This document shows positions 1 to 64,000 of a DNA stretch of 64,000 nucleotides, piece by piece; position 1 is the stretch's first letter, and each line of letters starts with the position of its first letter. Made by a program: the position numbers and the translations under genes. Source of the stretch: Actinospica acidithermotolerans (lineage in GTDB: Bacteria; Actinomycetota; Actinomycetes; Streptomycetales; Catenulisporaceae); assembly GCF_018139625.1 (NCBI RefSeq), contig NZ_JAGSOH010000017.1:1-64000 (forward strand), in the 5' to 3' direction. Under the pieces are notes generated by a model that saw nothing but the letters and a program-made list of their open reading frames with translations, searched no databases and was not told the DNA's origin.

Positions 1-83
1 CCCGCCGCCCCCGCCGCGCCGGTCGCGCAGCGGGCGTGGGAGGGCTCACGTACTGTCGGCGGCGGGTTGTTTAATGGGGATTC

Positions 84-2114
84 GTGGAGAAGGGCGCCGT
101 GCACGAGCAGTTGGCGCTGGTGCGTGCCCGGGTGTCGGCGCCGCCGAAGCCGGTGCAGCCGGCTGAGGATCGGCCCGTGGCCCGGATCGCGGTGGATCTC
201 GAGCCGCCGCATCTCGACCGCTACTTCGACTACGCCGTGCCCGCGAAGCTCGCGGAGACGGCGCAGCCGGGCGTGCGGGTGCGGGTGCGGTTCGCCGGGC
301 GGCTGGTGGACGGCTTCCTGATCGAGCGCTGCGAGAGCTCCGACTTCACCGGCTCGCTGGTGCCGATCGAGCGGGTCCTCTCGCCGGAGCCGGTGCTCAG
401 CCCCGACCTGCTCGCCCTCGCCCGCCAGGTCGCCGACGCTTACAGCGGCACGCTGGCCGACGTGCTGCGGCTCGTCATCCCGCCCCGGCACGCCGCGACC
501 GAGGCCGAGAAGCCGTCGCCGCGCCCGCTCGGGCCGATCCAGGCTCCTGATCCGGCGCCGTGGTCGGCGTATCCGGGCGGGGCCGGGTTCCTCGGCGCCC
601 TCGCTTCGGGCGAGGCGCCGCGCGCGGTGTGGACCGTGCTGCCGAACTCGGACGCCTACGGAGCGCTCGCCGCCGCAGTCCAGGCCACGCTCGCCGGGGG
701 CCGGGGCGCCGTGGTCATCGCCGCCACCGGCCGCGACGTGGCGCGGATCGATCTGGCGCTGACCAAGGCGCTCGGCGAGGGGCGCCACGTCGCGCTGACC
801 GCCGACCTCGGCGCAGCCGAGCGCTACCGCCGCTGGCTCGCGCTGAGCCGGGGTCAGGTCCGTGCCGTGGTCGGCACCGCGGCCGCGCAGTTCGCGCCGA
901 TCGACAGCCTCGGGCTCGTCGCGATCTGGGACGACGCCGACTCCGGCCACGCCACGCGCCTAGCGCCGTACCCGCACGCGCGTGAAGTGCTGCTCATGCG
1001 TGCGCACCAGGCGAAGGCGGGCGCACTGATCGCCGGATACACGGCCACGGCCGAGGCCGCGCACCTCGTGCAACGACACTGGGCCCGGCCGCTCGCGGCC
1101 CCGCGCGCCGTCGTGCGCGACCACACCCCGCGCGTGTTCGCGCTGAACGAGGAGCGCGGACGAGACCGCGAGCTGAACCCGGGCGCCGTCGCCGGTCACC
1201 TGCCGCCGCAGGCCATCCGCCTCGCGCGCGAGGCGCTGGCGCACGGTCCGGTGCTGGTCCAGGTCCCGCGCTCCGGTTACCGCCCCAGGCTCGCGTGCGC
1301 CCAGTGCCGCGAAACCGCGCGTTGCGCGCACTGCAACGGCCCGCTGGCGCAGCCCGGCCCGCGGCAGGATCCGAAGTGCGGCTGGTGCGGACGCGCCGCG
1401 ACCCCGTGGAGCTGCCGGAACTGTAACGGCGTCGCGCTGCGTTCTCGTGCGACAGGTGTCCACCGCAGCGCGGAAGAGCTGGGCCGCGCGTTTCCCGGCA
1501 CGCTGGTGCGCGAAAGCAACGCCGCGCGCGGCGTGATCGACGTCGTCCCCGGCGAGCCGGCCCTCGTCCTCGCGACCCCGGGTGCCGAGCCCCTGGCCGA
1601 CGGCGGTTACGCCGCCGCCCTGCTCCTCGACGCCCCCGAGATCCTCAACCTCCCGACGCTCCGCGCCGCAGAGCAGGCCGTCCGCCGTTGGCTCGGCGCC
1701 GCGGCGCTGGTCAGACCCGCGTCGCGCGGGGGAGCGGTCCTGCTCTGCGCCGACGGCACGCTGCCCGCGGCCCAGGCCGTGCTGCGCTGGGACCCCGCCG
1801 CCTTCGCCCGCCGCGAACTCGCCGACCGCACGGAGCTCGGCTACCCGCCCAGCGCCCGCATCGCCGAACTCACCGGCCCGTACCCCGCCCTCCGCGAAAT
1901 ACTGGACCTCGCCGACCTGCCCGACGGCGCCCAGCTCCTCGGCCCCGTCCCCGTCCAGCGCGCCGGCGAGCAGACCGAGCGCATCCTCGTCCGCTGCGAC
2001 CGCGCCGACGGCGCCCGCCTGGCCAAGGCCCTCAAGTCCGCGCTCGGCGTCCGCACCGCGAAGCACGGCGCCGACCCGGTCTGGATCCGGATCGATCCGG
2101 TGGACCTGGCGTAG
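84..2114 (+). CDS. priA: Primosomal protein N' (PriA-like, helicase motifs degenerate)
   Basis: PriA restarts stalled replication forks by recognising branched DNA and loading the replicative helicase. The N-terminal third carries the 3'-end/DNA-binding domain (ARIAVDLEPPHLDRYFDYAVP). A zinc module is clear in the middle: CAQC, CAHC, CGWC and CRNC form four Cys pairs. Where true PriA has a GxGKT Walker A loop this protein has only a degenerate TVLPNSDAYG stretch, and the DEEH box is replaced by WDDADSG, so ATPase and helicase activity are unlikely. This is the known state of actinobacterial PriA. The GTG start gives 676 aa. The neighbours def, fmt, rsmB and rpe match the conserved actinobacterial order. 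Identity is secure; catalytic loss is inferred from the missing motifs. Confidence 0.93.
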   Translation: MEKGAVHEQLALVRARVSAPPKPVQPAEDRPVARIAVDLEPPHLDRYFDYAVPAKLAETAQPGVRVRVRFAGRLVDGFLIERCESSDFTGSLVPIERVLSPEPVLSPDLLALARQVADAYSGTLADVLRLVIPPRHAATEAEKPSPRPLGPIQAPDPAPWSAYPGGAGFLGALASGEAPRAVWTVLPNSDAYGALAAAVQATLAGGRGAVVIAATGRDVARIDLALTKALGEGRHVALTADLGAAERYRRWLALSRGQVRAVVGTAAAQFAPIDSLGLVAIWDDADSGHATRLAPYPHAREVLLMRAHQAKAGALIAGYTATAEAAHLVQRHWARPLAAPRAVVRDHTPRVFALNEERGRDRELNPGAVAGHLPPQAIRLAREALAHGPVLVQVPRSGYRPRLACAQCRETARCAHCNGPLAQPGPRQDPKCGWCGRAATPWSCRNCNGVALRSRATGVHRSAEELGRAFPGTLVRESNAARGVIDVVPGEPALVLATPGAEPLADGGYAAALLLDAPEILNLPTLRAAEQAVRRWLGAAALVRPASRGGAVLLCADGTLPAAQAVLRWDPAAFARRELADRTELGYPPSARIAELTGPYPALREILDLADLPDGAQLLGPVPVQRAGEQTERILVRCDRADGARLAKALKSALGVRTAKHGADPVWIRIDPVDLA

Positions 2115-2194
2115 GGCGTTCGGCTCGCGGCCGCTGTCCGACGCTGCCGTGGCACATGCCCTGCCCGATCGTCCCGGCCGCAGCCGCCCTCGGT

Positions 2195-3013
2195 TCAGCA
2201 CACGGAATCGGTACTGAAGCAGACCGCGGATGGAGTCAAGGAGTTGATTAGCTTGTTCTCCGGCCGCGCCCCGAGCGCCTCGAAGAAGCGCCCGCGAGAA
2301 GTGCCGGATTCGGGGAACCACCACTCGTGGAACGAACCGAGGGCGGCGAGATCGGGCGTCATGCCGAAGTCCAGGCGGCATTCGACCCGGGCCAACCCGC
2401 CGTCGGCGTCGGTGGCCAGCTGTCGGACGAGACTCAGGATGAACACCGACTCGCCGTCCTGGCCGGCCGGTCCGTACTGGTAGAGCAGGCCGTCGGCGTC
2501 GGGGACGTCAGCGGCGTCCACTTCGCGGCCGGCGAATTCGCGGAACGAGCCGAAGGCGAAGACCGCGTGGTGAGGCAGGGGTCCGTACCCCTGGAAGCCG
2601 TCCTGCCGTTCGAGCATGGCTTCCCACGCCTTGGCGGCCTCGTGGAGGTGCAGGGGGCGGTCGAGGAGGATCGGCCTCGGCGCGATCCACGGCGTGGAGG
2701 TGCCGTCGGCGTGGTATTCCTCCCCGTCGTCTCCGACAAGGCGGGCGCCGAGCTTCTGCGCGATGACGGCGAGTTCGGCCGCGATGTCGTGGGCCTTCCA
2801 GATCGTGATCAGGCTTTCCCGCCAGCCGAGCGTCCAGCCGGTATCGCCGTCGTCGCCGGGAAAGGTGAAGGCCGGCGGCCGGCCGGCGCCGACCGAGTGC
2901 TTCCTCAAGCGTGGTTCGGCCTCGGCGACCGCGATCCATTCCTCCAGCGAGATCGGATACATGGCGTGGTCCCACCAATGGTCCGCGCGTGTGATGTGCA
3001 GGTCGTAGCCCAC
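2195..3013 (-). CDS. Conserved hypothetical protein ([10 protein letters not shown] family)
   Basis: This 272-aa soluble protein begins [14 protein letters not shown] and has many Trp and acidic residues but no signal peptide, membrane helix or catalytic motif that I recognise. The opening resembles a family of uncharacterised actinobacterial proteins that start MGYDLHI and have an early SLEEW segment. It lies on the opposite strand between priA and def and interrupts the otherwise conserved co-directional block, so it is probably a later insertion. The coding frame shows the expected third-position GC and runs without gaps to the stop. Function is unknown. Confidence 0.75.
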
Positions 3014-3140
3014 TGCTTCCCCCTCGGTCGGCTGGATGCGTCATCAGAGTGCCACCTGCCTCCGACACGGCCCGAGGGGGGTCGACGCGCCGGTAAACTT
3101 GTGTGGAACAACGTCCAGCGCGGCTTAAGGGGCTCGAACC

Positions 3141-3683
3141 GTGGCGATCCGACCGATCAGGCTCTTCGGCGATCCGGTGCTGCGCACCCCGGCCGAGCCC
3201 GTGGTGGACTTCGACAAGGAGCTGCGGGTTCTCGTCAAGGATCTGACGGAGACGATGGTCGACGCTCCGGGTTCCGGGCTGGCGGCGCCGCAGCTGGGAG
3301 TGTCGCTGCGGGTCTTCACGTACAACGTGGAGGGCGTGCTGGGGCATCTGGTGAACCCCACGCTGGACCTGTCCGACGAGACGCAGGACGGGGACGAGGG
3401 GTGCCTGTCGATTCCCGACCTGCGCTTCCCGTGCACGCGGGCGCTGCGGGTGGTGGCGAAGGGCTTCAACGAGTACGGGGATCCGATCGTGGTCGAGGGG
3501 AGCGAGATGCTGGCGCGGTGCGTGCAGCACGAGACCGACCACCTCGACGGCATCCTGTTCGTCGACCGGCTGGACCGGGAGCAGCGGAAGGCGGCGCTGC
3601 GGGCGATCCGGCAGGCGGATTGGGCGGGGCAGACGGTTCGGGTGAAGGAGTCGCCGCACCCGACGTTCGGTCGGGCCCGCTGA
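3141..3683 (+). CDS. def: Peptide deformylase
   Basis: Removes the N-formyl group from the initiator methionine of new proteins, using a metal ion. All three family motifs are present: GSGLAAPQ (motif 1), EGCLSIP (motif 2, Cys metal ligand) and QHETDHLDG (motif 3, HExxH metal ligands and catalytic Glu). At 180 aa it has the usual length. The start is GTG. Its TGA overlaps the fmt ATG as TGATG, so the enzyme that removes the formyl group and the one that adds it to the initiator tRNA are translationally coupled, a classic bacterial pairing. Confidence 0.97.
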
Positions 3684-4618
3684 TGCGCATTCTGTTCGCG
3701 GGTACGCCGCAGCCTGCAGTTCCCTCGCTCGAGGCGCTGATCGCCTCCTCGCGGCACGAGGTCGTCGCCGTGCTGACCAGGCCGGACGCGCCCACGGGGC
3801 GTGGTCGCCGGATGGAGCGGTCGCCGGTGCGGAAGGTCGCCGAGTCGCACGGGATCGAGGTGCTGGCGCCGCGGCGCGCGCGGGATCCGGAGTTCCTGGA
3901 GCGGCTCGCGGAGCTGGCGCCGGACGTGTGCCCGGTCGTCGCGTACGGCGGGCTGATTCCGCCGGCCGCGCTGGCGATTCCGCCGCGCGGCTGGGTGAAC
4001 CTGCATTTCTCGCTGCTGCCCGCGTGGCGCGGCGCGGCACCGGTGCAGCACGCGCTGCTCGCCGGGGACGAGATCACCGGCGCGTGCACCTTCCTGCTGG
4101 AGGAGGGGCTGGACACCGGTCCGGTGTACGGGACGGTGACCGAGGAGATCCGGCGCACCGACACGAGCGGGGACCTGCTGGAGCGGCTCGCCATCGACGG
4201 GGCCCGCCTGCTGGTCGCGACGCTCGACGGGATCGAGGACGGCGAGCTGCACCCCGTGCCGCAGCCGAACGACGGCATCACGCTCGCGCCGAAGATCACC
4301 GTCGAGGACGCGCGCGTGGACTGGAAGACGCCCGCCCAGCACATCGACCGGCAGGTGCGCGCGTGCACGCCCGCGCCCGGCGCGTGGACGACGCTGGGCG
4401 GCGAGCGGGTGAAGCTCTTCCCGCTCAGCCCGCTGCCCGGCGCCTGCGACGTCGAGCCGGGCCGGATCGTGCTGGACAAGCGCGGGATGACGGTGGGCAC
4501 CGGCTCCGGGCACGTGGTGCGGCTCGGCGACGTGCAGCCGCAGGGCAAGAAGCGGATGAGCGCCGCCGACTGGGCGCGGGGCCTGCGGCTGACCGACGAC
4601 GCCGCCCGGTTCGAATAA
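3683..4618 (+). CDS. fmt: Methionyl-tRNA formyltransferase
   Basis: Transfers a formyl group from 10-formyl-THF to Met-tRNA(fMet). The N-terminal Rossmann domain opens with [19 protein letters not shown]. The folate-site signature [15 protein letters not shown] is intact, and the C-terminal OB-like domain follows (311 aa). I chose the ATG overlapping the def stop rather than a longer upstream frame, because the family N-terminus begins exactly here. It is followed 9 nt downstream by rsmB. Confidence 0.97.
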
Positions 4619-4627
4619 GATCATCCG

Positions 4628-5998
4628 ATGCCTGCAACCAACGACCCGGCGCGGCGGACCGCGTACGACACGCTTCGCTCGGTCTCCCAGAACGACGCGT
4701 ACGCCAACCTCGTGCTGCCCGGCCTGCTGGCCGAGCGCCGCCTGGACTCGCGCGACGCGGCGCTGGCGACCGAGCTCGCCTACGGCACCCTGCGCGCGCA
4801 GGGCACGTACGACGCGATCCTGGCCGAGTGCGTGGACCGGCCGCTCACGCAGCTCGACCCGGAACTGCTGGACCTGCTGCGGCTCGGCGCGCACCAGTTG
4901 CTGGCCACGCGCATCCCGCCGCACGCCGCCGTCGCCGCGACGGTCGACCTGGCCCGCGAGGTGCTGCACGAAGGCGCAGCGCGGATGTCGAACGCCGTGC
5001 TGCGCCGGGTCGGCCGGTCCTCGTTCGACGAGTGGATCGAGCGCATCGCCCCCGATCCGCAGGATGACCCCGAGGGCTACCTCGCGCTCGACCGCGCGCA
5101 CCCTCGCTGGATCGTCTCGGCGCTCTGGGACAGCCTCGCCGCGCACCGCGGCGGCAAGGTCGCGCACGACGAGATCGACCGGCTGCTGGCGGCGGACAAC
5201 GAGCGGCCCGGCGTGACGCTGGTCGCCCGGCCGGGGCTGGCGAGCGTCGAGGACCTGCTGGACGAGGGCGCGGAGCCGGGCCGGTTCGCGCCGACCGCCG
5301 CCTACCTCTCGCACGGCGATCCCGGTCGGCTCGAGCTGGTGCGGCGCGGCCGCGCCGGTGTGCAGGACGAGGGCAGCCAGCTCGTCGCGCTGGCCGTGGC
5401 CGACGCGCCGCTGGACGGCGATGACGGACTCTGGCTCGACCTGTGCGCGGGCCCCGGCGGCAAGGCGGCGCTGCTGGCCGCGACCGTCGCCGAGCGCGGC
5501 GGACGGCTCGTCGCCGCGGAGCTCGCGCCGCACCGCGCCCGGCTGGTCAAGCGTGCGCTGCAGCCGATCCCGGGCCTGCACAAGGTGATCACGGCCGACG
5601 GCACGGAGCCGCCGTGGCGGGGCGGGTTGTTCGACCGGGTGATCGCGGACGTGCCGTGCACGGGGCTCGGCGCGCTGCGCCGCCGGCCCGAGGCGCGCTG
5701 GCGCCGCGAGGCCAAGGACGTGGCCCTGCTCGCCGAGACGCAGAAGAAGCTGCTCGCGAGCGCCCTGGACTCGGCCCGGCCCGGCGGCCTCGTCGGCTAC
5801 GTCACCTGCTCGCCGCATCTCGCCGAGACCCGCATCGTGGTCGAGGACGTGCTGCGCGGCCGGGACGACGTGGAGCAGCTCGACGCGCGCCCCCACCTGC
5901 CGGGCGTCCCCGAGCTGGGCGACGGTCCCGACGTGCAGCTGTGGCCGCATCTGCACGGCACCGATGCGATGTACATCGCGCTGCTCCGGCGCAGGTGA
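4628..5998 (+). CDS. rsmB: 16S rRNA m5C967 methyltransferase (RsmB/Sun family)
   Basis: SAM-dependent 5-methylcytosine rRNA methyltransferase. The first ~150 residues form a NusB-like RNA-binding domain (RRTAYDTLRSV, ATELAYGTLR). The catalytic domain has the SAM loop LDLCAGPGGKAALLA, motif IV DVPCTGLGALRRRPEARWR with the PC cysteine, and motif VI TCSPHLAET with the catalytic TCS cysteine. At 456 aa the length is normal. It sits in the conserved fmt-rsmB-rpe run, with 20 nt to rpe. Confidence 0.95.
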   Translation: MPATNDPARRTAYDTLRSVSQNDAYANLVLPGLLAERRLDSRDAALATELAYGTLRAQGTYDAILAECVDRPLTQLDPELLDLLRLGAHQLLATRIPPHAAVAATVDLAREVLHEGAARMSNAVLRRVGRSSFDEWIERIAPDPQDDPEGYLALDRAHPRWIVSALWDSLAAHRGGKVAHDEIDRLLAADNERPGVTLVARPGLASVEDLLDEGAEPGRFAPTAAYLSHGDPGRLELVRRGRAGVQDEGSQLVALAVADAPLDGDDGLWLDLCAGPGGKAALLAATVAERGGRLVAAELAPHRARLVKRALQPIPGLHKVITADGTEPPWRGGLFDRVIADVPCTGLGALRRRPEARWRREAKDVALLAETQKKLLASALDSARPGGLVGYVTCSPHLAETRIVVEDVLRGRDDVEQLDARPHLPGVPELGDGPDVQLWPHLHGTDAMYIALLRRR

Positions 5999-6018
5999 CC
6001 GTCGCGCGGTAGGGCAGA

Positions 6019-6717
6019 ATGGGGTCCATGGCCGTACAGATCTCGCCCTCGATCCTCAACAGCGACTTCGCCCGCCTCGCGGACGAGGTGGCCGCCATCT
6101 CCGCGGCGGCCGACTGGGTGCACGTGGACGTGATGGACAACCACTTCGTGCCCAACCTGACCCTCGGCCTGCCGATCGTCGAGTCGCTCCTCAAGGTCTC
6201 CGAGCTGCCCCTCGACTGCCATCTGATGATCCAGGACCCGGACCGCTGGGCCCCCGCGTACGCCGAGGCGGGCGCGCGTTCGGTGACCTTCCACGTGGAG
6301 GCGGCCGCCGCGCCGATCCGGCTGGCCAGGAGCCTGCGCGCGGCCGGCGCGCGGGCCGGGATGGCGCTCAAGCCCGCGACCCCGATCGAGCCCTACGAGG
6401 ACCTGCTGCCGGAGCTCGACATGGTGCTGATCATGTCGGTGGAGCCGGGATTCGGCGGCCAGAAGTTCCTGGAGACGGTGCTGCCGAAGGTGCGGCGCAC
6501 CCGCGACGCGATCGCCCGGCACGGCGGCCAGATCTGGCTGCAGATGGACGGCGGCGTCTCCGCCGAGACGATCGAGCGCTGCGCCGACGCGGGCGCCGAC
6601 GTGTTCGTGGCCGGCTCGGCCGTGTACGCGGCCGAGGACCGGGACCGCGCGGTGCGCGAGCTGCGCGCGCTCGCGGAGAAGGCCACCTCGGACTCCTCCT
6701 GGGCGTGCGCGCACTGA
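6019..6717 (+). CDS. rpe: Ribulose-phosphate 3-epimerase
   Basis: Interconverts ribulose-5-P and xylulose-5-P in the pentose phosphate pathway. This is a TIM-barrel protein with [13 protein letters not shown] at the N-terminus, the metal-site segments [13 protein letters not shown] and [16 protein letters not shown], and the phosphate-binding MDGGVS and AGSAVY. The start is ambiguous: ATG at 6019 (232 aa) or the in-frame ATG at 6028, which gives the more family-like [10 protein letters not shown]. It ends the housekeeping run and is followed by a convergent hairpin. Confidence 0.96.
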
Positions 6718-6795
6718 GCGCGCCTTGCCGAACCCGCTGATTTCGAATACTGACGCGTAGGGACGTGTCCTGACGGCCTTCGCGTGCGAACATGG

Positions 6796-6850
6796 GAAAG
6801 GGCCGTGCCCTCCGCGTCGTCGGGTGATGCGGAGAGCACGGCCCGTTCCC
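6796..6850. terminator. Bidirectional hairpin between rpe and the DUF397 gene
   Basis: Left arm 6800-6815 (GGGCCGTGCCCTCCGC) pairs with right arm 6829-6844 (GCGGAGAGCACGGCCC) with a single mismatch and a 13-nt loop. It lies between two convergent genes, so it can stop transcription from either side. Confidence 0.75.
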
Positions 6851-6887
6851 GCGGACCTGTCGCGGGGGATGGGGGAGCCCGCAGGTC

Positions 6888-7097
6888 CTAGCCGAGGTTG
6901 TCGAGTTCGCCGTTCTTGACGCCGGCGAGGAACGCGCCCATCTCGGCGCGGTCGAAGAAGAGGACGGCGCCCTCGGGGTCGCGCGAGTTGCGCGCCGCGA
7001 CGAGTTCCCCGCCGAACGGCGCGAACTCGACGCAGTTGCCCTGGGAGCCGCTGTAGGAGCTCTTGCGCCAGCCGGTGATCTTCGTGTTCTTGCTCAT
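6888..7097 (-). CDS. DUF397 domain protein
   Basis: A 69-aa protein with the DUF397 signature: WRKSSYSGSQGNCVEFA near the N-terminus, then VAARNSRDPEGAVLFF and a short acidic tail. DUF397 proteins are very common in filamentous actinomycetes and usually sit beside an Scr1/WhiJ-type XRE regulator, as here. The paired small protein is thought to act as its partner or antagonist in developmental control, but the biochemical role is not settled. The start was set at the MSKNTKITG methionine because upstream in-frame sequence does not match the family. Confidence 0.92.
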   Translation of the reverse strand: MSKNTKITGWRKSSYSGSQGNCVEFAPFGGELVAARNSRDPEGAVLFFDRAEMGAFLAGVKNGELDNLG

Positions 7098-7136
7098 GTG
7101 CGCAGCCTTTCGATGAATCCCGTGCACCGTAGTTCT

Positions 7137-7144
7137 GCAATTGC
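7137..7144. promoter_or_regulatory. GCAATTGC palindrome upstream of the DUF397 gene
   Basis: The perfect 8-bp palindrome GCAATTGC sits 40 nt upstream of the DUF397 start. The identical octamer occurs 35 nt upstream of the XRE regulator gene. It is also flanked by a wider inverted repeat, TTCTGCA (7133-7139) and TGCAGAA (7155-7161). It is a candidate operator of the XRE protein, by inference. Confidence 0.45.
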
Positions 7145-7189
7145 ATGTGCTTCGTGCAGAACGTAGCACGCGTACGCGGCTCAGCGAAG

Positions 7190-7215
7190 GGGCACGTGTG
7201 GAAATCACACGTCCC
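7190..7215. other. Inverted repeat downstream of the XRE gene
   Basis: GGGCACGTGTG and CACACGTCCC surround a 5-nt spacer with one bulged base. It lies between the XRE stop and the DUF397 promoter and may be a weak terminator or another protein-binding site. Confidence 0.4.
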
Positions 7216-7239
7216 AGTGATGCGCAAATCTGTTCTCGG

Positions 7240-8112
7240 CTACAGTTCCAGCCGAAGTTTCTCAAGGAGCTGACGGCTCCCACGAGGCGTCTCGGCGTCC
7301 ACGACGAGGCGGTCGAAGGCGCGTCCGTAGACCTCGAGCTCGTCCGGGCGCTCCAGATAGAGCGCACCAGTCAAATGTTCGATGTAGGCGATGTCCGGAA
7401 GCTCCGCCTCGGCGAAGCGGAGCACCGAGAACGCGCCCTCGGCCACGTAGCCGCTGCGCGAGAACGGCACGATCTGCAGCGAGATGTGCGAGTGCTGGAC
7501 CGCCTCGAGCAGGTGCTCGATCTGCTTCTTGAGCATCGCCGGACTGCCGAGCGTGCGGTGCAGCACCGACTCGTCGACGACCATCCACAGCCTTGGCGGG
7601 TTCGTGCCGTTCAGGATCCGCTGGCGGCGCATCCGCAGGTCGACCTGGCTGTCGATGGTCTCCTGAGCCGCCCGCGGCTGGCCGTGCGCGATCACGGCGC
7701 GCGCGTAGTCCGGCGTCTGCAGCAGGCCGGGGATGAACTGCAGTTCCCAGCTCTGGATTCGGGCCGCGGCCTCCTCGAGGCCCACGAAGTCCTCGAACCA
7801 CTTCGGCATCCGCTCGTTGTAGCGGTGCCACCAGCCGGTCTGCCGGGACTGCGCGACCAGCGAGATCAGCTGCTGGCGCTCCTCGGGGTCGTTGAGCCCG
7901 TAGAGCGTGAGCAGGTCCTCGACGTCGCGCTCCTTGAAGCTGATCCGGCCGGTCTCCAGCCGGCTGATCTTCGAGGCCGAGCCGCGGATGCTGTATCCGG
8001 CCTCGGCGCAGCTGATGCCCGCCTTCTCGCGCAGCCGGCGCAGCTGGCTGCCCAGAATCAGCCTGCGGACCGAGGGCCCGGCGCGTCCGGCGGTGTTCTC
8101 AGCGGCCGTCAT
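7240..8112 (-). CDS. XRE-family regulator, Scr1/DUF5753 type
   Basis: 290-aa helix-turn-helix regulator. The N-terminal XRE domain reads RRLILGSQLRRLREKAGIS, then GSASKISRLETGRISF (recognition helix region), typical of Scr1/WhiJ-like proteins. The C-terminal ~190 residues match the DUF5753 layout (WWHRYNERMPKWFEDFVGLE, FIPGLLQTPDYARAV, LRMRRQRIL, ILRTLG-like segments). It is followed on the same strand by its DUF397 partner, and a methyltransferase gene diverges from it. The shared GCAATTGC boxes suggest autoregulation and control of the DUF397 gene. Such modules are implicated in morphological development, but the target here is unknown. Confidence 0.93.
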   Translation of the reverse strand: MTAAENTAGRAGPSVRRLILGSQLRRLREKAGISCAEAGYSIRGSASKISRLETGRISFKERDVEDLLTLYGLNDPEERQQLISLVAQSRQTGWWHRYNERMPKWFEDFVGLEEAAARIQSWELQFIPGLLQTPDYARAVIAHGQPRAAQETIDSQVDLRMRRQRILNGTNPPRLWMVVDESVLHRTLGSPAMLKKQIEHLLEAVQHSHISLQIVPFSRSGYVAEGAFSVLRFAEAELPDIAYIEHLTGALYLERPDELEVYGRAFDRLVVDAETPRGSRQLLEKLRLEL

Positions 8113-8146
8113 CCTCGGTCCTTCCTCGCTGCGGATCAGGATTCGT

Positions 8147-8154
8147 GCAATTGC
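8147..8154. promoter_or_regulatory. GCAATTGC palindrome in the XRE/methyltransferase divergent region
   Basis: A second exact copy of GCAATTGC, within TTCGTGCAATTGCGAAC, 35 nt upstream of the XRE start and about 95 nt upstream of the methyltransferase. It lies where an autoregulatory operator would be expected. Confidence 0.45.
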
Positions 8155-8247
8155 GAACGTGGTACAGGGTTCTACGCTAAGTTACCTCACGCCCGAACGC
8201 CAGTGCCGAGTCGTGGAAAAACACAGTCGGTTAAGGAGATCGCTACG

Positions 8248-9090
8248 ATGACGGAAACCCCCGCCCCCCCGGTGACGGACAAGCTGCCGCCGGTGGGGGT
8301 GGACCCCACGAGGGCGAGTATCGCGCGGGTCTACGACGCCTTCCTCAACGGCAAGGACAACTACGAGATCGACCGCACCGTGCTCAAGCAGGTCCAGGAG
8401 CACATGCCATCGGCCCAGGAGCTCGCCTTCGAGAACCGCGGCTTCCTGATCCGGGTGTGCCGCTTCCTGGCCACCCAGACCGACATCGACCAGTTCCTCG
8501 ACCTCGGCTCCGGCCTGCCGACCGCCGAGAACGTGCACCAGGTGGTGCAGCGGCTGCGCCCGGAGGCGCGGGTCAACTACGTGGACAACGACCCGGTGGT
8601 GCTGGCCCACGGCCGCGCGCTGCTGGAGGAGAACGAGAACTGCCGCTTCGTCAACGCGGACATCTTCGACACGAAGTCGATCCTGGAGAACGAGGAGATC
8701 CGCAGCTTCATCGACTTCGGCCGGCCGCTCGCGCTGTTCCAGATGGGCACCCTGCACCACTACAACGGCCCGCGTGAGCAGCCGAAGGCCATGATGCGCG
8801 AGTTCATCGACGCGCTGCCCTCCGGCTCGTACGTCGGGCTCTCGCACTTCCTCGACCCGCAGAACGAGCACAGCACCACCGCGCGCGACGCGGAGGACGC
8901 GTTCCTGCACAGCCCGATGGGCTCGGGCACCTTCCGCACCCACGCCGAGCTGCTCGAACTGTTCGACGGCCTCGAGCTGGTCGAGCCCGGCCTGGTGCGC
9001 TGCGCGGACTGGTGGCCGGACGGGCCGCAGCTCAAGTCGCTGACCTCGGCCCAGCGCTGCATCGCCGGCGCCGTGGGACGCAAGCCCTAA
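8248..9090 (+). CDS. SAM-dependent methyltransferase, SAV2177 (DUF574) family
   Basis: 280-aa class I methyltransferase of the actinomycete-specific SAV2177 family. Seen here: the family N-terminus VDPTRASIARVYDAFLNGKDNYEIDR, read in two parts; the SAM loop FLDLGSGLPTAENVH; YVDNDPVVLAHGRALL for the ribose-binding acid; and the late SHFLDP segment. Substrates are unknown for most members. The ATG has a good AAGGAG site 9 nt upstream; longer in-frame upstream sequence overlaps the XRE gene and was discarded. These genes often neighbour Scr1/DUF397 pairs. Confidence 0.92.
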   Translation: MTETPAPPVTDKLPPVGVDPTRASIARVYDAFLNGKDNYEIDRTVLKQVQEHMPSAQELAFENRGFLIRVCRFLATQTDIDQFLDLGSGLPTAENVHQVVQRLRPEARVNYVDNDPVVLAHGRALLEENENCRFVNADIFDTKSILENEEIRSFIDFGRPLALFQMGTLHHYNGPREQPKAMMREFIDALPSGSYVGLSHFLDPQNEHSTTARDAEDAFLHSPMGSGTFRTHAELLELFDGLELVEPGLVRCADWWPDGPQLKSLTSAQRCIAGAVGRKP

Positions 9091-9141
9091 CGGCACGTCG
9101 GATCCCTCCCCGGGACCATCGGCTCGACCGCGCCGCCTCAG

Positions 9142-12033
9142 TCAGGCGACGTCGTCGAGCAGGTGGTCCCGATGCGCGACCGCGGCCGCCTCGGTGCGGG
9201 ACGAGACGCCGAGCTTGGCGAGGATGTTCGAGACGTGCACGGACACGGTCTTCGTCGTGATGTAGAGCCTCGCGCCGATCTGGCCGTTCGACAGGCCTTC
9301 CGCCACCAACCGCAGCACGTCGGTCTCACGGGCCGTCAGCTGCGGCGCCGCGACGGCCTTCTCCACCTCCTCCGCGGGCACGACGCTCATCAGCCGCGCG
9401 CTGCGGGCCAGCTCGTCGATCTCGGCCAACAGCGCCGCCGCCCCGAGCCGCACGGCCGCCGCCCGCGCCTCCCGCGCCGCCTCTGCGGCCTCCTGGCGCC
9501 GTCCCGGCGTCCCGGCAGTGGCCGCGGCCTGACGGAGCCTCAGCTGGGCTCTGAGGAACACCGGCGCGCCGATCCCGTCGGCCCGCTCGGCCAGCGCCGC
9601 CCAGTCCGCCGAGCGGCGGTCCAGCTCCGCCTCGACCAGCGCCGCGTACAGCTCGTGGATCGGCGCACGCCGCGGCATCTTCTCCGCGGCGTCGCGCAGC
9701 AGGCCGATCGTCGAGTCCGGACCCTCGCCGCCGAGCTCGGCCTCGGCGACCGCCGCCGCGTACAGCAGCTGCCACGCCCACCACTCGTAGCCCTCGCCGA
9801 CCCCGTCGCCCAGCACGGCGCGCACCGCCGCGCGCGCCTCGTCGATGCGGCCGCGCGCGGCCGCGAGCTGGAGCAGCGCGGCGTGATCCGGGATCCGGTA
9901 CTGCAGCTCCTCGTCGGCGCCCTGCGCGTGCCGGCGCTGGACGACGCTGCGCAGCGACAGGTCCGCCGCATCCAGCTCGCCGCGTGCGATCTGCAGCAGC
10001 GCACGCATCCTGAGCAGGCTCGGATCCTGGATGCCCGGCAGGCTGTGGTTCAGGTCCGCGTCGATCTGCTCGGTGGCCTCCTGCCAGCGGCCGAGCTCGA
10101 TCAGCGGCTCGGCGACGTTGTTGCGCAGCATGCCGCGCTGGGCGCGGTTCGACGCCGAGACGGTGCTCAGCGCGCCCCCGGCGATGCCCGCGGCCTCCGA
10201 GTACAGCCCGACCTTGCAGAGCTCGTCGGAGATGAAGATCTCAGTGCGCGAGAGCAGCGTCGGGGTCCGGCCCATCGCCCTCGCCTCGTCCCGGGCGGCG
10301 TGCTGGAGCTCGAGGCCCCGCTCCCAGTCGCCCGAGTGGAACACCGCCGTCGCGTACGCCGACAGCGCCAGCACCCGGTCCTCCTGGTCCGCGTACTTCA
10401 GGCTCAGATCGCGCGCCTCGGTGGCCACCTGCAGGGCCTCGCTCACCCGGCCGTAGATGCACAGCTTCGACGCGAGCCGCGCGAGCACGAAGGCGCGCTT
10501 GGCCGGGTAGCGGTCGGCGGGCAGCAGGTCGACGGCGCGGTACCAGTCCTCGAACTCGATCCGGCCGAGGTGCGCACGGTGCATCGCGCGCTGGTCGTAG
10601 AGGTGCGCGGCGAGCGTCGGCCTGGCCTGCTCGTCGATCGCGGCGAGACCGGCCTCGGCGAAGGACAGGCCGCGGTCCGGGTTGCCGGCGCGGCCGGCCG
10701 CCAGCGAGGCGCGGTACATCCAGTAGACCTCGTCGGCCGGGTCCTGCCCGTCGCGCGGCACCGCCGACCACAGCTCGAGGGCGCGCTCGAGCATCGCGAG
10801 CTCGTCGGAGAACGCGAAGCGCGCGTTGGCGACCTTCGCCGCACGCAGCGAGGCCTTCAGCGCCTTGTCCGGCTGGTTCGCCCGGTACCAGTAGTGCGCC
10901 GACTGCACCTCGCGGGCGTCGTCGCCGACCAGCTCGGGCGACTCCTCCAGGATCTCGCCGAGCCGCCGGCAGATCCGCGCGCGCTCGCCGGGCAGCAGAT
11001 CCTCGCGCAGCACGGCACGCATCAGGGCGTGCCGGAAGCGGAACGCGTCCTCGGTGCAGTCGCCGGTCAGGATGTGCGCGTCGAAGGCCGGGCGCAGCCG
11101 GTCGGCGAGTTCGGACTCGTCCAGCCCGGCCAGCCGCGCGATCAGCGCCGTATGCGTGGGCTGATAGGCGCAGCAGATCAGCCGGAGCAGCGCCGTCGTC
11201 GGCTCGGGCAGCCGTTCCACCCGGGTCAGGAACAGGTCGTGCAGGGTCCAGGACAGCTCGTCCGCATCCCCGCACTCCACGCTGCAGGCCAGCTCCTCGG
11301 TGAAGAACGCGTTGCCCTCGGCGCGGCAGTAGACGTCCTCTACCATCTCCTCGGTGACCGGCGAGCTCAGCAGCGCCGCGAGATGCAGCGCGCTCTCCCG
11401 GCGGCTGAACCGGCGCAGATCGATCCGCTCCACCTCGCGCACCCGGGAGAGCTCGGCGATCAGCGGGCGCAGCGGATGGCCGCGGTGCAGCTCGTCGTCG
11501 CGGAAGGTGCCGATCAGCAGCACGCGGTCGCCGCGCAGCACCCGGGCCAGGTAGCCGAACAGGTCGCGGGTCGCCCGGTCGGCCCAGTGCAGGTCGTCGA
11601 GCAGCAGGATCAGCGGCTTCTCGGCGGCCGCGCAGACCAGCACCGCGCGCACCGCCTCGAACAGCCGGGAGCGGGCGAACTGGTCGTCGATCCTGGCCGG
11701 CGGCGCGGCGCCGAACTCCGGCAGCAGGCGGGCGAGCTCGTCGCGCTCCCAGCCCTCGCAGGTGATCAGGTCCGCGTCGTCCAGTGAGCGCAGCGCGCCG
11801 GTGAACGCGGCGTAGGGCACGCCGTCCCCGCCGACCTCGATGCAGGATCCGGCCGCCAGCAGCGCCCCGCTGCGCCGGGCGAACTCCTCGACCAGCCGGG
11901 ACTTGCCGACCCCGGCCTCCCCGCCGAGCAGGACCGTCTGCGCGGACCCGGCCGCGGACCGCTCGAGGGCGGCCCGCAGCTTGGCCAGCTCGCTCTTGCG
12001 GCCGATGAACTCCCTACTCACTGACCTCGCCAC
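9142..12033 (-). CDS. Large LuxR-family regulator with AAA ATPase (LAL type)
   Basis: 963-aa LAL-type regulator. The N-terminus (REFIGRKSELAKLRAAL) leads into an AAA domain with Walker A GGEAGVGKS and Walker B LILLLDDLHWAD. A long TPR-like helical middle follows. The C-terminus carries a LuxR HTH: LTARETDVLRLVAEGLSNGQ, then TTKTVSVHVSNILAKLG. LAL proteins are ATP-dependent activators that sense an inducer through the helical part. I chose GTG at 12033, which has GGGAG 10 nt upstream; an ATG further upstream (12126) would add 31 residues with no family match. The nearby genes do not reveal its target. Confidence 0.9.
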   Translation of the reverse strand: MARSVSREFIGRKSELAKLRAALERSAAGSAQTVLLGGEAGVGKSRLVEEFARRSGALLAAGSCIEVGGDGVPYAAFTGALRSLDDADLITCEGWERDELARLLPEFGAAPPARIDDQFARSRLFEAVRAVLVCAAAEKPLILLLDDLHWADRATRDLFGYLARVLRGDRVLLIGTFRDDELHRGHPLRPLIAELSRVREVERIDLRRFSRRESALHLAALLSSPVTEEMVEDVYCRAEGNAFFTEELACSVECGDADELSWTLHDLFLTRVERLPEPTTALLRLICCAYQPTHTALIARLAGLDESELADRLRPAFDAHILTGDCTEDAFRFRHALMRAVLREDLLPGERARICRRLGEILEESPELVGDDAREVQSAHYWYRANQPDKALKASLRAAKVANARFAFSDELAMLERALELWSAVPRDGQDPADEVYWMYRASLAAGRAGNPDRGLSFAEAGLAAIDEQARPTLAAHLYDQRAMHRAHLGRIEFEDWYRAVDLLPADRYPAKRAFVLARLASKLCIYGRVSEALQVATEARDLSLKYADQEDRVLALSAYATAVFHSGDWERGLELQHAARDEARAMGRTPTLLSRTEIFISDELCKVGLYSEAAGIAGGALSTVSASNRAQRGMLRNNVAEPLIELGRWQEATEQIDADLNHSLPGIQDPSLLRMRALLQIARGELDAADLSLRSVVQRRHAQGADEELQYRIPDHAALLQLAAARGRIDEARAAVRAVLGDGVGEGYEWWAWQLLYAAAVAEAELGGEGPDSTIGLLRDAAEKMPRRAPIHELYAALVEAELDRRSADWAALAERADGIGAPVFLRAQLRLRQAAATAGTPGRRQEAAEAAREARAAAVRLGAAALLAEIDELARSARLMSVVPAEEVEKAVAAPQLTARETDVLRLVAEGLSNGQIGARLYITTKTVSVHVSNILAKLGVSSRTEAAAVAHRDHLLDDVA

Positions 12034-12104
12034 ACCGCCGAGTCTCCCATGGCGCGCCGACAATCGGAGAGGGGTTATCCGGGCCGGGCCCGCGTCCACC
12101 CGGC

Positions 12105-12314
12105 TCATCCGATGTCCGCGGCGCACTTCGCCGCGCCGCGCTGCTGCGGGATCCTGGCCCGTGCGCCGCCGGATCCGTCCCGGCGCCGGGCCTCGCGCCT
12201 GCCGAGCTTGAGCGCGCGCACCACGGCGTTGCGCCGGGCGGCGGCCTCCAGCTCGGCCTGCCGCTGGGCGGCGAGCGCGTAGCTGAAGCTGTAGTCGGTC
12301 TGGGGGTTCATCAT
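12105..12314 (-). CDS. Small conserved-type orphan protein
   Basis: A 69-aa basic protein beginning MMNPQTDYSFSYALAAQRQAE, with an Ala/Arg-rich helix and many Arg/Lys. It resembles small actinomycete proteins of the form MNPxxxYxLAxxRxAEL that have no assigned function. A good GAGGAG Shine-Dalgarno 6-7 nt before the ATG supports translation. It precedes the LuxR gene on the same strand with 71 nt between them. Confidence 0.6.
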   Translation of the reverse strand: MMNPQTDYSFSYALAAQRQAELEAAARRNAVVRALKLGRREARRRDGSGGARARIPQQRGAAKCAADIG

Positions 12315-12437
12315 CGGGATCTCCTCGAGCCGTTCTCCGGGGGATCTCCCCGGTGACTCAAGATTCCCGCCCCAGGTAGGCCCGGCGGATCGGACGATCT
12401 CCCGATTCCGCGGGCCTCCTCGCGGCCGCCGGCTACC

Positions 12438-12499
12438 TTAGACGGCGCCGTGGCTACCTCAGGCGGCGCAAGATCGACGAGCGCTACCTTAGGCCTGGC
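12438..12499. repeat. Three CTACCTYAGRC repeats
   Basis: GGCTACCTTAGACGGC, GGCTACCTCAGGCGGC and CGCTACCTTAGGCCTGG occur within 62 bp; the first two are 21 bp apart. The last runs into TTAGGCCTGGCCTAG, a near-perfect inverted repeat touching the stop of the membrane-protein gene. The cluster lies upstream of the small orphan gene and could be a regulator-binding array or decayed tandem repeats. Confidence 0.5.
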
Positions 12500-13084
12500 C
12501 TAGTGCCGTCGGTCGGCCTGGTTCGGGCCGCTCGCCGGGTGCGTCCGGTAGCCCGCCGCGTACCGCACGCTGACCGCCGCGAACAGCAGTCCGAGCGTGC
12601 CGAGCACGGCCGCGCCAGCCACGATCCGGCCCCAGCCGCCGCCGCTGACCGGTGCCAGGGCCGCGAGCAGTACGAGGGCGGACCCGGCGTAGGCGTATAC
12701 GGCGTGATTCAGCTGCTGGCCTGCCGGGCGCCCGGGCGCGGTCCCCGCGTCGGCGAGGATGAGGTAGGCCGGCAGCAGCGCGAGCTCGACGACCATCAGC
12801 CACACCGGCGGGCTCTGGAACGCGGCGAGCAGCGCGGCCGCCGCGGCGAGGAGGGTGTTGCGATAGCGCTGGACCTGGTGCCAGAACCGGTGCGACCGCG
12901 CCTCGGGCCGGTCGACGACCGGTGATCCCGCCCAGAAACCGGCGAGAAGCGCCAGGCCCCCGAAGAACCACTGCGGGCTGAGGTAGTCCGGCCAGCCCGC
13001 CGGATCGAGGGCGCCGACGAGCAGCGCCGCGCCGAGGACGCGCGTCGGCAGTGACTCCGTCTTCGGGGGCTCGATCCTCTTCAT
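12500..13084 (-). CDS. Multi-pass membrane protein in the MoxR/DUF58 operon
   Basis: 194-aa protein with about six hydrophobic segments (LGAALLVGAL, FFGGLALLAGFW, TLLAAAAALLAAF, LMVVELALLPAYLIL, AGSALVLLAALAPV, IVAGAAVLGTLGLLFAAV). No known domain was recognised. Its ATG overlaps the DUF58 stop as ATGA, so it is the last member of the operon. The start was placed at MKRIEPPK because upstream in-frame sequence lies inside DUF58. Confidence 0.8.
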   Translation of the reverse strand: MKRIEPPKTESLPTRVLGAALLVGALDPAGWPDYLSPQWFFGGLALLAGFWAGSPVVDRPEARSHRFWHQVQRYRNTLLAAAAALLAAFQSPPVWLMVVELALLPAYLILADAGTAPGRPAGQQLNHAVYAYAGSALVLLAALAPVSGGGWGRIVAGAAVLGTLGLLFAAVSVRYAAGYRTHPASGPNQADRRH

Positions 13085-14403
13085 CGCGTCCTCCCGTGCA
13101 CGGGCCGGCGCAGCAGCGGCGCGAGGGCGAGGTCGAGCGAGTGCTCGCCCTCCCAGGTCACCACCGGCAGGCCGCGCTCGGTCAGGCTGAAGCGCAGCGC
13201 GTCGCCGTCGAGCCGCCACAGCCGCAGCGCGAGCGGCGCCCCGGGGTCGTCGGGATCGAGCCGCGGCTCGCCGACCGGGATCTCCACGACCACCGCCGGG
13301 TTCCCGCGCAGCGCGAGGTCCTGCAGCGCGTCCACGAACCGGTCGTCGGCCAGCGGGGTGACGGCGTAGACCAGGGCGCCGTTCGGCTGCGCGGGCGGCG
13401 GCACCCGGTCCAGGTCGGGGGTCTGGTAGCCGAGGTCGCGGCGCACCTCGAGCACCGATTCGACGATCCGCAGCAGGTGCTGCCCGCCGGTCCCCGGGGA
13501 GAGCCAGCGCAGCCGGCCGCCGAGCGAGACGATGCCGACCCGGTCGTGGCTGCGCAGATACGCGCGGGCGATGCCGGCGGCCACCCGGACCGAGTCGTCC
13601 AGCGTGCTGCCGCCGTGCGCGCCGACCACGTCGCCGAACGCGTCAAGCAGCACGACCGCGTCCGTCGCCTGCTCCGCCGCGAACTCGCTGATCTGCACCG
13701 ATCCGCGGCGGGTCGTCGCGGCCCAGTGGATCCGGCGCTGCCGGTCGCCCCAGCGGTACGGACGGACGCCGACGAACTCCAGGCCCTGGCCGTGCTGCCG
13801 CGAGGTGTGCTCGCCGAGCCGGTTCGGCAGCCGCGTCGGGATCGGCGTCAGGGAACTGTCGTCGGGCAGCGGGAAGATCTCGCATTCGCCCAGCTCGACC
13901 CGCACGGTCTGGCGCGCCAGACCACCGCGGTCGTAGACGTCCACGTCCACCGTGCCCAGGCTCCAGCGGCCCCAGCGGCGCGCGGTGAATTCGAGGTCGA
14001 GCACCGCGCCGTTCTGCGCGAGGTCGATCAGCTCGACGCCCGGCCCCGGGTAGACGGCCGGGTCGAGGCCGCCGGCCGCGCCGACGTAGGACAGCTCGAT
14101 CCGCGCCCGCATCGGCTCGCCCTCGAAACAGCGTCGCACCGGGACGCTCGTGCGTCCCTCGACCCGCTCCGGCCGGGAGCCCGGCGTCGCGGCCAGCAGC
14201 AGCCAGACGACCGGCCCCGCGGCGAATGCGAACGCCCAGGCGTGCCCGCTGACCAGCGCGCCGATCAGCGCGCAGGCGGCCACCAGGGTCAGCCGGTGCG
14301 CGCGCTCGGACAGCCGCCAGCCCGTCGGCCGGGCCGACGGCGGCTCCAGCGGCTCGACCGGCGTCTGCGCGCCGCCGAGCGCCCGCAGCAGGCTCGGTTT
14401 CAT
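13081..14403 (-). CDS. DUF58 domain protein (MoxR-associated, vWA-like)
   Basis: 440 aa. Two N-terminal membrane helices (LTLVAACALIGALVSGHAW and FAFAAGPVVWLLLAA) precede the DUF58 core. The core motif is complete: GLEFVGVRPYRWGDRQRRIHWAATTRRGSVQ, which reads here as a stretch including EFxGVRPYxxGDxxRxIxW. DUF58 proteins work with a MoxR ATPase, probably assembling or activating envelope proteins. The ATGA overlap with the MoxR gene indicates coupled translation. Confidence 0.92.
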   Translation of the reverse strand: MKPSLLRALGGAQTPVEPLEPPSARPTGWRLSERAHRLTLVAACALIGALVSGHAWAFAFAAGPVVWLLLAATPGSRPERVEGRTSVPVRRCFEGEPMRARIELSYVGAAGGLDPAVYPGPGVELIDLAQNGAVLDLEFTARRWGRWSLGTVDVDVYDRGGLARQTVRVELGECEIFPLPDDSSLTPIPTRLPNRLGEHTSRQHGQGLEFVGVRPYRWGDRQRRIHWAATTRRGSVQISEFAAEQATDAVVLLDAFGDVVGAHGGSTLDDSVRVAAGIARAYLRSHDRVGIVSLGGRLRWLSPGTGGQHLLRIVESVLEVRRDLGYQTPDLDRVPPPAQPNGALVYAVTPLADDRFVDALQDLALRGNPAVVVEIPVGEPRLDPDDPGAPLALRLWRLDGDALRFSLTERGLPVVTWEGEHSLDLALAPLLRRPVHGRTR

Positions 14404-15398
14404 GCGCCGGCCGCGTCCTGCGCCGCCGCTTCCCTGGGCATGGTGCGCGGCGTCGGCACCGACCGCACCAGGCCGGCGACGATGTCGTCCGAGCTGATGC
14501 GGCGCACCCACAGCTCCGGCCGCAGCGTGATCCGGTGCGCGAGCGCGGGCACCGCGACCGCCTTCACGTCCTCGGGCACCACGTAGTCCCGGCCGCGCAG
14601 CACGGCGTGCGCGCGGGCGAGCTGGACCAGCGCGAGACCGCCCCGCGGCGAGGCCCCGACCTGCACCTGCGCGTGCTCGCGGGTCGCGGTGATCAGGGCG
14701 ATGACGTAGTTGAGCAGGTCCTCGTCCACCTCGACCTTCTCCAGGCTGGCGCGCATCGCGAGCACCTCGGAGGCGTCCGTCTTCGCCTCGAGCACCGCCT
14801 CCGGCACGGCCCGCTCGAGCCGCCGCTTGAGCATCGCGGCCTCGTCCTCGGCGGGCAGGTAGCCCATCCGCGTGCGCAGCAGGAAGCGGTCCAGCTGCGC
14901 CTCGGGCAGCGAATACGTACCCTCGTATTCGATCGGGTTCTCGGTCGCGATCACCACGAACGGCTGCGGCAGCGGCCGGGTCACGCCGTCCACGGTGACC
15001 TGGCTCTCGGCCATCGCCTCCAGCAGCGCCGCCTGGGTCTTCGGCGGCGTCCGGTTGATCTCGTCCGCGAGCAGCAGCTGCGTGAAGACGGGTCCGGGCC
15101 GGAAGACCATCTCGGTGGAGCGCTGGTCGTAGAACGGCGCGCCGGTCACGTCCGAGGGCAGCAGGTCGGGGGTGAACTGGATGCGGGTGAAGTCCAGGCC
15201 GAGCGAGGTGGCGAAGGACCGGGCCAGCAGGGTCTTGCCGAGGCCGGGCAGGTCCTCGATGAGCACGTGGCCGCCGGCGAGCACGCCCATCATCACCAGT
15301 TCGAGCGCGTGGCGTTTGCCGACCACGGCGCGTTCCACCTCGTCGAGCACGGTCCGGGCGCGCTGCCCCGCCTGCTGGGGCGTCAGTTCGTCGGTCAT
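14400..15398 (-). CDS. MoxR-family AAA+ ATPase
   Basis: 332-aa AAA+ chaperone-like ATPase. Walker A is LIEDLPGLGKTLLAR, Walker B LLADEINRTPPKTQAALLEA, and the sensor 1 region is FVVIATENPIEYEGTYSLPE. The arginine-finger region LPEAQLDRFLLR follows. MoxR proteins remodel partner complexes, usually with DUF58 proteins encoded next door, as here. The gene belongs to a leftward operon of DUF4129, a two-TM protein, moxR, DUF58 and a membrane protein. Confidence 0.95.
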   Translation of the reverse strand: MTDELTPQQAGQRARTVLDEVERAVVGKRHALELVMMGVLAGGHVLIEDLPGLGKTLLARSFATSLGLDFTRIQFTPDLLPSDVTGAPFYDQRSTEMVFRPGPVFTQLLLADEINRTPPKTQAALLEAMAESQVTVDGVTRPLPQPFVVIATENPIEYEGTYSLPEAQLDRFLLRTRMGYLPAEDEAAMLKRRLERAVPEAVLEAKTDASEVLAMRASLEKVEVDEDLLNYVIALITATREHAQVQVGASPRGGLALVQLARAHAVLRGRDYVVPEDVKAVAVPALAHRITLRPELWVRRISSDDIVAGLVRSVPTPRTMPREAAAQDAAGA

Positions 15399-15460
15399 CT
15401 CGGTTCGATTCCTCGGGTCCCGGTGTCTCAGTACAGGTCGTCAAAGGTCGTACGGAAGGC

Positions 15461-16015
15461 TCAGAGCTGCTCCAGCCGGTCCACCAGGGCGCTCAGGACG
15501 GCGTCGGTGGGCGGCGGGGCCGGGGCCGCGCTGCGCCGGTCCAGCGCCTGCCGCGGCCCCTTCGCCGGCGGCGGCGTCGGCGCCCGGCGCGGATCGATCC
15601 ACGGCCACAGGTCCGGGCCGATCAGCTCGGCGGCCCGTTCGGGCTCGGCGTGCAGGCTGATGCCGTACTTCTCGGCCAGGCGTACAGCGTAGAGGCGTTC
15701 CAGCTCGGGCTTGACGGCGTGCTGGAAGTTGCCGGTGGACGAGCGTGCCGCGGCGACCAGCGAGGTCCAGCCGAGCATGCTCAGATTGCGCTGCCGGACC
15801 ATCCGCAGCGGGCGGCGGTACCGGCCGTCCATCACCTCGGAGCCGCTCACGTACGCGGCGAGCCCGATCCCGAGCACCGTCAGCAGGATCAGGCCGGTTC
15901 CGGCCGCGAGCCAGCCGCCGACCAGCACGAGCACGACCTCGATGGCGAGCGCGCCGGCGCCGAGCATCGAGAGCAGCACCCGGGGGCGAGGGACCGGCGG
16001 ACGCTCGAAGACCAT
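15461..16015 (-). CDS. Two-TM membrane protein of the MoxR operon
   Basis: 184 aa. Two close hydrophobic helices (VLLSMLGAGALAIEVVLVLV and LILLTVLGIGLAAYVSG) are followed by a soluble part with RYRRPLRMVRQRNLSMLGW. The C-terminus is proline-rich and disordered. It is not assigned to a named family. The ATG overlaps the DUF4129 stop (ATGA), and 62 nt separate its stop from the moxR start. Its constant place between DUF4129 and MoxR suggests a structural or adaptor role, by inference. Confidence 0.8.
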   Translation of the reverse strand: MVFERPPVPRPRVLLSMLGAGALAIEVVLVLVGGWLAAGTGLILLTVLGIGLAAYVSGSEVMDGRYRRPLRMVRQRNLSMLGWTSLVAAARSSTGNFQHAVKPELERLYAVRLAEKYGISLHAEPERAAELIGPDLWPWIDPRRAPTPPPAKGPRQALDRRSAAPAPPPTDAVLSALVDRLEQL

Positions 16016-16947
16016 CAGCCGGCCTCCGCGCTCGCCGTGAGCTGCGCGGTGATCGCGTCCAGCGCGTGGCGCGCCTGGTCGAGCTGAGCGGCGTTCATCG
16101 GATGCGTGGAGAAGCGGGCCTCGCGGAACAGCCGGGCCAGGACCAGCGGAGCGGGGCCGCTGACCAGGCCGCTCTCCGTGGCGCGGCGCAGAAGGTCGGC
16201 CGGGCTGTCGGATTCCAGACGCGGCACGCCGGCCTCGGCCAGCGAGTCCTCCATCGCCGCGTAGCACGCGATGATCGCCGCTCGCGCCTCACCCTCCAGC
16301 GCGTTGCGCCCGGCCAGCAGGGCCGCGCCGAGCACCGACTCGTCCTGCGCCTCCTCGGCGAGCGCCGGCGGCGGCGCGCCGGTGATGCCCGGCTGGTCCT
16401 TGCCGAGCTCGCGCAGCTTGAGGATCAGCAGCGCGACGGCCGCGGCGGCCACGAGCAGCAGCATGACGCCGAGGATCGCCAGGATCAGGCTCAGCGGCAG
16501 CTTGAAGGTGGTGTGGTGCGTATTCGCGTTCGTCGTCGGCTTCTGCTGCTGGGGCGTCGCCGACGGCGTGCCGGTCGTCAGGATCTGGATGCACTGCGAC
16601 CCGCACGAATCCTGGACGCCCGAGGCCTGCGGCCGCATCAGGTACAGCGTGACCGGCACGGCCGCCGTCAGCACCGCGACGACCGCGAGCACGCCGCGGT
16701 TGAGCCGGGCCTGCGCGGAGGAGTCGGGCTCCGTCGCCGAGATGCGCTCGCGCAGCTTGACGATCGACACGATCCCGACGCCCACCGCCGCGGCGGCGAA
16801 CAGCCACCACTGGTCGGCCAGCGGCCCGGAGCCGTGCGTGGCCGCACCCTTCGCCGAAGCCAGCGCGGACGCGCCGAGCGCCAGCAGCAGCACGGCGACG
16901 ACGGCGAGCACGGGCCGGGGCACGCGTATTCGTCCGCTTTGCCCCAT
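16015..16947 (-). CDS. DUF4129 domain membrane protein
   Basis: 310 aa. Helices at VLAVVAVLLLALGASALAS, WWLFAAAAVGVGIVSIV, GVLAVVAVLTAAVPVTLYLM and LILAILGVMLLLVAAAAVALLI. The C-terminal cytoplasmic DUF4129 domain follows (AIIACYAAMEDSLAEAG, then SPADLLRRATESG and LARLFREARFS). The start could be ATG 16947 or a GTG at 16977; I used the ATG. In actinobacteria DUF4129 proteins are regularly encoded with MoxR and DUF58, and some resemble the cytoplasmic part of transglutaminase-like envelope proteins. Confidence 0.85.
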   Translation of the reverse strand: MGQSGRIRVPRPVLAVVAVLLLALGASALASAKGAATHGSGPLADQWWLFAAAAVGVGIVSIVKLRERISATEPDSSAQARLNRGVLAVVAVLTAAVPVTLYLMRPQASGVQDSCGSQCIQILTTGTPSATPQQQKPTTNANTHHTTFKLPLSLILAILGVMLLLVAAAAVALLILKLRELGKDQPGITGAPPPALAEEAQDESVLGAALLAGRNALEGEARAAIIACYAAMEDSLAEAGVPRLESDSPADLLRRATESGLVSGPAPLVLARLFREARFSTHPMNAAQLDQARHALDAITAQLTASAEAG

Positions 16948-17168
16948 GGCGCCCTTGTTCACGTACTTCTTCCCCACGTCGTGCCCCGCCGCCTCGGCGC
17001 GCCGGAGAATGTACCGCCTGCCACCCTGCCACAGCCCGCACCTCGCTGTCAGCACATGCACCGGTCGATACTGCGCCGTCCGGTGGCGTGCCGTGGCGAG
17101 GCGGGCCGGGTGGTGAGGCGGGCGGGGCGGTGCAACCGGCGGCGGTCGGCCCGCGCTTGGAGGCACCG

Positions 17169-18524
17169 TCAGAGGCGGGAGAGCGTGGTCGACGCCTCCA
17201 GCAGTTCCGAGCCGATGAGCTTGAGCTCGGCGCGCACGTCGGTGGGGATCTCCCGGAACCGAGCCGGCAGCTGCCGTGTCGACTGATAGAGCGAGAGCTT
17301 CGGCAGCGAGTCGGCGAGCTCCGTGTGCCGGTCCATCAGCCGGGCCAGCCCGTGCCGCCGCATCCGCGCCATGCTGTCCGCGAGCCGCAGCGACACCAGC
17401 CAGACGCCGAGCTGCCAAAGCGGGATCAGCACGAGCCAGATCGCGACGTACACGTGCGTGGCCGAGGCGAGCGTGACCGTGACGTGCTTGAGGGAGCCGA
17501 TGGTGCGCAGCACCTTCGGCTCGTAGAGCGTCTCCAGCTTCGAGGGCAGCCAGTAGAGGGCGAGCGACAGGGAGCTGAGCACGAAGGGGATCGTCACGTA
17601 GATCGACCAGCGCACCCACGTGCCCGGAGCCTGGAAGCGGCAGTTGAGCCGCATGAACGGCGTCGGCACCAGGACCGAGGTGATGTTGCCGATCGCGATC
17701 GGCGCCAGCGGGAGCACGGCGAGCTCCGGCAGCGCCCGCGGCACCCATGCGTCCGAGTGTCCGAGCCGCGCGACGATCGCGATGACCGTGCACACGAAGA
17801 AGAACTCGCAGATGAACAGCATCAGGTTGCGCACCCGCAGGATCCGCGCCGGATCCTCGCCGGAGCGCAGCAGATCCGCCGCCCACACCGGCTCGGCGGC
17901 GAGCTGGTTGGTCAGCGACCCGTCCGCGATCGCGCTCAGCACGACGAGCACGACCGTCGGCATCGGATCGTTGGTCAGGTCCGGACGGGTGAACAGCACG
18001 ATGTACGCCAGGAAGCCGTACCCGAAGCCCCAACTGCACAGCAGCCCGTAAAGCCAGTCCGGCCGCGTCCGCACCACCCGCATGAACTCCCCGTGCAACG
18101 TCGGCCGCTTCGGCACGTCCCGCGCGGCCGCGGCGTTCGCCGGAGCGAGGGCGTCGGGTAAGGCCTGTGGCATGGTCGGCGCGGTTGCGGGGTTCGCCGG
18201 AGCGTAGGCAGTGGGCAAGGCCTGCGGCATGTCCCGTGCGGCTGCGGGGTTCGCCGGAGCGTAGGCGTCGGGTGAGGTCTGCGGCATGGCCACGTTTAGC
18301 GGGCTCGGCGTGGTCGCGGCGATGACCGGCACCGCTGTGACCGATTTCGGCGGCTTCGGCTCGGTCGTCGCGACAGCTGCCTCCAGTACGTCCGCTGAAG
18401 GTCCTGCATCCCGCGGGATCGGCGTGCTCGGCGCCCGTGCCGGATCCAGCGGTGCCGCGGCGCCGTCTCCCAAGGCGCCCACCGCTGCCACCTGCACGTC
18501 TGTCGTCGTTTCCTGCGCGTCCAT
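17169..18524 (-). CDS. Multi-pass membrane protein with a repetitive N-terminus (possible ABC-2-type permease)
   Basis: 451 aa. The first ~140 residues are Ala/Pro-rich and cytoplasmic-looking, with three 19-residue repeats (residues 80-98, 99-117, 118-136) of the form MPQxxPxAxAPANxAxAxx. About six to eight hydrophobic segments follow (WLYGLLCSWGFGYGFLAYIV, LMLFICEFFFVCTVIAIVA, ALPELAVLPLAPIAIGNI, WSIYVTIPFVLSSLSLAL, VYVAIWLVLIPLWQLGVWLV). The segment IGNITSVLVPTPFMR resembles actinobacterial ABC-2-like permeases, but no ATPase gene is next to it. It lies just upstream of the DUF4129 operon on the same strand, 221 nt away. Family assignment is tentative. Confidence 0.7.
   Translation of the reverse strand: MDAQETTTDVQVAAVGALGDGAAAPLDPARAPSTPIPRDAGPSADVLEAAVATTEPKPPKSVTAVPVIAATTPSPLNVAMPQTSPDAYAPANPAAARDMPQALPTAYAPANPATAPTMPQALPDALAPANAAAARDVPKRPTLHGEFMRVVRTRPDWLYGLLCSWGFGYGFLAYIVLFTRPDLTNDPMPTVVLVVLSAIADGSLTNQLAAEPVWAADLLRSGEDPARILRVRNLMLFICEFFFVCTVIAIVARLGHSDAWVPRALPELAVLPLAPIAIGNITSVLVPTPFMRLNCRFQAPGTWVRWSIYVTIPFVLSSLSLALYWLPSKLETLYEPKVLRTIGSLKHVTVTLASATHVYVAIWLVLIPLWQLGVWLVSLRLADSMARMRRHGLARLMDRHTELADSLPKLSLYQSTRQLPARFREIPTDVRAELKLIGSELLEASTTLSRL
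18118..18288. repeat. 57-bp tandem repeat, three copies, inside a coding region
   Basis: Three in-frame 57-bp units (18118-18174, 18175-18231, 18232-18288) encode the 19-aa repeats of the membrane protein N-terminus. The unit is a multiple of three, so copy number can change without breaking the frame. Confidence 0.9.
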
Positions 18525-18974
18525 GCCCGCCCTTCCGCGGCAGTGCTCGCAACTGACGGCAGGTCAGACTACCCACACCGCGGCGTACGTCGCCAGGTTC
18601 CGATCACCGCGGCCGGAAGCGTTCTCCGAACGTGAGAGAAACCCTCGGTTTCGGTGGCGCAGTTGCGCCACGGCAGGTTCCCGCCACGGCGCAGGACTCC
18701 CATGGCGGCCGGTCGCCGGGCATGCTGGTCCGGTGGCTCGGGCGGCGACGGAGGGGCGCCGGTCGCGCTCACACCTGCCCGGGGCCGGGAGACCCCGCAC
18801 GGTGGAGTACAGCGGGGGGAAGCTGTGCGACGGGCCGGTGCAACCGGTCACCCCCGCCGATGGGACCCCTCGGCGGCCCGACCCGGCCCGTCGCGCCACG
18901 CTCGCGGACTCCCGCGACCTGCCGCTGCGACTCCCGCGGATCTGACACCGCAGACGTGATTGCCCGGTCGCGCA
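18525..18974. other. Intergenic region without a convincing gene
   Basis: 450 bp upstream of the membrane protein gene. Short open frames on both strands lack family features and good start sites. It holds one strong inverted repeat, GTGGCGCA-GT-TGCGCCAC at 18654-18671, which may be an operator for the leftward gene. Near 18960 the sequence enters the degenerate first copy of the 112-bp repeat array. Confidence 0.6.
18654..18671. promoter_or_regulatory. Perfect 8-2-8 inverted repeat
   Basis: GTGGCGCA and TGCGCCAC are separated by GT, about 130 nt upstream of the membrane protein start. The form is that of a dimeric regulator site; the regulator is unknown. Confidence 0.45.
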
Positions 18975-19410
18975 GGCCTTCCCGCCACCTCATCCTGCCG
19001 ACCCTGGCGGAGGTTCACCTCTGCGCGGCGCGCGTCACCTCCCGGTCGGCGGCACCGCCAGCTTGAACTCGACCCTGACCGCGGCCTTCCCGCCGGCCAT
19101 CCTGCGGACCTCGGTGGAGGTTCACGTCTGTTCTGCGCGGCGCGCGTCACCTCCCGGTCGGCGGCACCGCCAGCTTGAACTCGACCCTGACCGCGGCCTT
19201 CCCGCCGGCCATCCTGCGGACCTCGGTGGAGGTTCACGTCTGTTCTGCGCGGCGCGCGTCACCTCCCGGTCGGCGGCACCGCCAGCTTGAACTCGACCCT
19301 GACCGCGGCCTTCCCGCCGGCCATCCTGCGGACCTCGGTGGAGGTTCACGTCTGTTCTGCGCGGCGCGCGTCACCTCCCGGTCGGCGGCACCGCCAGCTT
19401 GAACTCGACC
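18975..19410. repeat. 112-bp tandem array at the 3' end of the VOC gene
   Basis: Four head-to-tail units start at 18975 (degenerate, 108 bp), 19083, 19195 and 19307. The last three are nearly identical. Each unit includes the final ~13 codons and TGA of the VOC gene, whose true end lies in the last unit at 19371. Three extra copies of the gene's tail therefore trail behind the real one. Confidence 0.93.
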
Positions 19411-20138
19411 CCGTTCGGGTCGGTCAGTCCGGCCATGCGGCCGAACGGCGTGTCGGCGACCGGGTCGGCCAGGTGCGCGCCGCCCGCCAGCGCCGCGGCG
19501 ACCGCGATGTCCACGTCGGCGACCTGGAAGTACGGCCGCCAGTGCGGGGTCTCCACCTCGTCCACCCGGAAGATCCCGGCCCGCGGCTCGCCGTCCACGT
19601 GCAGCGTCCAGTACGAGTCCGGCATCTGCTCCATCGCCTGCACCTCGGCGTCGAACAGCGCGCCGTAGAACTCGGCCGAGGCCTTGCCCTCGGTCGTCAC
19701 CAGTTCGAACCAGTACAGGCAGCCCGGCTCGCCGTAGATCTCGAAGCCGTGGAACGAGAGCGCCTGCCACAGGCCGAAGTGCGCGCCGCCCGGGTCCACG
19801 CCGTGCGCGAAGCGGGCCATCTCGCCGGCGTTCATCGCCGGGCAGATCACCTTGCCGCCGAGCTCCGGGATCCTGGCGACGGTGGCCTCGGCGTCGCGGA
19901 CCGAGAAGTACCCCGTCCAGGGCATCATCGGCTGGTCCTCCGGCATGTAGCCGATTCCCGCCACCGTCTTGCCGTGCACCTGCTGCACCGCGTAGCGCGT
20001 GTTCTCGTCGTTCGGGTCGGGATCTCCGGTCCAGCCGAGCAGCGGCTGGTAGAACTGCAGGCACTCCTGCTGCCTGGTGAGCAGCGTGTCGAGCCACGCG
20101 ACAGACCCCTGCGGGTGCGGGTGGGTGCAATCGGGCAT
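19371..20138 (-). CDS. VOC-family protein with two glyoxalase-like domains
   Basis: 255 aa. The family opening (GSVAWLDTLLTRQQECLQFY) leads to two tandem vicinal-oxygen-chelate halves; the second has LTDPNGVEFKLAVPP, the usual end of a VOC domain. It resembles the mycobacterial CFP30/27-kDa antigen-like hydroxylase-associated group, whose substrate is not established. The ATG has AGGAGG 10 nt upstream. Its 3' end is the seed of a 112-bp tandem array. Confidence 0.88.
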   Translation of the reverse strand: MPDCTHPHPQGSVAWLDTLLTRQQECLQFYQPLLGWTGDPDPNDENTRYAVQQVHGKTVAGIGYMPEDQPMMPWTGYFSVRDAEATVARIPELGGKVICPAMNAGEMARFAHGVDPGGAHFGLWQALSFHGFEIYGEPGCLYWFELVTTEGKASAEFYGALFDAEVQAMEQMPDSYWTLHVDGEPRAGIFRVDEVETPHWRPYFQVADVDIAVAAALAGGAHLADPVADTPFGRMAGLTDPNGVEFKLAVPPTGR

Positions 20139-20275
20139 CGTGCTCAGCCTCCTGGCGGGATCGCCGTTTTCGGGATGATTCGGTCCTACCCGAGTCACTC
20201 TGCCACCGACGTCCGACATTCGCGCCCAATCCGGCCGACTCACCGTTCTATCGGTTCCGGCGGGGGCGGGCGGGG

Positions 20276-20656
20276 CTACACGTTCTCCGCGTGCGGGATG
20301 TTCTCGACGGCGTGCTCCGCCTGGCGAAGAGCCTCGTCGAGCAGAGGCTTGATGTGGTCGCCGCGCAGCCGGTAATAGCGCGCGCGGCCCTCGGCGCGCT
20401 GGTCGACGAGGCCGGCCAGCCGCAGCTTGGCCAGGTGCTGGCTCGCGGCGGTGGGCGTGCACCCGGCCGTCTCCGCCAGGGTGCTGACGCCGAGTTCCCC
20501 GTCGCGCAGCGCCCACAGCAGCCGCAGCCGGGTGGGCTCGGCGAGCATGTCCAGGTAGGAGACGGCGAACTGGACGTGGGCGTCGGGCAGGATGCGGCCG
20601 AGCGCGGGTCTGTGGTGTTCCTGGAGATGCTCGCCGGGGTCTGCTGCGGGGACCAT
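20276..20656 (-). CDS. ArsR/SmtB-family regulator
   Basis: 126 aa. Winged HTH with MLAEPTRLRLLWALRDGE, GVSTLAETAGCTPTAASQHLAKLRLAGLV and the wing RYYRLRGDHI. It is divergent from a His-rich metal exporter gene with 98 nt between the starts, which suggests a metal sensor that represses the exporter until Ni(II), Co(II) or a similar ion binds. The single visible Cys (GCTPTA) lies in the recognition helix region and the terminal tails carry His residues, so sensing may use N- and C-terminal His/Asp ligands as in NmtR/KmtR types. Ligand assignment is inference. Confidence 0.9.
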   Translation of the reverse strand: MVPAADPGEHLQEHHRPALGRILPDAHVQFAVSYLDMLAEPTRLRLLWALRDGELGVSTLAETAGCTPTAASQHLAKLRLAGLVDQRAEGRARYYRLRGDHIKPLLDEALRQAEHAVENIPHAENV

Positions 20657-20707
20657 GCCTCATCATCTCACCTGCGAACTATCCGCAGGAAGCAGCTGTG
20701 TGCATTT

Positions 20708-20735
20708 ACCTTCCCATATTCACTGATGTGAAGGT
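20708..20735. promoter_or_regulatory. Inverted repeats in the ArsR/exporter divergent promoter
   Basis: TTCAC-TGAT-GTGAA (20719-20732) is a perfect 5-4-5 inverted repeat, and ACCTTC (20708-20713) pairs with GAAGGT (20730-20735) around it. Both lie between the two divergent starts, where an ArsR/SmtB operator is expected. Confidence 0.55.
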
Positions 20736-20754
20736 GTCGGGTACCGTGGCATGC

Positions 20755-21543
20755 ATGAACTCCGCCTCCGCGCTCGTTCTCGCCGCGGCCGGGGTCGGCT
20801 TCGGCCACGCCGTGCTGCCGGACCACTGGGCTCCGCTCGCGGTGCTCAGCCGCACCCGCAAGGACCCGCTGCCCCGCGTCGTGCGCCGCTCGCTCGCCGC
20901 CGCCGGCACCCACGTGCTGCTGTCGCTGCTGCTCGGCGCGCTGCTGATCGGGGTCGGACTGAGCTTCCGGGCGGCGGTCCTGCGCTATGAGGATTACGTC
21001 GTCGGCGGACTGCTGATCACGACGGGCGCGGTCTTCCTCGCGCTCGAACTGACCGGTCGGGGGCACGGCCATCCGCACGGCAATCCGCACGACCACTCGC
21101 ACGGAGACGGCCACGAGCACGGGCATGATCACGGACATGTTCACGACGGTGGGCACGCTCATGCATACAAGGCCGGCCATGATCATGGTCACGGACACGG
21201 ACATGATCACGGGTCGGATCACGCTCACGCGCACACCTCAGCGACCGGCGGCGGGCGGGTGCGCGGGGCGCTCGCGCTTGCGGTGCCGTTCGGGGCCGCG
21301 GCGTCGCCGGATCTGACGATCCTTCCGGTCTTCCTCGCCGCAAGCGCGCTCGGCGCGGCGGCGGCGGTCGGCTCGCTGTTGGTCTTCGCCGGCGTGACGG
21401 TGGCGACGATCGTGGGGTTGACGGTCGCCGCGTCGCTCGGTGCCTCGCTGCTCACCGGGCCGTGGATCGAGCGCCGGGCGAATCTGCTGACCGCGGCGAC
21501 GCTGCTCGTCTTCGGCGGCCTGATCGCCACCGGGCTGCTGTAG
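20755..21543 (+). CDS. His-rich metal exporter, NicO/UreH-like
   Basis: 262 aa. The N-terminus has GVGFGHAVLPDHWAPLAVL, the H-x4-D motif of NicO/UreH-type nickel-cobalt transporters. About three helices (LLSLLLGALLIGVGLSF, YVVGGLLITTGAVFLALEL and others) precede a cytoplasmic loop of about 60 residues in which His alternates with Gly/Asp; it contains more than 25 histidines. Two or three more helices follow (VGSLLVFAGVTVATIVGLTVAAS, NLLTAATLLVFGGLIATGLL). The ArsR gene diverges from it, supporting export or detoxification rather than uptake. I chose ATG 20755; a GTG nine bases earlier is possible. Confidence 0.85.
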   Translation: MNSASALVLAAAGVGFGHAVLPDHWAPLAVLSRTRKDPLPRVVRRSLAAAGTHVLLSLLLGALLIGVGLSFRAAVLRYEDYVVGGLLITTGAVFLALELTGRGHGHPHGNPHDHSHGDGHEHGHDHGHVHDGGHAHAYKAGHDHGHGHGHDHGSDHAHAHTSATGGGRVRGALALAVPFGAAASPDLTILPVFLAASALGAAAAVGSLLVFAGVTVATIVGLTVAASLGASLLTGPWIERRANLLTAATLLVFGGLIATGLL

Positions 21544-21575
21544 AAACCGCGTCCGGACAGTACTTGGAAGACGAC

Positions 21576-22088
21576 TCAGAACACGATGGGGCTGCGCCGT
21601 TCTAGTCGGGCGACGTCGCGCCAGCCGCGCTCACCGTGCTTGCCGATCTTCTCCTGCACGCCGAGCGTTCGGAAGCCCGCCCGCTCGTGCAGCGCGAGCG
21701 AGGCGACGTTTTCCGGGAAGATCCCCGCCTGAAGCGTCCAGACGCCCGCGGCCTCGGTCGACTCGATGACCCTGGCGAGCAGCGCCCGGCCCACGCCGCC
21801 GCCGCGCGCGTCCGGACTCACGTAGACCGAGACCTCGACGACGCCCGCGTAGACGGGCCGGCTGGAGACCGCCGAGACGGCCACCCAGCCGAGCACCGCG
21901 CCGTCCTGCGCCGCGACCGCGACGAAGCGGTGGAGCGGCAGCTTCCCCGCGTCGAACGTCGGCCAGTCGGGAGCCGCGGTCTGGAAGGAGGCGTTCCCGG
22001 TGTCGAGGCCGGCCTGGTAGATCGCCAGCACCGCGTCCGCGTGCTCGGCGGCCATCGGGACTACCTCGAACTCGGACATGCCCGTCAC
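21576..22088 (-). CDS. GNAT acetyltransferase, phosphinothricin acetyltransferase-like
   Basis: 170 aa. It has the Pat/MddA-like opening (VLAIYQAGLDTGNASFQT), an acetyl-CoA loop VYVSPDARGGGVGRALLARV and a late LHERAGFRTLGVQEKIGKH. Family members acetylate phosphinothricin, methionine derivatives or related amino groups. I chose GTG at 22088 because GGGAGG lies 6 nt upstream; the ATG at 22079 lacks such a site. It converges on the exporter gene with only 32 nt between the stops. Confidence 0.88.
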   Translation of the reverse strand: MTGMSEFEVVPMAAEHADAVLAIYQAGLDTGNASFQTAAPDWPTFDAGKLPLHRFVAVAAQDGAVLGWVAVSAVSSRPVYAGVVEVSVYVSPDARGGGVGRALLARVIESTEAAGVWTLQAGIFPENVASLALHERAGFRTLGVQEKIGKHGERGWRDVARLERRSPIVF

Positions 22089-22190
22089 GCTAAACCTCCC
22101 GGGTTTCATTTCGGTTTCCCCCGGAACCGGGTCAAGACCCTCCGCATCCAAGCTGCGCCGAACAAGCGGCGGAGGGATGGGGAGCCAGGC

Positions 22191-23195
22191 ATGACGAGAA
22201 TACGCAGACGTGTGCGTCGCACGGTGGGAATGATCATCCTGTTGGCGCTGGGAGTCGCCGGAACGGGCATCCTCGCGGGCTGCAGTCGTAACAGCTCGTC
22301 GGCGGGTTCGTCGACGAGCGCGGGCCGCCAGGTCCCGGCCGCGCAGGGCAACGCCGGCGCGGCGCAATCGGGGAGCACCGCGGCGAGTTCGAAGACGGAC
22401 GTCAGGAACACCGCCGATCTGATCGTCATGGCGGGGCTGCAGCTCGCCGTGAAGGATCCCGAGCAGGCCGCCGGACAGGCCGAGCAGGACGTCGTCGCGG
22501 CGGGCGGGTACGTCGCGGGGGAGGCGGAGGGAGTCGGCACGCAGGTGCTGCCGGGCACGGTCACCACCGCGGACTCGTCCGAGAGCACTGATACCGGAGT
22601 CAGCCCCCTGTCCCTGCCGGCGCCGGACGCCGCGGCGAACTCCGACGAGGCGCTCCTGCTCGTGCGCGTGCCGCCGGCGAAACTCGACGCCGTGCTCGCC
22701 GAACTGGCCGGTTCGGGCGACGTCGCGTACCGCACCCGGTCCGCGACGGATGTGACCGGACAGGTCGCCGACGTGAACAGCCGGATCGCCTCCGCGCAGT
22801 CCTCGATCGCCGAGCTGCGCGGCATGATCGACAAGGCGGCCTCGATGAACGACCTGATCTCGCTGGAGCAGGCCCTTGCCACCCGGGAGTCAGACCTCGA
22901 ATCGCTGGAGGCGCAGCAGCGCGCTCTCGCCGACCAGACGGCCTACGCGACGGTGACCATCGGGTACTACGAGCCCGCCGGCGCCGCGACGGTCGAACCG
23001 GCACCTCGCCAGGCGGGTTTCCTCTCCGCGCTGCACGCCGGCTGGCACGCGCTGCTGGCCGTGTTCCGGGTGATCATGATCGGCGCCGGCTGGGTGACGC
23101 CGTTCGCCGTGCTCGTCGCCCTGCTGTGGTGGCCGGTGCGCCGGGCCCGACGGCTGACCTGGTGGAGCCGCCGTCCGGGGCATCGGACAGAATAG
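22191..23195 (+). CDS. DUF4349 lipoprotein
   Basis: 334 aa. A basic N-terminus, the helix [19 protein letters not shown] and a lipobox with Cys after LAG mark a lipoprotein, followed by a Ser/Gly-rich linker. The DUF4349 core includes [20 protein letters not shown], a coiled coil ([31 protein letters not shown], here in segments) and [15 protein letters not shown]-terminal helix ([16 protein letters not shown]) anchors it a second time. The domain occurs in envelope proteins of unknown function. Start ATG has GGGGAG 6 nt upstream. coaA follows 4 nt later. Confidence 0.88.
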
Positions 23196-23199
23196 GTGG

Positions 23200-24180
23200 A
23201 TGCCGATCTTGCCGCCGGCCGGGGAACTCGCCCCGGCGAGCCCGTACGTGGACCTCGACCGCGAGAGCTGGAGCGGCCTGCGCGAGCGCACCCCGCTGCC
23301 GCTCACGGCCGAGGAGGTCGAGCAGCTGCGCGGCCTCGGCGACGAGATCGACCTCGACGAGGTCCGCGAGATGTACCTGCCGATCTCACGGCTGCTGAAC
23401 CTGTACGTCGGCGCGGTGCACGGCCTGCGCGGCGCGCTCGGCACCTTCCTCGGCGACCCGGCCGAGACCGGCGGCGTCCGCGAGACCCCGTTCGTGATCG
23501 GGATCGCGGGCAGCGTCGCGGTCGGCAAGTCGACCACCGCGCGGCTGCTGCGGGCGCTGCTCGCTCGCTGGCCCGAGCACCCGCGCGTCGAGCTCGTCAC
23601 CACCGACGGCTTCCTGCTGCCCAACGCCGAGCTGGAGCGGCGCGGGCTGATGCAGCGCAAGGGCTTCCCGGAGTCCTACGACCGGCGCGCGCTCACCCGC
23701 TTCGTGGCCGACATCAAGTCGGGTCGCGACGAGGTGACCGCGCCGGTCTACTCGCACCTGGTGTACGACATCGTGCCCGGCGAGCGCGCCGTCGTGCACC
23801 GGCCGGACATCCTGATCGTCGAGGGCCTGAACGTGCTGCAGCCCGCGCTGCCCGGCCAGGACGGCCGCACCAGGATGGCGCTGGCCGACTACTTCGACTT
23901 CAGCATCTACGTGGACGCGCGCGAGTCCGACATCGAGCAGTGGTACCTGGCCCGCTTCCGCAAGTTGCGGGATACGGCGTTCACGGATCCGAGCTCGTAC
24001 TTCCGCCGCTTCACCGAGGTGTCGGAGCAGGAGGCGCTCGACTTCGCGCGCGGCGCGTGGGCCAACATCAACCGGCTCAACCTGATCGAGAACGTGCTGC
24101 CAACCCGTGGCCGCGCCACGCTCGTGCTCCGCAAGGGCGCCGACCACCGCATTGAACGCGTCCGCCTGCGGAAGCTTTGA
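23200..24180 (+). CDS. coaA: Pantothenate kinase, type I
   Basis: Catalyses the first committed step of coenzyme A synthesis, the ATP-dependent phosphorylation of pantothenate. The Walker A loop is [17 protein letters not shown]. The pantothenate/ATP-site segments [31 protein letters not shown] and IVEGLNVLQ are intact, and [10 protein letters not shown] and WYLARF follow. At 326 aa the length is normal for type I. It follows the DUF4349 gene by 4 nt and is probably co-transcribed. Confidence 0.97.
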
Positions 24181-24362
24181 AGCGCATGCAGGTGCGCCCA
24201 GGCCGGGATGCCGCTGGCCAGGACCCGGTCGAGCGTCCGCTGCGGACGTACTCGGGGCGCGCCCCAGGGTGCCCCAGCCGTCTGCTGGAAACGCAGCCGG
24301 CTGCGCATGCTCGATGTGAGCCTGCGCAGCCCGACGCGATGGTGGCCGGGGTACGGCGGGGG
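24181..24362. other. Intergenic region after coaA
   Basis: 182 bp between convergent genes. It contains the imperfect hairpin CAGCCG...CGGCTG near 24276-24306 but no clear terminator tail and no coding signal. Confidence 0.4.
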
Positions 24363-25328
24363 TCAGGCCCCTGCCGCGCTCGAGTCGGTGATGCCGGAGA
24401 TGATCTGCGAGTTGACCGTGGCCAGGCTGGGCGCCTGGGAGGACTGGTCCACGCCGATGTCGATCAGGGTGTAGTAGCCGGACTCGCCGGTGACCGGCAG
24501 GGCGATCAGCTCGACCGTGCCGCTGGGGCCGGAGTAGTCCGGGGTCACGCTCCAGGTCACCTCGTAGCCGGACCGCCCGGCCACGGTGATCGCGCCCTGG
24601 CCGGTGACCTTGTGCGCGGAGAGCGTGCCGTAGTTGCCCTTGGCCATGCTCGCGATGTCGGAGGTCGCCACGCTCTGGGCGGACGAGCCGGAGGTCGTGG
24701 TGAAGTTGACGCCGCCGCGGGTGCACTGCGGGGTGGAGCCCGAGGTGGTGCCGTTCTCCGAGGCCAGCGCGCTCGGGCAGGTGTAGGTGCCGGTGCTCAG
24801 CGTCGGCCAGGAGCCGTTGCCGCTGGTCGAGCCGGACTGGCCGGTCCAGCCGCTGGGCACCGGGATGTTCAGCCCGTCGATCGGGTCGGAGACGGTCTTG
24901 CCGCTGCCGCCGGTCACCGTCGGCTCGGGCGAGGCCGAACTGCTGCTGCCGCTGCCGGGGCCGCCGTTGCCGCCGCCGAACCCGCCGCTGCCGTTGCCGC
25001 CGCCGAAACCGCCGGTCGGGCCGGTGGTCGGCTGGCTGCCGCTGGAGGCGGTCGTGCTGCTCGAGTCGTTGTGGAACGCGAAGTACGCGCCGATGCCGCC
25101 GCCGATGAGCACGACGACCACCGCGGTCGAGATCAGGGCCCTGAAGGCCGAGCTGCGCCTGCCGCCGCCGCCCGGGGTGCCCGCGTCGCCGCTGCCGAGG
25201 GGCCGCACCATGGCGCTCCACCCGGAGCCGTCCCACCACCGCTCCACGGGAAGGCCGTCGGGACCGGTCTCTCCGGTCGGGTACCAGCCAGGAGGGGCTG
25301 AGGGTTGCGTGGGGTCCGGTATCGACAT
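24363..25328 (-). CDS. DUF2510 membrane-anchored secreted protein
   Basis: 321 aa. The N-terminal cytoplasmic DUF2510 motif is PPGWYPTGETGPDGLPVERWW, then WDGSGWS. A single helix follows (LISTAVVVVLIGGGIGAYFAF), then a Gly/Ser/Asn-rich low-complexity linker (GGFGGGNGSGGFGGGNGG). The outer domain of about 180 residues has two Cys pairs (YTCPS, PQCTRG) and an LpqN-like feel (LNIPVPSGWTGQ), but I cannot assign it firmly. ATG 25328 or 25352 could be the start; no good Shine-Dalgarno precedes either, so a leaderless message is possible. Confidence 0.8.
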   Translation of the reverse strand: MSIPDPTQPSAPPGWYPTGETGPDGLPVERWWDGSGWSAMVRPLGSGDAGTPGGGGRRSSAFRALISTAVVVVLIGGGIGAYFAFHNDSSSTTASSGSQPTTGPTGGFGGGNGSGGFGGGNGGPGSGSSSSASPEPTVTGGSGKTVSDPIDGLNIPVPSGWTGQSGSTSGNGSWPTLSTGTYTCPSALASENGTTSGSTPQCTRGGVNFTTTSGSSAQSVATSDIASMAKGNYGTLSAHKVTGQGAITVAGRSGYEVTWSVTPDYSGPSGTVELIALPVTGESGYYTLIDIGVDQSSQAPSLATVNSQIISGITDSSAAGA

Positions 25329-25373
25329 GTCTGGAGGATATCTGCGCGGCACCTTGAGACTGTCGTGACCAGG

Positions 25374-25410
25374 CTAAGAATTCCCCGAACAACACCTGTG
25401 GGAATCTTAG
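25374..25410. terminator. Hairpin upstream of the DUF2510 gene and downstream of the MOSC gene
   Basis: CTAAGAATTCCC (25374-25385) pairs with GGGAATCTTAG (25400-25410) with one bulged base. It directly follows the leftward MOSC gene and probably terminates it. Confidence 0.6.
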
Positions 25411-25426
25411 GCATCACCCGTTCCGC

Positions 25427-26248
25427 TCAGTCGATCACCTCGAACTCGGCCCCGACGCGCAGCGCGCCGACGGTGTCCGGGATCAGGTTCACTGCGAAGT
25501 AGACGGCCTTGTCCTCGCGCCGGTGCTTGCGCAGCGCCTTCAGCGGCTGCTGCCCGGCGAAGCGGCCGAGCTCCGGGTCGACAGTCGTCATCACGCAGCG
25601 GTCGCAGCGCTTGACCACCCGGAACCGCTGCCCGCCGATGCTCACCCGCTTCCAGCCGTCCTCGGCCCACGGCTCGGTGCCCTCGACCACGAGGTTCGGC
25701 CTGAAGCGGGTCATCGGGACCGGCTCGCCGCCCATCTCGACGATCCAGTCGCTGAGCGCGGCGAGCGAGGAGGCCGAGGCGAGCAGGAGCGGGTAGCCGT
25801 CCGCGAAGGAAACGCGGTCCTCGGCCCGGGAGTAGTCCGGATCGGTCGGCCGCGCCCCGGTGTCGTCCATCCGGACCAGCCGCGAGGGCAGGCCCAGGAA
25901 GTCCGTCACCCAGGCGTCCGCCTCGCTGCCCGCGGCCGCGGCCGGGCCGGTGAACCGCCAGACGGTGACGGTCGCCTCCGCGGCGCCGGCGGCGCGGGAG
26001 ACCGGCGGCAGAATCAGGTCCGGCATGCCGGGCGCGGTCAGCCGCAGGCCGTTCCCCTCGGTGTACGCGGGCCGGATCAGGGCCATCCGGGGCAGCTCGC
26101 GCTGCGTGCGCAGCCGCCCGGCCGCGTCGGTGACGAGCCAGCGACGGTCCCCGGCCAGGCCCCAGGGCTCGAGCTCGGCCGACTCCAGGTCCACCCGGTG
26201 GCAGGACTTCACCGGATAGATGTGCAGCGACTTCAGGTGTGCGGTCAT
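25427..26248 (-). CDS. MOSC domain protein, YcbX-like
   Basis: 273 aa. The N-terminal MOSC beta-barrel domain begins LKSLHIYPVKSCHRVDLESA and includes GLAGDRRWLVTD. The C-terminal MOSC domain has MTRFRPNLVVEG, then VVKRCDRCVMTTVDPELG with the conserved molybdenum-cofactor-binding Cys. YcbX-like proteins use Moco to reduce N-hydroxylated compounds such as base analogues; the substrate here is unknown. The start is the ATG of MTAHLKSLH. Identical ATG-containing segments are repeated three times upstream, out of frame, because of the 122-bp array. Confidence 0.92.
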   Translation of the reverse strand: MTAHLKSLHIYPVKSCHRVDLESAELEPWGLAGDRRWLVTDAAGRLRTQRELPRMALIRPAYTEGNGLRLTAPGMPDLILPPVSRAAGAAEATVTVWRFTGPAAAAGSEADAWVTDFLGLPSRLVRMDDTGARPTDPDYSRAEDRVSFADGYPLLLASASSLAALSDWIVEMGGEPVPMTRFRPNLVVEGTEPWAEDGWKRVSIGGQRFRVVKRCDRCVMTTVDPELGRFAGQQPLKALRKHRREDKAVYFAVNLIPDTVGALRVGAEFEVID

Positions 26249-26695
26249 GCCCGGATCAGCCAGCCAGTGCGAGAGCGAGCGGGAGGACGGCGGGTGCGCC
26301 GGCCCGGCGCAGCAGCCGGGCGGCGACACACTTCACCGGATAGATGTGCAGCGCCTTCAGGTGTGCGGTCATGTCCGGACGAGCCTGCCAGTGCGAGGGC
26401 GAGCGGGAGGACGGCGGGTGCGCCGGCCCGGCGTAGCAGCCGGGCGGCGAGACTTCACCGGATAGATGTGCGGCGCCTTCAGGTGTGCGGTCATGTCCGG
26501 ACGAGCCTGCCAGTGCGAGGGCGAGCGGGAGGACGGCGGGTGCGCCGGCCCGGCGTAGCAGCCGGGCGGCGAGACTTCACCGGATAGATGTGCGGCGCCT
26601 TCAGGTGTGCGGTCATGCCCGGATCAGCCTGCCAGTGCGAGGGCGAGCGGGAGGACGGCGGGGGCGCCGGCCCGGCGTAGCAGCCGGGCGGCGAC
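26206..26695. repeat. 122-bp tandem array spanning the recQ-MOSC junction
   Basis: Four units start at 26206 (124 bp), 26330, 26452 and 26574. Each contains 43 nt of the MOSC 5' end, a 7-nt spacer and 72 nt of the recQ-like 3' end. The true MOSC start is in the first unit and the true recQ stop in the last. Units 2 and 3 share changes (GTCCGGACGAG for GCCCGGATCAG) that remove the recQ stop codon, so the copies are not an exact assembly duplicate. Confidence 0.95.
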
Positions 26696-28900
26696 GGTCA
26701 TGGTCCAGCCGGAGTCGACGAAGTCGTCCACCAGCAGCACCGGACCGGGGCATTCGGCGAGCCGGCCGCGCAGCTCGGGGTCGAGGTCGAAGGCCTCGTG
26801 TACGGCGCGCAGCCGCCAGGCGCTGTTGCTCGGGCCGGCGTGCGCGTCCTCGCGGACGCGGTGTACGGAGCCCGCGATAGGCAGCTTGCCGATCTCGGAG
26901 ACGCCCTCGGCCAGCGAGCTCAACAGCCGCGGCCGGGTGCGCGACGCGATGGTCACGATGCCGACCGGACGGCCCACGCCGCTCCAGCCGGGTCCGCCGG
27001 ACGAGGCGGCCGCCGCAGCTGCTCCCGAGGCCCCCGGCGAACCCGCCGCCCGCGCTCTCGCCGATCCGGGTGCGCCCGCCCCCGGGGCCGCCGGCCCGTC
27101 GCCCGGACCCGCGCCGCCGGACGGGTCCGTCGCCCACTCCTTGAGCACGTTGACGATCGCGCCGAGCAGTTGCGGCTCGACCGGCCGGTCCGGCGCTCCG
27201 GTGCCGAGCAGCTCGCGCAGCGCCGCGCCCCAGCCCAGGTCCGTCAGCCGCGCCAGGGCCCGGCCCTCGGCGGCCAGCTCGCCGGCCGGGATCTTGCCCT
27301 TCAGCTCGACGCCGACCGACGGCATCCCGCTCGGCCACTGCCGCCGCGGCTCGATCGACACCCAGGCCCGCTTCGCGTGCGAGCCGGCCGCCGCCACGAC
27401 GCCCCGCGAGACCTTCGCCTCCAGCCTGCGGCCGGTGCAGTTGTCGCAGCGCCCGCACGGGGCCGCCTCGGTGTCGTCGAGCTGGCGGCGGAGGAACTCC
27501 ATCCGGCAGCCGTCGGTCTGCGCGTACTCGAGCATCGCCTGCTGCTCCCGCTCACGCGCGGCGGTGATCCGCGCATAGCGCTCGGCGTCGTAGAACCAGG
27601 GCCGGCCGGTGCCGATCCAGCCGCCCTGCACGCGCTTGACCGCGCCGTCCGCGTCCAGCACCTTCAGCAGCAGCTCCAGCCGCGAGCGCTTGAGGTCGAC
27701 CAGCGGTTCGAGGGCCATCGTGGACAGCGGCTTCGGCGCCTCGCCCAGCGCGCCGAGGACGCGCTCGACGGTGCCCTGCGGCGGGAAGGCGAGCGAGGTG
27801 AAGTACTTCCAGATCTCCTTGTCCTCCGCGCCCGGCAGCAGCACCACCTCGGCCCGCTCGACGCCGCGCCCGGCCCGGCCGACCTGCTGGTAGTACGCGA
27901 TCGGGGAGGAGGGCGCGCCCAGGTGGACGACGAAGCCGAGATCCGGCTTGTCGAAGCCCATGCCCAGCGCGGAGGTCGCGACCAGCGCCTTGATCTTGTT
28001 CTCCAGCAGGGCCTGCTCGGCCTGCCGCCGGTCCTCGTCCTCGGTGCGCCCTGAGTACGCGGCGACCGCGTAGCCGCGCGAGCGCAGGAAATCCGCCGTC
28101 TCCGAGGCCGCCGAGACCGTGAGCGTGTAGATGATCCCCGAACCCGGTAGCTCGCCCAGCTGCTCGGCGAGCCAGGCCAGCCGGCTCGCGCTGTCCGGCA
28201 GGCGAAGCACCGACAGATGCAGCGACTCGCGGTCCAGCGGTCCGCGCAGCACGAGGGTCGACTCGCCGGTGCCGAGCTGCTCGGCCACGTCCCGCGTCAC
28301 CCGCGCGTTCGCCGTCGCCGTGGTCGCCAGCACCGGCAGGCCGGGGGCGAGCGAGGCGATCAGCTCGCGCAGCCGCCGGTAGTCGGGCCGGAAGTCGTGC
28401 CCCCAGTCGGAGATCGAGTGCGCCTCGTCGACGACCAGCAGGCCGACGCTCGCGGCGAGCCGGGGCAGCACCCCGTCCCGGAAGCCGGGGTTGTTCAGCC
28501 GCTCCGGCGAGATCAGCAGCACGTCCACCGAGCCCTCGGCGATCCGCGCCTGGATCTCCTCCCACTCGGGCAGGTTCGCGGAGTTGATCGTGCGGGCGCT
28601 GATCCCCGCGCGCCCGGCGGCCTCGACCTGGTTGCGCATCAGCGCGAGCAGCGGCGAGACGATCACCGTCGGGCCGGCGCCGCGCGCCCGCAGCAGCGCC
28701 GTGGCCACGAAGTAGACCGCCGACTTGCCCCAGCCCGTCCGCTGCACGACCAGCGCCCGCCGCCCCTCGACGGCCAGCGCGCGGATCGCAGCCCACTGAT
28801 CCTCGCGCAGCCGCGCCGACTCCCCGGCGAGGCGGCGGAGCACGGCCTCGGCCTCGTCACGGGTCGGTGCGCCGGTCGCGGCGGACGGTGATTCGCTCAT
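26624..28900 (-). CDS. RecQ-type DNA helicase with C-terminal phosphoribosyltransferase-like domain
   Basis: 758 aa. Helicase motifs: LREDQWAAI (motif 0), VQRTGWGKSAVYFVAT (Walker A), LLVVDEAHSISDWGHDFRPDY (Walker B, in two parts here VVDEAH and SDWGHDFRP), ATTATANARV (III) and QQVGRAGRG (VI). The zinc-binding RecQ-Ct cysteines are present (CRME, then CGRCDNC). After about residue 600 there is a Gly/Ala-rich linker, then VLLVDDFVDSGWTMTVAARLL, a PRPP-binding-type motif of a PRTase fold. Such fusions are known in actinobacteria but their function is not settled. The 3' end has been amplified in the 122-bp array. Confidence 0.93.
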   Translation of the reverse strand: MSESPSAATGAPTRDEAEAVLRRLAGESARLREDQWAAIRALAVEGRRALVVQRTGWGKSAVYFVATALLRARGAGPTVIVSPLLALMRNQVEAAGRAGISARTINSANLPEWEEIQARIAEGSVDVLLISPERLNNPGFRDGVLPRLAASVGLLVVDEAHSISDWGHDFRPDYRRLRELIASLAPGLPVLATTATANARVTRDVAEQLGTGESTLVLRGPLDRESLHLSVLRLPDSASRLAWLAEQLGELPGSGIIYTLTVSAASETADFLRSRGYAVAAYSGRTEDEDRRQAEQALLENKIKALVATSALGMGFDKPDLGFVVHLGAPSSPIAYYQQVGRAGRGVERAEVVLLPGAEDKEIWKYFTSLAFPPQGTVERVLGALGEAPKPLSTMALEPLVDLKRSRLELLLKVLDADGAVKRVQGGWIGTGRPWFYDAERYARITAAREREQQAMLEYAQTDGCRMEFLRRQLDDTEAAPCGRCDNCTGRRLEAKVSRGVVAAAGSHAKRAWVSIEPRRQWPSGMPSVGVELKGKIPAGELAAEGRALARLTDLGWGAALRELLGTGAPDRPVEPQLLGAIVNVLKEWATDPSGGAGPGDGPAAPGAGAPGSARARAAGSPGASGAAAAAASSGGPGWSGVGRPVGIVTIASRTRPRLLSSLAEGVSEIGKLPIAGSVHRVREDAHAGPSNSAWRLRAVHEAFDLDPELRGRLAECPGPVLLVDDFVDSGWTMTVAARLLRRAGAPAVLPLALALAG

Positions 28901-28972
28901 GCCGTCTTTTGTACAGGTTCGTTCCGACGAAGGGCGAGTTCGGGCCGGTCACGTGGGAAGATCCGACCCGTT

Positions 28973-29515
28973 TCACGCTGAGACCGGCACTCCGAGGCCG
29001 TCCAGCACGACGGCGTTCGGCAGCTCGGCGAGCACGGCCCCGGGCAGCCAGAGCTTCGAGCCGCGGATGCCCGAGCCGACGACGACGTGCGGCGCCTCGG
29101 CGACGGCGCGGTCGACCAGCACCGGCCAGTCCGCGGGCAGCCCGATCGGCGTAATTCCGCCGTACTCCATGCCGGTGAGACCCACCGCGTCGTCCATCGG
29201 GGCGAACGACGCCTTCCGCGCGCCGAGGTGCTTGCGTGCGAGACCGTTGACGTCGGCCCGGCTGGTCGCGAGCACCATGCACGCCGCGTAGAAAACCTCG
29301 CCCGCCTTCTTGGCAGCGAGTACGACGCAGTTGGCGGATTCGTCAAGGGCGACACCGTATTCAACGCAGAACGCCGCGGTGTCGGCGAGCGTCGGATCGA
29401 TCTGTGCCACCTCGACGCGGTCGGCGAGGCCGAGCTTGGCCACGGCGTCGAGGGTTGATTCCGCCAGGAGTTCGGGCCGGTCGAGCGCGGGTTCGTGTGT
29501 GAGCTTCCCAGACAT
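28973..29515 (-). CDS. YbaK/EbsC-family aminoacyl-tRNA deacylase
   Basis: 180 aa. It matches the YbaK/ProX editing-domain family that hydrolyses mischarged tRNA such as Cys- or Ala-tRNA(Pro). Seen: EYGVALDESANCVVLAAKKAGE, here in parts, the conserved Lys (LARKHLGARKASFAP) and GLTGMEYGGITPIGLP, the C-terminal glycine motif. The length is usual. It is followed by the recQ-like gene on the same strand, 72 nt on. Confidence 0.92.
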   Translation of the reverse strand: MSGKLTHEPALDRPELLAESTLDAVAKLGLADRVEVAQIDPTLADTAAFCVEYGVALDESANCVVLAAKKAGEVFYAACMVLATSRADVNGLARKHLGARKASFAPMDDAVGLTGMEYGGITPIGLPADWPVLVDRAVAEAPHVVVGSGIRGSKLWLPGAVLAELPNAVVLDGLGVPVSA

Positions 29516-29672
29516 GGCGTCCAGCTTGCCACGGCTTTACCCCGGCCGTGGTGTGATGAGCAGAGCGTGAAGTCCGACGGATTTCCGTGATCCGGCTGGT
29601 CCCGGACCGTCTCCGTTAGGGAAGGACGGCGAATCCGCGCGATACGCGTGCGAGGCGATGGGAGTGTGCGGC

Positions 29673-31262
29673 GTGAGCCTACAGATGGATACGGCGCGGG
29701 TTCGCGCCGCGCGGTCGGGCGATCCGGAGGCGCTGGACGCGGTGGCGACCGAGTATCTGCCGCTCGTGTACAACATCGTGCGCCGCTCATTGCGGCACAG
29801 CGCGGACGTGGACGACGTCGTGCAGGAGACGATGCTCCAGCTCGTACGCAACGTCGGTTCGCTGCGCGACCCGGAGCGGCTGCGCCCGTGGCTGGTCGCC
29901 ATCACGGTCAATCAGATACGCGACCATCAGCGCATGGCCGTCAGGGCCCCGAGTTCGTTCGACGACCGGCTCGACATACCCGATCCGGGCGGCGAGTTCG
30001 TCGACTACACGCTCATGCAGCTCGACGTGTCCATGCAGCGCCGTGAGACGCAGCAGGCAGTGCAGTGGCTCGATCCGGATCACCGCGAGCTGCTGGCGCT
30101 GTGGTGGCTGGAGGTGTCCGGGCATCTGACCCGGCCCGAACTCGCGGAGGCGCTCGGCGCCGACTCGCACAACGTGGCCGTGCGGGTGAGCCGGATGAAG
30201 GAGCAGCTCGACGCCTCGCGGCGCATCGTGCGCGTCCTCGGTCTCAGCCCGCGATGCCCCCATCTGGACGACGCCGCTTTCGACTGGGACGGCGAGACGT
30301 CCTCCGTATGGCGTAAACGCTTCGCGCGTCATGTCCGTGAATGCCCGACTTGCGATGCCGCGACCCGAGATCTGATCGCGCCAGAGCGGCTGCTCGCCGG
30401 CCTCGCGCTGCTGCCGATTCCCGCCGCGTACGCCGCGTTCCGCGCCACATCGCTGTTCATAGAGGTCGCTCCGCCCAAGCCCCGCCCGCGCCACGGAGCG
30501 CATCGCGGCGGCAAGGTGGCGGGGATGACCGCGGCCAAGCCGATCGGCATCGCCTTCGCCGCGATAGCGGTCGTCGCGGCCGGCGCCGTCGCCGTGGACA
30601 CGCTGGGCGCGAAGCAGAACACCGTCGCGATAACGACGACGGCCACCGGTTCGGCGATCGCCTCGAGCCCGCAGGCGTCGCCGAGTGCGCTGACGATCCC
30701 GACCGTCTCCGCGTCGCCGAGCAAGTCCGCGACCTCCGCCAAGCCCACTACGGCGCCGACCACGGCCCGAACCACCGCCGTCCAGCAGACCACGGCTGCG
30801 GCCGTCGTCGTCAGGACGTCGAGTGCGAGTTCTAATTCGGCCGCTCAGGCGGTCCTCGACGTGATCAACAACGCGCGCAAGGCGGCCGGCCTCAAGCCGT
30901 ACACGATGGCCGGCGGCCTCGTGAGGAGCGCCACGGCGCACAACACGGTGATGGAGGGCGGCTGCGGGCTCTCGCACCAGTGCCCCGGCGAGGCCGCGTT
31001 CGGCGACCGGGAGACGGCGGCCGGCGTGCACTGGAGCGCGGCGGGCGAGAACATCGGCGAGGGCGGCCCGGAGAGCGACACCCAGTCCGCGATCACCGAC
31101 ATGGCCGTGGGGTTGACGAACAGCATGCTCGCCGAGAAGGCGCCGGACGACGGCCACCGGCTCAACATCCTGAGCAGCACGTACACCGAGGTCGGCATCG
31201 CCGTGACCCGGGATAGCTCCGGCACGGTCTGGATGACGCAGGACTTCGCCGCCGTCTCGTGA
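29673..31262 (+). CDS. ECF-like sigma factor fused to a zinc-finger anti-sigma-like segment, a TM helix and a CAP domain
   Basis: 529 aa, four parts in one chain. Sigma region 2 lies at about residues 10-85 (EYLPLVYNIVRRSLRHSADV, DVVQETMLQLVRN) and region 4 at about 130-180 (LDPDHRELLALWWLEVSGHL, LAEALGADSHNVAVRVSRMKEQ). A ZAS-like HX3CX2C motif follows at 220-227 (HVRECPTC). One TM helix is at ~290-308 (GIAFAAIAVVAAGAVAV), then a Thr/Ala/Ser-rich linker. A CAP/SCP domain fills ~393-527 (VLDVINNARKAAGLKPYTM, HNTVMEGGCGLSHQC, HWSAAGENIGEGG, DDGHRLNIL). I chose GTG 29673 because GGGAG lies 8 nt upstream. The 3' end is tandemly amplified. How the factor could act while membrane-tethered is unknown. 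Confidence 0.85.
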   Translation: MSLQMDTARVRAARSGDPEALDAVATEYLPLVYNIVRRSLRHSADVDDVVQETMLQLVRNVGSLRDPERLRPWLVAITVNQIRDHQRMAVRAPSSFDDRLDIPDPGGEFVDYTLMQLDVSMQRRETQQAVQWLDPDHRELLALWWLEVSGHLTRPELAEALGADSHNVAVRVSRMKEQLDASRRIVRVLGLSPRCPHLDDAAFDWDGETSSVWRKRFARHVRECPTCDAATRDLIAPERLLAGLALLPIPAAYAAFRATSLFIEVAPPKPRPRHGAHRGGKVAGMTAAKPIGIAFAAIAVVAAGAVAVDTLGAKQNTVAITTTATGSAIASSPQASPSALTIPTVSASPSKSATSAKPTTAPTTARTTAVQQTTAAAVVVRTSSASSNSAAQAVLDVINNARKAAGLKPYTMAGGLVRSATAHNTVMEGGCGLSHQCPGEAAFGDRETAAGVHWSAAGENIGEGGPESDTQSAITDMAVGLTNSMLAEKAPDDGHRLNILSSTYTEVGIAVTRDSSGTVWMTQDFAAVS

Positions 31263-31667
31263 CGCGGTGGCCGTCCGGTGCTCAGCCGGGAGACCGTGAC
31301 CCGGGATAGTTCCGGCACGGTCTGGATGACGCAGGACTTCGCCGCCGTCTCGTGACGCGGTGGCCGTCCGGTGCTCAGCCGGGAGACCGTGACCCGGGAT
31401 AGTTCCGGCACGGTCTGGATGACGCAGGACTTCGCCGCCGTCTCGTGACGCGGTGGCCGTCCGGTGCTCAGCCGGGAGACCGTGACCCGGGATAGTTCCG
31501 GCACGGTCTGGATGACGCAGGACTTCGCCGCCGTCTCGTGACGCGGTGGCCGTCCGGTGCTCAGCCGGGAGACCGTGACCCGGGATAGTTCCGGCACGGT
31601 CTGGATGACGCAGGACTTCGCCGCCGTCTCGTGACGCGGTGGCCGTCCGGTGCTCAGCCGGGAGACC
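31203..31667. repeat. 93-bp tandem array at the sigma-CAP / TPR gene junction
   Basis: Five units start at 31203, 31296, 31389, 31482 and 31575. Each holds the last 20 codons (60 nt, including TGA) of the sigma-CAP gene plus 33 nt that end with the 3' end of the convergent TPR gene. Units 2-5 are practically identical; unit 1, inside the real gene, differs by a single C/T in GATAGCTCC. The 93-bp length is a multiple of three, and the reverse strand reads as a 31-aa repeat without being a likely gene. Confidence 0.96.
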
Positions 31668-32418
31668 CGTCCCCCAGCGCCTGCTCCGCCGCATCGAGCT
31701 CGCGCTGGGCGTCCGCGGTCCAGGCCGGCAGCAGGCCCTGCGCGCGGGAGAGCTCGACGGCGCGCCGCAGCAGCAGTACGGCGCGGCGGGGGTTGCCGTT
31801 CTCCCGCTCCGCCCGGCCGAGCGCGACCAGGCCGCTCGGCACCAGGCGCCGCTCGCCCTGCTCCTCGCGCAGGTCGAGCGAGATCTGCAGGTGCTGCACG
31901 GCGACCGCGGTCTGCCGGTCGGCGACCAGGTGGTAGAAGCCGAGGTGCCGGTGTATCTCAGAGCGCGTGTACAGGTCGCCTGCCGCCTCGAGCGCGGGGA
32001 TCAGCGACTCCGAGCGCCGGTAGTGCGTCATCGCGGCGTCCCAGTCCTTGTTCAGCACCTGCTCGACCAGCCCGAGGCCGAAGGACGCCCGCGCGCTGCC
32101 CGGTTCGTCGCCGGCCTCCTGGAAGCCGGCCAGCGCCTCGGCGAACAGCTCGCGCTCCGCGGCGACGTCCGCGGGCGCCGGGGTTCCGCCGTCGGCCAGG
32201 ACGAAAATGTTGCGGAAGTGCTGTACGTACCCCAGCTGGTTCGCTGCGGCCGCGGACGCCGCCGCATCGCCGTCCCGTGCGGCGCGCTCAGCGGCGGCCC
32301 GCGCGAGCAGTTCGGCTCCGTCGAGGTCCCCGGTCCGGAAGCCGGCTTCGATCAGGGCCTCATCCGCCGCGGCGAGCAGCTCCGCCGCGGTCATGTCAGT
32401 GCTCTGTCCAGAAGTCAT
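31654..32418 (-). CDS. TPR-like helical protein paired with an XRE regulator
   Basis: 254 aa, almost entirely helical with several degenerate TPR units (RASFGLGLVEQVLNKDWDAAMTHYRRSESL, EIHRHLGFYHLVADRQTAVAVQHLQ, ALGRAERENGNPRRAVLLLRRAV, each shown as a fragment). No enzyme motif is visible. Its ATG overlaps the regulator stop as ATGA. Such HTH-TPR pairs commonly bind ligand or protein partners through the TPR part; the role here is not known. Its 3' end is copied in the 93-bp array. Confidence 0.85.
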   Translation of the reverse strand: MTSGQSTDMTAAELLAAADEALIEAGFRTGDLDGAELLARAAAERAARDGDAAASAAAANQLGYVQHFRNIFVLADGGTPAPADVAAERELFAEALAGFQEAGDEPGSARASFGLGLVEQVLNKDWDAAMTHYRRSESLIPALEAAGDLYTRSEIHRHLGFYHLVADRQTAVAVQHLQISLDLREEQGERRLVPSGLVALGRAERENGNPRRAVLLLRRAVELSRAQGLLPAWTADAQRELDAAEQALGDGSPG

Positions 32419-33431
32419 GAACCCACTGTAAGGGGCGGCGAGTCGCCCCAGTCCCAACGGATTCCCAAGCGGCAGGGCCCCGCGGACAGCGCGACGGCGA
32501 GCACCGAGCCGATCGCGTCCGGCTTGAGCAGCCGCTCCTGCGGGCGGGCGTCGGCGTCGAGCTCGGCGGTGCGGTACGAGTAGCAGGACTCGGGCAGCGC
32601 CGCGACGTCGAAGCGCACCTCCATCAGGTACTCGCGCACCGGCACGTGCAGTGCCGTCTGCATCGACGTCGAGTACGGCCGCGGCATCCCGTTCTCGTGG
32701 TAGTACTCGAGGATGATGATGTCGCCCCGGCTCAGCGGGCGGTCGAACAGGATCTCGGCGACGCCCAGGCCGATCGCCTGGTTCTCGACCACCTTGCCGA
32801 TCCGGTGCGGCGCCTCGACGCGCAGCCGCGGCGGCTCGCCGGGATCGTCGCGCTGGAAGCCGGTGATCCACCGGTCCGGTCCGTCCACCTCGGCGCGCAG
32901 CAGCTGGCGGCTGTACATGCCGCGCTCCCGGCCCTGCGCGTCGAGTTCCAGGCGGCAGTGCGTGCTCAGCCGGGTCAGCGCCTCGTCCCAGCGGGTGTCC
33001 ACCTGGCGCAGCGCGGACTCCATGTCGACGGGGTCGGAGTCGCTGAACGCGGCCAGGCCGCGGGTGTCCGTCACGGCGGCGAGCCGGCGCCCGCGCGGGC
33101 GCGGCGGGCCGATCAGCGCGGACAGCGCCTTCGGCGGCACGCCGAGGACCTCTTCGAGGTCGGCGAGCACCAGCAGCGAGGCCGGCCGCTCCGGCCGGTA
33201 GCGCCCGGACTGCCAGGAGCTGAGCGTGGCCACCGAGATCCGCGAGCCGCGCCGCTTGAGCCGGTCCTGGATCCGGTCCAGGCTCAGCCCGCTGGCGGCC
33301 ACGGCGGCGCGCAGCGCCTCGTCGAACGGCCCCGTGTTGAGCAGGCGCGCGAGCCGGGCCTCGGCCCGTTCCCCGGCTTCCGCGGCACCGCCGCGCGGCG
33401 CCCCGGGGTCCGCCGGACCCGAGTGCATCAC
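32415..33431 (-). CDS. XRE-type HTH regulator with a large C-terminal domain
   Basis: 338 aa. An HTH lies at about residues 35-100 (FDEALRAAVAASGLSLDRIQ, LKRRGSRISVATLSSWQSGRYRPERP), with a wing-like LVLADLEEVLGVPP. The remaining ~210 residues form a beta-rich domain (LELDAQGRERGMYSRQLLRAE, GDIIILEYYHENGMPRP) that is not a Scr1/DUF5753 domain. Similar proteins accompany TPR genes in streptomycetes, but I cannot name a ligand. The start is the ATG at 33431, 389 nt from the divergent peptidase gene. Confidence 0.85.
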   Translation of the reverse strand: MMHSGPADPGAPRGGAAEAGERAEARLARLLNTGPFDEALRAAVAASGLSLDRIQDRLKRRGSRISVATLSSWQSGRYRPERPASLLVLADLEEVLGVPPKALSALIGPPRPRGRRLAAVTDTRGLAAFSDSDPVDMESALRQVDTRWDEALTRLSTHCRLELDAQGRERGMYSRQLLRAEVDGPDRWITGFQRDDPGEPPRLRVEAPHRIGKVVENQAIGLGVAEILFDRPLSRGDIIILEYYHENGMPRPYSTSMQTALHVPVREYLMEVRFDVAALPESCYSYRTAELDADARPQERLLKPDAIGSVLAVALSAGPCRLGIRWDWGDSPPLTVGS

Positions 33432-33820
33432 CGATGTCCTCCCGGCCTCTCGCGCGGCGTCGCCCCCTAGGGGAGAACGTACCGGTCAAAGCCCGCGCGA
33501 TGGTGAGTGGTTTCCTCAGGTGTTCTCCGAATCGTGACCTTACGTTGATCTTCGCGTCGGCCCCGCGCAACGGTGCGTCCGCCGGATCGATTGCGTCTTC
33601 GTGCCCTGCTATGTCGGGAATTGTAGGGACGGCCGGGCAATTCGCTCAATGCTAAACGGCCGGAAAACCCTTGTCGGCCCGCACGCAACACCCGCAAGCT
33701 GAGCAACGGCCGCACCGATTGCCCACACACGTCGGTGCGGTTCAACCGGCGTGCCGGGCGGCCCCCCGTTCCCGCCGCCCGGCCGCGTCCCTTTACACCC
33801 ACGAGAGGGAGAGCAAGGAC
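33432..33820. other. Divergent promoter region
   Basis: 389 bp between the leftward regulator and the rightward G1 peptidase. I see no gene. A short inverted repeat CCGGCCG... occurs, and the AAGGAC site just before 33821 serves the peptidase. No clear -35/-10 pair stands out. Confidence 0.4.
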
Positions 33821-34615
33821 ATGTCCCACAGGTCTCACGTCCGCATGATCGCGCTCGGCTCGGCCGCCGCCACGGCCCTGTTCGCCGCCCCCGCCGCGTT
33901 CGCCGCGGACGGAACCGTATCCGCGCCGCTGCAGGTGACCGCCGCCCAGGCGCACCAGGAGAGCCACGGCCTGCACGCGCTGGCCCACCGCAGCAGCACC
34001 ACCGTCTCCTCGAGCAACTGGTCCGGCTACGCCGCGACCGGCGGCAGCGGCGCCTTCACCCAGGTCTCCGCCTCGTGGACCCAGCCCGCCGTCACCTGCG
34101 GGTCGAAGACCACGTACTCGTCGTACTGGGTGGGCCTCGACGGATACAGCAACTCCGCGCTGGAGCAGACCGGCACCGAGGCCGACTGCATCCGCGGCAA
34201 GGCGACCTACGGCGCCTGGTGGGAGGTGCTCCCGGCCTCGGAGAGCGCGTACTCGGTGACGGTGAAGGCGGGCGACGCGCTGAGCGCCAGCGTCGTGGAC
34301 AACGGCAACGGCACCTTCACGATGACGCTGTCCGACTCGACCGAGGGCTGGACGAAGACGACCACCGCCAACGGCTCCTCCGGCTACCAGGACTCCTCCG
34401 CCGAGGTCATCGCCGAGGCGACCGAGGTCAACGGCAGGATCGCGAACCTCTCCGACTTCGGCACCGTGACCTTCACGAACGCCGAGGCCGACAACACCTC
34501 GCTCGGCAGCTACTCGCCGACCGAGATCGTGATGGCCGGCACCTCGGACACGAAGGCGCAGCCGGGCTCCATCTCCGGGGGCACCTTCAGTGACACCTGG
34601 GAGAACTACAGCTGA
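33821..34615 (+). CDS. Secreted G1-family (glutamic) peptidase
   Basis: 264 aa. Signal peptide at residues 1-29 (MIALGSAAATALFAAPAAFA, cut near AFA-AD). The mature part matches eqolisin/G1 peptidases: SSNWSGYAATGG, SASWTQPAVTC, SYWVGLDGYSN, LEQTGTEADC and YGAWWEVLP with Glu135 as the likely catalytic Glu of the AWxE motif. These enzymes work at acid pH. The gene has no adjacent partner, and a long perfect terminator follows 80 nt downstream. The assignment rests on these motifs only. Confidence 0.88.
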   Translation: MSHRSHVRMIALGSAAATALFAAPAAFAADGTVSAPLQVTAAQAHQESHGLHALAHRSSTTVSSSNWSGYAATGGSGAFTQVSASWTQPAVTCGSKTTYSSYWVGLDGYSNSALEQTGTEADCIRGKATYGAWWEVLPASESAYSVTVKAGDALSASVVDNGNGTFTMTLSDSTEGWTKTTTANGSSGYQDSSAEVIAEATEVNGRIANLSDFGTVTFTNAEADNTSLGSYSPTEIVMAGTSDTKAQPGSISGGTFSDTWENYS

Positions 34616-34692
34616 TCACAGCTGTCCACCAGCTAGGAGCGTGGTCGCCGACCCCCGCGCATCCCGCCTCCTAGGCGTGTGACCCACGCCGC

Positions 34693-34730
34693 GGTCCCGT
34701 CCCGCCGCCACCATGCGGCGGGACGGGACC
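34693..34730 (+). terminator. Perfect 16-bp hairpin terminator
   Basis: Left arm 34693-34708 (GGTCCCGTCCCGCCGC) pairs perfectly with 34715-34730, 6-nt loop CACCAT, followed by GTTCCTT. It lies after the G1 peptidase and before the glycosyltransferase. Confidence 0.85.
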
Positions 34731-34788
34731 GTTCCTTATCTCCGGTAATTCCGGGTGATTCCGGGAGAGCCCACCTAAACTCGGCCGA

Positions 34789-36006
34789 ATGAGGATCCTG
34801 TTCGGCTCGACGTCCCTGGCCGGCCACTACGGGCCGCTGCTGCCCTTCGCCCGCTCGTTCGCCGCACGCGGGTGCGAGGTGCTGTTCCTGGTGCCTCCGG
34901 AGGCCCGCTCCGCCCTCGAGGGGGCCGGTTTCGCGGTGCGCGAGGCGGCGACGCCCGATCCCGTCGAGCACCAGCGGATCAAGGACGCGGTCGCCGCGGA
35001 TCCGACGGCGGCGGCGCTGCTGATGAACCGCGACTACTTCGGCCGCCTGTGCACGGAGGCGATCCTGCCCGCCGCGCTGGAGGCGTGCGCCGCCTGGAAG
35101 CCCGACCTGGTCGTGCACGAGCCGTGCGACTACGCCTCGCCGATCGCCGCGCACCGCGCAGGGATCCCGCACATGCAGGTCGCCATCGGCCTGGCCCGGC
35201 TCGAATGGGGCAGCCTGCACGATTACGCGGCGCAGGTGCTGCCCGCCTACGAGCCGGACGCCGTGCGCATCATCGTTGAGGCGCCGTACGCGACGCGCCT
35301 GCCGGAGAGTCTCGACCCGAGCGACTATCCGCAGACGATCCGGTACCAGGAGGATGCTGAGACGTCGCCTGCGGAACCCCTCGGCGCGGATCTCGCGCCG
35401 GAGGGCTCGACTCTCGTCTACGCGACGCTCGGCAGCGTCACCCCGAGCACGGAGTTCTCCCCGGGTGCATACCGCGTGCTGCTGGACGCCTTCGCGCTGC
35501 TGCAGCGCTCGCGCCCGGAGATCAGGGTGCTGCTGACGACCGGCCGCGACCTCGATCCGGCGACGCTCGGGGCCATCCCGGGCAACGTGCGCCCCGAGCG
35601 CTGGGTGCCGCAGGAGCGCGCGTTCGCCGCCGCGCGGGCCGTGGTCAGCCACGGCGGCTCCGGAACGGCGTACGGCGCGCTGTCGGCCGGGCTGCCCGGC
35701 GTCTTCCTGCCGCTCTTCTCCGACCAGCCGCACAACGCGAGGCTGATCGCGGCCGGCGGCGCGGGGATCCAGATCGAGACCGCGGACATCCGGGAGCACG
35801 GCATCCCGCTCGCCGCCGAGCCCGCCGACCGGGCCCGGCTCGCCGCGCTGGCCGCGGAGCTCGCCGGGGCCCTGACCGCGGTGCTCGACGACCCGTCGTA
35901 CGCGGCCCGCGCCCGGGATCTTGGCGCCGGGCTGAGCGCGCTGCCGGCGCTCGAAACAGTCGTCGGAGTATGGTCGGCGAAAGCCGCGCTCCGTTCGAAC
36001 ATTTGA
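34789..36006 (+). CDS. Glycosyltransferase, MGT/UGT-like (GT1)
   Basis: 405 aa. It has a GT-B fold. The N-terminal acceptor domain begins MRILFGSTSLAGHYGPLLPFA with the HYGP/GH motif. The C-terminal donor site reads VVSHGGSGTAYGALSAGLPGVFLPLFSDQPHNARLI, containing HGGSGT and the DQ pair near the end of the motif. This is the layout of macrolide or natural-product glycosyltransferases (EryCIII/UGT). No biosynthetic cluster is adjacent, so a stand-alone tailoring or detoxification enzyme is more likely. The isochorismatase-like gene starts 14 nt later. Confidence 0.9.
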   Translation: MRILFGSTSLAGHYGPLLPFARSFAARGCEVLFLVPPEARSALEGAGFAVREAATPDPVEHQRIKDAVAADPTAAALLMNRDYFGRLCTEAILPAALEACAAWKPDLVVHEPCDYASPIAAHRAGIPHMQVAIGLARLEWGSLHDYAAQVLPAYEPDAVRIIVEAPYATRLPESLDPSDYPQTIRYQEDAETSPAEPLGADLAPEGSTLVYATLGSVTPSTEFSPGAYRVLLDAFALLQRSRPEIRVLLTTGRDLDPATLGAIPGNVRPERWVPQERAFAAARAVVSHGGSGTAYGALSAGLPGVFLPLFSDQPHNARLIAAGGAGIQIETADIREHGIPLAAEPADRARLAALAAELAGALTAVLDDPSYAARARDLGAGLSALPALETVVGVWSAKAALRSNI

Positions 36007-36020
36007 GCTAAAGTGGAGCC

Positions 36021-36536
36021 ATGGCAACCACCCTTCTCCTGATCGACCTGCAGCGGAACATGTTGGAGCCACCCGAACAGGTCCCGACGGCGCACCAGCT
36101 CATCGTGCTCGTGCACGGGCTGCTGGAGCGGGCCAGGGCCGTCGGCGCGGCCGTCGTGCACGTGCGGAACAACGGCGCCGAGGGCGAGGCCGACGTGCCG
36201 GGCACGCCGGGCTGGGAGCTCTACCACGTGCCGGTGGACGGCGAGGCGATCGTGGACAAGTTCGGTCTCGACGCCTTCGCGGACACCGCGCTGGCCGAGC
36301 TGATCCCGGCCGGCTCGCGGATCCTGGTGGCCGGCCTGGCCAGTGACTACAGCGTGCGCGCGACGTCGCTGAGCGCGCGGCGGCGCGGCTACGACGTGCG
36401 GCTGATCCACGGCGCGCATGGGACGTACGACGCGGACGGCAAGAGCGCGGAGACGATAGGGAAGGAGGTCGAGTGCGAGCTGCGCGAGGCGGGCGTGCGG
36501 ATCGTCGAGCCGGGCAGTCCCATCTTCCGGGACTGA
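36021..36536 (+). CDS. Isochorismatase-family protein with the catalytic Cys replaced by Ser
   Basis: 171 aa. The family fold is clear: LLLIDLQRNML with Asp9, VVHVRNN, VDKFGLDAF with Lys80, and GLASDYSVRATSLSARRRGY. In active cysteine hydrolases the last motif reads GxxTDxCVxxT; here Ser111 stands where the nucleophilic Cys should be, while the Asp and Lys of the triad remain. The protein may be a Ser variant, a different enzyme or a binding protein. It starts 14 nt after the glycosyltransferase. Confidence 0.9.
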   Translation: MATTLLLIDLQRNMLEPPEQVPTAHQLIVLVHGLLERARAVGAAVVHVRNNGAEGEADVPGTPGWELYHVPVDGEAIVDKFGLDAFADTALAELIPAGSRILVAGLASDYSVRATSLSARRRGYDVRLIHGAHGTYDADGKSAETIGKEVECELREAGVRIVEPGSPIFRD

Positions 36537-36600
36537 GTCTCCCGAGAGCCGGTCCTCCCGGCGGGATCCGGTCATCCGGGATCGGGTCTTCCTGGATTGA
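36537..36600. repeat. Short degenerate repeats after the isochorismatase-like gene
   Basis: GGTCCTCCCGG, GGTCATCCGGG and GGTCTTCCTGG recur every 15-20 bp, continuing the gene-end pattern ATCTTCCGGGACTGAG. They look like decayed copies of the last codons. Confidence 0.5.
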
Positions 36601-36657
36601 TTGAATGTTCAGCTGTTTGTGCGAATCCGGTTCCGTGACAGGGGGAAAGGCAGGATC

Positions 36658-37617
36658 GTGGACGTCTTGACGCAGGCGCTGGCCTCGATGCGCACCGGCC
36701 GCTCCGTGTCGGTGCGCATGAACGGCCGTGCGCCGTGGGGCCTTCGCCTGCCGCCGAGCGAGTCAGCCGGTTTCCACGTCGTGCTGCACGGCCGGTGCTG
36801 GCTGATCCTGCCTCAGCCGGGCGGCGGGCCGGCCGTCCCGCTGCGCCTCGAGGCGGGCGACGTCGTCTTCCTGCGCTCCGGGCCCGGGCACGTGCTCGCC
36901 CACGATCCGGATACCAGGACCGGATTCGCGGGCGCGGAGCACTTCCAGAGCGACGAACTGCTCGGCGCGCACGACATCGGCGGGAACGGCGAGCTGACGA
37001 GCCTGCTGTGCGGCCGTTACCCCCTGGACCGCGCGCGGCCGCATCCGCTGGTGAGCCAGCTGCCCGAGGTGATCCACCTGCGTACCGGGGACGGCCGTCA
37101 CCCGCAGCTGACGGCGGCCGTCGAGCTGCTGCGCACCGAGCTCGACGGTCTGCGCATCGGCGCGAGCGGCATCGTGCCCTCCCTGATCGACTCGCTGCTG
37201 CTCTACATCCTGCGCGCGCACCTGGACGAGTGGCCGGGCCGGGCGCCGGGGACCGGCTGGGCGGCGGCGCTGAAGGACCCTGCGATAGCTCCCGCGCTCG
37301 CCGCGATGCACGCCGATCCGGCGGACTCGTGGACGGTCGAGTCGCTGGCCGCGCGGGCCGGCCTGTCGCGGGCCGCGTTCGCGAAGAAGTTCCACGCGGT
37401 GGTCGGCGAGCCGCCGCTGACGTACCTGACCCGCTGGCGGATGACCACCGCGGCCCGGCTGCTGCGCGAGTCCGACGCCCCGCTGGCCGCGGTCGCGGCG
37501 CGGACCGGATACGGCTCCGAGTTCGCCTTCGCCAAGGCCTTCAAGCGCGAGTACGGCCAGGCACCGGGCGGCTACCGCCGCGCCGCGCACGCGGCGTCCG
37601 TCGCCGCCGCGGCATGA
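36658..37617 (+). CDS. AraC-family transcriptional regulator
   Basis: 319 aa. An N-terminal cupin-like domain (FHVVLHGRCWLILPQPGGG, LRLEAGDVVFLRSGPGHVLAH) precedes a C-terminal AraC double HTH: LAARAGLSRAAFAKKFHAVVGEPPLTYLTRWRM, in parts, then AAVAARTGYGSEFAFAKAFKREYGQAPGGYRR. It resembles the cupin_6 subgroup of AraC regulators. GTG 36658 has an AAAGG-type site upstream; the longer ATG start adds a poorly conserved head. Its ligand is unknown, and the chitinase gene is 198 nt downstream. Confidence 0.9.
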   Translation: MDVLTQALASMRTGRSVSVRMNGRAPWGLRLPPSESAGFHVVLHGRCWLILPQPGGGPAVPLRLEAGDVVFLRSGPGHVLAHDPDTRTGFAGAEHFQSDELLGAHDIGGNGELTSLLCGRYPLDRARPHPLVSQLPEVIHLRTGDGRHPQLTAAVELLRTELDGLRIGASGIVPSLIDSLLLYILRAHLDEWPGRAPGTGWAAALKDPAIAPALAAMHADPADSWTVESLAARAGLSRAAFAKKFHAVVGEPPLTYLTRWRMTTAARLLRESDAPLAAVAARTGYGSEFAFAKAFKREYGQAPGGYRRAAHAASVAAAA

Positions 37618-37622
37618 CCGAG

Positions 37623-37730
37623 CGACGGTGGCTCGCGACGGCGTGGTCGGGCGAGGTCCGCGACACCGTGACCATGCGACGGTGGACCGCAACAGTGTGG
37701 CCTGGCGACGCGCTCGGACCTCGTCGGCCG
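37623..37730. repeat. Two imperfect ~54-bp repeats after the AraC gene
   Basis: GCGACGGTGGCTCGCGACGG and GCGACGGTGGACCGCAACAG start near 37623 and 37677 and continue in parallel (GTGG, then GGCGA). They lie just behind the AraC stop. Confidence 0.55.
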
Positions 37731-37766
37731 CGCCCGGTGCGGGCTTAATCCAGCCTTGAGTCGAAC

Positions 37767-37782
37767 TTTGGTCTAGACCCTT
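37767..37782. promoter_or_regulatory. DasR-like operator 1 (dre)
   Basis: TTTGGTCTAGACCCTT matches the DasR element TGGTCTAGACCA at 11 of 12 core positions. GGTCTAGACC is a perfect palindrome. It lies just upstream of the -35 box of the chitinase promoter. Confidence 0.8.
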
Positions 37783-37809
37783 GACAGTGCCATTGGTCTG
37801 GACCACATT
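37781..37809 (+). promoter_or_regulatory. Chitinase promoter, probably giving a leaderless message
   Basis: TTGACA at 37781-37786 is a consensus -35. At 17-nt spacing CACATT (37804-37809) is a weak -10. The ATG at 37816 is then about where transcription should begin, and no Shine-Dalgarno is seen. Confidence 0.6.
37792..37807. promoter_or_regulatory. DasR-like operator 2 (dre)
   Basis: ATTGGTCTGGACCACA matches TGGTCTAGACCA at 11 of 12 core positions. It occupies the spacer between -35 and -10, so DasR bound here would block RNA polymerase. Confidence 0.8.
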
Positions 37810-37815
37810 CTCGGC

Positions 37816-39396
37816 ATGCGTCTTTCACCCACCCCATCGGCGCCCCGCGCGAGCAAGCGGCTCGCAGTACTCGCCTGCGCCGCCCTCGTGCTCGGCGGGG
37901 CCGCGACGGTCAGCGTGCTGTCCGGCGCGGCCGGCGCGGCGACCGTGAACCTGCTGGCGAACCCCGGCTTCGAATCCGGCAGCCTGACCGGCTGGACCTG
38001 CGACTCCGGCACCGGCTCGGTCGTCACCGGCCCCGTCCACTCCGGCAGCTACGCGCTGGCGGGCGCCGCGACCTCGTCCGACGACGCGCAGTGCACGCAG
38101 ACCGTCTCCGTCCAGCCGAGCACCAGCTACACGCTGTCCGGCTACGTCGAGGGCTCCTACGTCTACCTCGGCGTCACCGGCGGCACCGACAACTGGACCC
38201 CGTCCGCGACGAGCTGGCAGCAGCTGTCGACGACGTTCACCACGACGTCCTCGCAGACCTCGATCCAGATCTACGTGCACGGCTGGTACGCCCAGGGCAC
38301 GTACTACGCGGACGACCTGGACCTGTCCGGTCCGGCCGGCCCGACCTCGTCCGCCTCGGCCTCCGCCACCGCGACCACCCCGACGGCGACCGCGACCGCC
38401 ACCGCCACCGCCACCGCGTCGAGCTCGCCCACCTCGACGGCCACCGCGTCCTCCAGCCCGACCCCGACCGGCACCGGCACGTCCACCGGCGGCTCCGGCT
38501 CCTGGACGCACCCGGTCTACTGGATGCCGCTGGACAACGACCCGCAGTCGATCTCCTCGATCGTCGCCGGTTCCGGCGAGACCGAGTTCAACCTCTCCTT
38601 CGTCCTCGACTCCGGCGGCTGCACGCCCGCGTGGGACGGCAGCACCAGCCAGCCGGTCTCCGGCGACACCGCCGTGCTCGCCGATGTCAACGCCATCCGC
38701 GCCGCGGGCGGCGACGTGGCGGTGACCTTCGGCGGCTACAACGGCACCGAGCTCGGCACCAGCTGCGGCTCGGCGTCCGCCCTGGCCGCCGCGTACCAGG
38801 AGGTCGTCACCAAGTACAACCTGACGCACGTCGACTTCGACTACGAGAACGGCGCTCTCGACTCGAACACCGCGATCCGCTTCGGCGCGATCAAGATCCT
38901 CGAGGCAAACAACCCGAACCTCAAGGTCTCGCTCACCGTCCCGATGACCACCGTCGGCTTCCCCGGCACCGGCACCGACGAGATCTCGCAGGCCAAGGCC
39001 GACGGCGCGCGCCTCGACGTCGTCAACATCATGGACTTCGACACCGGCCTGACCTCCGGCACCGAGACCGCCCAGACCGAGACCATCGCCGACGACGCCG
39101 TCTCGCAGCTGGAGACCATCTACGGGTGGACCTCCGCGCAGGCCTGGTCGCACCTCGGCATCACCCTGATGAACGGCCACACCGACCAGCCGTCCGAGCT
39201 GTTCGCCCAGTCGGACTTCAGCAACATCCTCGCCTTCGCGCAGGCGAATCACCCGGCGCTGTTCTCCTTCTGGTCGGCGAACCGCGACTTCGAGTGCCCC
39301 GCCGGGGCGGTCGAGCCGTGGGCGCCGGGCACCTGCTCCGAGGTGACCCAGAACGCGTACGACTACACCAAGATCGTGGTCCAGTACGCGGGCTGA
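37816..39396 (+). CDS. Secreted GH18 chitinase with an N-terminal carbohydrate-binding domain
   Basis: 526 aa. Signal peptide (LAVLACAALVLGGAATVSVL...AGAA). A CBM-like domain follows (NLLANPGFESGSLTGWTC), then a linker of alternating Thr-Ala, Ser and Pro. The GH18 barrel has VAVTFGGYNG and the catalytic DFDYE motif in LTHVDFDYENG, with the Glu as proton donor. It ends QNAYDYTKIVVQYAG. Chitinases of this layout hydrolyse chitin to chitobiose. Two DasR-type operators cover the promoter, tying it to N-acetylglucosamine control. DasR itself is outside the window. Confidence 0.93.
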   Translation: MRLSPTPSAPRASKRLAVLACAALVLGGAATVSVLSGAAGAATVNLLANPGFESGSLTGWTCDSGTGSVVTGPVHSGSYALAGAATSSDDAQCTQTVSVQPSTSYTLSGYVEGSYVYLGVTGGTDNWTPSATSWQQLSTTFTTTSSQTSIQIYVHGWYAQGTYYADDLDLSGPAGPTSSASASATATTPTATATATATATASSSPTSTATASSSPTPTGTGTSTGGSGSWTHPVYWMPLDNDPQSISSIVAGSGETEFNLSFVLDSGGCTPAWDGSTSQPVSGDTAVLADVNAIRAAGGDVAVTFGGYNGTELGTSCGSASALAAAYQEVVTKYNLTHVDFDYENGALDSNTAIRFGAIKILEANNPNLKVSLTVPMTTVGFPGTGTDEISQAKADGARLDVVNIMDFDTGLTSGTETAQTETIADDAVSQLETIYGWTSAQAWSHLGITLMNGHTDQPSELFAQSDFSNILAFAQANHPALFSFWSANRDFECPAGAVEPWAPGTCSEVTQNAYDYTKIVVQYAG

Positions 39397-39411
39397 GCCC
39401 CCGATACCGGC

Positions 39412-39452
39412 CCGGCCGCCCGGATGCGCAGACCGCGCATCCGGGCGGCCGG
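39412..39452. terminator. Perfect 18-bp hairpin terminator
   Basis: CCGGCCGCCCGGATGCGC (39412-39429) pairs perfectly with 39435-39452; loop AGACC. It follows the chitinase stop by 15 nt and is followed by CTTT. Confidence 0.88.
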
Positions 39453-39488
39453 CTTTCGGACGCCGGCCGGAGCGATAGGTTTCCCGGC

Positions 39489-39845
39489 ATGGACGATGCG
39501 ACGTGGGAGACGATCGGGCGGCTGGCGGCCTGGCTGGACCGGGGGAGCGCGCTGCCGGCGGAGACGAAGACGATCCTGCAGATCCTCAAGATCACCGAGG
39601 AGGCGGGGGAGGTGGCGGAGGCGCTGATCGGGGTGACGGGGCAGAATCCGCGCAAGGGGTTCTCGCACAGCTGGGCGGATGTGGAGGGCGAGCTGTGCGA
39701 CGTCGTGATCACCGCGATGGTGGCGCTGACCCGCGTTAATCCGGATGCGGCGCGGAGCGTGTTCCGGCAGCATCTGGCGGCAGTGGCGGCGCGCGTGGAC
39801 GAGAGCGCGGCCGCCGGGACGAGCGGAGAACAGGGGACGCGATGA
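39489..39845 (+). CDS. MazG-like nucleotide pyrophosphohydrolase
   Basis: 118 aa. The MazG metal-binding motif EEAGEVAEAL and a later ELCDVVI match the family that hydrolyses nucleoside triphosphates to monophosphates, cleaning up aberrant nucleotides. It opens with TWETIGRLAAWLD. Its TGA overlaps the ATG of the following GNAT gene (ATGA). Confidence 0.9.
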   Translation: MDDATWETIGRLAAWLDRGSALPAETKTILQILKITEEAGEVAEALIGVTGQNPRKGFSHSWADVEGELCDVVITAMVALTRVNPDAARSVFRQHLAAVAARVDESAAAGTSGEQGTR

Positions 39846-40381
39846 CTGCGCGTATTCGGATTGCGGAGGCGGACGACGCGGCGGCGGTGCTGCGGATGTT
39901 CGACGGGATCGTGGAGTGGCTCGAGTCGCTCGGGCGCACCGGGCAGTGGGGGACGGACCGCTGGTCGCAGACGCCGCAGCAGGTGGAGCGGCTGACGGGA
40001 CAGATCGAGCGCGGGGAGCTGCGGATCGCCGAGGAGGGGCCGGCGCACGCGCCCGAGTTGCTCGGCGTGATCGCGCTGTCGGAGAAGTGCGGTACGTACG
40101 TGAGCCCGCCGCCGGAGCCGGAGCTGTACATCAATCTGCTCGGCACGTCGCGGGCGGCGAAGGGCCGCGACATCGGCGGACTGCTGCTCGCGCACGCGCG
40201 GGCCGAGGCGCGGCGGCGCGGGCTGCGGCTGCTGCGGGTGGACTGCTACGCGGGCGGCGACCGGCGGCTCAACCGCTGGTACGTCGACCAGGGCTTCACC
40301 GAGGTGGGGCCGTTCGTCGTCCAGCGGACGGGCAGGCCGGACTGGCCGGGGATGCTGCTGCAGGAGTACCTGGACAGCTGA
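39842..40381 (+). CDS. GNAT-family N-acetyltransferase
   Basis: 179 aa. A typical acetyl-CoA fold, with the P-loop-like segment GTSRAAKGRDIGGLLLAHARAEARRRG (A-motif R/QxxGxG/A region in part) and NRWYVDQGFTEVGPF near the end. The substrate is unknown. It is translationally coupled to the MazG gene. Confidence 0.88.
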   Translation: MTARIRIAEADDAAAVLRMFDGIVEWLESLGRTGQWGTDRWSQTPQQVERLTGQIERGELRIAEEGPAHAPELLGVIALSEKCGTYVSPPPEPELYINLLGTSRAAKGRDIGGLLLAHARAEARRRGLRLLRVDCYAGGDRRLNRWYVDQGFTEVGPFVVQRTGRPDWPGMLLQEYLDS

Positions 40382-40447
40382 GCGTCGCATCGTGGGATAC
40401 TGATCGACTCATAGTGTTTTCCTGACTGTCGACCGCGGGCGGGCCTG

Positions 40448-41290
40448 ATGCCGAACATCATGTGGACGTGGCAGCAGGCCGCTGCGGTCGCCGGGGTCCT
40501 CGCCGCCGTCTGGGGCGTGCTCAAGGCGCGCGGCGCGGCCCCGCGGGCGCGGCCGTTCGTGTACGAGGCCGCGTTGATCATCCTGCTCTACGGGCTGTGG
40601 CAGCTCGTCGGCAGCCTCTCCGGCGGCGGCGACTATTCGGCGATCTCGCGCGCGAAGTGGATCTGGAACGCCGAGCGCTCGGCCGGGTTGCCGAGCGAGC
40701 GGACGCTGCAGGGCTGGATCCTGCCGCATCCCATCCTCGTGCAGGCTGCGAACCTCTACTACGCGACGATGCACTTCACCGTGCTCATCGTCTTCCTGGT
40801 CTGGCTCTTCTCCCGGCACCGCGACCTCTACGGGCGCTGGCGGACGGTGCTCGCGCTGCTCACGCTCTCCTGCCTGCTGATCCAGTTCCTGCCGGTCGCG
40901 CCGCCGCGGATGGTCCCGTCGACAGGGATGGTGGACACGGCGGTCGTCTACCACCAGTCCGTCTACGGCACGATGGGCGGCTTCGAGGCGGACGCGCTGT
41001 CCGCGATGCCGTCCGTGCACGTGGGGTGGGCCGTGCTGGTGGCGATCGCGGTGTGTTCGGTCACGAAGTCGCGCTGGCGCGCTCTGGCCGTGCTGCACGC
41101 GGCGCTGACGGTCTTCGTGGTCGTCGTCACCGGCAACCACTTCTGGGCGGACGGGATCGTGGCCTGCGTGCTGCTGCTGGCCGCGCTCGGCGCGGAGCGG
41201 ACGGGGCGCAGGCTCTGGCAGCGTGCTGCGACGCGCGCGGTATCCACCGATTCGCCCGAATCCTCGGCGAACCTCGTTGACGTAGCGTGA
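40448..41290 (+). CDS. PAP2-family membrane phosphatase/transferase (Aur1-like)
   Basis: 280 aa, about six helices (ALIILLYGLWQLVG, HFTVLIVFLVWLF, VLALLTLSCLLIQFL, VGWAVLVAIAVCSV, LTVFVVVVTGNHF, ADGIVACVLLLAALGA). Catalytic PAP2 motifs are present: PVAPPRMVPS, SAMPSVHVGW and TGNHFWADG (the second His). Members act on lipid phosphates or transfer inositol-phosphoryl groups. The gene stands alone; its transcript ends at a hairpin 35 nt downstream. Confidence 0.88.
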   Translation: MPNIMWTWQQAAAVAGVLAAVWGVLKARGAAPRARPFVYEAALIILLYGLWQLVGSLSGGGDYSAISRAKWIWNAERSAGLPSERTLQGWILPHPILVQAANLYYATMHFTVLIVFLVWLFSRHRDLYGRWRTVLALLTLSCLLIQFLPVAPPRMVPSTGMVDTAVVYHQSVYGTMGGFEADALSAMPSVHVGWAVLVAIAVCSVTKSRWRALAVLHAALTVFVVVVTGNHFWADGIVACVLLLAALGAERTGRRLWQRAATRAVSTDSPESSANLVDVA

Positions 41291-41324
41291 CCGCCGGGCC
41301 CGCGCCGCGGTGGCGAGGGCGGCC

Positions 41325-41345
41325 GGGGCTTGTTTGAAAAGCCCC
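41325..41345 (+). terminator. Hairpin after the PAP2 gene
   Basis: GGGGCTT (41325-41331) pairs with AAGCCCC (41339-41345) around a 7-nt loop. It lies in the convergent gap between the PAP2 gene and the polygalacturonase gene. Confidence 0.6.
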
Positions 41346-41367
41346 GAAAGGGCCGGTGAATGTTGCC

Positions 41368-41383
41368 GGATATCCGGATATCC
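41368..41383. other. Perfect 16-bp palindrome
   Basis: GGATATCCGGATATCC is fully self-complementary and lies in the convergent gap. It contains two GGATATCC units and could be a protein-binding site. Confidence 0.6.
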
Positions 41384-41548
41384 TGCCCAAGGTCCTGGAG
41401 GCCGCGGTCGGGTGGAGCCCCCGATCGCACCAGCTGCCCTCCGAAGACGCCCGCGCCCCGACCTTCCGACCCGGCGAACCGGGGCGGGGGTCGGGGCGCG
41501 AGCGTATGACGCGGGCACTCGGCCGGATCGGCGGCCGGCCGGACCAGG

Positions 41549-43051
41549 TCAGCCGGTGGTGACCGCGGTGCCGTCGATGGTGACGTCGACGAGCTCGAAA
41601 TCGTCGACGAACTCGAGCGTGTTCGAACCGGTCATCGTGGCGAGGACGAAGTCCTGCAGCAGCACGGCGCCGACGTGGTCCTCGGTGTAGCCGATGACGT
41701 CCCACGCCGCGGTGGCCGTCCCGACGTTCCAATACAGAAGGTTGATATCGGTGACATCGGGGTAGTACGTGCCGGTGTCGCCCTCGCCGTAGGTGTAGTC
41801 GATGAGCAGCGCCGGGCCGCCGATCGTCGGCGCGCTCACCCGGAAGATGTTGCTGTCCTCGATGTAGCCGCCGCGCACGGAGTTGGTCTTGAGCCGGTGC
41901 CCGGCCAGCAGTCCCGTGCTGGACAGGACCAGGTCGCGGCCGTAGACGTGCGCGACGCCCCCGGTCATCTCGGAGCCGATCGTCACGCCGCCGTGGCCGT
42001 TGGCGCACTGCGTGTTCTGGATGACCAGGTCGGTGCAGGGCACGTTCACCCGGCGGCCGTCCGCGTTCCGGCCCGCCTTGATCGCCATGCAGTCGTCGCC
42101 CGCCGAGATGGAGCAGTGGTCGATGACGACGCGGGTGCACGACTCGGGGTCGATGCCGTCGGTGTTCGGGCCCGTCGTCGGGCCGACCGTCACACCCTCG
42201 ACGATCACGTCCTGCGAGAGCGTCGGGTGCAGGTGCCAGAAAGGCGAGTTGACGAACGTGACGCCCTGCAGAAGCACGCGCTCGCAGTTGTAGGGCTCGA
42301 TCATGGTCGGCGGCAGGTAGTAGCCGGCCCCCATGATCCGCTGCGCGACCGGCACATCGTCGTCGGCGTACGCCTGGAGCACGTTCCAGCCGGGCGTCTC
42401 GAGGGACTTCCACGCCCACCAGTTGCTCGTCGACGCCTGGCCGTCCAGCGTGCCGTCGCCGGTGATGGCGATGTCGGTCGCGCCGTACGCGTAGACGTTG
42501 GGGGAGTAGTTGTAGCACTCGATGCCCTGCCAGCGCGTGTATACGAGCGGGTAGTCCGCCGGGTCGGTGCTGAACAGGACCGTCACCCCGGCCGGCACGT
42601 GCAGTTCGATGCGCGACCGCAGGTGGATCGGGCCGGTGAGGTAGGACGCGGTTCCGGTCGCCGGGTCGGCCGGCAGCACGACGCGTCCGCCGCCGCCGCG
42701 GGACGCCGCCGCGATGGCGGCCGCGATCGCCGCGGTGTCGTCGGTGACGCCGTCGCCGACCGCGCCGAAGTCCGTGACCGGGAAATCGCGGCGCGGGATG
42801 CGCGGCCGCCGGGTCTGGCAGTAGATCCGATCGGCGGCACGGTCCTGCGGCAGGTCGCGCGGCCCTGCCTGGTCCGCGCACCCGCGGCCGGCGAACCACG
42901 CGGCCGGGGGCCGCTCGGCCGGGTCGAGGTCGTCGAAGCGCGCGGCCGACGCGTCGGCCGAGGCGGTGCCGGGCAGCAGCGCAACGGTGGCGGCCGCGCC
43001 GGAGGCGGCCGCGGCGATGAGCAGGGTGCGACGATCAAAGGTGGGAGACAT
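41549..43051 (-). CDS. Secreted GH28 polygalacturonase-like glycosidase (Tat-type signal)
   Basis: 500 aa. The N-terminus has twin arginines before a hydrophobic core (FDRRTLLIAAAASGAAATVA), suggesting Tat export. GH28 active-site motifs occur in order: NTDGID, AGDDCMAIK, GHGGVTIGSE and RLKTN; the two Asp of GDDC and the Asp of NTDG are the catalytic acids. DFGAVGDGVTDDTAAI is the usual GH28 opening. It follows the last ABC permease by 8 nt on the same strand, at the end of the leftward operon. It may act in an exo manner on oligogalacturonides or on related pectic sugars. Confidence 0.92.
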   Translation of the reverse strand: MSPTFDRRTLLIAAAASGAAATVALLPGTASADASAARFDDLDPAERPPAAWFAGRGCADQAGPRDLPQDRAADRIYCQTRRPRIPRRDFPVTDFGAVGDGVTDDTAAIAAAIAAASRGGGGRVVLPADPATGTASYLTGPIHLRSRIELHVPAGVTVLFSTDPADYPLVYTRWQGIECYNYSPNVYAYGATDIAITGDGTLDGQASTSNWWAWKSLETPGWNVLQAYADDDVPVAQRIMGAGYYLPPTMIEPYNCERVLLQGVTFVNSPFWHLHPTLSQDVIVEGVTVGPTTGPNTDGIDPESCTRVVIDHCSISAGDDCMAIKAGRNADGRRVNVPCTDLVIQNTQCANGHGGVTIGSEMTGGVAHVYGRDLVLSSTGLLAGHRLKTNSVRGGYIEDSNIFRVSAPTIGGPALLIDYTYGEGDTGTYYPDVTDINLLYWNVGTATAAWDVIGYTEDHVGAVLLQDFVLATMTGSNTLEFVDDFELVDVTIDGTAVTTG

Positions 43052-43059
43052 CTTCGTCC

Positions 43060-43920
43060 TTAGTCCCGTGAACGTGCGACGAGTTGGGTGGGGTTGACGA
43101 AACGCAGCGCGATCACCAGCAGCACCAGCATCGAGCCGGTGTAGATGACCGCCATCGCGTCGATGTTCTGGGCGGTGCGGATGCCCGCCGAGGTCGCGGC
43201 GGAGAACAGGCTCACCACGAGCGTCTGGCTGGTCGGCCCGGCGGTGAGGAACGTCAGCTCGAACATGCCGAACGTGCGCACCAGCACGAGGATCCCGGCC
43301 GCCAGCATGCCCGGCAGCAGCAGCGGCGCGATGATCCGGCCGAGCACGCTGCGGGTCGGCGCGCCGCACATCCGCGCGGCCTGTTCCAGCCGCGGGTCGA
43401 TCTGCTCGATGAACGGCGTCATCGTGTAGACCACGAACGGGACCGACGGCACCAGGTTGGCCGCGACCACGCCGGTGAACGAGCCCGCCAGGTGCACCTT
43501 GTAGAGCATCGTGGCGAGCGGGATGCCGTACGCGATCGGCGGCACCAGGATCGGCAGCACGAACAGCAGCATCACGGCCCGCTTGCCGGGGAAGTCGCGC
43601 CGGGCGAGCGCGTAGGACGCCGGCACGCCGATCAGCAGCGAGAGCCCGACGACCAGCAGGGTGATCTGGAAGGTGACGGTCATGACCTGGCCGAGGTCGA
43701 ACTCGTCCCAGGCCTGGGAGTAGTTCGAGGTCGTATACCCTGTGGGCGTCCAGCCGCTGAACCAGGTCTTGCCGACCGAGTCCAGGACCACGGACCCGAT
43801 CACGCCGAGCACATTCACCAGGAAGAACACGACCAGGGCCCAGACCAGCCAGCTGCCCGGCCGCATCCGCAGGGCGCGCCGCTCCCGCCGCGCACCCGCG
43901 GCCTGCGCGATGGCCGCCAT
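43060..43920 (-). CDS. ABC transporter permease 2
   Basis: 286 aa with about six helices (LVWALVVFFLVNVLGVIGSV, TFQITLLVVGLSLLIGVPASYALA, VMLLFVLPILVPPIAYGIPLA). The inner-membrane-component motif EQAARMCGAPTRSVLGRIIAPLLLPG is the EAA loop. Start ATG overlaps the TGA of the first permease as TGATG. It resembles PotC/AfuB-type importers. Confidence 0.93.
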   Translation of the reverse strand: MAAIAQAAGARRERRALRMRPGSWLVWALVVFFLVNVLGVIGSVVLDSVGKTWFSGWTPTGYTTSNYSQAWDEFDLGQVMTVTFQITLLVVGLSLLIGVPASYALARRDFPGKRAVMLLFVLPILVPPIAYGIPLATMLYKVHLAGSFTGVVAANLVPSVPFVVYTMTPFIEQIDPRLEQAARMCGAPTRSVLGRIIAPLLLPGMLAAGILVLVRTFGMFELTFLTAGPTSQTLVVSLFSAATSAGIRTAQNIDAMAVIYTGSMLVLLVIALRFVNPTQLVARSRD

Positions 43921-44834
43921 CAGCCCTTGCCTCCCGTCGAACCGGTGTAGAAGAACCTGCGCACGCCCATCACGAGGCCGATGACCAGCAGCATCGCGGC
44001 GGTCATGATCATCGCGTCGGCGCAGCCCTGCGGGTAGTTGAAGTTCTGCAGGGCCTGCTCGTAGGCCTCGATCGAGATCACGTGCGTCCTGCCGTCGGGG
44101 TCGCCCACCATGATCGCCGACGGGAAGACGGAGAACGCGAGCACGAACGTGAGGCAGAACGTGGTCAGCAGGCCCGGCAGCAGCAGCGGGAAGGTGACGA
44201 ACCGGAAGCGCTGCCACCAGCCCGCGCCGAGCGTCGCCGCCGCCTTCTCCAGCGCCGGGTGGATGCCGGAGAGATACGAGTGGGTGAGCAGGAAGGCGAA
44301 CGGGAAACCGCTGATGATCAGCGAGAACAGCACGCCCCAGTAGTCGTTGACGAGCGTGATCGGATGCCCCGCGCCGACCAGGCCGAGCTTCTGCAGGGTC
44401 AGGTTGAACCAGCCGACCGGCCCGAAGTACTCGAGGATGCCCTCCGCCGTGAGCACGGTCCCGAGCGTGATCGGCACGACGAGCAGCGTCAGCAGCAGCC
44501 GCTTGCCGCGGAAGTCGCCGCGCATCCGGTAGGAGATCGGCACGGACAGGCCGACGTTGATCAGCGACGCGGGGATCGCGAGGCCGAGCGTCGTCCAGAT
44601 CGTGCCTTCGGAGAACGAGTCGCCGAAGAACGCCGAGTACGCGCCGAACACGCCGCCCTTGGCCGGCTGGAACGACAGGCCGAGGCCGTAGATGAACGGG
44701 TAGCAGAACAGCGCCGCCATCGCGATCACGCCGGGGAGCAGGAGCAGCAGGGTTCTGTCGACGCCGCGCTCGGCGAGCCGGTGCCGGAGGGCGGCCTTCG
44801 GGGCGTCGGCCACGGTCACGGTCGCGGCGCTCAT
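43920..44834 (-). CDS. ABC transporter permease 1
   Basis: 304 aa. Helices include LLLLPGVIAMAALFCYPFIYG and VPITLGTVLTAEGIL; the EAA-type loop is EKAAATLGAGWWQRFRFVTFPLLLPG. ATGA overlap with the ATPase gene. It pairs with permease 2 in one import complex with the ATPase and lipoprotein encoded upstream. Confidence 0.93.
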   Translation of the reverse strand: MSAATVTVADAPKAALRHRLAERGVDRTLLLLLPGVIAMAALFCYPFIYGLGLSFQPAKGGVFGAYSAFFGDSFSEGTIWTTLGLAIPASLINVGLSVPISYRMRGDFRGKRLLLTLLVVPITLGTVLTAEGILEYFGPVGWFNLTLQKLGLVGAGHPITLVNDYWGVLFSLIISGFPFAFLLTHSYLSGIHPALEKAAATLGAGWWQRFRFVTFPLLLPGLLTTFCLTFVLAFSVFPSAIMVGDPDGRTHVISIEAYEQALQNFNYPQGCADAMIMTAAMLLVIGLVMGVRRFFYTGSTGGKG

Positions 44835-45991
44835 CCGGCCTCACCCGGATCCTCGGCCGCCCCGCCTGCTTCGGCATTCTCCGCCGCGAAGACGAGCGCC
44901 CGCCGCGGATCCACCGTCAACGACAGCCGATCTCCTGGGGCGACCCGCTCCGGCGTACGCAGGTGCACGCGGCTTCCGGCGCGGGTGAGCGCGTCGACCT
45001 GGAACTCGCGGCCGTGGTACTCGACGACCTCGGCGACCGCCTCGAACGCCGCATCGGCCTCGCCGGCCGCGATCTTCAAATCCTCCGGCCGCACGGCCAC
45101 CTGGACCGATGCGCCCGCGGTCACTGCCGCGGACACCGTGCCGGCGAACTTCACGCCGTCGCCGACCACCGTCGCCGCGCCCGCGTCCACCGACTCGGCC
45201 CGCAAGCTCAGGATATTGCGGTACCCCATGAAAGCCGCCACGTACGCGCTGCGCGGCGACTCGTACAGTTCGGAGGGCGTCCCGACCTGCGCGACGCGGC
45301 CCGCGTTCAGCACGACCAGGCGGTCGGCGAGCGAGAGCGCCTCCTCCTGGTCGTGCGTGACGTAGAGCGTGGTGAGGCCGAACTCCTGGTGGATGCGGCG
45401 AATCTCCGCGCGCATGTCCAGCCGCAGCGCCGCGTCGAGGTTCGAGAGCGGCTCGTCCATCAGGACCAGCGGCGGCTCCAGCACGATCGCGCGCGCGATC
45501 GCGACACGCTGCTGCTGGCCGCCGGAGAGCTGGCCCGGCAGCTTGTGCGCGTGCTCGTTCAGGCGGACGAGATCGAGCACAGCGCTCACCCGGCGCTCGG
45601 TCTCCGCCTTCGAGACCTTCCGCATGCGCAGGCCGAACGCGATGTTCCGGCGCACGCTCAGGTGCGGGAAGAGCGCGTAGTTCTGGAAGACCATCCCGAA
45701 GCCGCGCTTCTCCGGCGGCAGCGTGTCGATGCGCCGTCCGTCGAGCTCGATCGAGCCCGCGGTCAGCGGCAGCAGGCCGGCGATCGAGTTGAGCGCGGTC
45801 GTCTTGCCGCAGCCGGAGGGTCCGAGCAGCGCGATGAACTCGCCGCCGCGGACGGTCAGGTCGAGCGGGTGGAGTGCGGTGTGCGCGCCGTACGCGCGGC
45901 TGATCCCCTGCAGTCGCAGCTCATTGAATCGCTGCGCGTCCAGGGTCTTGGCGGGGGTCTGTGCCGTGTCGGTCATCTCGGTCGTCGTCAC
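44831..45991 (-). CDS. ABC transporter ATP-binding protein (PotA/UgpC-like, TOBE domain)
   Basis: 386 aa from the GTG, or 381 aa from ATG 45976. Walker A is [18 protein letters not shown], the Q-loop [10 protein letters not shown], the signature [14 protein letters not shown], Walker [13 protein letters not shown] and the switch VTHDQEEAL. The C-terminal ~100 residues form a TOBE domain ([11 protein letters not shown]). GTG overlaps the binding-protein stop as GTGA, supporting coupling. Energises import by the two permeases. Confidence 0.95.
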
Positions 45992-47226
45992 TTCGTGCTG
46001 CCGATGTGCTTGTCCCACAGGTCGAACGCGGTGACCTGCGCGGTGGCGGGCAGCGAGTTCTTCATCGGGTACTGCGTCATCCAGGTGTCGAACTCCGGCT
46101 CGCCGTACGTCGAGATGACCTCCTGCGAGGACGCGGGCGCCTGCGAGATCGTCACGCCCTTGACCGCCGGCCCCGGGTAGAAGTAGCCCTTGTCGTACGT
46201 CACGGCCTGCGCCGACGGCGTCAGGATGTAGGCCAGCAGAGCCAACCCCGCGATCAGCGTGTCGTTCGAGACGCCCTTCGGGATGACGCCGAACTGCGCG
46301 TCGGTCACCCAGGTCATGTTCTGGAACTTGGCCACGGCCATCGACTTCGGCACCGTGCCGAGCGCGCGCGGGTTGATGTACCAGCCGGTCGTCGACGCGA
46401 TCAGGTCCGCGGTCCCGGCGGCCAGGTTCTTCATGGTGGCCGTGGTGCCGGAGGGGTACTGGTCGATGTACTTGTTCAGCTCGGTCAGGTAGGCCCAGGT
46501 CTTCGACCAGCCGTTGGTCGGGTCGGCCGGATCCGAGTCGCCGAGCAGGTACGGCAGGCCCATCAGCCAGGTGCGTCCGGGGCCGGAGTTGCGCGGCCGC
46601 GCGTACTGGTACTTGCCGGGGTTCGCCTGCGCCCAGGCGAGCAGCGCGTCGGTGGTGGCCGGCGGCGTCGCCACCTTGGCCGGGTTGTACTCGATCAGCG
46701 GGCCGCTCGGGTACCAGACGATCTCGATGCCCTGGTCCTGCGCGAGGGTCGCCATGCTCGCCGCGGCCGTCTGGTAGTTCGACATCAGGCCCGGGAAGAA
46801 CTGGTCGTAGTACGTCTTGAGGTTCACGTACAGGCCGTCGGTGATGCCTGAGGCCAGCGCGTCGGTCCCGGTGAGCACGAGCGAGGTCTGCACGTTGCCG
46901 CCGGCCTGCTCCGCCTTGAGCTTCGCGGGCACGTCCGGCGCGGTGCCGGTGGTGTACGTGATGTTGGAGACGATGTGCGGGTTGGCCGCGGCGAAGGCCT
47001 GGATCGCGGGCTTGGTCAGCGCCAGGTTGCCGGCCACGTCGAGGATGTTGAGCGTCACCGGCGAGCTCGGGGTGGCGGCCAGGGAGGCCGCCGGGCTGCT
47101 GCTGGAGACACTCGAGCTGGGCGCGGAGCACGAGGACAGCAGGGGTGTGACAGCGGCTGCGCCTACGGCGAGCCCGGCGGTGCCGAGCAGGGTGCGCCGG
47201 TTCAGGGCAGGCTGGGGTGAGGACAT
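45988..47226 (-). CDS. Lipoprotein substrate-binding protein of the ABC importer
   Basis: 412 aa. Twin-Arg/hydrophobic signal RRTLLGTAGLAVGAAAVTPL with lipobox LLSSC. The mature protein is a two-lobed binding protein (VTLNILDVAGNLALTKPAIQAF, VLTGTDALASGITDG, EIVWYPSGPLIEYNP). The permease type and this fold suggest an importer for a polyol, oligosaccharide or uronate; context favours a pectin product. Nothing in the sequence proves the ligand. I chose ATG 47226 with AAAGGCGG upstream over the earlier ATG at 47247. Confidence 0.9.
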   Translation of the reverse strand: MSSPQPALNRRTLLGTAGLAVGAAAVTPLLSSCSAPSSSVSSSSPAASLAATPSSPVTLNILDVAGNLALTKPAIQAFAAANPHIVSNITYTTGTAPDVPAKLKAEQAGGNVQTSLVLTGTDALASGITDGLYVNLKTYYDQFFPGLMSNYQTAAASMATLAQDQGIEIVWYPSGPLIEYNPAKVATPPATTDALLAWAQANPGKYQYARPRNSGPGRTWLMGLPYLLGDSDPADPTNGWSKTWAYLTELNKYIDQYPSGTTATMKNLAAGTADLIASTTGWYINPRALGTVPKSMAVAKFQNMTWVTDAQFGVIPKGVSNDTLIAGLALLAYILTPSAQAVTYDKGYFYPGPAVKGVTISQAPASSQEVISTYGEPEFDTWMTQYPMKNSLPATAQVTAFDLWDKHIGSTK

Positions 47227-47324
47227 GGTGAACCGCCTTTGGTCCATTGATGTTTTCTGGGTTGGCTGTGCCGTCGAAGCGACCGACGGGATGTCGGTTG
47301 GTGCGCTTGGAGCCCGTGGAGCGC

Positions 47325-49061
47325 TCAGTGCGGGTCGGGCTGGGGGTTGTGTCCGGGGCGTGCCAGGAAGTCGAAGTCGCAGCCCTGGTCGGCCTGGGTG
47401 ATGTGGGACTGGTAGAGCGCGCCGTATCCGCGTTCGAACTTGGGCGCGGGGGCCTGCCATGCGTCGCGGCGGCGGGTGAGTTCGGCCTCGTCGACGTCGA
47501 GGGTGAGGGTCCTGGCCTCGACGTCGAGCGTGATCAGGTCGCCGGTTCGCACGAGGGCGAGGGGCCCGCCGACGTGTGATTCGGGGGCGATGTGCAGCAC
47601 GCAGGTGCCGTAGCTGGTCCCGCTCATCCGGGCGTCGGAGATGCGTACGAGGTCGGTGACCCCGGCCTCGAGGAGGTAGGCGGGGATGGGGAGCATGCCG
47701 TATTCGGGCATGCCGGGTCCGCCGATCGGGCCCGCGCTGCGCAGCACGAGCACGGAGTCCTCGGTCAGGGCGTGCACCGGGTCGTCGATTCCGGCTCGCA
47801 GCTCGGCGTAGTCGTCGAAGACGACGGCCGGTCCGGTGTGCTTGAGCAGGCTGGGTTTCTGCGAGGCGATGTACTTGATCACCGCGCCGTCGGGGCACAG
47901 GTTGCCGCGCAGCACGGCGAGTCCGCCCTCGGGGCTGCACGGCCGGTCCGGGCTTCGGATGACGTCCGGGTCGTGCACGGTCGCCTGGTCCCAGTGCCCG
48001 CCGACGGTGCCGCCCGCGACCGAGGGCCGGTCCGGATGCAGTGCCCCGTCCACGGCGCTGAGTTCGTGCAGCAGCGCCTGCAGGCCGCCCGCGAAGTAGA
48101 ACTCCTCCATCAGGTGCTCGCCGGACGGACGCAGGTTCGCCAGCACCGGGACCCGCCGCGAGATCACGTCGAAGTCGTCCAATGTGAACTCGACTCCGGC
48201 GCGTCCGGCCATGGCGATCAGGTGGATCAGGGCGTTGCTGGATCCGCCGAGCGCGAAGACGGTGGCGGCGGCGTCCTCGAACGCCTCCCGGGTGAGGAAC
48301 CCGGTGATCTTCCTGCCGTCGCGGGCCAGGGCGACCGCGGTCGCCCCGACCTTCGCCGCCATCCGGTGGTGCGCGCTGTCCACGGCGGGGATCGAGGCGC
48401 TACCCGGCAGCGCCACGCCCAGGACCTCGGCGATCGAGGTCATGGTGCTGGCGGTGCCCATGGTCATGCAGTGGCCGGGGGAGCGGGCCAGGCCGCAGCC
48501 GACCTCGGCGAGGTCGCAGTCGGCGATGCGTCCGGCGCGGTGCTCGTCCCAGTATTTCCACAGGTCGGTGCCGGAGCCGAGTGCCTGTCCGCGGTAGTTT
48601 CCGCGCAGCATGGGTCCTGCGGGGAGGAAGACCGCGGGCACGTCCGCGCTGGCGGCGCCCATGAGCAGCGCGGGGGTGGACTTGTCGCAGCCGCCCATCA
48701 GCACCGCGCCGTCGATCGGGTAGGAGCGCAGCAGTTCCTCGGTCTCCATCGCGAGCAGGTTGCGGTACAGCATCGGGGTGGGCTTCTGGAACGTCTCGGA
48801 CAGCGTCGAGACGGGGAACTCGAGGGGGAAGCCGCCGGCCTGCCAGACGCCGCGCTTGACCTGCTCGGCGCGTTCGCGCAGGTGCATATGGCAGGGGTTG
48901 ATGTCCGACCAGGTGTTCAAGACGGCGATGACCGGCTTGCCCTCGTACTCGCCCGGCTCGTACCCGAGCTGCGCGAGACGGCTGCGGTGCGAGAAGGCGC
49001 GCAGGTGGCCGCCGGTCACGCCCTCGCCGAACCAGGCCTGGGAGCGCAGGGCAGTGCTCAT
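47325..49061 (-). CDS. IlvD/Edd-family sugar-acid dehydratase
   Basis: 578 aa. Fe-S dehydratase of the IlvD/Edd family with the three Cys regions NPCHMH, MGGCDKST and GLARSPGHCMTMGTASTM. Members of the L-arabinonate/D-xylonate/galactonate group convert a sugar acid to its 2-keto-3-deoxy form. The next gene, a DapA-like aldolase/dehydratase, would act on that product. Sugar specificity cannot be read here; L-arabinonate or D-galactonate are good candidates. The ATGA overlap links it to the upstream gene. Confidence 0.88.
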   Translation of the reverse strand: MSTALRSQAWFGEGVTGGHLRAFSHRSRLAQLGYEPGEYEGKPVIAVLNTWSDINPCHMHLRERAEQVKRGVWQAGGFPLEFPVSTLSETFQKPTPMLYRNLLAMETEELLRSYPIDGAVLMGGCDKSTPALLMGAASADVPAVFLPAGPMLRGNYRGQALGSGTDLWKYWDEHRAGRIADCDLAEVGCGLARSPGHCMTMGTASTMTSIAEVLGVALPGSASIPAVDSAHHRMAAKVGATAVALARDGRKITGFLTREAFEDAAATVFALGGSSNALIHLIAMAGRAGVEFTLDDFDVISRRVPVLANLRPSGEHLMEEFYFAGGLQALLHELSAVDGALHPDRPSVAGGTVGGHWDQATVHDPDVIRSPDRPCSPEGGLAVLRGNLCPDGAVIKYIASQKPSLLKHTGPAVVFDDYAELRAGIDDPVHALTEDSVLVLRSAGPIGGPGMPEYGMLPIPAYLLEAGVTDLVRISDARMSGTSYGTCVLHIAPESHVGGPLALVRTGDLITLDVEARTLTLDVDEAELTRRRDAWQAPAPKFERGYGALYQSHITQADQGCDFDFLARPGHNPQPDPH

Positions 49062-50038
49062 ATCGTCCAGCGCTCCCCCCACGAGGCCAGGATCGCCTCG
49101 ATGTGATCCCGCACGCTGCGCGGCAGCGGCCGCGAGGGCGGGCGCACATCGGCCCGGCACAACCCCAGCTGCGCCAAAGCCTCCTTGACCACGCTGACGT
49201 TGTCGGCGGACGAGTCCGCCGCGCGCAGCTCCTCGAACGGGCGGATCAGCCCCCAGATCGAGCGCGCCCGGCCGTAGTCGCCGGCGGCCAGTTCCCGGTA
49301 GAAGTCGAGGGAGATCGCCGGGACCACGTTCACCAGCCCGGAGGTGAATCCGGTCGCGCCCATCGCGAAGTACCCGGGCGCCGAGAGCTCCGCGAGCCCG
49401 GCGACCCACTCGAACCGGCCCGCGCCCGCGTCCATGGCCACGGAGGCGAAGCGGACCGGATCCGGGACCGAGTACTTGATCCCGATCACGTTCGGGCACA
49501 GCTCGCCCAGCCGCGCGATCTGCGCCCCGCTGATGCGCGCGTCGCGCACATACAGCACGATCCCGAGCTCCGGCACCGCCTCCGCGATCCGCCGGTGGTA
49601 TTCGCTCCAGCCCTCGCCGGAGATGTACGGATGCACCGGCTGGTGCACCATGACCATCGAGGCACCGACCTCGCGGGCGTGCCTCGCGGCGTTGATCGCG
49701 GTCGTGGTGTCCAGGCCGACGCCGACGATGATCGCCGCGCGCTCGCCGACCTGCTTGACCGTGTTCTCCGTCGCGCGCCGCGCCTCGGCCGGCTCGAGCG
49801 TGTAGAACTCGCCGGTGTTGCCGTTGGGCGTGATCGCGCCCACCCCGGCGGCGACGAGGCGCTCGATCAGCGCGCCGTGCCGCTCCCAATCGACCAGGCG
49901 CCCTTCGTCGCCCGCCTCGAAGGGCGTGACCGGGATCGCGACGACGCCGCGCAGCGCGCGTCGCTGCCGCGCGAAATCGCCCGGGCCGGCTCCCGGAATA
50001 GGCGTCGGCGTACCCGCCGTGCCATCATCGGACTGCAT
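49058..50038 (-). CDS. DapA/NAL-family aldolase or dehydratase
   Basis: 326 aa, TIM barrel of the dihydrodipicolinate synthase/N-acetylneuraminate lyase family. Signature GVGAITPNGNTGEFYTLE, Schiff-base Lys in VIGIKYSVPDP, and GLAELSAPGYFAMGATGF. In sugar-acid pathways this family cleaves 2-keto-3-deoxy acids to pyruvate and an aldehyde, or dehydrates 2-keto-3-deoxy-pentonates. Its place before the IlvD/Edd gene (ATGA) gives a two-step module. The usual catalytic Tyr is not in a canonical YNRP context (VLYVRD instead), so the exact reaction is open. Confidence 0.87.
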   Translation of the reverse strand: MQSDDGTAGTPTPIPGAGPGDFARQRRALRGVVAIPVTPFEAGDEGRLVDWERHGALIERLVAAGVGAITPNGNTGEFYTLEPAEARRATENTVKQVGERAAIIVGVGLDTTTAINAARHAREVGASMVMVHQPVHPYISGEGWSEYHRRIAEAVPELGIVLYVRDARISGAQIARLGELCPNVIGIKYSVPDPVRFASVAMDAGAGRFEWVAGLAELSAPGYFAMGATGFTSGLVNVVPAISLDFYRELAAGDYGRARSIWGLIRPFEELRAADSSADNVSVVKEALAQLGLCRADVRPPSRPLPRSVRDHIEAILASWGERWTI

Positions 50039-50078
50039 ACTGTGTCCCCACTCTGGATGTGCGGTGCGGTATCGCTCC

Positions 50079-50110
50079 GCGGTCCGGACCGTTGCAGCGG
50101 TCCGGACCGC
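50079..50110. promoter_or_regulatory. Tandem self-palindromes CGGTCCGGACCG x2
   Basis: CGGTCCGGACCG (50080-50091 and 50098-50109) is a perfect palindrome present twice, 18 bp between centres; together they also form a 13-bp hairpin. It lies 40-70 nt upstream of the DapA-like gene and after the gntR stop. Operator pair and terminator are both possible. Confidence 0.6.
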
Positions 50111-50129
50111 TTCTTCGTTCGTGCCCAGG

Positions 50130-50780
50130 TCAGACCTGGCTGAAGTTCCGGTCCACGAAGGCCCGGATATGCTCCTCCAGCAGGGTCGCGGCGAGATCGC
50201 CGCGCCCGGCCCTGATCGCTTCCAGGATCGCCCGGTGCTCGGCGGCCTCCTGCTCCCAGCTGGCGTTGCGCGTCCACACGGCCGTGGACACCAGCGCCGT
50301 CTGGTCGCGCAGGCCGTCCAGGATGCCGATCATCAGGTCGTTGCCGCAGCCGAGGTACAGCGCGCGGTGGAACTCCCGGTTGGCCTGCTGCCGGTCGGCC
50401 CGGTCGGCCGCCCGGTCCGCCGCGTCCAGCGCGGCGTCCGCCGACTCCCAGGACGCCGCCTCGCACCGGGCGGCGGACCTGCGCACCGCCTCCGGCTCGA
50501 TCAGGATCCTGATGTCGTAGACGGAATGGGCGAGGGCGTCGTCCACCATGCGCACCGAGGCGCCCTTGTACGGGCTCATCGTCACCAGCCCCGCACCCGC
50601 GAGCGTCTTGAGCGCCTCGCGGACCGGGGTCTTGGAGACGCCGAGCTGCGCCGCGAGCTCGGTCTCGATCAACGGCTGGCCCGGCGTGAGCCGGCCGGTG
50701 AGGATCGCGTGCTTGACCGCGTCCAGCACCGCCTCGGTGCGCGAGGGCACCGCGACCGAGGGCATCACCGTGTCAGGCAT
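50130..50780 (-). CDS. GntR-family regulator, FCD (FadR) type
   Basis: 216 aa. The N-terminal winged HTH reads ILTGRLTPGQPLIETELAAQLGVSKTPVREALKTLAGAGLV in pieces; the C-terminal FCD domain includes DIRILIEPEAVRRSAAR and the metal-site His region FHRALYLGCGNDLMIG and EHRAILEAIRAG. Regulators of this type usually bind sugar acids or other carboxylates and repress catabolic operons. It is the first gene of the leftward operon and lies beside the 381-bp control region with two matching candidate operators. Confidence 0.92.
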   Translation of the reverse strand: MPDTVMPSVAVPSRTEAVLDAVKHAILTGRLTPGQPLIETELAAQLGVSKTPVREALKTLAGAGLVTMSPYKGASVRMVDDALAHSVYDIRILIEPEAVRRSAARCEAASWESADAALDAADRAADRADRQQANREFHRALYLGCGNDLMIGILDGLRDQTALVSTAVWTRNASWEQEAAEHRAILEAIRAGRGDLAATLLEEHIRAFVDRNFSQV

Positions 50781-50805
50781 GGAGGATTCTCTTCCATATC
50801 GGGTA

Positions 50806-50820
50806 TCTCGTATACGATGT
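50806..50820. promoter_or_regulatory. Candidate GntR operator O1
   Basis: TCTCGTATACGATGT, built around the 10-bp palindrome TCGTATACGA, 26-40 nt upstream of the gntR start. Its place is right for autorepression. Confidence 0.65.
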
Positions 50821-50988
50821 GAGGGGGACGCTAGCGCCGTCCGGCCCGCGGTGTCAATGCCCGATTCCCGTTGCCCCGCACCGGAGTGGGAGCGGGAGCA
50901 TGGCGGCGAAAGACCCGCGCGGACAGGCCCCGGCCGAGTGAGGGTGTGCCGGAGGTCCGCCCGCGCGGGAGTCGACCGTCGTTCGATG

Positions 50989-51003
50989 TCTCATATACGA
51001 CGT
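50989..51003. promoter_or_regulatory. Candidate GntR operator O2
   Basis: TCTCATATACGACGT matches O1 at 13 of 15 positions, 183 bp away and about 160 nt upstream of the rightward polygalacturonase. Could control the other operon. Confidence 0.6.
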
Positions 51004-51161
51004 GCCGTGGAACGTATCCGTGACACGAGATTCCGTCAACGCCCTTGACGCCGCCGGGATCCGCATCTAGCGTCCCGGACTGCACGTGTGCCGGATATGA
51101 GGGTGTCCGGCCGAGTGAGGGACCCACCCACCGCTTATCAACGTCGATACGGACGGCCTTC

Positions 51162-52607
51162 ATGCGTTCTTCGCGAACCCTCTCCCGCCTCATGCCCTTG
51201 CCCCTGCTGGCGCTCTGCACGCTGCTGCTGACGGCGGTTCCCGTCGGCCCCGCGTCCGCGGCCAGCCTTGGCGACCAGCGCAGCGTCAGCGAGCCGACGC
51301 TCCCGGGGACCTGCGCCACGCTCACCTCCACGCTGGCCACGCCCAGCTCCCGTCAGTTCACCAGCTCGCAGGAGGCCACCCCGCCGGACACCTCGCGGAT
51401 CCAGGCGGACCTGACCTCCTGCGCCGGCACCGGAAAGGCCGTCGTGCTCGCGGCCTCCGGCTCCGACACCGCGTTCCTCTCGGCGCCGCTGACCATCGGC
51501 GCCGACGAATACCTGGTCATCGACACCGGCGTCACGCTCTTCGCCTCGCGCGTCGCCGCCGATTACCAGTCCAGCTCGGGCGCCACGTGCGGCTCGATCT
51601 CCTCCAGCACGAGCAGCGGCTGCAATGCTTTCATCACCGTGGACGGCGCCGACTCCGGCATCGAGGGCACCCAGTCCTCCTCCGGCTCGCAGGGCGCCAT
51701 CGACGGACGCGGCGACCTCGACATCTACGGCACCTCGACCTCCTGGTGGGCCAACGCGGCCACCGCCAAGGCCGACGGGGACAAGCAGGTCAACCCGCGG
51801 CTGATCCAGGCCACCGACGCGAACAGCTTCACCGTGTTCCACATCGACCTGGAGAACTCGCCCAAGGAGCACCTGTACTACGAGGGCGGCACCGGGTTCA
51901 CCGTCTGGGGCATCCGGATCAAGACCGTCGACACCGCGCTGAACACCGACGGCGTCGACGTCGACTCGACCAAGGACGCGACGGTCGAGGACTCGTACAT
52001 CATGGACGGCGACGACTGCGTGGCCATGCAGACAAACTCCGCCGAGGACGAGTACCTCTCGGTCATCGGCAACCACTGCTACGGCACGCACGGCATCTCG
52101 ATCGGCAGCGAGACGACGTACGGCGTGAACTCGGTGCTGGTGAACGAGAACTGGATCCAGGGCACGGACACCAACGGCACCGAGTCCGGCAGCGCTAACG
52201 GCATCCGGATCAAGAGCTACAGCAAGGTCGGCGGCACCGTCACGAACGTCGAGTACGAAGACACCTGCATGACGAAGCTGAAGTACCCGATCGAGATCAA
52301 CCCGTTCTACTCCTCGTCCACGGGCTCGAACTACCCCTACTTCAAGTCCGTGACCATCGACGGCGCGACCGAGACCAGCTCCGTCTCCAGCGCCTCCTCC
52401 GCGATCGAGGGCTACAGCTCCAGCTACCCGCTCGGGCTGACGCTCGAGGACGTGAGCCTCGACAGCAACGGCTACACCGCCGAGTACGCGAACGTGTCGT
52501 ACTACAACTCGACCCTCGTGCCCAGCGGCACCGGCGTGACCACCACGAAGATCAGCGGCTCCGGCTCGGCCCCGAGCTGCTCCTTCGCCGCCTACCCGAG
52601 CCTGTAA
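51162..52607 (+). CDS. Secreted GH28 polygalacturonase
   Basis: 481 aa. Signal peptide (LPLLALCTLLLTAVPVGPASA|AS). GH28 motifs in order: NTDGVDVDS, DGDDCVAM, GTHGISIGSE and RIKSYS, all catalytic Asp present. The mature part starts SLGDQRSVSEPTLPGTC and is close in layout to the GH28 half of the next gene, so the two may be duplicates. It hydrolyses alpha-1,4 bonds of polygalacturonic acid outside the cell. Starts the rightward operon; 10 nt to the next gene. Confidence 0.94.
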   Translation: MRSSRTLSRLMPLPLLALCTLLLTAVPVGPASAASLGDQRSVSEPTLPGTCATLTSTLATPSSRQFTSSQEATPPDTSRIQADLTSCAGTGKAVVLAASGSDTAFLSAPLTIGADEYLVIDTGVTLFASRVAADYQSSSGATCGSISSSTSSGCNAFITVDGADSGIEGTQSSSGSQGAIDGRGDLDIYGTSTSWWANAATAKADGDKQVNPRLIQATDANSFTVFHIDLENSPKEHLYYEGGTGFTVWGIRIKTVDTALNTDGVDVDSTKDATVEDSYIMDGDDCVAMQTNSAEDEYLSVIGNHCYGTHGISIGSETTYGVNSVLVNENWIQGTDTNGTESGSANGIRIKSYSKVGGTVTNVEYEDTCMTKLKYPIEINPFYSSSTGSNYPYFKSVTIDGATETSSVSSASSAIEGYSSSYPLGLTLEDVSLDSNGYTAEYANVSYYNSTLVPSGTGVTTTKISGSGSAPSCSFAAYPSL

Positions 52608-52617
52608 GGACTCTCCG

Positions 52618-55014
52618 ATGAAGCTGCGCAGCGCCATGCTGCTCGCGGCCGGGACGTCGGCGGCTCTGGCCGCCGGCGTCGTCGCCGCGGTGCCCGCCTC
52701 CGCCGCGACCTCGGCCGCGTCGGTCACGCTCACCGTCGCCAAGAGCGGCGCCGAGTACACCACCGTGCAAGCCGCGGTGAACGCCGTGCCGGACGACTCC
52801 AGCACCTCGTACACGATCTCGATCGCCAAGGGCACCTACAGCGAGATGGTCAACATCCCGGCCACCAAGCTGCACCTGTCGCTGATCGGCGCCACCGGCA
52901 ACGCGTCGGACGTCGTGATCACCTCGTCCACCTACTCCGGGGAGACGAACACCAGCACCGGCAGCACGTACGGCACCGAGGGCTCGGCGACCGTGCACGT
53001 GAAGGCGAGCAACTTCACCGCGAAGTACATCACCTTCAGCAACACCTTCGACAAGCTGGACTACCCCTCGGTGACCGCGACCCAGGCCGTGGCCATCGCG
53101 ATGGAGGGCGACCGGCAGGTCTACGAGGACGACATCTTCTACGGCCACCAGGACACGCTGCTGTCCTGGGACTCGACCGCCTCGGCCCAGCTGCGGCAGT
53201 ACGTCTACGATTCGACCGTCGAGGGCGACGTCGACTTCATCTTCGGCAACGGCGACCTTGTGGTGGACCGCTCGGCCATCAAGACCCTCAACGACGGCAT
53301 CTACTCCAGCGCCTACCTGACCGCGCCCGCGACGTACTCCGAGGACACGTACGGGATCCTGCTCACCGGCGACACCGTGACGAGCAGCCTCGCGTCGAAC
53401 GCGGTCTACCTCGGCCGCGCGTGGAAGCCGTACACGGACTCCTCGCCGCAGCTCGTAGTCCGCAACACGAACCTGCCCGCGCAGGTCAACTCCACCGACC
53501 CCTATCTGGGGATCAGCGGCGCCACCTGGACCTCCGGCCGTTACTACGAATACGACAACTCGGGGTACGGCGCGAACGCGAGCGAGTCCACGCGGCCGCA
53601 ACTCACGTCGTCGAACGAGGGCACGTACACCGCGACGAAGTACCTCGCCGGCTCGGACAGCTGGGACCCGGTCGTCTCCGGATCGGCGAACGCGGTGACC
53701 ACGGCGACCGCAGCGGTGGCCGAGAACGGCCAGGTCGGCGACACGCGCCAGGTGGACCGGCCGACGACTCCCGGCACCTGCCAGACGGTCAACGCGGACT
53801 TGGCCGACCCGGCGAACCGCGAGTTCACCGACGCCCAGGAGGCCGCCGCGCCCGACACCGCGCGGATCCAGGCGGCGCTCACCGCGTGCGCGGTCACCGG
53901 CGAGGCGGTCGTCCTGGCGCCGAGCGCCGACGGCACCGACACCGCCTTCCTGTCCGCGCCGCTGTCGATCGGCAAGCTGGAGTACCTGGTCGTAGACCCC
54001 GGCGTGACGCTCTACGCGTCACGTCAGGCCTCTGACTACGGCACGACCGGCGGCTACGTGCCCTTCATCTCGGTGAGCGGCAACGCCAGCGGCATCGAGA
54101 GCATCCGGTCGGATCACCATCGCGATCACTACGGCAACCCGCTCCAGGGAGTCATCGACGGCCGTGGCGACCTGCCGCTCCTCGGCACCACGACGAGCTG
54201 GTGGGACCTGGCCGCCGCGGCGAAGACCCAAGGCCTGAAGTCGGATGCGCCGCGGCTGATCCAGGCCACGAAGTCCGATGACTTCACCGTCTACGACGTG
54301 ACCCTGCGCAACTCGCCGAAGGAGAACATCTACTACAAGCAGGGTGGCGGCCTGCTCGTCCAGGGCGTCGTCATCGAGACGCCGGACACCGCGCTGAACA
54401 CCGACGGTGTCGACTTCGACAGCTCGGCGTACGGCACGATCCGCGACTCGTGGCTGATGGACGGCGACGACTGCGTGGCGATGGAGGCCAACGACGCCAC
54501 GGTCGCGCACCTGAGCGTCGAGAACGACCAGTGCTTCGGCACGCACGGCATCTCCGTCGGCAGCGGTACGGCGTACGGCGTCGAGGCGGTGCTCGTCGAC
54601 CACGATCTGATCGAGGGCAAGGACCTCGACGGCACCGAGTCGGGTATCGCCGCCGGTATCCGGATCAAGTCGTACGCGGGCGCCGGCGGACTCGTCCAGG
54701 ACGTCGTCTACCGGGACATCGTGATGAACGACCTGGCCAACCCGATCGACATCGACCCGTTCTACGCGACGGCCACCGGCACGAGCGCGCCGGACTTCGC
54801 CGGCATCCTCATCGATGGCGCGAATGCGTCGAACTCGCTGCCGGGCGCCCAGGAGATCGTCGAAGGCTACGACGCGGCCGACCCGACCGTGCTCACGCTG
54901 CGGAACGTGCACGTCGACGCGACCGCGACCGTCTCCCAGTACGCCCGGATCACCGAGCGGGAGACGAACCTCGGCTTCACCGGGACGGGGGTCGAGGTCC
55001 AAGACATCCGATGA
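52618..55014 (+). CDS. Secreted bifunctional pectinesterase (CE8)-polygalacturonase (GH28)
   Basis: 798 aa. Signal peptide to about residue 30 (AAVPASAA). CE8 half: GDRQVYEDDIFYGHQDTLL, EGDVDFIFGNG (catalytic Asp) and LGRAWKPY (substrate Arg/Trp), around residues 35-370. GH28 half from about 375: GQVGDTRQVDRPTTPGTC, then NTDGVDFDS, DGDDCVAME, GTHGISVGSG and RIKSYAG. The first half removes methyl groups from pectin and the second cuts the freed polygalacturonate. It closely follows the stand-alone GH28 gene. A 69-nt gap with a long hairpin separates it from fuconate dehydratase. Confidence 0.94.
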   Translation: MKLRSAMLLAAGTSAALAAGVVAAVPASAATSAASVTLTVAKSGAEYTTVQAAVNAVPDDSSTSYTISIAKGTYSEMVNIPATKLHLSLIGATGNASDVVITSSTYSGETNTSTGSTYGTEGSATVHVKASNFTAKYITFSNTFDKLDYPSVTATQAVAIAMEGDRQVYEDDIFYGHQDTLLSWDSTASAQLRQYVYDSTVEGDVDFIFGNGDLVVDRSAIKTLNDGIYSSAYLTAPATYSEDTYGILLTGDTVTSSLASNAVYLGRAWKPYTDSSPQLVVRNTNLPAQVNSTDPYLGISGATWTSGRYYEYDNSGYGANASESTRPQLTSSNEGTYTATKYLAGSDSWDPVVSGSANAVTTATAAVAENGQVGDTRQVDRPTTPGTCQTVNADLADPANREFTDAQEAAAPDTARIQAALTACAVTGEAVVLAPSADGTDTAFLSAPLSIGKLEYLVVDPGVTLYASRQASDYGTTGGYVPFISVSGNASGIESIRSDHHRDHYGNPLQGVIDGRGDLPLLGTTTSWWDLAAAAKTQGLKSDAPRLIQATKSDDFTVYDVTLRNSPKENIYYKQGGGLLVQGVVIETPDTALNTDGVDFDSSAYGTIRDSWLMDGDDCVAMEANDATVAHLSVENDQCFGTHGISVGSGTAYGVEAVLVDHDLIEGKDLDGTESGIAAGIRIKSYAGAGGLVQDVVYRDIVMNDLANPIDIDPFYATATGTSAPDFAGILIDGANASNSLPGAQEIVEGYDAADPTVLTLRNVHVDATATVSQYARITERETNLGFTGTGVEVQDIR

Positions 55015-55026
55015 ATGGCTTGCGCC

Positions 55027-55077
55027 GGGTCCCTTCGGGCTTCTACATTCAGTCCCACCAGAAGCCTGAAAGGACCC
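55027..55077 (+). promoter_or_regulatory. Long hairpin covering the fuconate dehydratase Shine-Dalgarno
   Basis: GGGTCCCTTCGGGCTTCT (55027-55044) pairs with AGAAGCCTGAAAGGACCC (55060-55077); one C-A mismatch and one G-U pair in 18. The right arm contains AAAGGA, the ribosome site 9 nt before ATG 55084. It may limit read-through or translation, so enzyme genes and sugar-degrading genes need not be expressed equally. Confidence 0.7.
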
Positions 55078-55083
55078 AGCGCC

Positions 55084-56439
55084 ATGTCGGTTGCCCGCGC
55101 GCGCATCGCGGCCGTGGAGACCCACGACATCCGGTTTCCCACCTCGCGTGAGCACGACGGCTCCGACGCGATGAATCCGGACCCTGATTACTCGGCGGCG
55201 TACGTGGTGCTGCGCGCCGACGTCGCCGACTGCGCCGGCCGGGAGCTCGCGGGCCACGGCTTCGCCTTCACGATAGGTCGGGGCAATGACGTCCAGGTGG
55301 CCGCGATCAACGCGCTGCGCTCGCACATCGTGGGCCGCGACCTCGACGAGCTGTGCGCCGACCCGGGCGTGATCAGCCGGGCGCTCGTCGGGGACAGCCA
55401 GCTGCGCTGGCTCGGCCCGGAGAAGGGCGTCATGCAGATGGCGATCGGCGCGGTGGTCAACGCCGTCTGGGACCTCGCCGCCAAGCGCGCCGGCAAGCCG
55501 GTCTGGCAGTTCCTCGCCGACGCCGAGCCCGAATGGCTCGTCTCGCAGATCGACTTCCGCTACATCGAGGACGCGCTCAGCCGCGACGAGGCCCTCGAGC
55601 TCCTGCGCGCCGGGAAGGCCGGCTCCGCCGAGCGCGCCGCGCGGCTGCGCGAGGCCGGCTACCCGGCGTACACCACGTCGCCCGGCTGGCTCGGCTACAG
55701 CGACGAGAAGCTGACCCGGCTCGCCAAGCAGGCCGTCGCCGACGGATTCACCCAGATCAAGCTGAAGGTCGGCGCCGACCTCGAGGACGACGTGCGCCGG
55801 TTCCGGGCCGCGCGGGCCGCCGTCGGCGACGAACTGCGCATCGCCGTCGACGCGAACCAGCGCTGGAACGTGCCCGAGGCGGTCGACTGGGTCGGCGCGC
55901 TGGCCGAGTTCGACCCCTACTGGATCGAGGAGCCGACCAGCCCCGACGACATCCTGGGCCACGCCGCGATCCGCCGGGCCGTCGCGCCGGTGAAGGTCGC
56001 CACCGGCGAGCACGTGCAGAACCGCATCGTCTTCAAGCAACTGCTCCAGGCCGGATCGATCGACATCCTCCAGCTCGACTCCGCGCGCGTGGCCGGCGTG
56101 AACGAGAACCTCGCGATCCTGCTGCTGGCGGCCAAGTTCGGCGTGCCGGTGTGTCCGCACGCGGGCGGCGTGGGCCTGTGCGAGCTCGTGCAGCACCTGT
56201 CGATGTTCGACTACGTGGCCCTGACCGGCACCACGGACGACCGCGTCATCGAGTTCGTCGACCACCTCCACGAGCACTTCACCGACCCGGTGCGGATCAG
56301 CGGCGGCAGCTACCTCGCGCCGAGCGCCCCCGGCTTCTCCGCCGAGATGCACCCCGAATCCATCGCGACGTACCGGTTCCCCGACGGTACGTTCTGGATG
56401 GCAGACCTGCGTGAGCGCAACGAAGGAGTCGCAGCGTGA
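55084..56439 (+). CDS. L-fuconate dehydratase (enolase superfamily)
   Basis: 451 aa. Strong match to the FucD group of the mandelate racemase branch: [15 protein letters not shown] with the Lys-x-Lys, VDANQRW (metal Asp), [16 protein letters not shown] (metal Glu), [10 protein letters not shown] (metal Glu) and [18 protein letters not shown] (catalytic His). It dehydrates L-fuconate to 2-keto-3-deoxy-L-fuconate. Some FucD-like enzymes also take related acids such as L-galactonate. AAAGGA lies 9 nt before the ATG; GTGA overlap with the SDR gene. Confidence 0.92.
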
Positions 56440-57194
56440 GCAGTGCGGAATTCTCCGGTCTCAAGGTCGTCGTCACCGGCGGCGGATCCGGCATCGGCCT
56501 GGCCACGGCCACCCTGCTCGCCGAGCGCGGCGCCGCGGTGGCGGTCCTCGACCTGGATCCGTCGTCCGCGCCCGACCCCAAGCTCGGCTTCGTCGCCGAC
56601 GTGGCCGACGACGAGTCCGTCCGCGCCGCGATCGCGAACGCCGCCGAGGCCCTGGGCGGCATCGACATCCTGGTCAACAACGCGGGCATCGGCGCAGCCG
56701 GCACCGTCGAGGACAACGACGACGAGCAGTGGCACCGGGTCTACGACGTGAACGTCGTCGGCATGGTCCGCGTCACCCGCGCCGCCCTGCCGCACCTTCG
56801 CGAGTCCGAGCACGCCGCGATCGTGAACACCGCCAGCATCGCCGCCGTCGCGGGCCTCCCGCAGCGCGCGCTCTACAGCGCGACGAAGGGCGCCGTCTAC
56901 GCCCTGACGCTGGCCATGGCCACGGACCACCTGCGCGAGGGGATCCGCGTCAACTGCGTGCACCCCGGCACGGCCGACACGCCGTGGGTCGGCCGGCTGC
57001 TCGACGCCGCCGAGGACCCGGAGGCCGAGCGCAAGGCCCTCGAGGCGCGTCAGCCGATGGGCCGCCTGGTGACGGCCCCTGAGATCGCCGCGGCCATCGC
57101 GTACCTCGCGTCCCCGCTCGCCGCCTCCGTCACCGGCACGTCGCTCGCGGTCGACGGCGGCTTCACCGGCCTGCGCCCTCGCCCCGCCGCATGA
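56436..57194 (+). CDS. SDR-family dehydrogenase (2-keto-3-deoxy-L-fuconate dehydrogenase candidate)
   Basis: 252 aa. Rossmann [23 protein letters not shown] (NAD site), [13 protein letters not shown], and the active site [16 protein letters not shown] with the Tyr-x3-Lys. [15 protein letters not shown] follows. In the known non-phosphorylative L-fucose route this step oxidises the 2-keto-3-deoxy acid to the 2,4-diketo form. The start GTG overlaps the dehydratase stop (GTGA), and its stop overlaps the next gene (ATGA). Confidence 0.87.
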
Positions 57195-58189
57195 CCGCGC
57201 CGCAGCCTCGGCCGAGGTCGCTGCCGCCGCTGACGCTCGGAAAGGTCGGCTTCGGCGGAGCCCCCCTGGGCAACCTCTTCACAGCCATCGACGACGAGGC
57301 CGCCCACGCCGCCGTGGACGCAGCCTGGGACTCCGGCATCCGCTACTTCGACACCGCGCCGCACTACGGCCTGGGCCTGTCCGAACGCCGCCTGGGCGCG
57401 GCCCTGCGCGACCACCCCCGCGACGACTACGTCCTCTCAACGAAGGTCGGCCGCCTCCTCGACCCCGTCCCCGACGTCGACCCCGCCGATATCCACGCCG
57501 CCGACGACCAGGGCTTCGAAGTCCCCGCCACCGTCACCCGCCGCTGGGATTTCACCGCCGACGGCGTGCGCCGCAGCATCGAGGAGAGCCTCGAACGCCT
57601 CGGCCTGTCGCGGATCGACATCGCGTACCTCCACGACCCCGACGACCACGTCGAGCAGGCGCTCGACGAGGCGTACCCCGCGCTCGAGAAGCTGCGCGAG
57701 GAGGGTGTGCTGCGCGCGATCGGCGTCGGCATGAACCAGAGCGCCGTCCCGACGCGCTTCGTCACCGAGACCGACATCGACGTCGTGCTCCTCGCGGGCC
57801 GCTACACGCTGCTGGATCAGAGCGCGAGCAGGGACCTGCTCCCCGCCGCCGAGGCGCGCGGCGTCGCGATCGTCCTCGGGGGCGTCTTCAACTCGGGTCT
57901 CCTGGCCGACCCGCGGAACGCCGCCACGTACGACTACGCCCCCGCCCCGCCCGAACTGATCGACCGTGCGCTGGAGATCGAGCAAATCTGCCTCGAACAC
58001 GGCGTCCCGCTCCGCGCCGCCGCCCTGCAATTCGGCCTGGCCCACCCCGCCGTGGCCAGCGCACTCATCGGCATCCGGGACGCCGCTCAGGCCCGGGATT
58101 GCGCCGCGATGGCGGGGGTACCGATACCGGAGATGCTGTGGCAGAGTCTGCGTGAGCGCGGATTGATTGACCGGGACAACGAAGTCTGA
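57191..58189 (+). CDS. Aldo/keto reductase, L-fucose dehydrogenase type
   Basis: 332 aa. AKR with GFGGAPLGNLF, FDTAPHYGLGLSERRLG (the catalytic Tyr-containing motif), ESLERLGLSRIDIAYLHDPD and GVFNSGLLADP. This layout matches L-fucose / D-threo-aldose 1-dehydrogenases, which oxidise C1 of fucose to the lactone with NAD(P). It sits between the SDR and lactonase genes, giving a complete early pathway. Confidence 0.9.
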   Translation: MTAPQPRPRSLPPLTLGKVGFGGAPLGNLFTAIDDEAAHAAVDAAWDSGIRYFDTAPHYGLGLSERRLGAALRDHPRDDYVLSTKVGRLLDPVPDVDPADIHAADDQGFEVPATVTRRWDFTADGVRRSIEESLERLGLSRIDIAYLHDPDDHVEQALDEAYPALEKLREEGVLRAIGVGMNQSAVPTRFVTETDIDVVLLAGRYTLLDQSASRDLLPAAEARGVAIVLGGVFNSGLLADPRNAATYDYAPAPPELIDRALEIEQICLEHGVPLRAAALQFGLAHPAVASALIGIRDAAQARDCAAMAGVPIPEMLWQSLRERGLIDRDNEV

Positions 58190-58211
58190 CGTCAACGAGG
58201 TGCTGAAAGAT

Positions 58212-59072
58212 ATGACGGCTACTCCGATCGTGGATGCGCACCACCATCTGTGGGACCTGAAGGTCCGCGCCCAGGAGTGGCTGCGAGCCCCCGAGCTCAA
58301 GCCGATCTGGCGCGACTTCCCCGTCGAGGAGCTCGAGCCCGAGGCGCGCGCGTCCGGCGTCGATGTGACGATCCTCGTCCAGGCCGCCGCCTCCGTCGAC
58401 GAGACCCGCGAGTTCCTCGCCTTCGCGGCCTGCAACAAGCTGATCGCCGGCGTCGTCGGATGGATGGACCTCACCGCCGACGACCCGGCCGCCGGCCTCG
58501 ACGCGCTGCGCAAGGCGCCCGGCGGGCACATGCTCAAGGGCATCCGGCACCTCGTCCAGGACGAGCCCGACCCCGCCTGGCTCACCCGCACCGACGTCCG
58601 ACGCGGCCTGCGCGCCGTCGCCGAGGCAGGCCTGCCCTACGACCTCCTCGTCAGGCCCGCCCAGGCCCGCGCGGCGCTCGACGCCGTACGGGCCGTCCCC
58701 GAGCTCACCTTCGTCCTCGACCACCTGGGCAAACCCCCCATCGCCGACGCCGCCTCGTCCCCCGACCCCCACTGGGCCACCTGGCTCCGCGAGCTCGCCG
58801 CCGAGCGCAACGTCGTCTGCAAGCTCTCCGGCATGGTCACCGAGGCCGACTGGAACACGTGGACCATAGGAGACCTCGAACCCTACGTCCGCACCGCCCT
58901 CGAGGCCTTCGGCCCCGACCGCGTGATGTTCGGCTCCGACTGGCCCGTCTGCCTGCTCGCCGCCACCTACACCGAGGTCTTCGAGTCCGCCCGCACCCTC
59001 ACCGACGATCTCAGCGAAGACGAGCGGGCGGCGGTATTCGGCGGCACGGCGGCACGGGTCTACGGCCTGTAG
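58212..59072 (+). CDS. L-fuconolactonase (amidohydrolase family)
   Basis: 286 aa. The metal-dependent TIM-barrel has PIVDAHHHLWDL, the usual HxHxW opening, LKGIRHLVQDEPD, FVLDHLGKPPI, CKLSGMVTEADW and MFGSDWPVCLL (catalytic Asp). These match fuconolactonase/rhamnonolactonase-type lactonases. I chose ATG 58212 (GAAAGA 4 nt upstream); earlier in-frame starts lie inside the AKR gene. It should open the lactone made by the AKR to L-fuconate. Last gene of the rightward operon. Confidence 0.9.
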   Translation: MTATPIVDAHHHLWDLKVRAQEWLRAPELKPIWRDFPVEELEPEARASGVDVTILVQAAASVDETREFLAFAACNKLIAGVVGWMDLTADDPAAGLDALRKAPGGHMLKGIRHLVQDEPDPAWLTRTDVRRGLRAVAEAGLPYDLLVRPAQARAALDAVRAVPELTFVLDHLGKPPIADAASSPDPHWATWLRELAAERNVVCKLSGMVTEADWNTWTIGDLEPYVRTALEAFGPDRVMFGSDWPVCLLAATYTEVFESARTLTDDLSEDERAAVFGGTAARVYGL

Positions 59073-59119
59073 CCGGCCGCGACGAGCCGCCCGGCTAACA
59101 GAAAGACGCGCCGAAGGCC

Positions 59120-59584
59120 TCAGCGCCCCGAAGCGGCCGCCGAAAGAGAGCGGGCGTAATTGACCCGGGCGGCGTAGTCCTGGGCCTGGAACACCGAGGC
59201 GACCGGCAGCTGCACCTGGTGCAGGAAGCCGGGGCCCTGGACGACGACCTGGACCGCGCCCTCGGTGCGCTCCTCCTTGGCCAGCAGGAACAGCAGGCCG
59301 AGCAGGCAGAACACGAAGAAGACCACAGCGCACACGATCGCCCAGGTGGGGATGCCGCGGGTCGTCCGGGACATGTCCGTGTACGACCAGACGACGCCGC
59401 CGATCGGTGCCTGGCCCGAGGGAGTGATCACGGTGGTGCTGGTGCACACGATGTCGCCGATCGTCACCAGCACCGGACCCGCGCCCTGCGCCGCGGCCTG
59501 CGCGGCGTCCATGGGTTCTCCCCACGGCTGCTGTCCCTGCTGGTAGGGCTGCTGCGGGGGCCCGTAGGGCGGCTGAAAGGCCAT
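59120..59584 (-). CDS. Single-TM membrane protein with a proline/glutamine-rich head
   Basis: 154 aa. A Pro/Gln/Tyr-rich N-terminus (PPYGPPQQPYQQGQQPWG), then a soluble stretch with GDIVCTSTTVITPSGQAPIGG, one helix (WAIVCAVVFFVFCLLGLLFLLA) and a C-terminal soluble part (VQVVVQGPGFLHQVQLPV). A known but uncharacterised actinobacterial type. Converges with the pectin operon, with 47 nt between stops, and closes the island. Confidence 0.8.
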   Translation of the reverse strand: MAFQPPYGPPQQPYQQGQQPWGEPMDAAQAAAQGAGPVLVTIGDIVCTSTTVITPSGQAPIGGVVWSYTDMSRTTRGIPTWAIVCAVVFFVFCLLGLLFLLAKEERTEGAVQVVVQGPGFLHQVQLPVASVFQAQDYAARVNYARSLSAAASGR

Positions 59585-59781
59585 AGCAGTATGTTGCCAG
59601 ATATTCGCTCCCCGCGCGGCCGCAACGGGCGCGCAAGGGCGGCGCGCAAGGGCGTCAACCCGACGCCGTGAACGTCACCGTTGACCCACGTGCTTGACTC
59701 TCCCCTCAGGGCCGGGCCCAGCATCGGCGGGGCCGGGCGGATTCGGCCGCCGGGCTGAGGAAGGCATGCGAGAGGGAACGG

Positions 59782-60936
59782 GTGCGGACTATGGCGGCGG
59801 ACGGGGCCACGGGGCCGGGTGCTAGCGCGAGTGCGGGTACGGCGGCGAACGGCCCTGCGGTGGAGGCACTGCTGACCATCGGGGCGTTCGCGCGCACGTC
59901 GCGGCTCTCGATCAAGGCGCTGCGGCTCTACGACGAGATCGGCCTGCTGCCGCCGGCCTGCACCGACCCGGAGACCGGCTACCGGTACTACGCGCCCGCT
60001 CAGCTGGAGCGGGCGCGGTTGGTCGCGTGGCTGCGGCGGGTCGGGATGCCGCTCGCGGGGATTCGGCGGGTATGCGACCTGCGGGAAAGCGATCGGGGCG
60101 CGGCCGTCGGCGAGATCCGCGAGTACTGGGCGCGGGTCGAGGCTGACACGGCGGCCCGGCGCGAGCTCGTCGCCTTCCTCATCGAGCAGTTGTCAGGGAA
60201 GGACGACATCATGACCACCAGTCAGACCACTGCGCGGCCCCTGCGGATGCGGTACGCCGCGCTGTCCGATCGCGGTTCGGTGCGCACGCGGAACCTGGAC
60301 GCGGCGTACGCGGGGCCGCGGCTGTTCGCGGTCGCGGACGGGTTCGGCGAGCGCGGCGACGCGGCCAGCAGCAGGGCGATCGACACGCTGCGGGCGGTCG
60401 ACGCCGTCGAGTCGGGCGACCTGCTGAACGTGCTTCAGGACGCGGTCGACCGGGCCCACCGGGCGGTGGGGGAGATCGGCGAGGAGTCGTCGTCGGGCAC
60501 GACGCTCACCGCGATGCTGTGGACGGGCTCGGAGCTCGGGCTCGTGCACATCGGCGACTCGCGTGCGTACCTGCTGCGCGACGGCAGCCTCCGGCAGATC
60601 ACCCACGACCACACCCTCGTGCAGTCCATGCTCGATGAGGGCCGGATCACGCCGCAGGAGGCCGAGTCACACCCGCAGCGCACGCTGCTCGTGCAGGCCG
60701 TCGGCGCGAGCGACACGACGCCGGAGCCGGAACTGCGCGTCACGGACGTCCGCGCGGGGGACCGGTACCTGCTGTGCACGGACGGACTCTCGCGGAGTGT
60801 CGCGGAGTCCGAGATCCGGCGTGTGGTGCAGGGGAGCGAGGAGCCGGCGGAGGCGGTCGCGGCCCTGATCGAGCTCGCGGGCCAGGCGGGTGGGGAGGAC
60901 AACGTGGCCTGCGTCGTCGCGCACGTCGCCGAGTAG
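59782..60936 (+). CDS. MerR HTH - PP2C protein phosphatase fusion
   Basis: 384 aa. MerR HTH at ~30-95 (LTIGAFARTSRLSIKALRLYDEIGLLP, GYRYYAPAQLERARLVAWLRRVGMPL), then a coiled-coil-like stretch to ~140, then PP2C from ~150: RNLDAAYAGPRLFAVADGFG, SGTTLTAMLW, LVHIGDSRAYLLRDG, LLCTDGLSRSVA and GGEDNVACVVA. The metal Asp of ADGFG, DG and GGEDN are present. Start GTG 59782; AGGGA lies 5 nt upstream. Known in actinomycetes but not widely understood: DNA binding and Ser/Thr dephosphorylation in one protein. Confidence 0.9.
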   Translation: MRTMAADGATGPGASASAGTAANGPAVEALLTIGAFARTSRLSIKALRLYDEIGLLPPACTDPETGYRYYAPAQLERARLVAWLRRVGMPLAGIRRVCDLRESDRGAAVGEIREYWARVEADTAARRELVAFLIEQLSGKDDIMTTSQTTARPLRMRYAALSDRGSVRTRNLDAAYAGPRLFAVADGFGERGDAASSRAIDTLRAVDAVESGDLLNVLQDAVDRAHRAVGEIGEESSSGTTLTAMLWTGSELGLVHIGDSRAYLLRDGSLRQITHDHTLVQSMLDEGRITPQEAESHPQRTLLVQAVGASDTTPEPELRVTDVRAGDRYLLCTDGLSRSVAESEIRRVVQGSEEPAEAVAALIELAGQAGGEDNVACVVAHVAE

Positions 60937-61067
60937 GGAAGACGGCGACTTCCGCCGCGGACGGGACGAGAGCTGAGTTGCGACGCATGCGCCGGCCGCG
61001 ACGGAGGGGTGGGCCGCGACGCAACGGCGGGCCCCGACACAGGTGCTGGCCGCGACGGAGCAGCGGG
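60937..61067. repeat. Degenerate ~20-bp repeats between convergent genes
   Basis: GGCCGCGACGGAGGGGTG, GGCCGCGACGCAACGGCGG, GCCCCGACACAGGTGCT and GGCCGCGACGGAGCAGCGG follow each other just before the PBP stop. Confidence 0.55.
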
Positions 61068-63188
61068 TCAGCCGATCGGCGGGAAGCCGGTGGGGGCGGT
61101 GAAGTCCTCCACCGGCTGGCCCTTCAGCGCGCCCGCCATCGCCTCCTGCCAGGTCGGCGCGGAGATGGTGGCGCCGAAGATCTGCTGGGCCCAGTACGTG
61201 CCGCCGACCGTCATGTAGCCCATGAAGTCGCCGCGCCGCGGGCTGATGAAGCCGGTCCAGACGGCGGTGGCCAGCTGCGGGGTGAAGCCGTCGAACCAGG
61301 TCGCGATCGACTGCGTCGTGGTGCCGGTCTTGCCGGCCGACGGGCGGTCCAGGCCCAGGCCCTGGGCGGTCGCTCCGGGCTGGGTGAGCACGCCTTCCAG
61401 CATCGCGGTCAGCTCGTTCGCCAGGTTGGGGTCGATGACCTGGGCGCAGTCCGGGTGCTCGGCCGGGTACTGGCGGCCGGTCAGGCCGGCGACCGCGGTG
61501 ATCACGTAGGGGCGGCAGTACACGCCGTGCGCGGCGACGGTCGCGTAGGCGGCGGCCATCTCGACCGGGGTGATCAGGTTCGTGCCCAGGGTGAACGAGG
61601 CGATCTGCTCCAGCGGGGATCCGGTGCCGGTGTCGTTGTCCAGGGTGACGCCCATCGATTGCGCGATCGTGGCGGGCAGGCACAGCCCGGTCTGCGTCTC
61701 CAGCGTCAGGAAGTAGGTGTTGACGGAGTACCAGTACGCCTCGGGCAGTGTGCCGGTGAAGCCCCTGCCGTCGTCGTTGTTCGGCGAGTAGCTGGCGGGC
61801 CAGATGATCGTCTTCGGGTGGCCTGGCACGCATACCGGCAGCCGCAGGCCGCCCTCGACCAGCGGGCTGGCCACGGTCAACTTCGTCGACGGGTCCCAGC
61901 CGTCCTCCAGCGCCGCGAGGCCCTCGAAGATCTTGAACGACGAGCCGGCCTGGTACCCGCCTCCGCCGCCGTGCGACGGATCCGCGGCCAGGTCCACGTA
62001 CGTCTCGCCGTAGCCGCTGCCCATCGGCTTCGACTGCGCGATCGCGGTGATGGCACCGGTTCCGGGCGTGATCATGGCCAGTGCGCTCGCGACCTTGTCG
62101 CCGGGATTGGTGTGGTCGGCGACGGCCTTCGCGCCGGACGCCTGGTCCTGCGGCACGAGCGTCGTCCTGACGACGAGTCCGCCCTCGTTCCACAGGTGCT
62201 CGCGCGCGGCCTTCGTCGATCCGTACGCCGTGTTGTCGATGAACGTGTCGTAGACGTAGGTGCAGAAGAACGCCTCGTTGCCCGCGCCCACGCAGCCGTC
62301 CGTCTCGTTGCCCGGGTTCAGGCCGAGCGGCTGCTTCTCGTCGGCGCCGGCCTGCTTCGCCGTCAGGTAGCCCTGCTTGGCCATGTCCGCGAGCACGAGG
62401 TTCCGGCGCTGGAGCACCGGGCCCGCGTTGGTGAACGGGTTGTACTGGCTCGGGCTGTTGACGATCGCGGCGAGCATCGCGGCCTGGTCGGCGTCGAGGT
62501 TCGCGGCCGACGTGCCGAAGTACGTCTGCGCCGCGACCTGCACGCCGTACGCGCCGTTGCCGTAGAAGATCAGGTTGAGGTAGCCGGAGAGCAGCTGATC
62601 CTTGCTCATCTCCTGCACGAGCGAGATCGCGTCGCGCAGCTCGGTGAGCTTGCGGGCGAACGTGTCCGCCTGCGCGGCGTCGCGCAGGCGCGTGTTGTCG
62701 CCGGCCTCCAGCTCCAGCGCGTTCTTCACGTACTGCTGCGCGATCGTCGAGCCGCCCTGGAGGCTGCCGCCGTTCGAGTTGTGGATCAGCGCGCGCAGCG
62801 TGCCCTTCAGGTCGATGCCGCCGTGCTGGTAGAAGCGCTGGTCCTCGACCGCCACTATCGCGTGCTGCATCAGAACGCTGATCTTCGAGAGCGGCACGAC
62901 CACCCGGTTGCTCTCGTTGTCCGGGTTCCAGGTCGTCGCGATCACCGAGCCGTCGGACGCCTCGATCGTGTTGCGCTGCGGCAGTTCCGGCAGTTGGAAG
63001 GCCGCGGGCAGCGTCAGGAAGTGGTCGGAGACGGCCTTCGCGCCCAGGCCCACGCCCGCCACGGCCGGCAGCACCATGCCCGCGACCAGGGCGCCGGCGA
63101 GCGCGCTGACCACGATGAAGGAGATCAGACCGATCAGGAATCCGGTGATCCGGTCGATGCCGCGCTGCACCCCGCCCGTGCTCGCCAT
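61068..63188 (-). CDS. Class A penicillin-binding protein (transglycosylase-transpeptidase)
   Basis: 706 aa. N-terminal membrane anchor (GFLIGLISFIVVSALAGALVAGMV). GT51 transglycosylase: AIVAVEDQRFYQHGGID (catalytic Glu of EDxxFxxHxG), GGSTIAQQYVKNA and DQLLSGYLNLIFYGNGAYG. Transpeptidase motifs: SSFK (catalytic Ser), SVN and KTGTT. Polymerises and cross-links peptidoglycan outside the membrane. Usual length. Followed after 186 nt by an ABC exporter gene on the same strand. Confidence 0.95.
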   Translation of the reverse strand: MASTGGVQRGIDRITGFLIGLISFIVVSALAGALVAGMVLPAVAGVGLGAKAVSDHFLTLPAAFQLPELPQRNTIEASDGSVIATTWNPDNESNRVVVPLSKISVLMQHAIVAVEDQRFYQHGGIDLKGTLRALIHNSNGGSLQGGSTIAQQYVKNALELEAGDNTRLRDAAQADTFARKLTELRDAISLVQEMSKDQLLSGYLNLIFYGNGAYGVQVAAQTYFGTSAANLDADQAAMLAAIVNSPSQYNPFTNAGPVLQRRNLVLADMAKQGYLTAKQAGADEKQPLGLNPGNETDGCVGAGNEAFFCTYVYDTFIDNTAYGSTKAAREHLWNEGGLVVRTTLVPQDQASGAKAVADHTNPGDKVASALAMITPGTGAITAIAQSKPMGSGYGETYVDLAADPSHGGGGGYQAGSSFKIFEGLAALEDGWDPSTKLTVASPLVEGGLRLPVCVPGHPKTIIWPASYSPNNDDGRGFTGTLPEAYWYSVNTYFLTLETQTGLCLPATIAQSMGVTLDNDTGTGSPLEQIASFTLGTNLITPVEMAAAYATVAAHGVYCRPYVITAVAGLTGRQYPAEHPDCAQVIDPNLANELTAMLEGVLTQPGATAQGLGLDRPSAGKTGTTTQSIATWFDGFTPQLATAVWTGFISPRRGDFMGYMTVGGTYWAQQIFGATISAPTWQEAMAGALKGQPVEDFTAPTGFPPIG

Positions 63189-63321
63189 GCCCTAGAGGTT
63201 AATCCCGTCGCACCCGCATGGGGAGGGCGTTCGGAGCAAAACGGCGGCGTACTGGCGGCGATTCGGTGCAGGCGGCCCTTCCATGAAGATCGTCGGGGCG
63301 CTCGTCGGACCCCGGAAGACG

Positions 63322-63353
63322 CCGCGGCGCCCGGTGGGAGCCGGGCGCCGCGG
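63322..63353. terminator. Perfect 13-bp hairpin
   Basis: CCGCGGCGCCCGG (63322-63334) pairs with 63341-63353; loop TGGGAG. Just after the stop of the leftward ABC gene. Confidence 0.8.
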
Positions 63354-63374
63354 ACTGCACTGCGATCTGTGCGC

Positions 63375-64000
63375 TTACTCGACCTCGGCCACGGCCTGCG
63401 CGAACTGCGCCTCGTACAGCCGCGCGTAGGCGCCGCCGACGTCCAGCAGCTGGTCGTGGGTGCCCTGCTCGACGATCCGGCCGTCCTCCATCACCAGGAT
63501 CAGGTCGGCGTCCCGGATCGTGGAGAGCCGGTGCGCGATCACGAAGCTGGTGCGGCCCTGGCGCAGCGAGTTCATCGCGCGCTGGATCAGCACCTCGGTG
63601 CGGGTGTCGACCGAGCTGGTCGCCTCGTCCAGGATCAGGATCGCCGGCTCGGCCAGGAAGGCCCGCGCGATCGTGATCAGCTGCCGCTCGCCCGCCGAGA
63701 CCGAGGAGGCCTCGTCGTCCAGGACGGTCTCGTAGCCGTCCGGCAGCGTGCGCACGAAGCGGTCCACGTGGGTGGCCTGCGCCGCCCGGACGATCTGCTC
63801 CCGCGTCGCCGACGGCACGCCGTAGGCGATGTTGTCCGCGATCGTGCCGCCGAACAGCCACGCGTCCTGCAGCACCATGCCGGTGCGCGAGCGCAGATCC
63901 TCGCGGGTCATCTTCGCGATGTCCACGCCGTCCAGGGTGATGCGGCCCTCGTCGATCTCGTAGAACCGCATCAGCAGGTTGACGAGGGTGGTCTTGCCGG
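63375..64000 (-). CDS. ABC exporter, C-terminal nucleotide-binding domain (cut by the window edge)
   Basis: 208 codons visible. From the window edge, which codes for [13 protein letters not shown] (Walker A end), it includes [21 protein letters not shown] (Q-loop region), [15 protein letters not shown] (signature SAGER), [15 protein letters not shown] (Walker B) and [20 protein letters not shown] (H-loop). This is the NBD of an MdlB/MsbA-type fused exporter; the TM domain lies outside the window. The 5' part is missing, so the start is not known. Confidence 0.93.

Follow-up and report, generated by a model that had tools for sequence, protein, structure and literature searches.

A probable membrane-tethered ECF sigma factor with an outer CAP domain and a candidate promoter of its own in Actinospica

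The gene at positions 29673 to 31262 (+ strand) of the window, a 64,000-nucleotide stretch of DNA from Actinospica acidithermotolerans, probably encodes an autoregulated ECF sigma factor that is tethered to the membrane. Sequence features suggest a protein of the fused sigma-ZAS-TM kind with an outer CAP domain, which would place a complete signal path in a single polypeptide. The overall kind of protein is already known. The analysis provides a large and hardly studied family of one-chain sigma factors with a predicted promoter, a predicted set of targets, and a testable residue-to-base code. It also places the poorly understood CAP domains of bacteria in a regulatory context.

Architecture of the sigma-finger-TM-CAP protein

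The intact ORF begins with a GTG codon at position 29673, which is preceded by the sequence GGGAG located about 8 nucleotides in the 5ˊ direction. An alternative in-frame ATG at position 29658 would yield 534 rather than 529 amino acids. As the original prediction had stated, sigma factor regions, an HX3CX2C finger, a single membrane helix, and a CAP domain are all found in one chain of 529 residues, based on matches to Pfam and NCBIfam models, hydropathy, and an AlphaFold2 model.

Sigma region 2 (29748 to 29936, + strand; residues 26 to 88) matches the Pfam model PF04542 (Sigma70_r2) with an E value of 1.9e-15. The NCBIfam model TIGR02937 for ECF members of the sigma70 family matches residues 19 to 179 (E value 1e-22), and because this match extends so far, sigma region 4 is judged to be present as well. 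None of the Pfam models for region 4 matches the protein. Region 4 and its recognition helix (30075 to 30239, + strand; residues ~135 to 189) are delineated by the TIGR02937 match up to residue 179, by helical folding in the AlphaFold2 model, with a long helix spanning residues 165 to 189, and by covariation, wherein residues 166, 168, 169, and 173 track bases of the −35 element described below. Structure searches with Foldseek yielded sigmaE/RseA, SigW/RsiW, AlgU, and CnrH, which are sigma factors from complexes with anti-sigma factors. Both regions expected of an ECF sigma factor are therefore represented by the TIGR02937 and Sigma70_r2 matches and by these ECF folds. In the AlphaFold2 model, built on a 46-row alignment, pLDDT values exceed 90 over most of the two sigma regions and the finger, but its pTM is only 0.38, and thus it does not give the placement of these parts relative to each other.

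The ZAS-like finger (30255 to 30353, + strand) has the form C195...H220-x3-C224-x2-C227, with 24 residues separating C195 and H220. This arrangement corresponds to the (H/C)-xn-H-x3-C-x2-C zinc-ligand pattern of ZAS domains. All four residues are invariant across 46 CAP-bearing members of the family, and the pattern C-x15-40-H-x3-C-x2-C occurs in 86 of the 86 members examined. The Pfam model zf-HC2 does not match the 529-residue protein, and a profile of the finger recovered just two PDB chains, both weakly. Both come from anti-sigma factors. One is DdvA (8rlz, E value 0.18) and the other is chain B of 3hug (E value 0.54), labelled ‘probable conserved membrane protein’ and known as the anti-SigL factor RslA.

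The protein has a single strong hydrophobic stretch (30540 to 30608, + strand; residues ~290 to 312), with a mean Kyte-Doolittle value of 2.37. Because this single membrane helix comes after a basic segment, the CAP domain is predicted to reside outside the cell. The finger and the helix both lie C-terminal to the sigma part of an actinobacterial protein, which is the arrangement that characterizes fused sigma-ZAS-TM proteins with their one or two membrane helices. A linker rich in Ser, Thr, and Ala follows (30609 to 30830, + strand; residues ~313 to 386), and it is predicted to be disordered, with pLDDT values below 50 over residues 274 to 385.

The outer CAP/SCP domain (30855 to 31247, + strand; residues ~395 to 525, or ~390 to 526 in its wider delimitation) matches PF00188 with an E value of 1.9e-9 and is modelled with pLDDT values above 93. 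Foldseek matches are to SCP-domain structures, including 4ifa and 4h0a, and a match to the YkwD-like model TIGR02909 of NCBIfam falls under the cut-off of that model. Of the pocket residues, H435 and E459 do not vary among the 46 CAP members, whereas H495 is present in 40 and lost in six. Membership in the CAP superfamily is therefore indicated by the Pfam match, by the predicted fold, and by the His and Glu residues of the pocket.

A family with a universal finger and variable outer domains

The whole architecture is retained at 56–57% identity in two further genomes of the genus Actinospica, indicating that it is the product of neither chance nor an assembly or frameshift fusion, and the latter explanation is ruled out. 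In one of these two genomes, the CAP-sigma protein is the same as that of a locus named Actinospica durhamensis (L009 and L017). The architecture is also present in Streptacidiphilus, Amycolatopsis, Lentzea, and Streptomyces. At least 418 relatives were detected by scanning a genome collection, and the best 80 of them were read and joined with the members from the genus to make a comparison set of 86 proteins.

This search of the actinobacteria for the same architecture, which had been suggested together with the original prediction, revealed a common design, with 47 CAP members among the 86 proteins examined. The expectation that the CAP partner is unusual was not borne out. CAP domains, which occur in two subtypes, are an ordinary outer partner inside this family and the commonest of the outer domains sampled. 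A glycosidase core is found in 21 of the 86 members, and other outer ends include four that are propeller-like, three with one unassigned domain, one beta helix, and one transglycosylase-like domain recognized by eye without a Pfam match. The remaining nine members are either cut or have an unassigned outer domain. The finger is therefore universal in this set and the outer domain is variable. A tree built from the sigma-finger part places the gene together with its CAP orthologues from Actinospica (96). For the most part, the outer domains track the sigma clades, with a few swaps.

Two paralogues in the same genome share the sigma-finger-TM part and have different outer domains. The paralogue on contig C373 carries a glycosyl hydrolase catalytic core (PF11790) outside, and the outer domain of the one on contig C188 is unassigned and possibly propeller-like. 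Contig C11 of this genome encodes a sigma-like protein that is more distantly related (L005, 1324 to 2799, − strand). It has a finger, a membrane helix, and a tail rich in Thr and Ser, and other sigma-like matches are located near its gene.

A promoter-like site upstream of the gene

The upstream regions of 71 of the 86 members share a site of the form TTTCTGTTATC-N16/17-GTCTCC. Scores above 10 bits for a gapped PWM, which was trained on these same 86 upstream regions with 330 nucleotides examined for each, are reached in 71 of the 86 compared to 1.7% of random 330-nucleotide pieces from the same loci. The copy at positions 29582 to 29614 (+ strand), which is the predicted autoregulatory promoter of the gene, has a −35 element TTTCCGTGATC, a 16-nucleotide spacer, and a −10 element GTCTCC. 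Its PWM score of 26.1 is the highest within the window, and it is the sole match to the strict pattern in its 7.9-Mb genome.

About 15 of the 86 members carry no good site within 330 nucleotides. Contig edges or start calls account for some of these, and the absence appears to be real in the rest, of which the S. griseus group is an example. The −10 element has drifted in Actinospica relatives (ATCTG). Members of the CAP type-A clade, to which the gene belongs, have −35 elements with GTGAC or GTGAT, and the variants in other clades are GTTATC, GTTGTC, GTAATC, and GTTTTY.

The pattern TTTCTGTGAC-N16..19-GTCTC has exactly one match per genome in 10 of the 10 whole genomes with a CAP type-A member, and every match is located at the sigma gene, compared to zero matches for a reversed control. 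For the pattern TGTTATC-N15..18-TCTCC, there are 72 matches in 54 genomes versus two control matches.

Several other candidate sites were set aside. The classical ECF motif GGAAC...CGT is present in just two of the 86 upstream regions. Matches to TGTGAC-N-GTCTCC in the same genome (L110, L122, and L132) are not accompanied by a CAP gene and were taken as chance occurrences. An identical TTTCCGTGACTC-N-GTCT site was also observed near position 1500 in two Actinospica loci from two genomes (L211 and L212), where an ORF filter detected no clear ORF start downstream. This site is probably coding sequence.

Covariation between the recognition helix and the −35 element

Two residues of the recognition helix, positioned one turn apart, vary in concert with bases of the −35 element. 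Residue 173 corresponds to base 3 in 72 of 73 cases (Q with T in 52, S, A, or G with G in 14, H with A in five, and R with C in one), with a single exception. Residue 169 corresponds to base 5, also in 72 of 73 cases with one exception, such that A or S accompanies T in 59 and T accompanies C in 13. With the sequences reduced to 38 clusters, these two pairs rank first and second by z-score among variable columns, and two residues located elsewhere than in the recognition helix, 114 and 77, score high as well. The covariation is partly phylogenetic, in that entire clades have the same residue together with the same base, and the numbers are inflated by this ancestry. However, common descent does not account for why this helix in particular stands out.

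Individual proteins provide additional examples. In the CAP type-A clade, A169 and a T at base 5 (GTGATC) are unique to the 529-residue protein, and R173 pairs with GCCATC at L034. In the protein at L088, a type-B sigma part is joined to a CAP type-A outer domain, and the site upstream of its gene is of type B, suggesting that the promoter follows the sigma part. Given the covariation between the recognition helix and the −35 bases upstream of the gene, the sigma part appears to be functional, and it is probably the sigma factor itself that reads the upstream site.

Predicted targets in relatives

Approximately 41 of the 72 TGTTATC-type matches precede sigma genes of the family. The other 31 are distributed among exported proteins (19), BTAD regulators (five), and locations with nothing clear downstream (seven). 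Exported-protein genes with a site encode sigma-less TM-CAP proteins in Streptomyces-type genomes (L172 and L195), a sigma-less TM-glycosidase (L169), alginate-lyase-type enzymes, GH16 and DUF1996 proteins, a papain-type peptidase, an LRR protein, and a beta-helix-like secreted family, which was named by eye and whose sole Pfam match is PATR. The polysaccharide-active proteins among these predicted targets suggest a connection with the cell surface or with polymers outside the cell. Nearly invariant copies of the site also occur before BTAD-type regulator genes in Paractinoplanes and its relatives (L189 to L192 and L154), where they represent a possible link from such sigma factors to another regulator.

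Some predicted targets resemble the outer half of the 529-residue protein. In two Streptacidiphilus genomes (L125 and L204), a type-A site precedes a gene for a protein of 307–308 amino acids that lacks a sigma part. Its membrane helix is joined through a linker to a CAP domain closely similar to that of the 529-residue protein (E value ~1e-59). On plasmids of Streptomyces angustmyceticus and Kitasatospora, the sigma-CAP gene adjoins a stand-alone CAP gene, and each of the two genes has one site. A third plasmid, an unannotated record from Streptomyces BHT-5-2, has two divergent sites between its sigma-CAP and stand-alone CAP genes. A protein search of three Actinospica genomes revealed no stand-alone relative of the CAP domain, and in these genomes the sigma factor may therefore act mainly on its own gene. 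In the genome of the 29673 to 31262 gene, this is perhaps the only target.

Proposed mechanism and alternatives

In the mechanism that we favour, the finger would act as a ZAS-type brake that keeps regions 2 and 4 of the sigma factor from working. Some event outside the cell, at the CAP domain or at the wall, might then lead to cleavage near or in the membrane, whereupon the freed sigma factor would bind RNA polymerase and transcribe from TTTCYGTGAYC-N16/17-GTCTCC. It would amplify its own gene and, in Streptacidiphilus, Streptomyces, and Kitasatospora, the gene for the sigma-free TM-CAP twin. Such positive feedback would presumably generate more outer CAP protein, serving as a sensor, an effector, or both. 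We infer that sigma release is proteolytic, as has been proposed for ECF48, ECF52, and ECF53 proteins with fused anti-sigma factors (PMC8999054, PMC5826349). A more elaborate possibility, which we put forward tentatively, is a closed loop whose essential targets are the gene itself and the sigma-free, membrane-anchored twin of its outer domain. The system might then operate as a self-amplifying surface-protein switch in which the twin is an effector or a decoy, and the two-residue −35 code might insulate coexisting paralogues.

The outer CAP domain might instead be the working product, for example by binding the wall or lipids, with the sigma part serving as built-in control of its expression. 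We regard this as a possibility that merits consideration, although not as the leading one. It concerns the role of the CAP domain and is compatible with the favoured mechanism. The predicted targets, which comprise the gene and TM-CAP or TM-glycosidase proteins without a sigma part, agree with such a role, as do the invariant H435 and E459 and the presence of H495 in 40 of 46 members. However, six CAP members lack H495, and conservation of this kind would also be expected for a sensor domain.

Release of sigma activity might also occur by a conformational change without proteolysis, such that a ligand of the CAP domain loosens the finger and the sigma factor stays at the membrane. Conformational release has been described for some ECF groups whose C terminus is extended, including ECF41 and ECF238 (PMC8999054). 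However, the long disordered stretch at residues 274 to 385 makes a relay through the membrane difficult, and IutY, the sole characterized case of a fused anti-sigma factor, functions by proteolysis (PMC8999054). We therefore consider this route unlikely. It also seems unlikely that another regulator binds the conserved upstream site while the sigma factor has different targets, since the −35 bases track residues 169 and 173 of the family’s own recognition helix, even in the single-member variants A169/GTGATC and R173/GCCATC. In favour of this reading, a single genome can hold several members of the family with shared sites (L139, L144, L197, and L199).

Relation to known systems

The original prediction that sigma-ZAS-TM fusions are a known kind of protein agrees with the descriptions of ECF48, ECF52, and ECF53, among which SCO4117 has been studied. 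This ECF52 protein from Streptomyces coelicolor likewise joins a sigma factor, a zinc finger, a membrane helix, a low-complexity linker, and an outer domain in one actinobacterial chain, and both autoregulation and proteolytic release have been proposed for it (PMC5826349). It differs in having an outer carbohydrate-binding module (smart00776) in place of a CAP domain, and in its proposed site CSGYN-17 bp-SRHA in place of TTTCTGTTATC-N16/17-GTCTCC (PMC5826349). Pfam searches detect no carbohydrate-binding module, the outer domain that would mark an ECF52 member, in the CAP-bearing protein. ECF48 and ECF53 proteins are similar in their fused ZAS-like finger, their one to two membrane helices, and their occurrence in Actinobacteria (PMC8999054). 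Glycosidase domains have been noted in ECF52 and ECF53 (PMC10766802), and these glycosyl hydrolase outer domains resemble that of the C373 paralogue. The papers on the ECF48 and ECF53 groups that were examined make no mention of a CAP outer domain.

IutY of Pseudomonas putida (ECF243) also fuses a sigma factor to a membrane-bound anti-sigma factor subject to regulated proteolysis (PMC8999054). However, it belongs to another ECF group, lacks a CAP domain, and functions in Gram-negative cell-surface signalling during iron starvation. YkwD-type secreted CAP/SCP proteins share the Pfam CAP domain and the fold of 4ifa and 4h0a, whereas the CAP domain here forms the outer end of a sigma factor. Little is understood of what CAP domains do at the molecular level in bacteria. 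A literature search recovered no paper on CAP-domain ECF factors, the promoter-like site, the two-residue code, or the sigma-free twin, although the main ECF classification papers were outside this search and an earlier motif prediction is possible.

Genomic neighbourhood

Five tandem copies of a 93-bp unit (31201 to 31667; TRF, 99% matches) overlap the 3ˊ end of the gene. The unit consists of the last ~20 codons, the stop codon, and the 3ˊ flank of the CAP-sigma gene, and the array is located between convergent genes. Relative to the first copy, the other four have one base change in common, and no such array is present at L010 and L017 in relatives. Each unit includes GTGACC-N18-GTCTGG, but the total PWM score is negative and these sequences were dropped as candidates for extra promoters. 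The array is either a recent expansion or an assembly effect, and is not part of the mechanism.

The divergent neighbour of the gene (28973 to 29515, − strand) encodes a protein with a tRNA-editing domain, and from comparison with L010 and L017 it appears to be conserved beside the CAP sigma gene within the genus. A secreted Peptidase_A4 protein of the acid peptidase family is encoded close to the sigma gene (33671 to 34615, + strand). On the other side, a RecQ-like helicase (26624 to 28900, − strand) carries an extra C-terminal stretch that weakly matches phosphoribosyltransferases.
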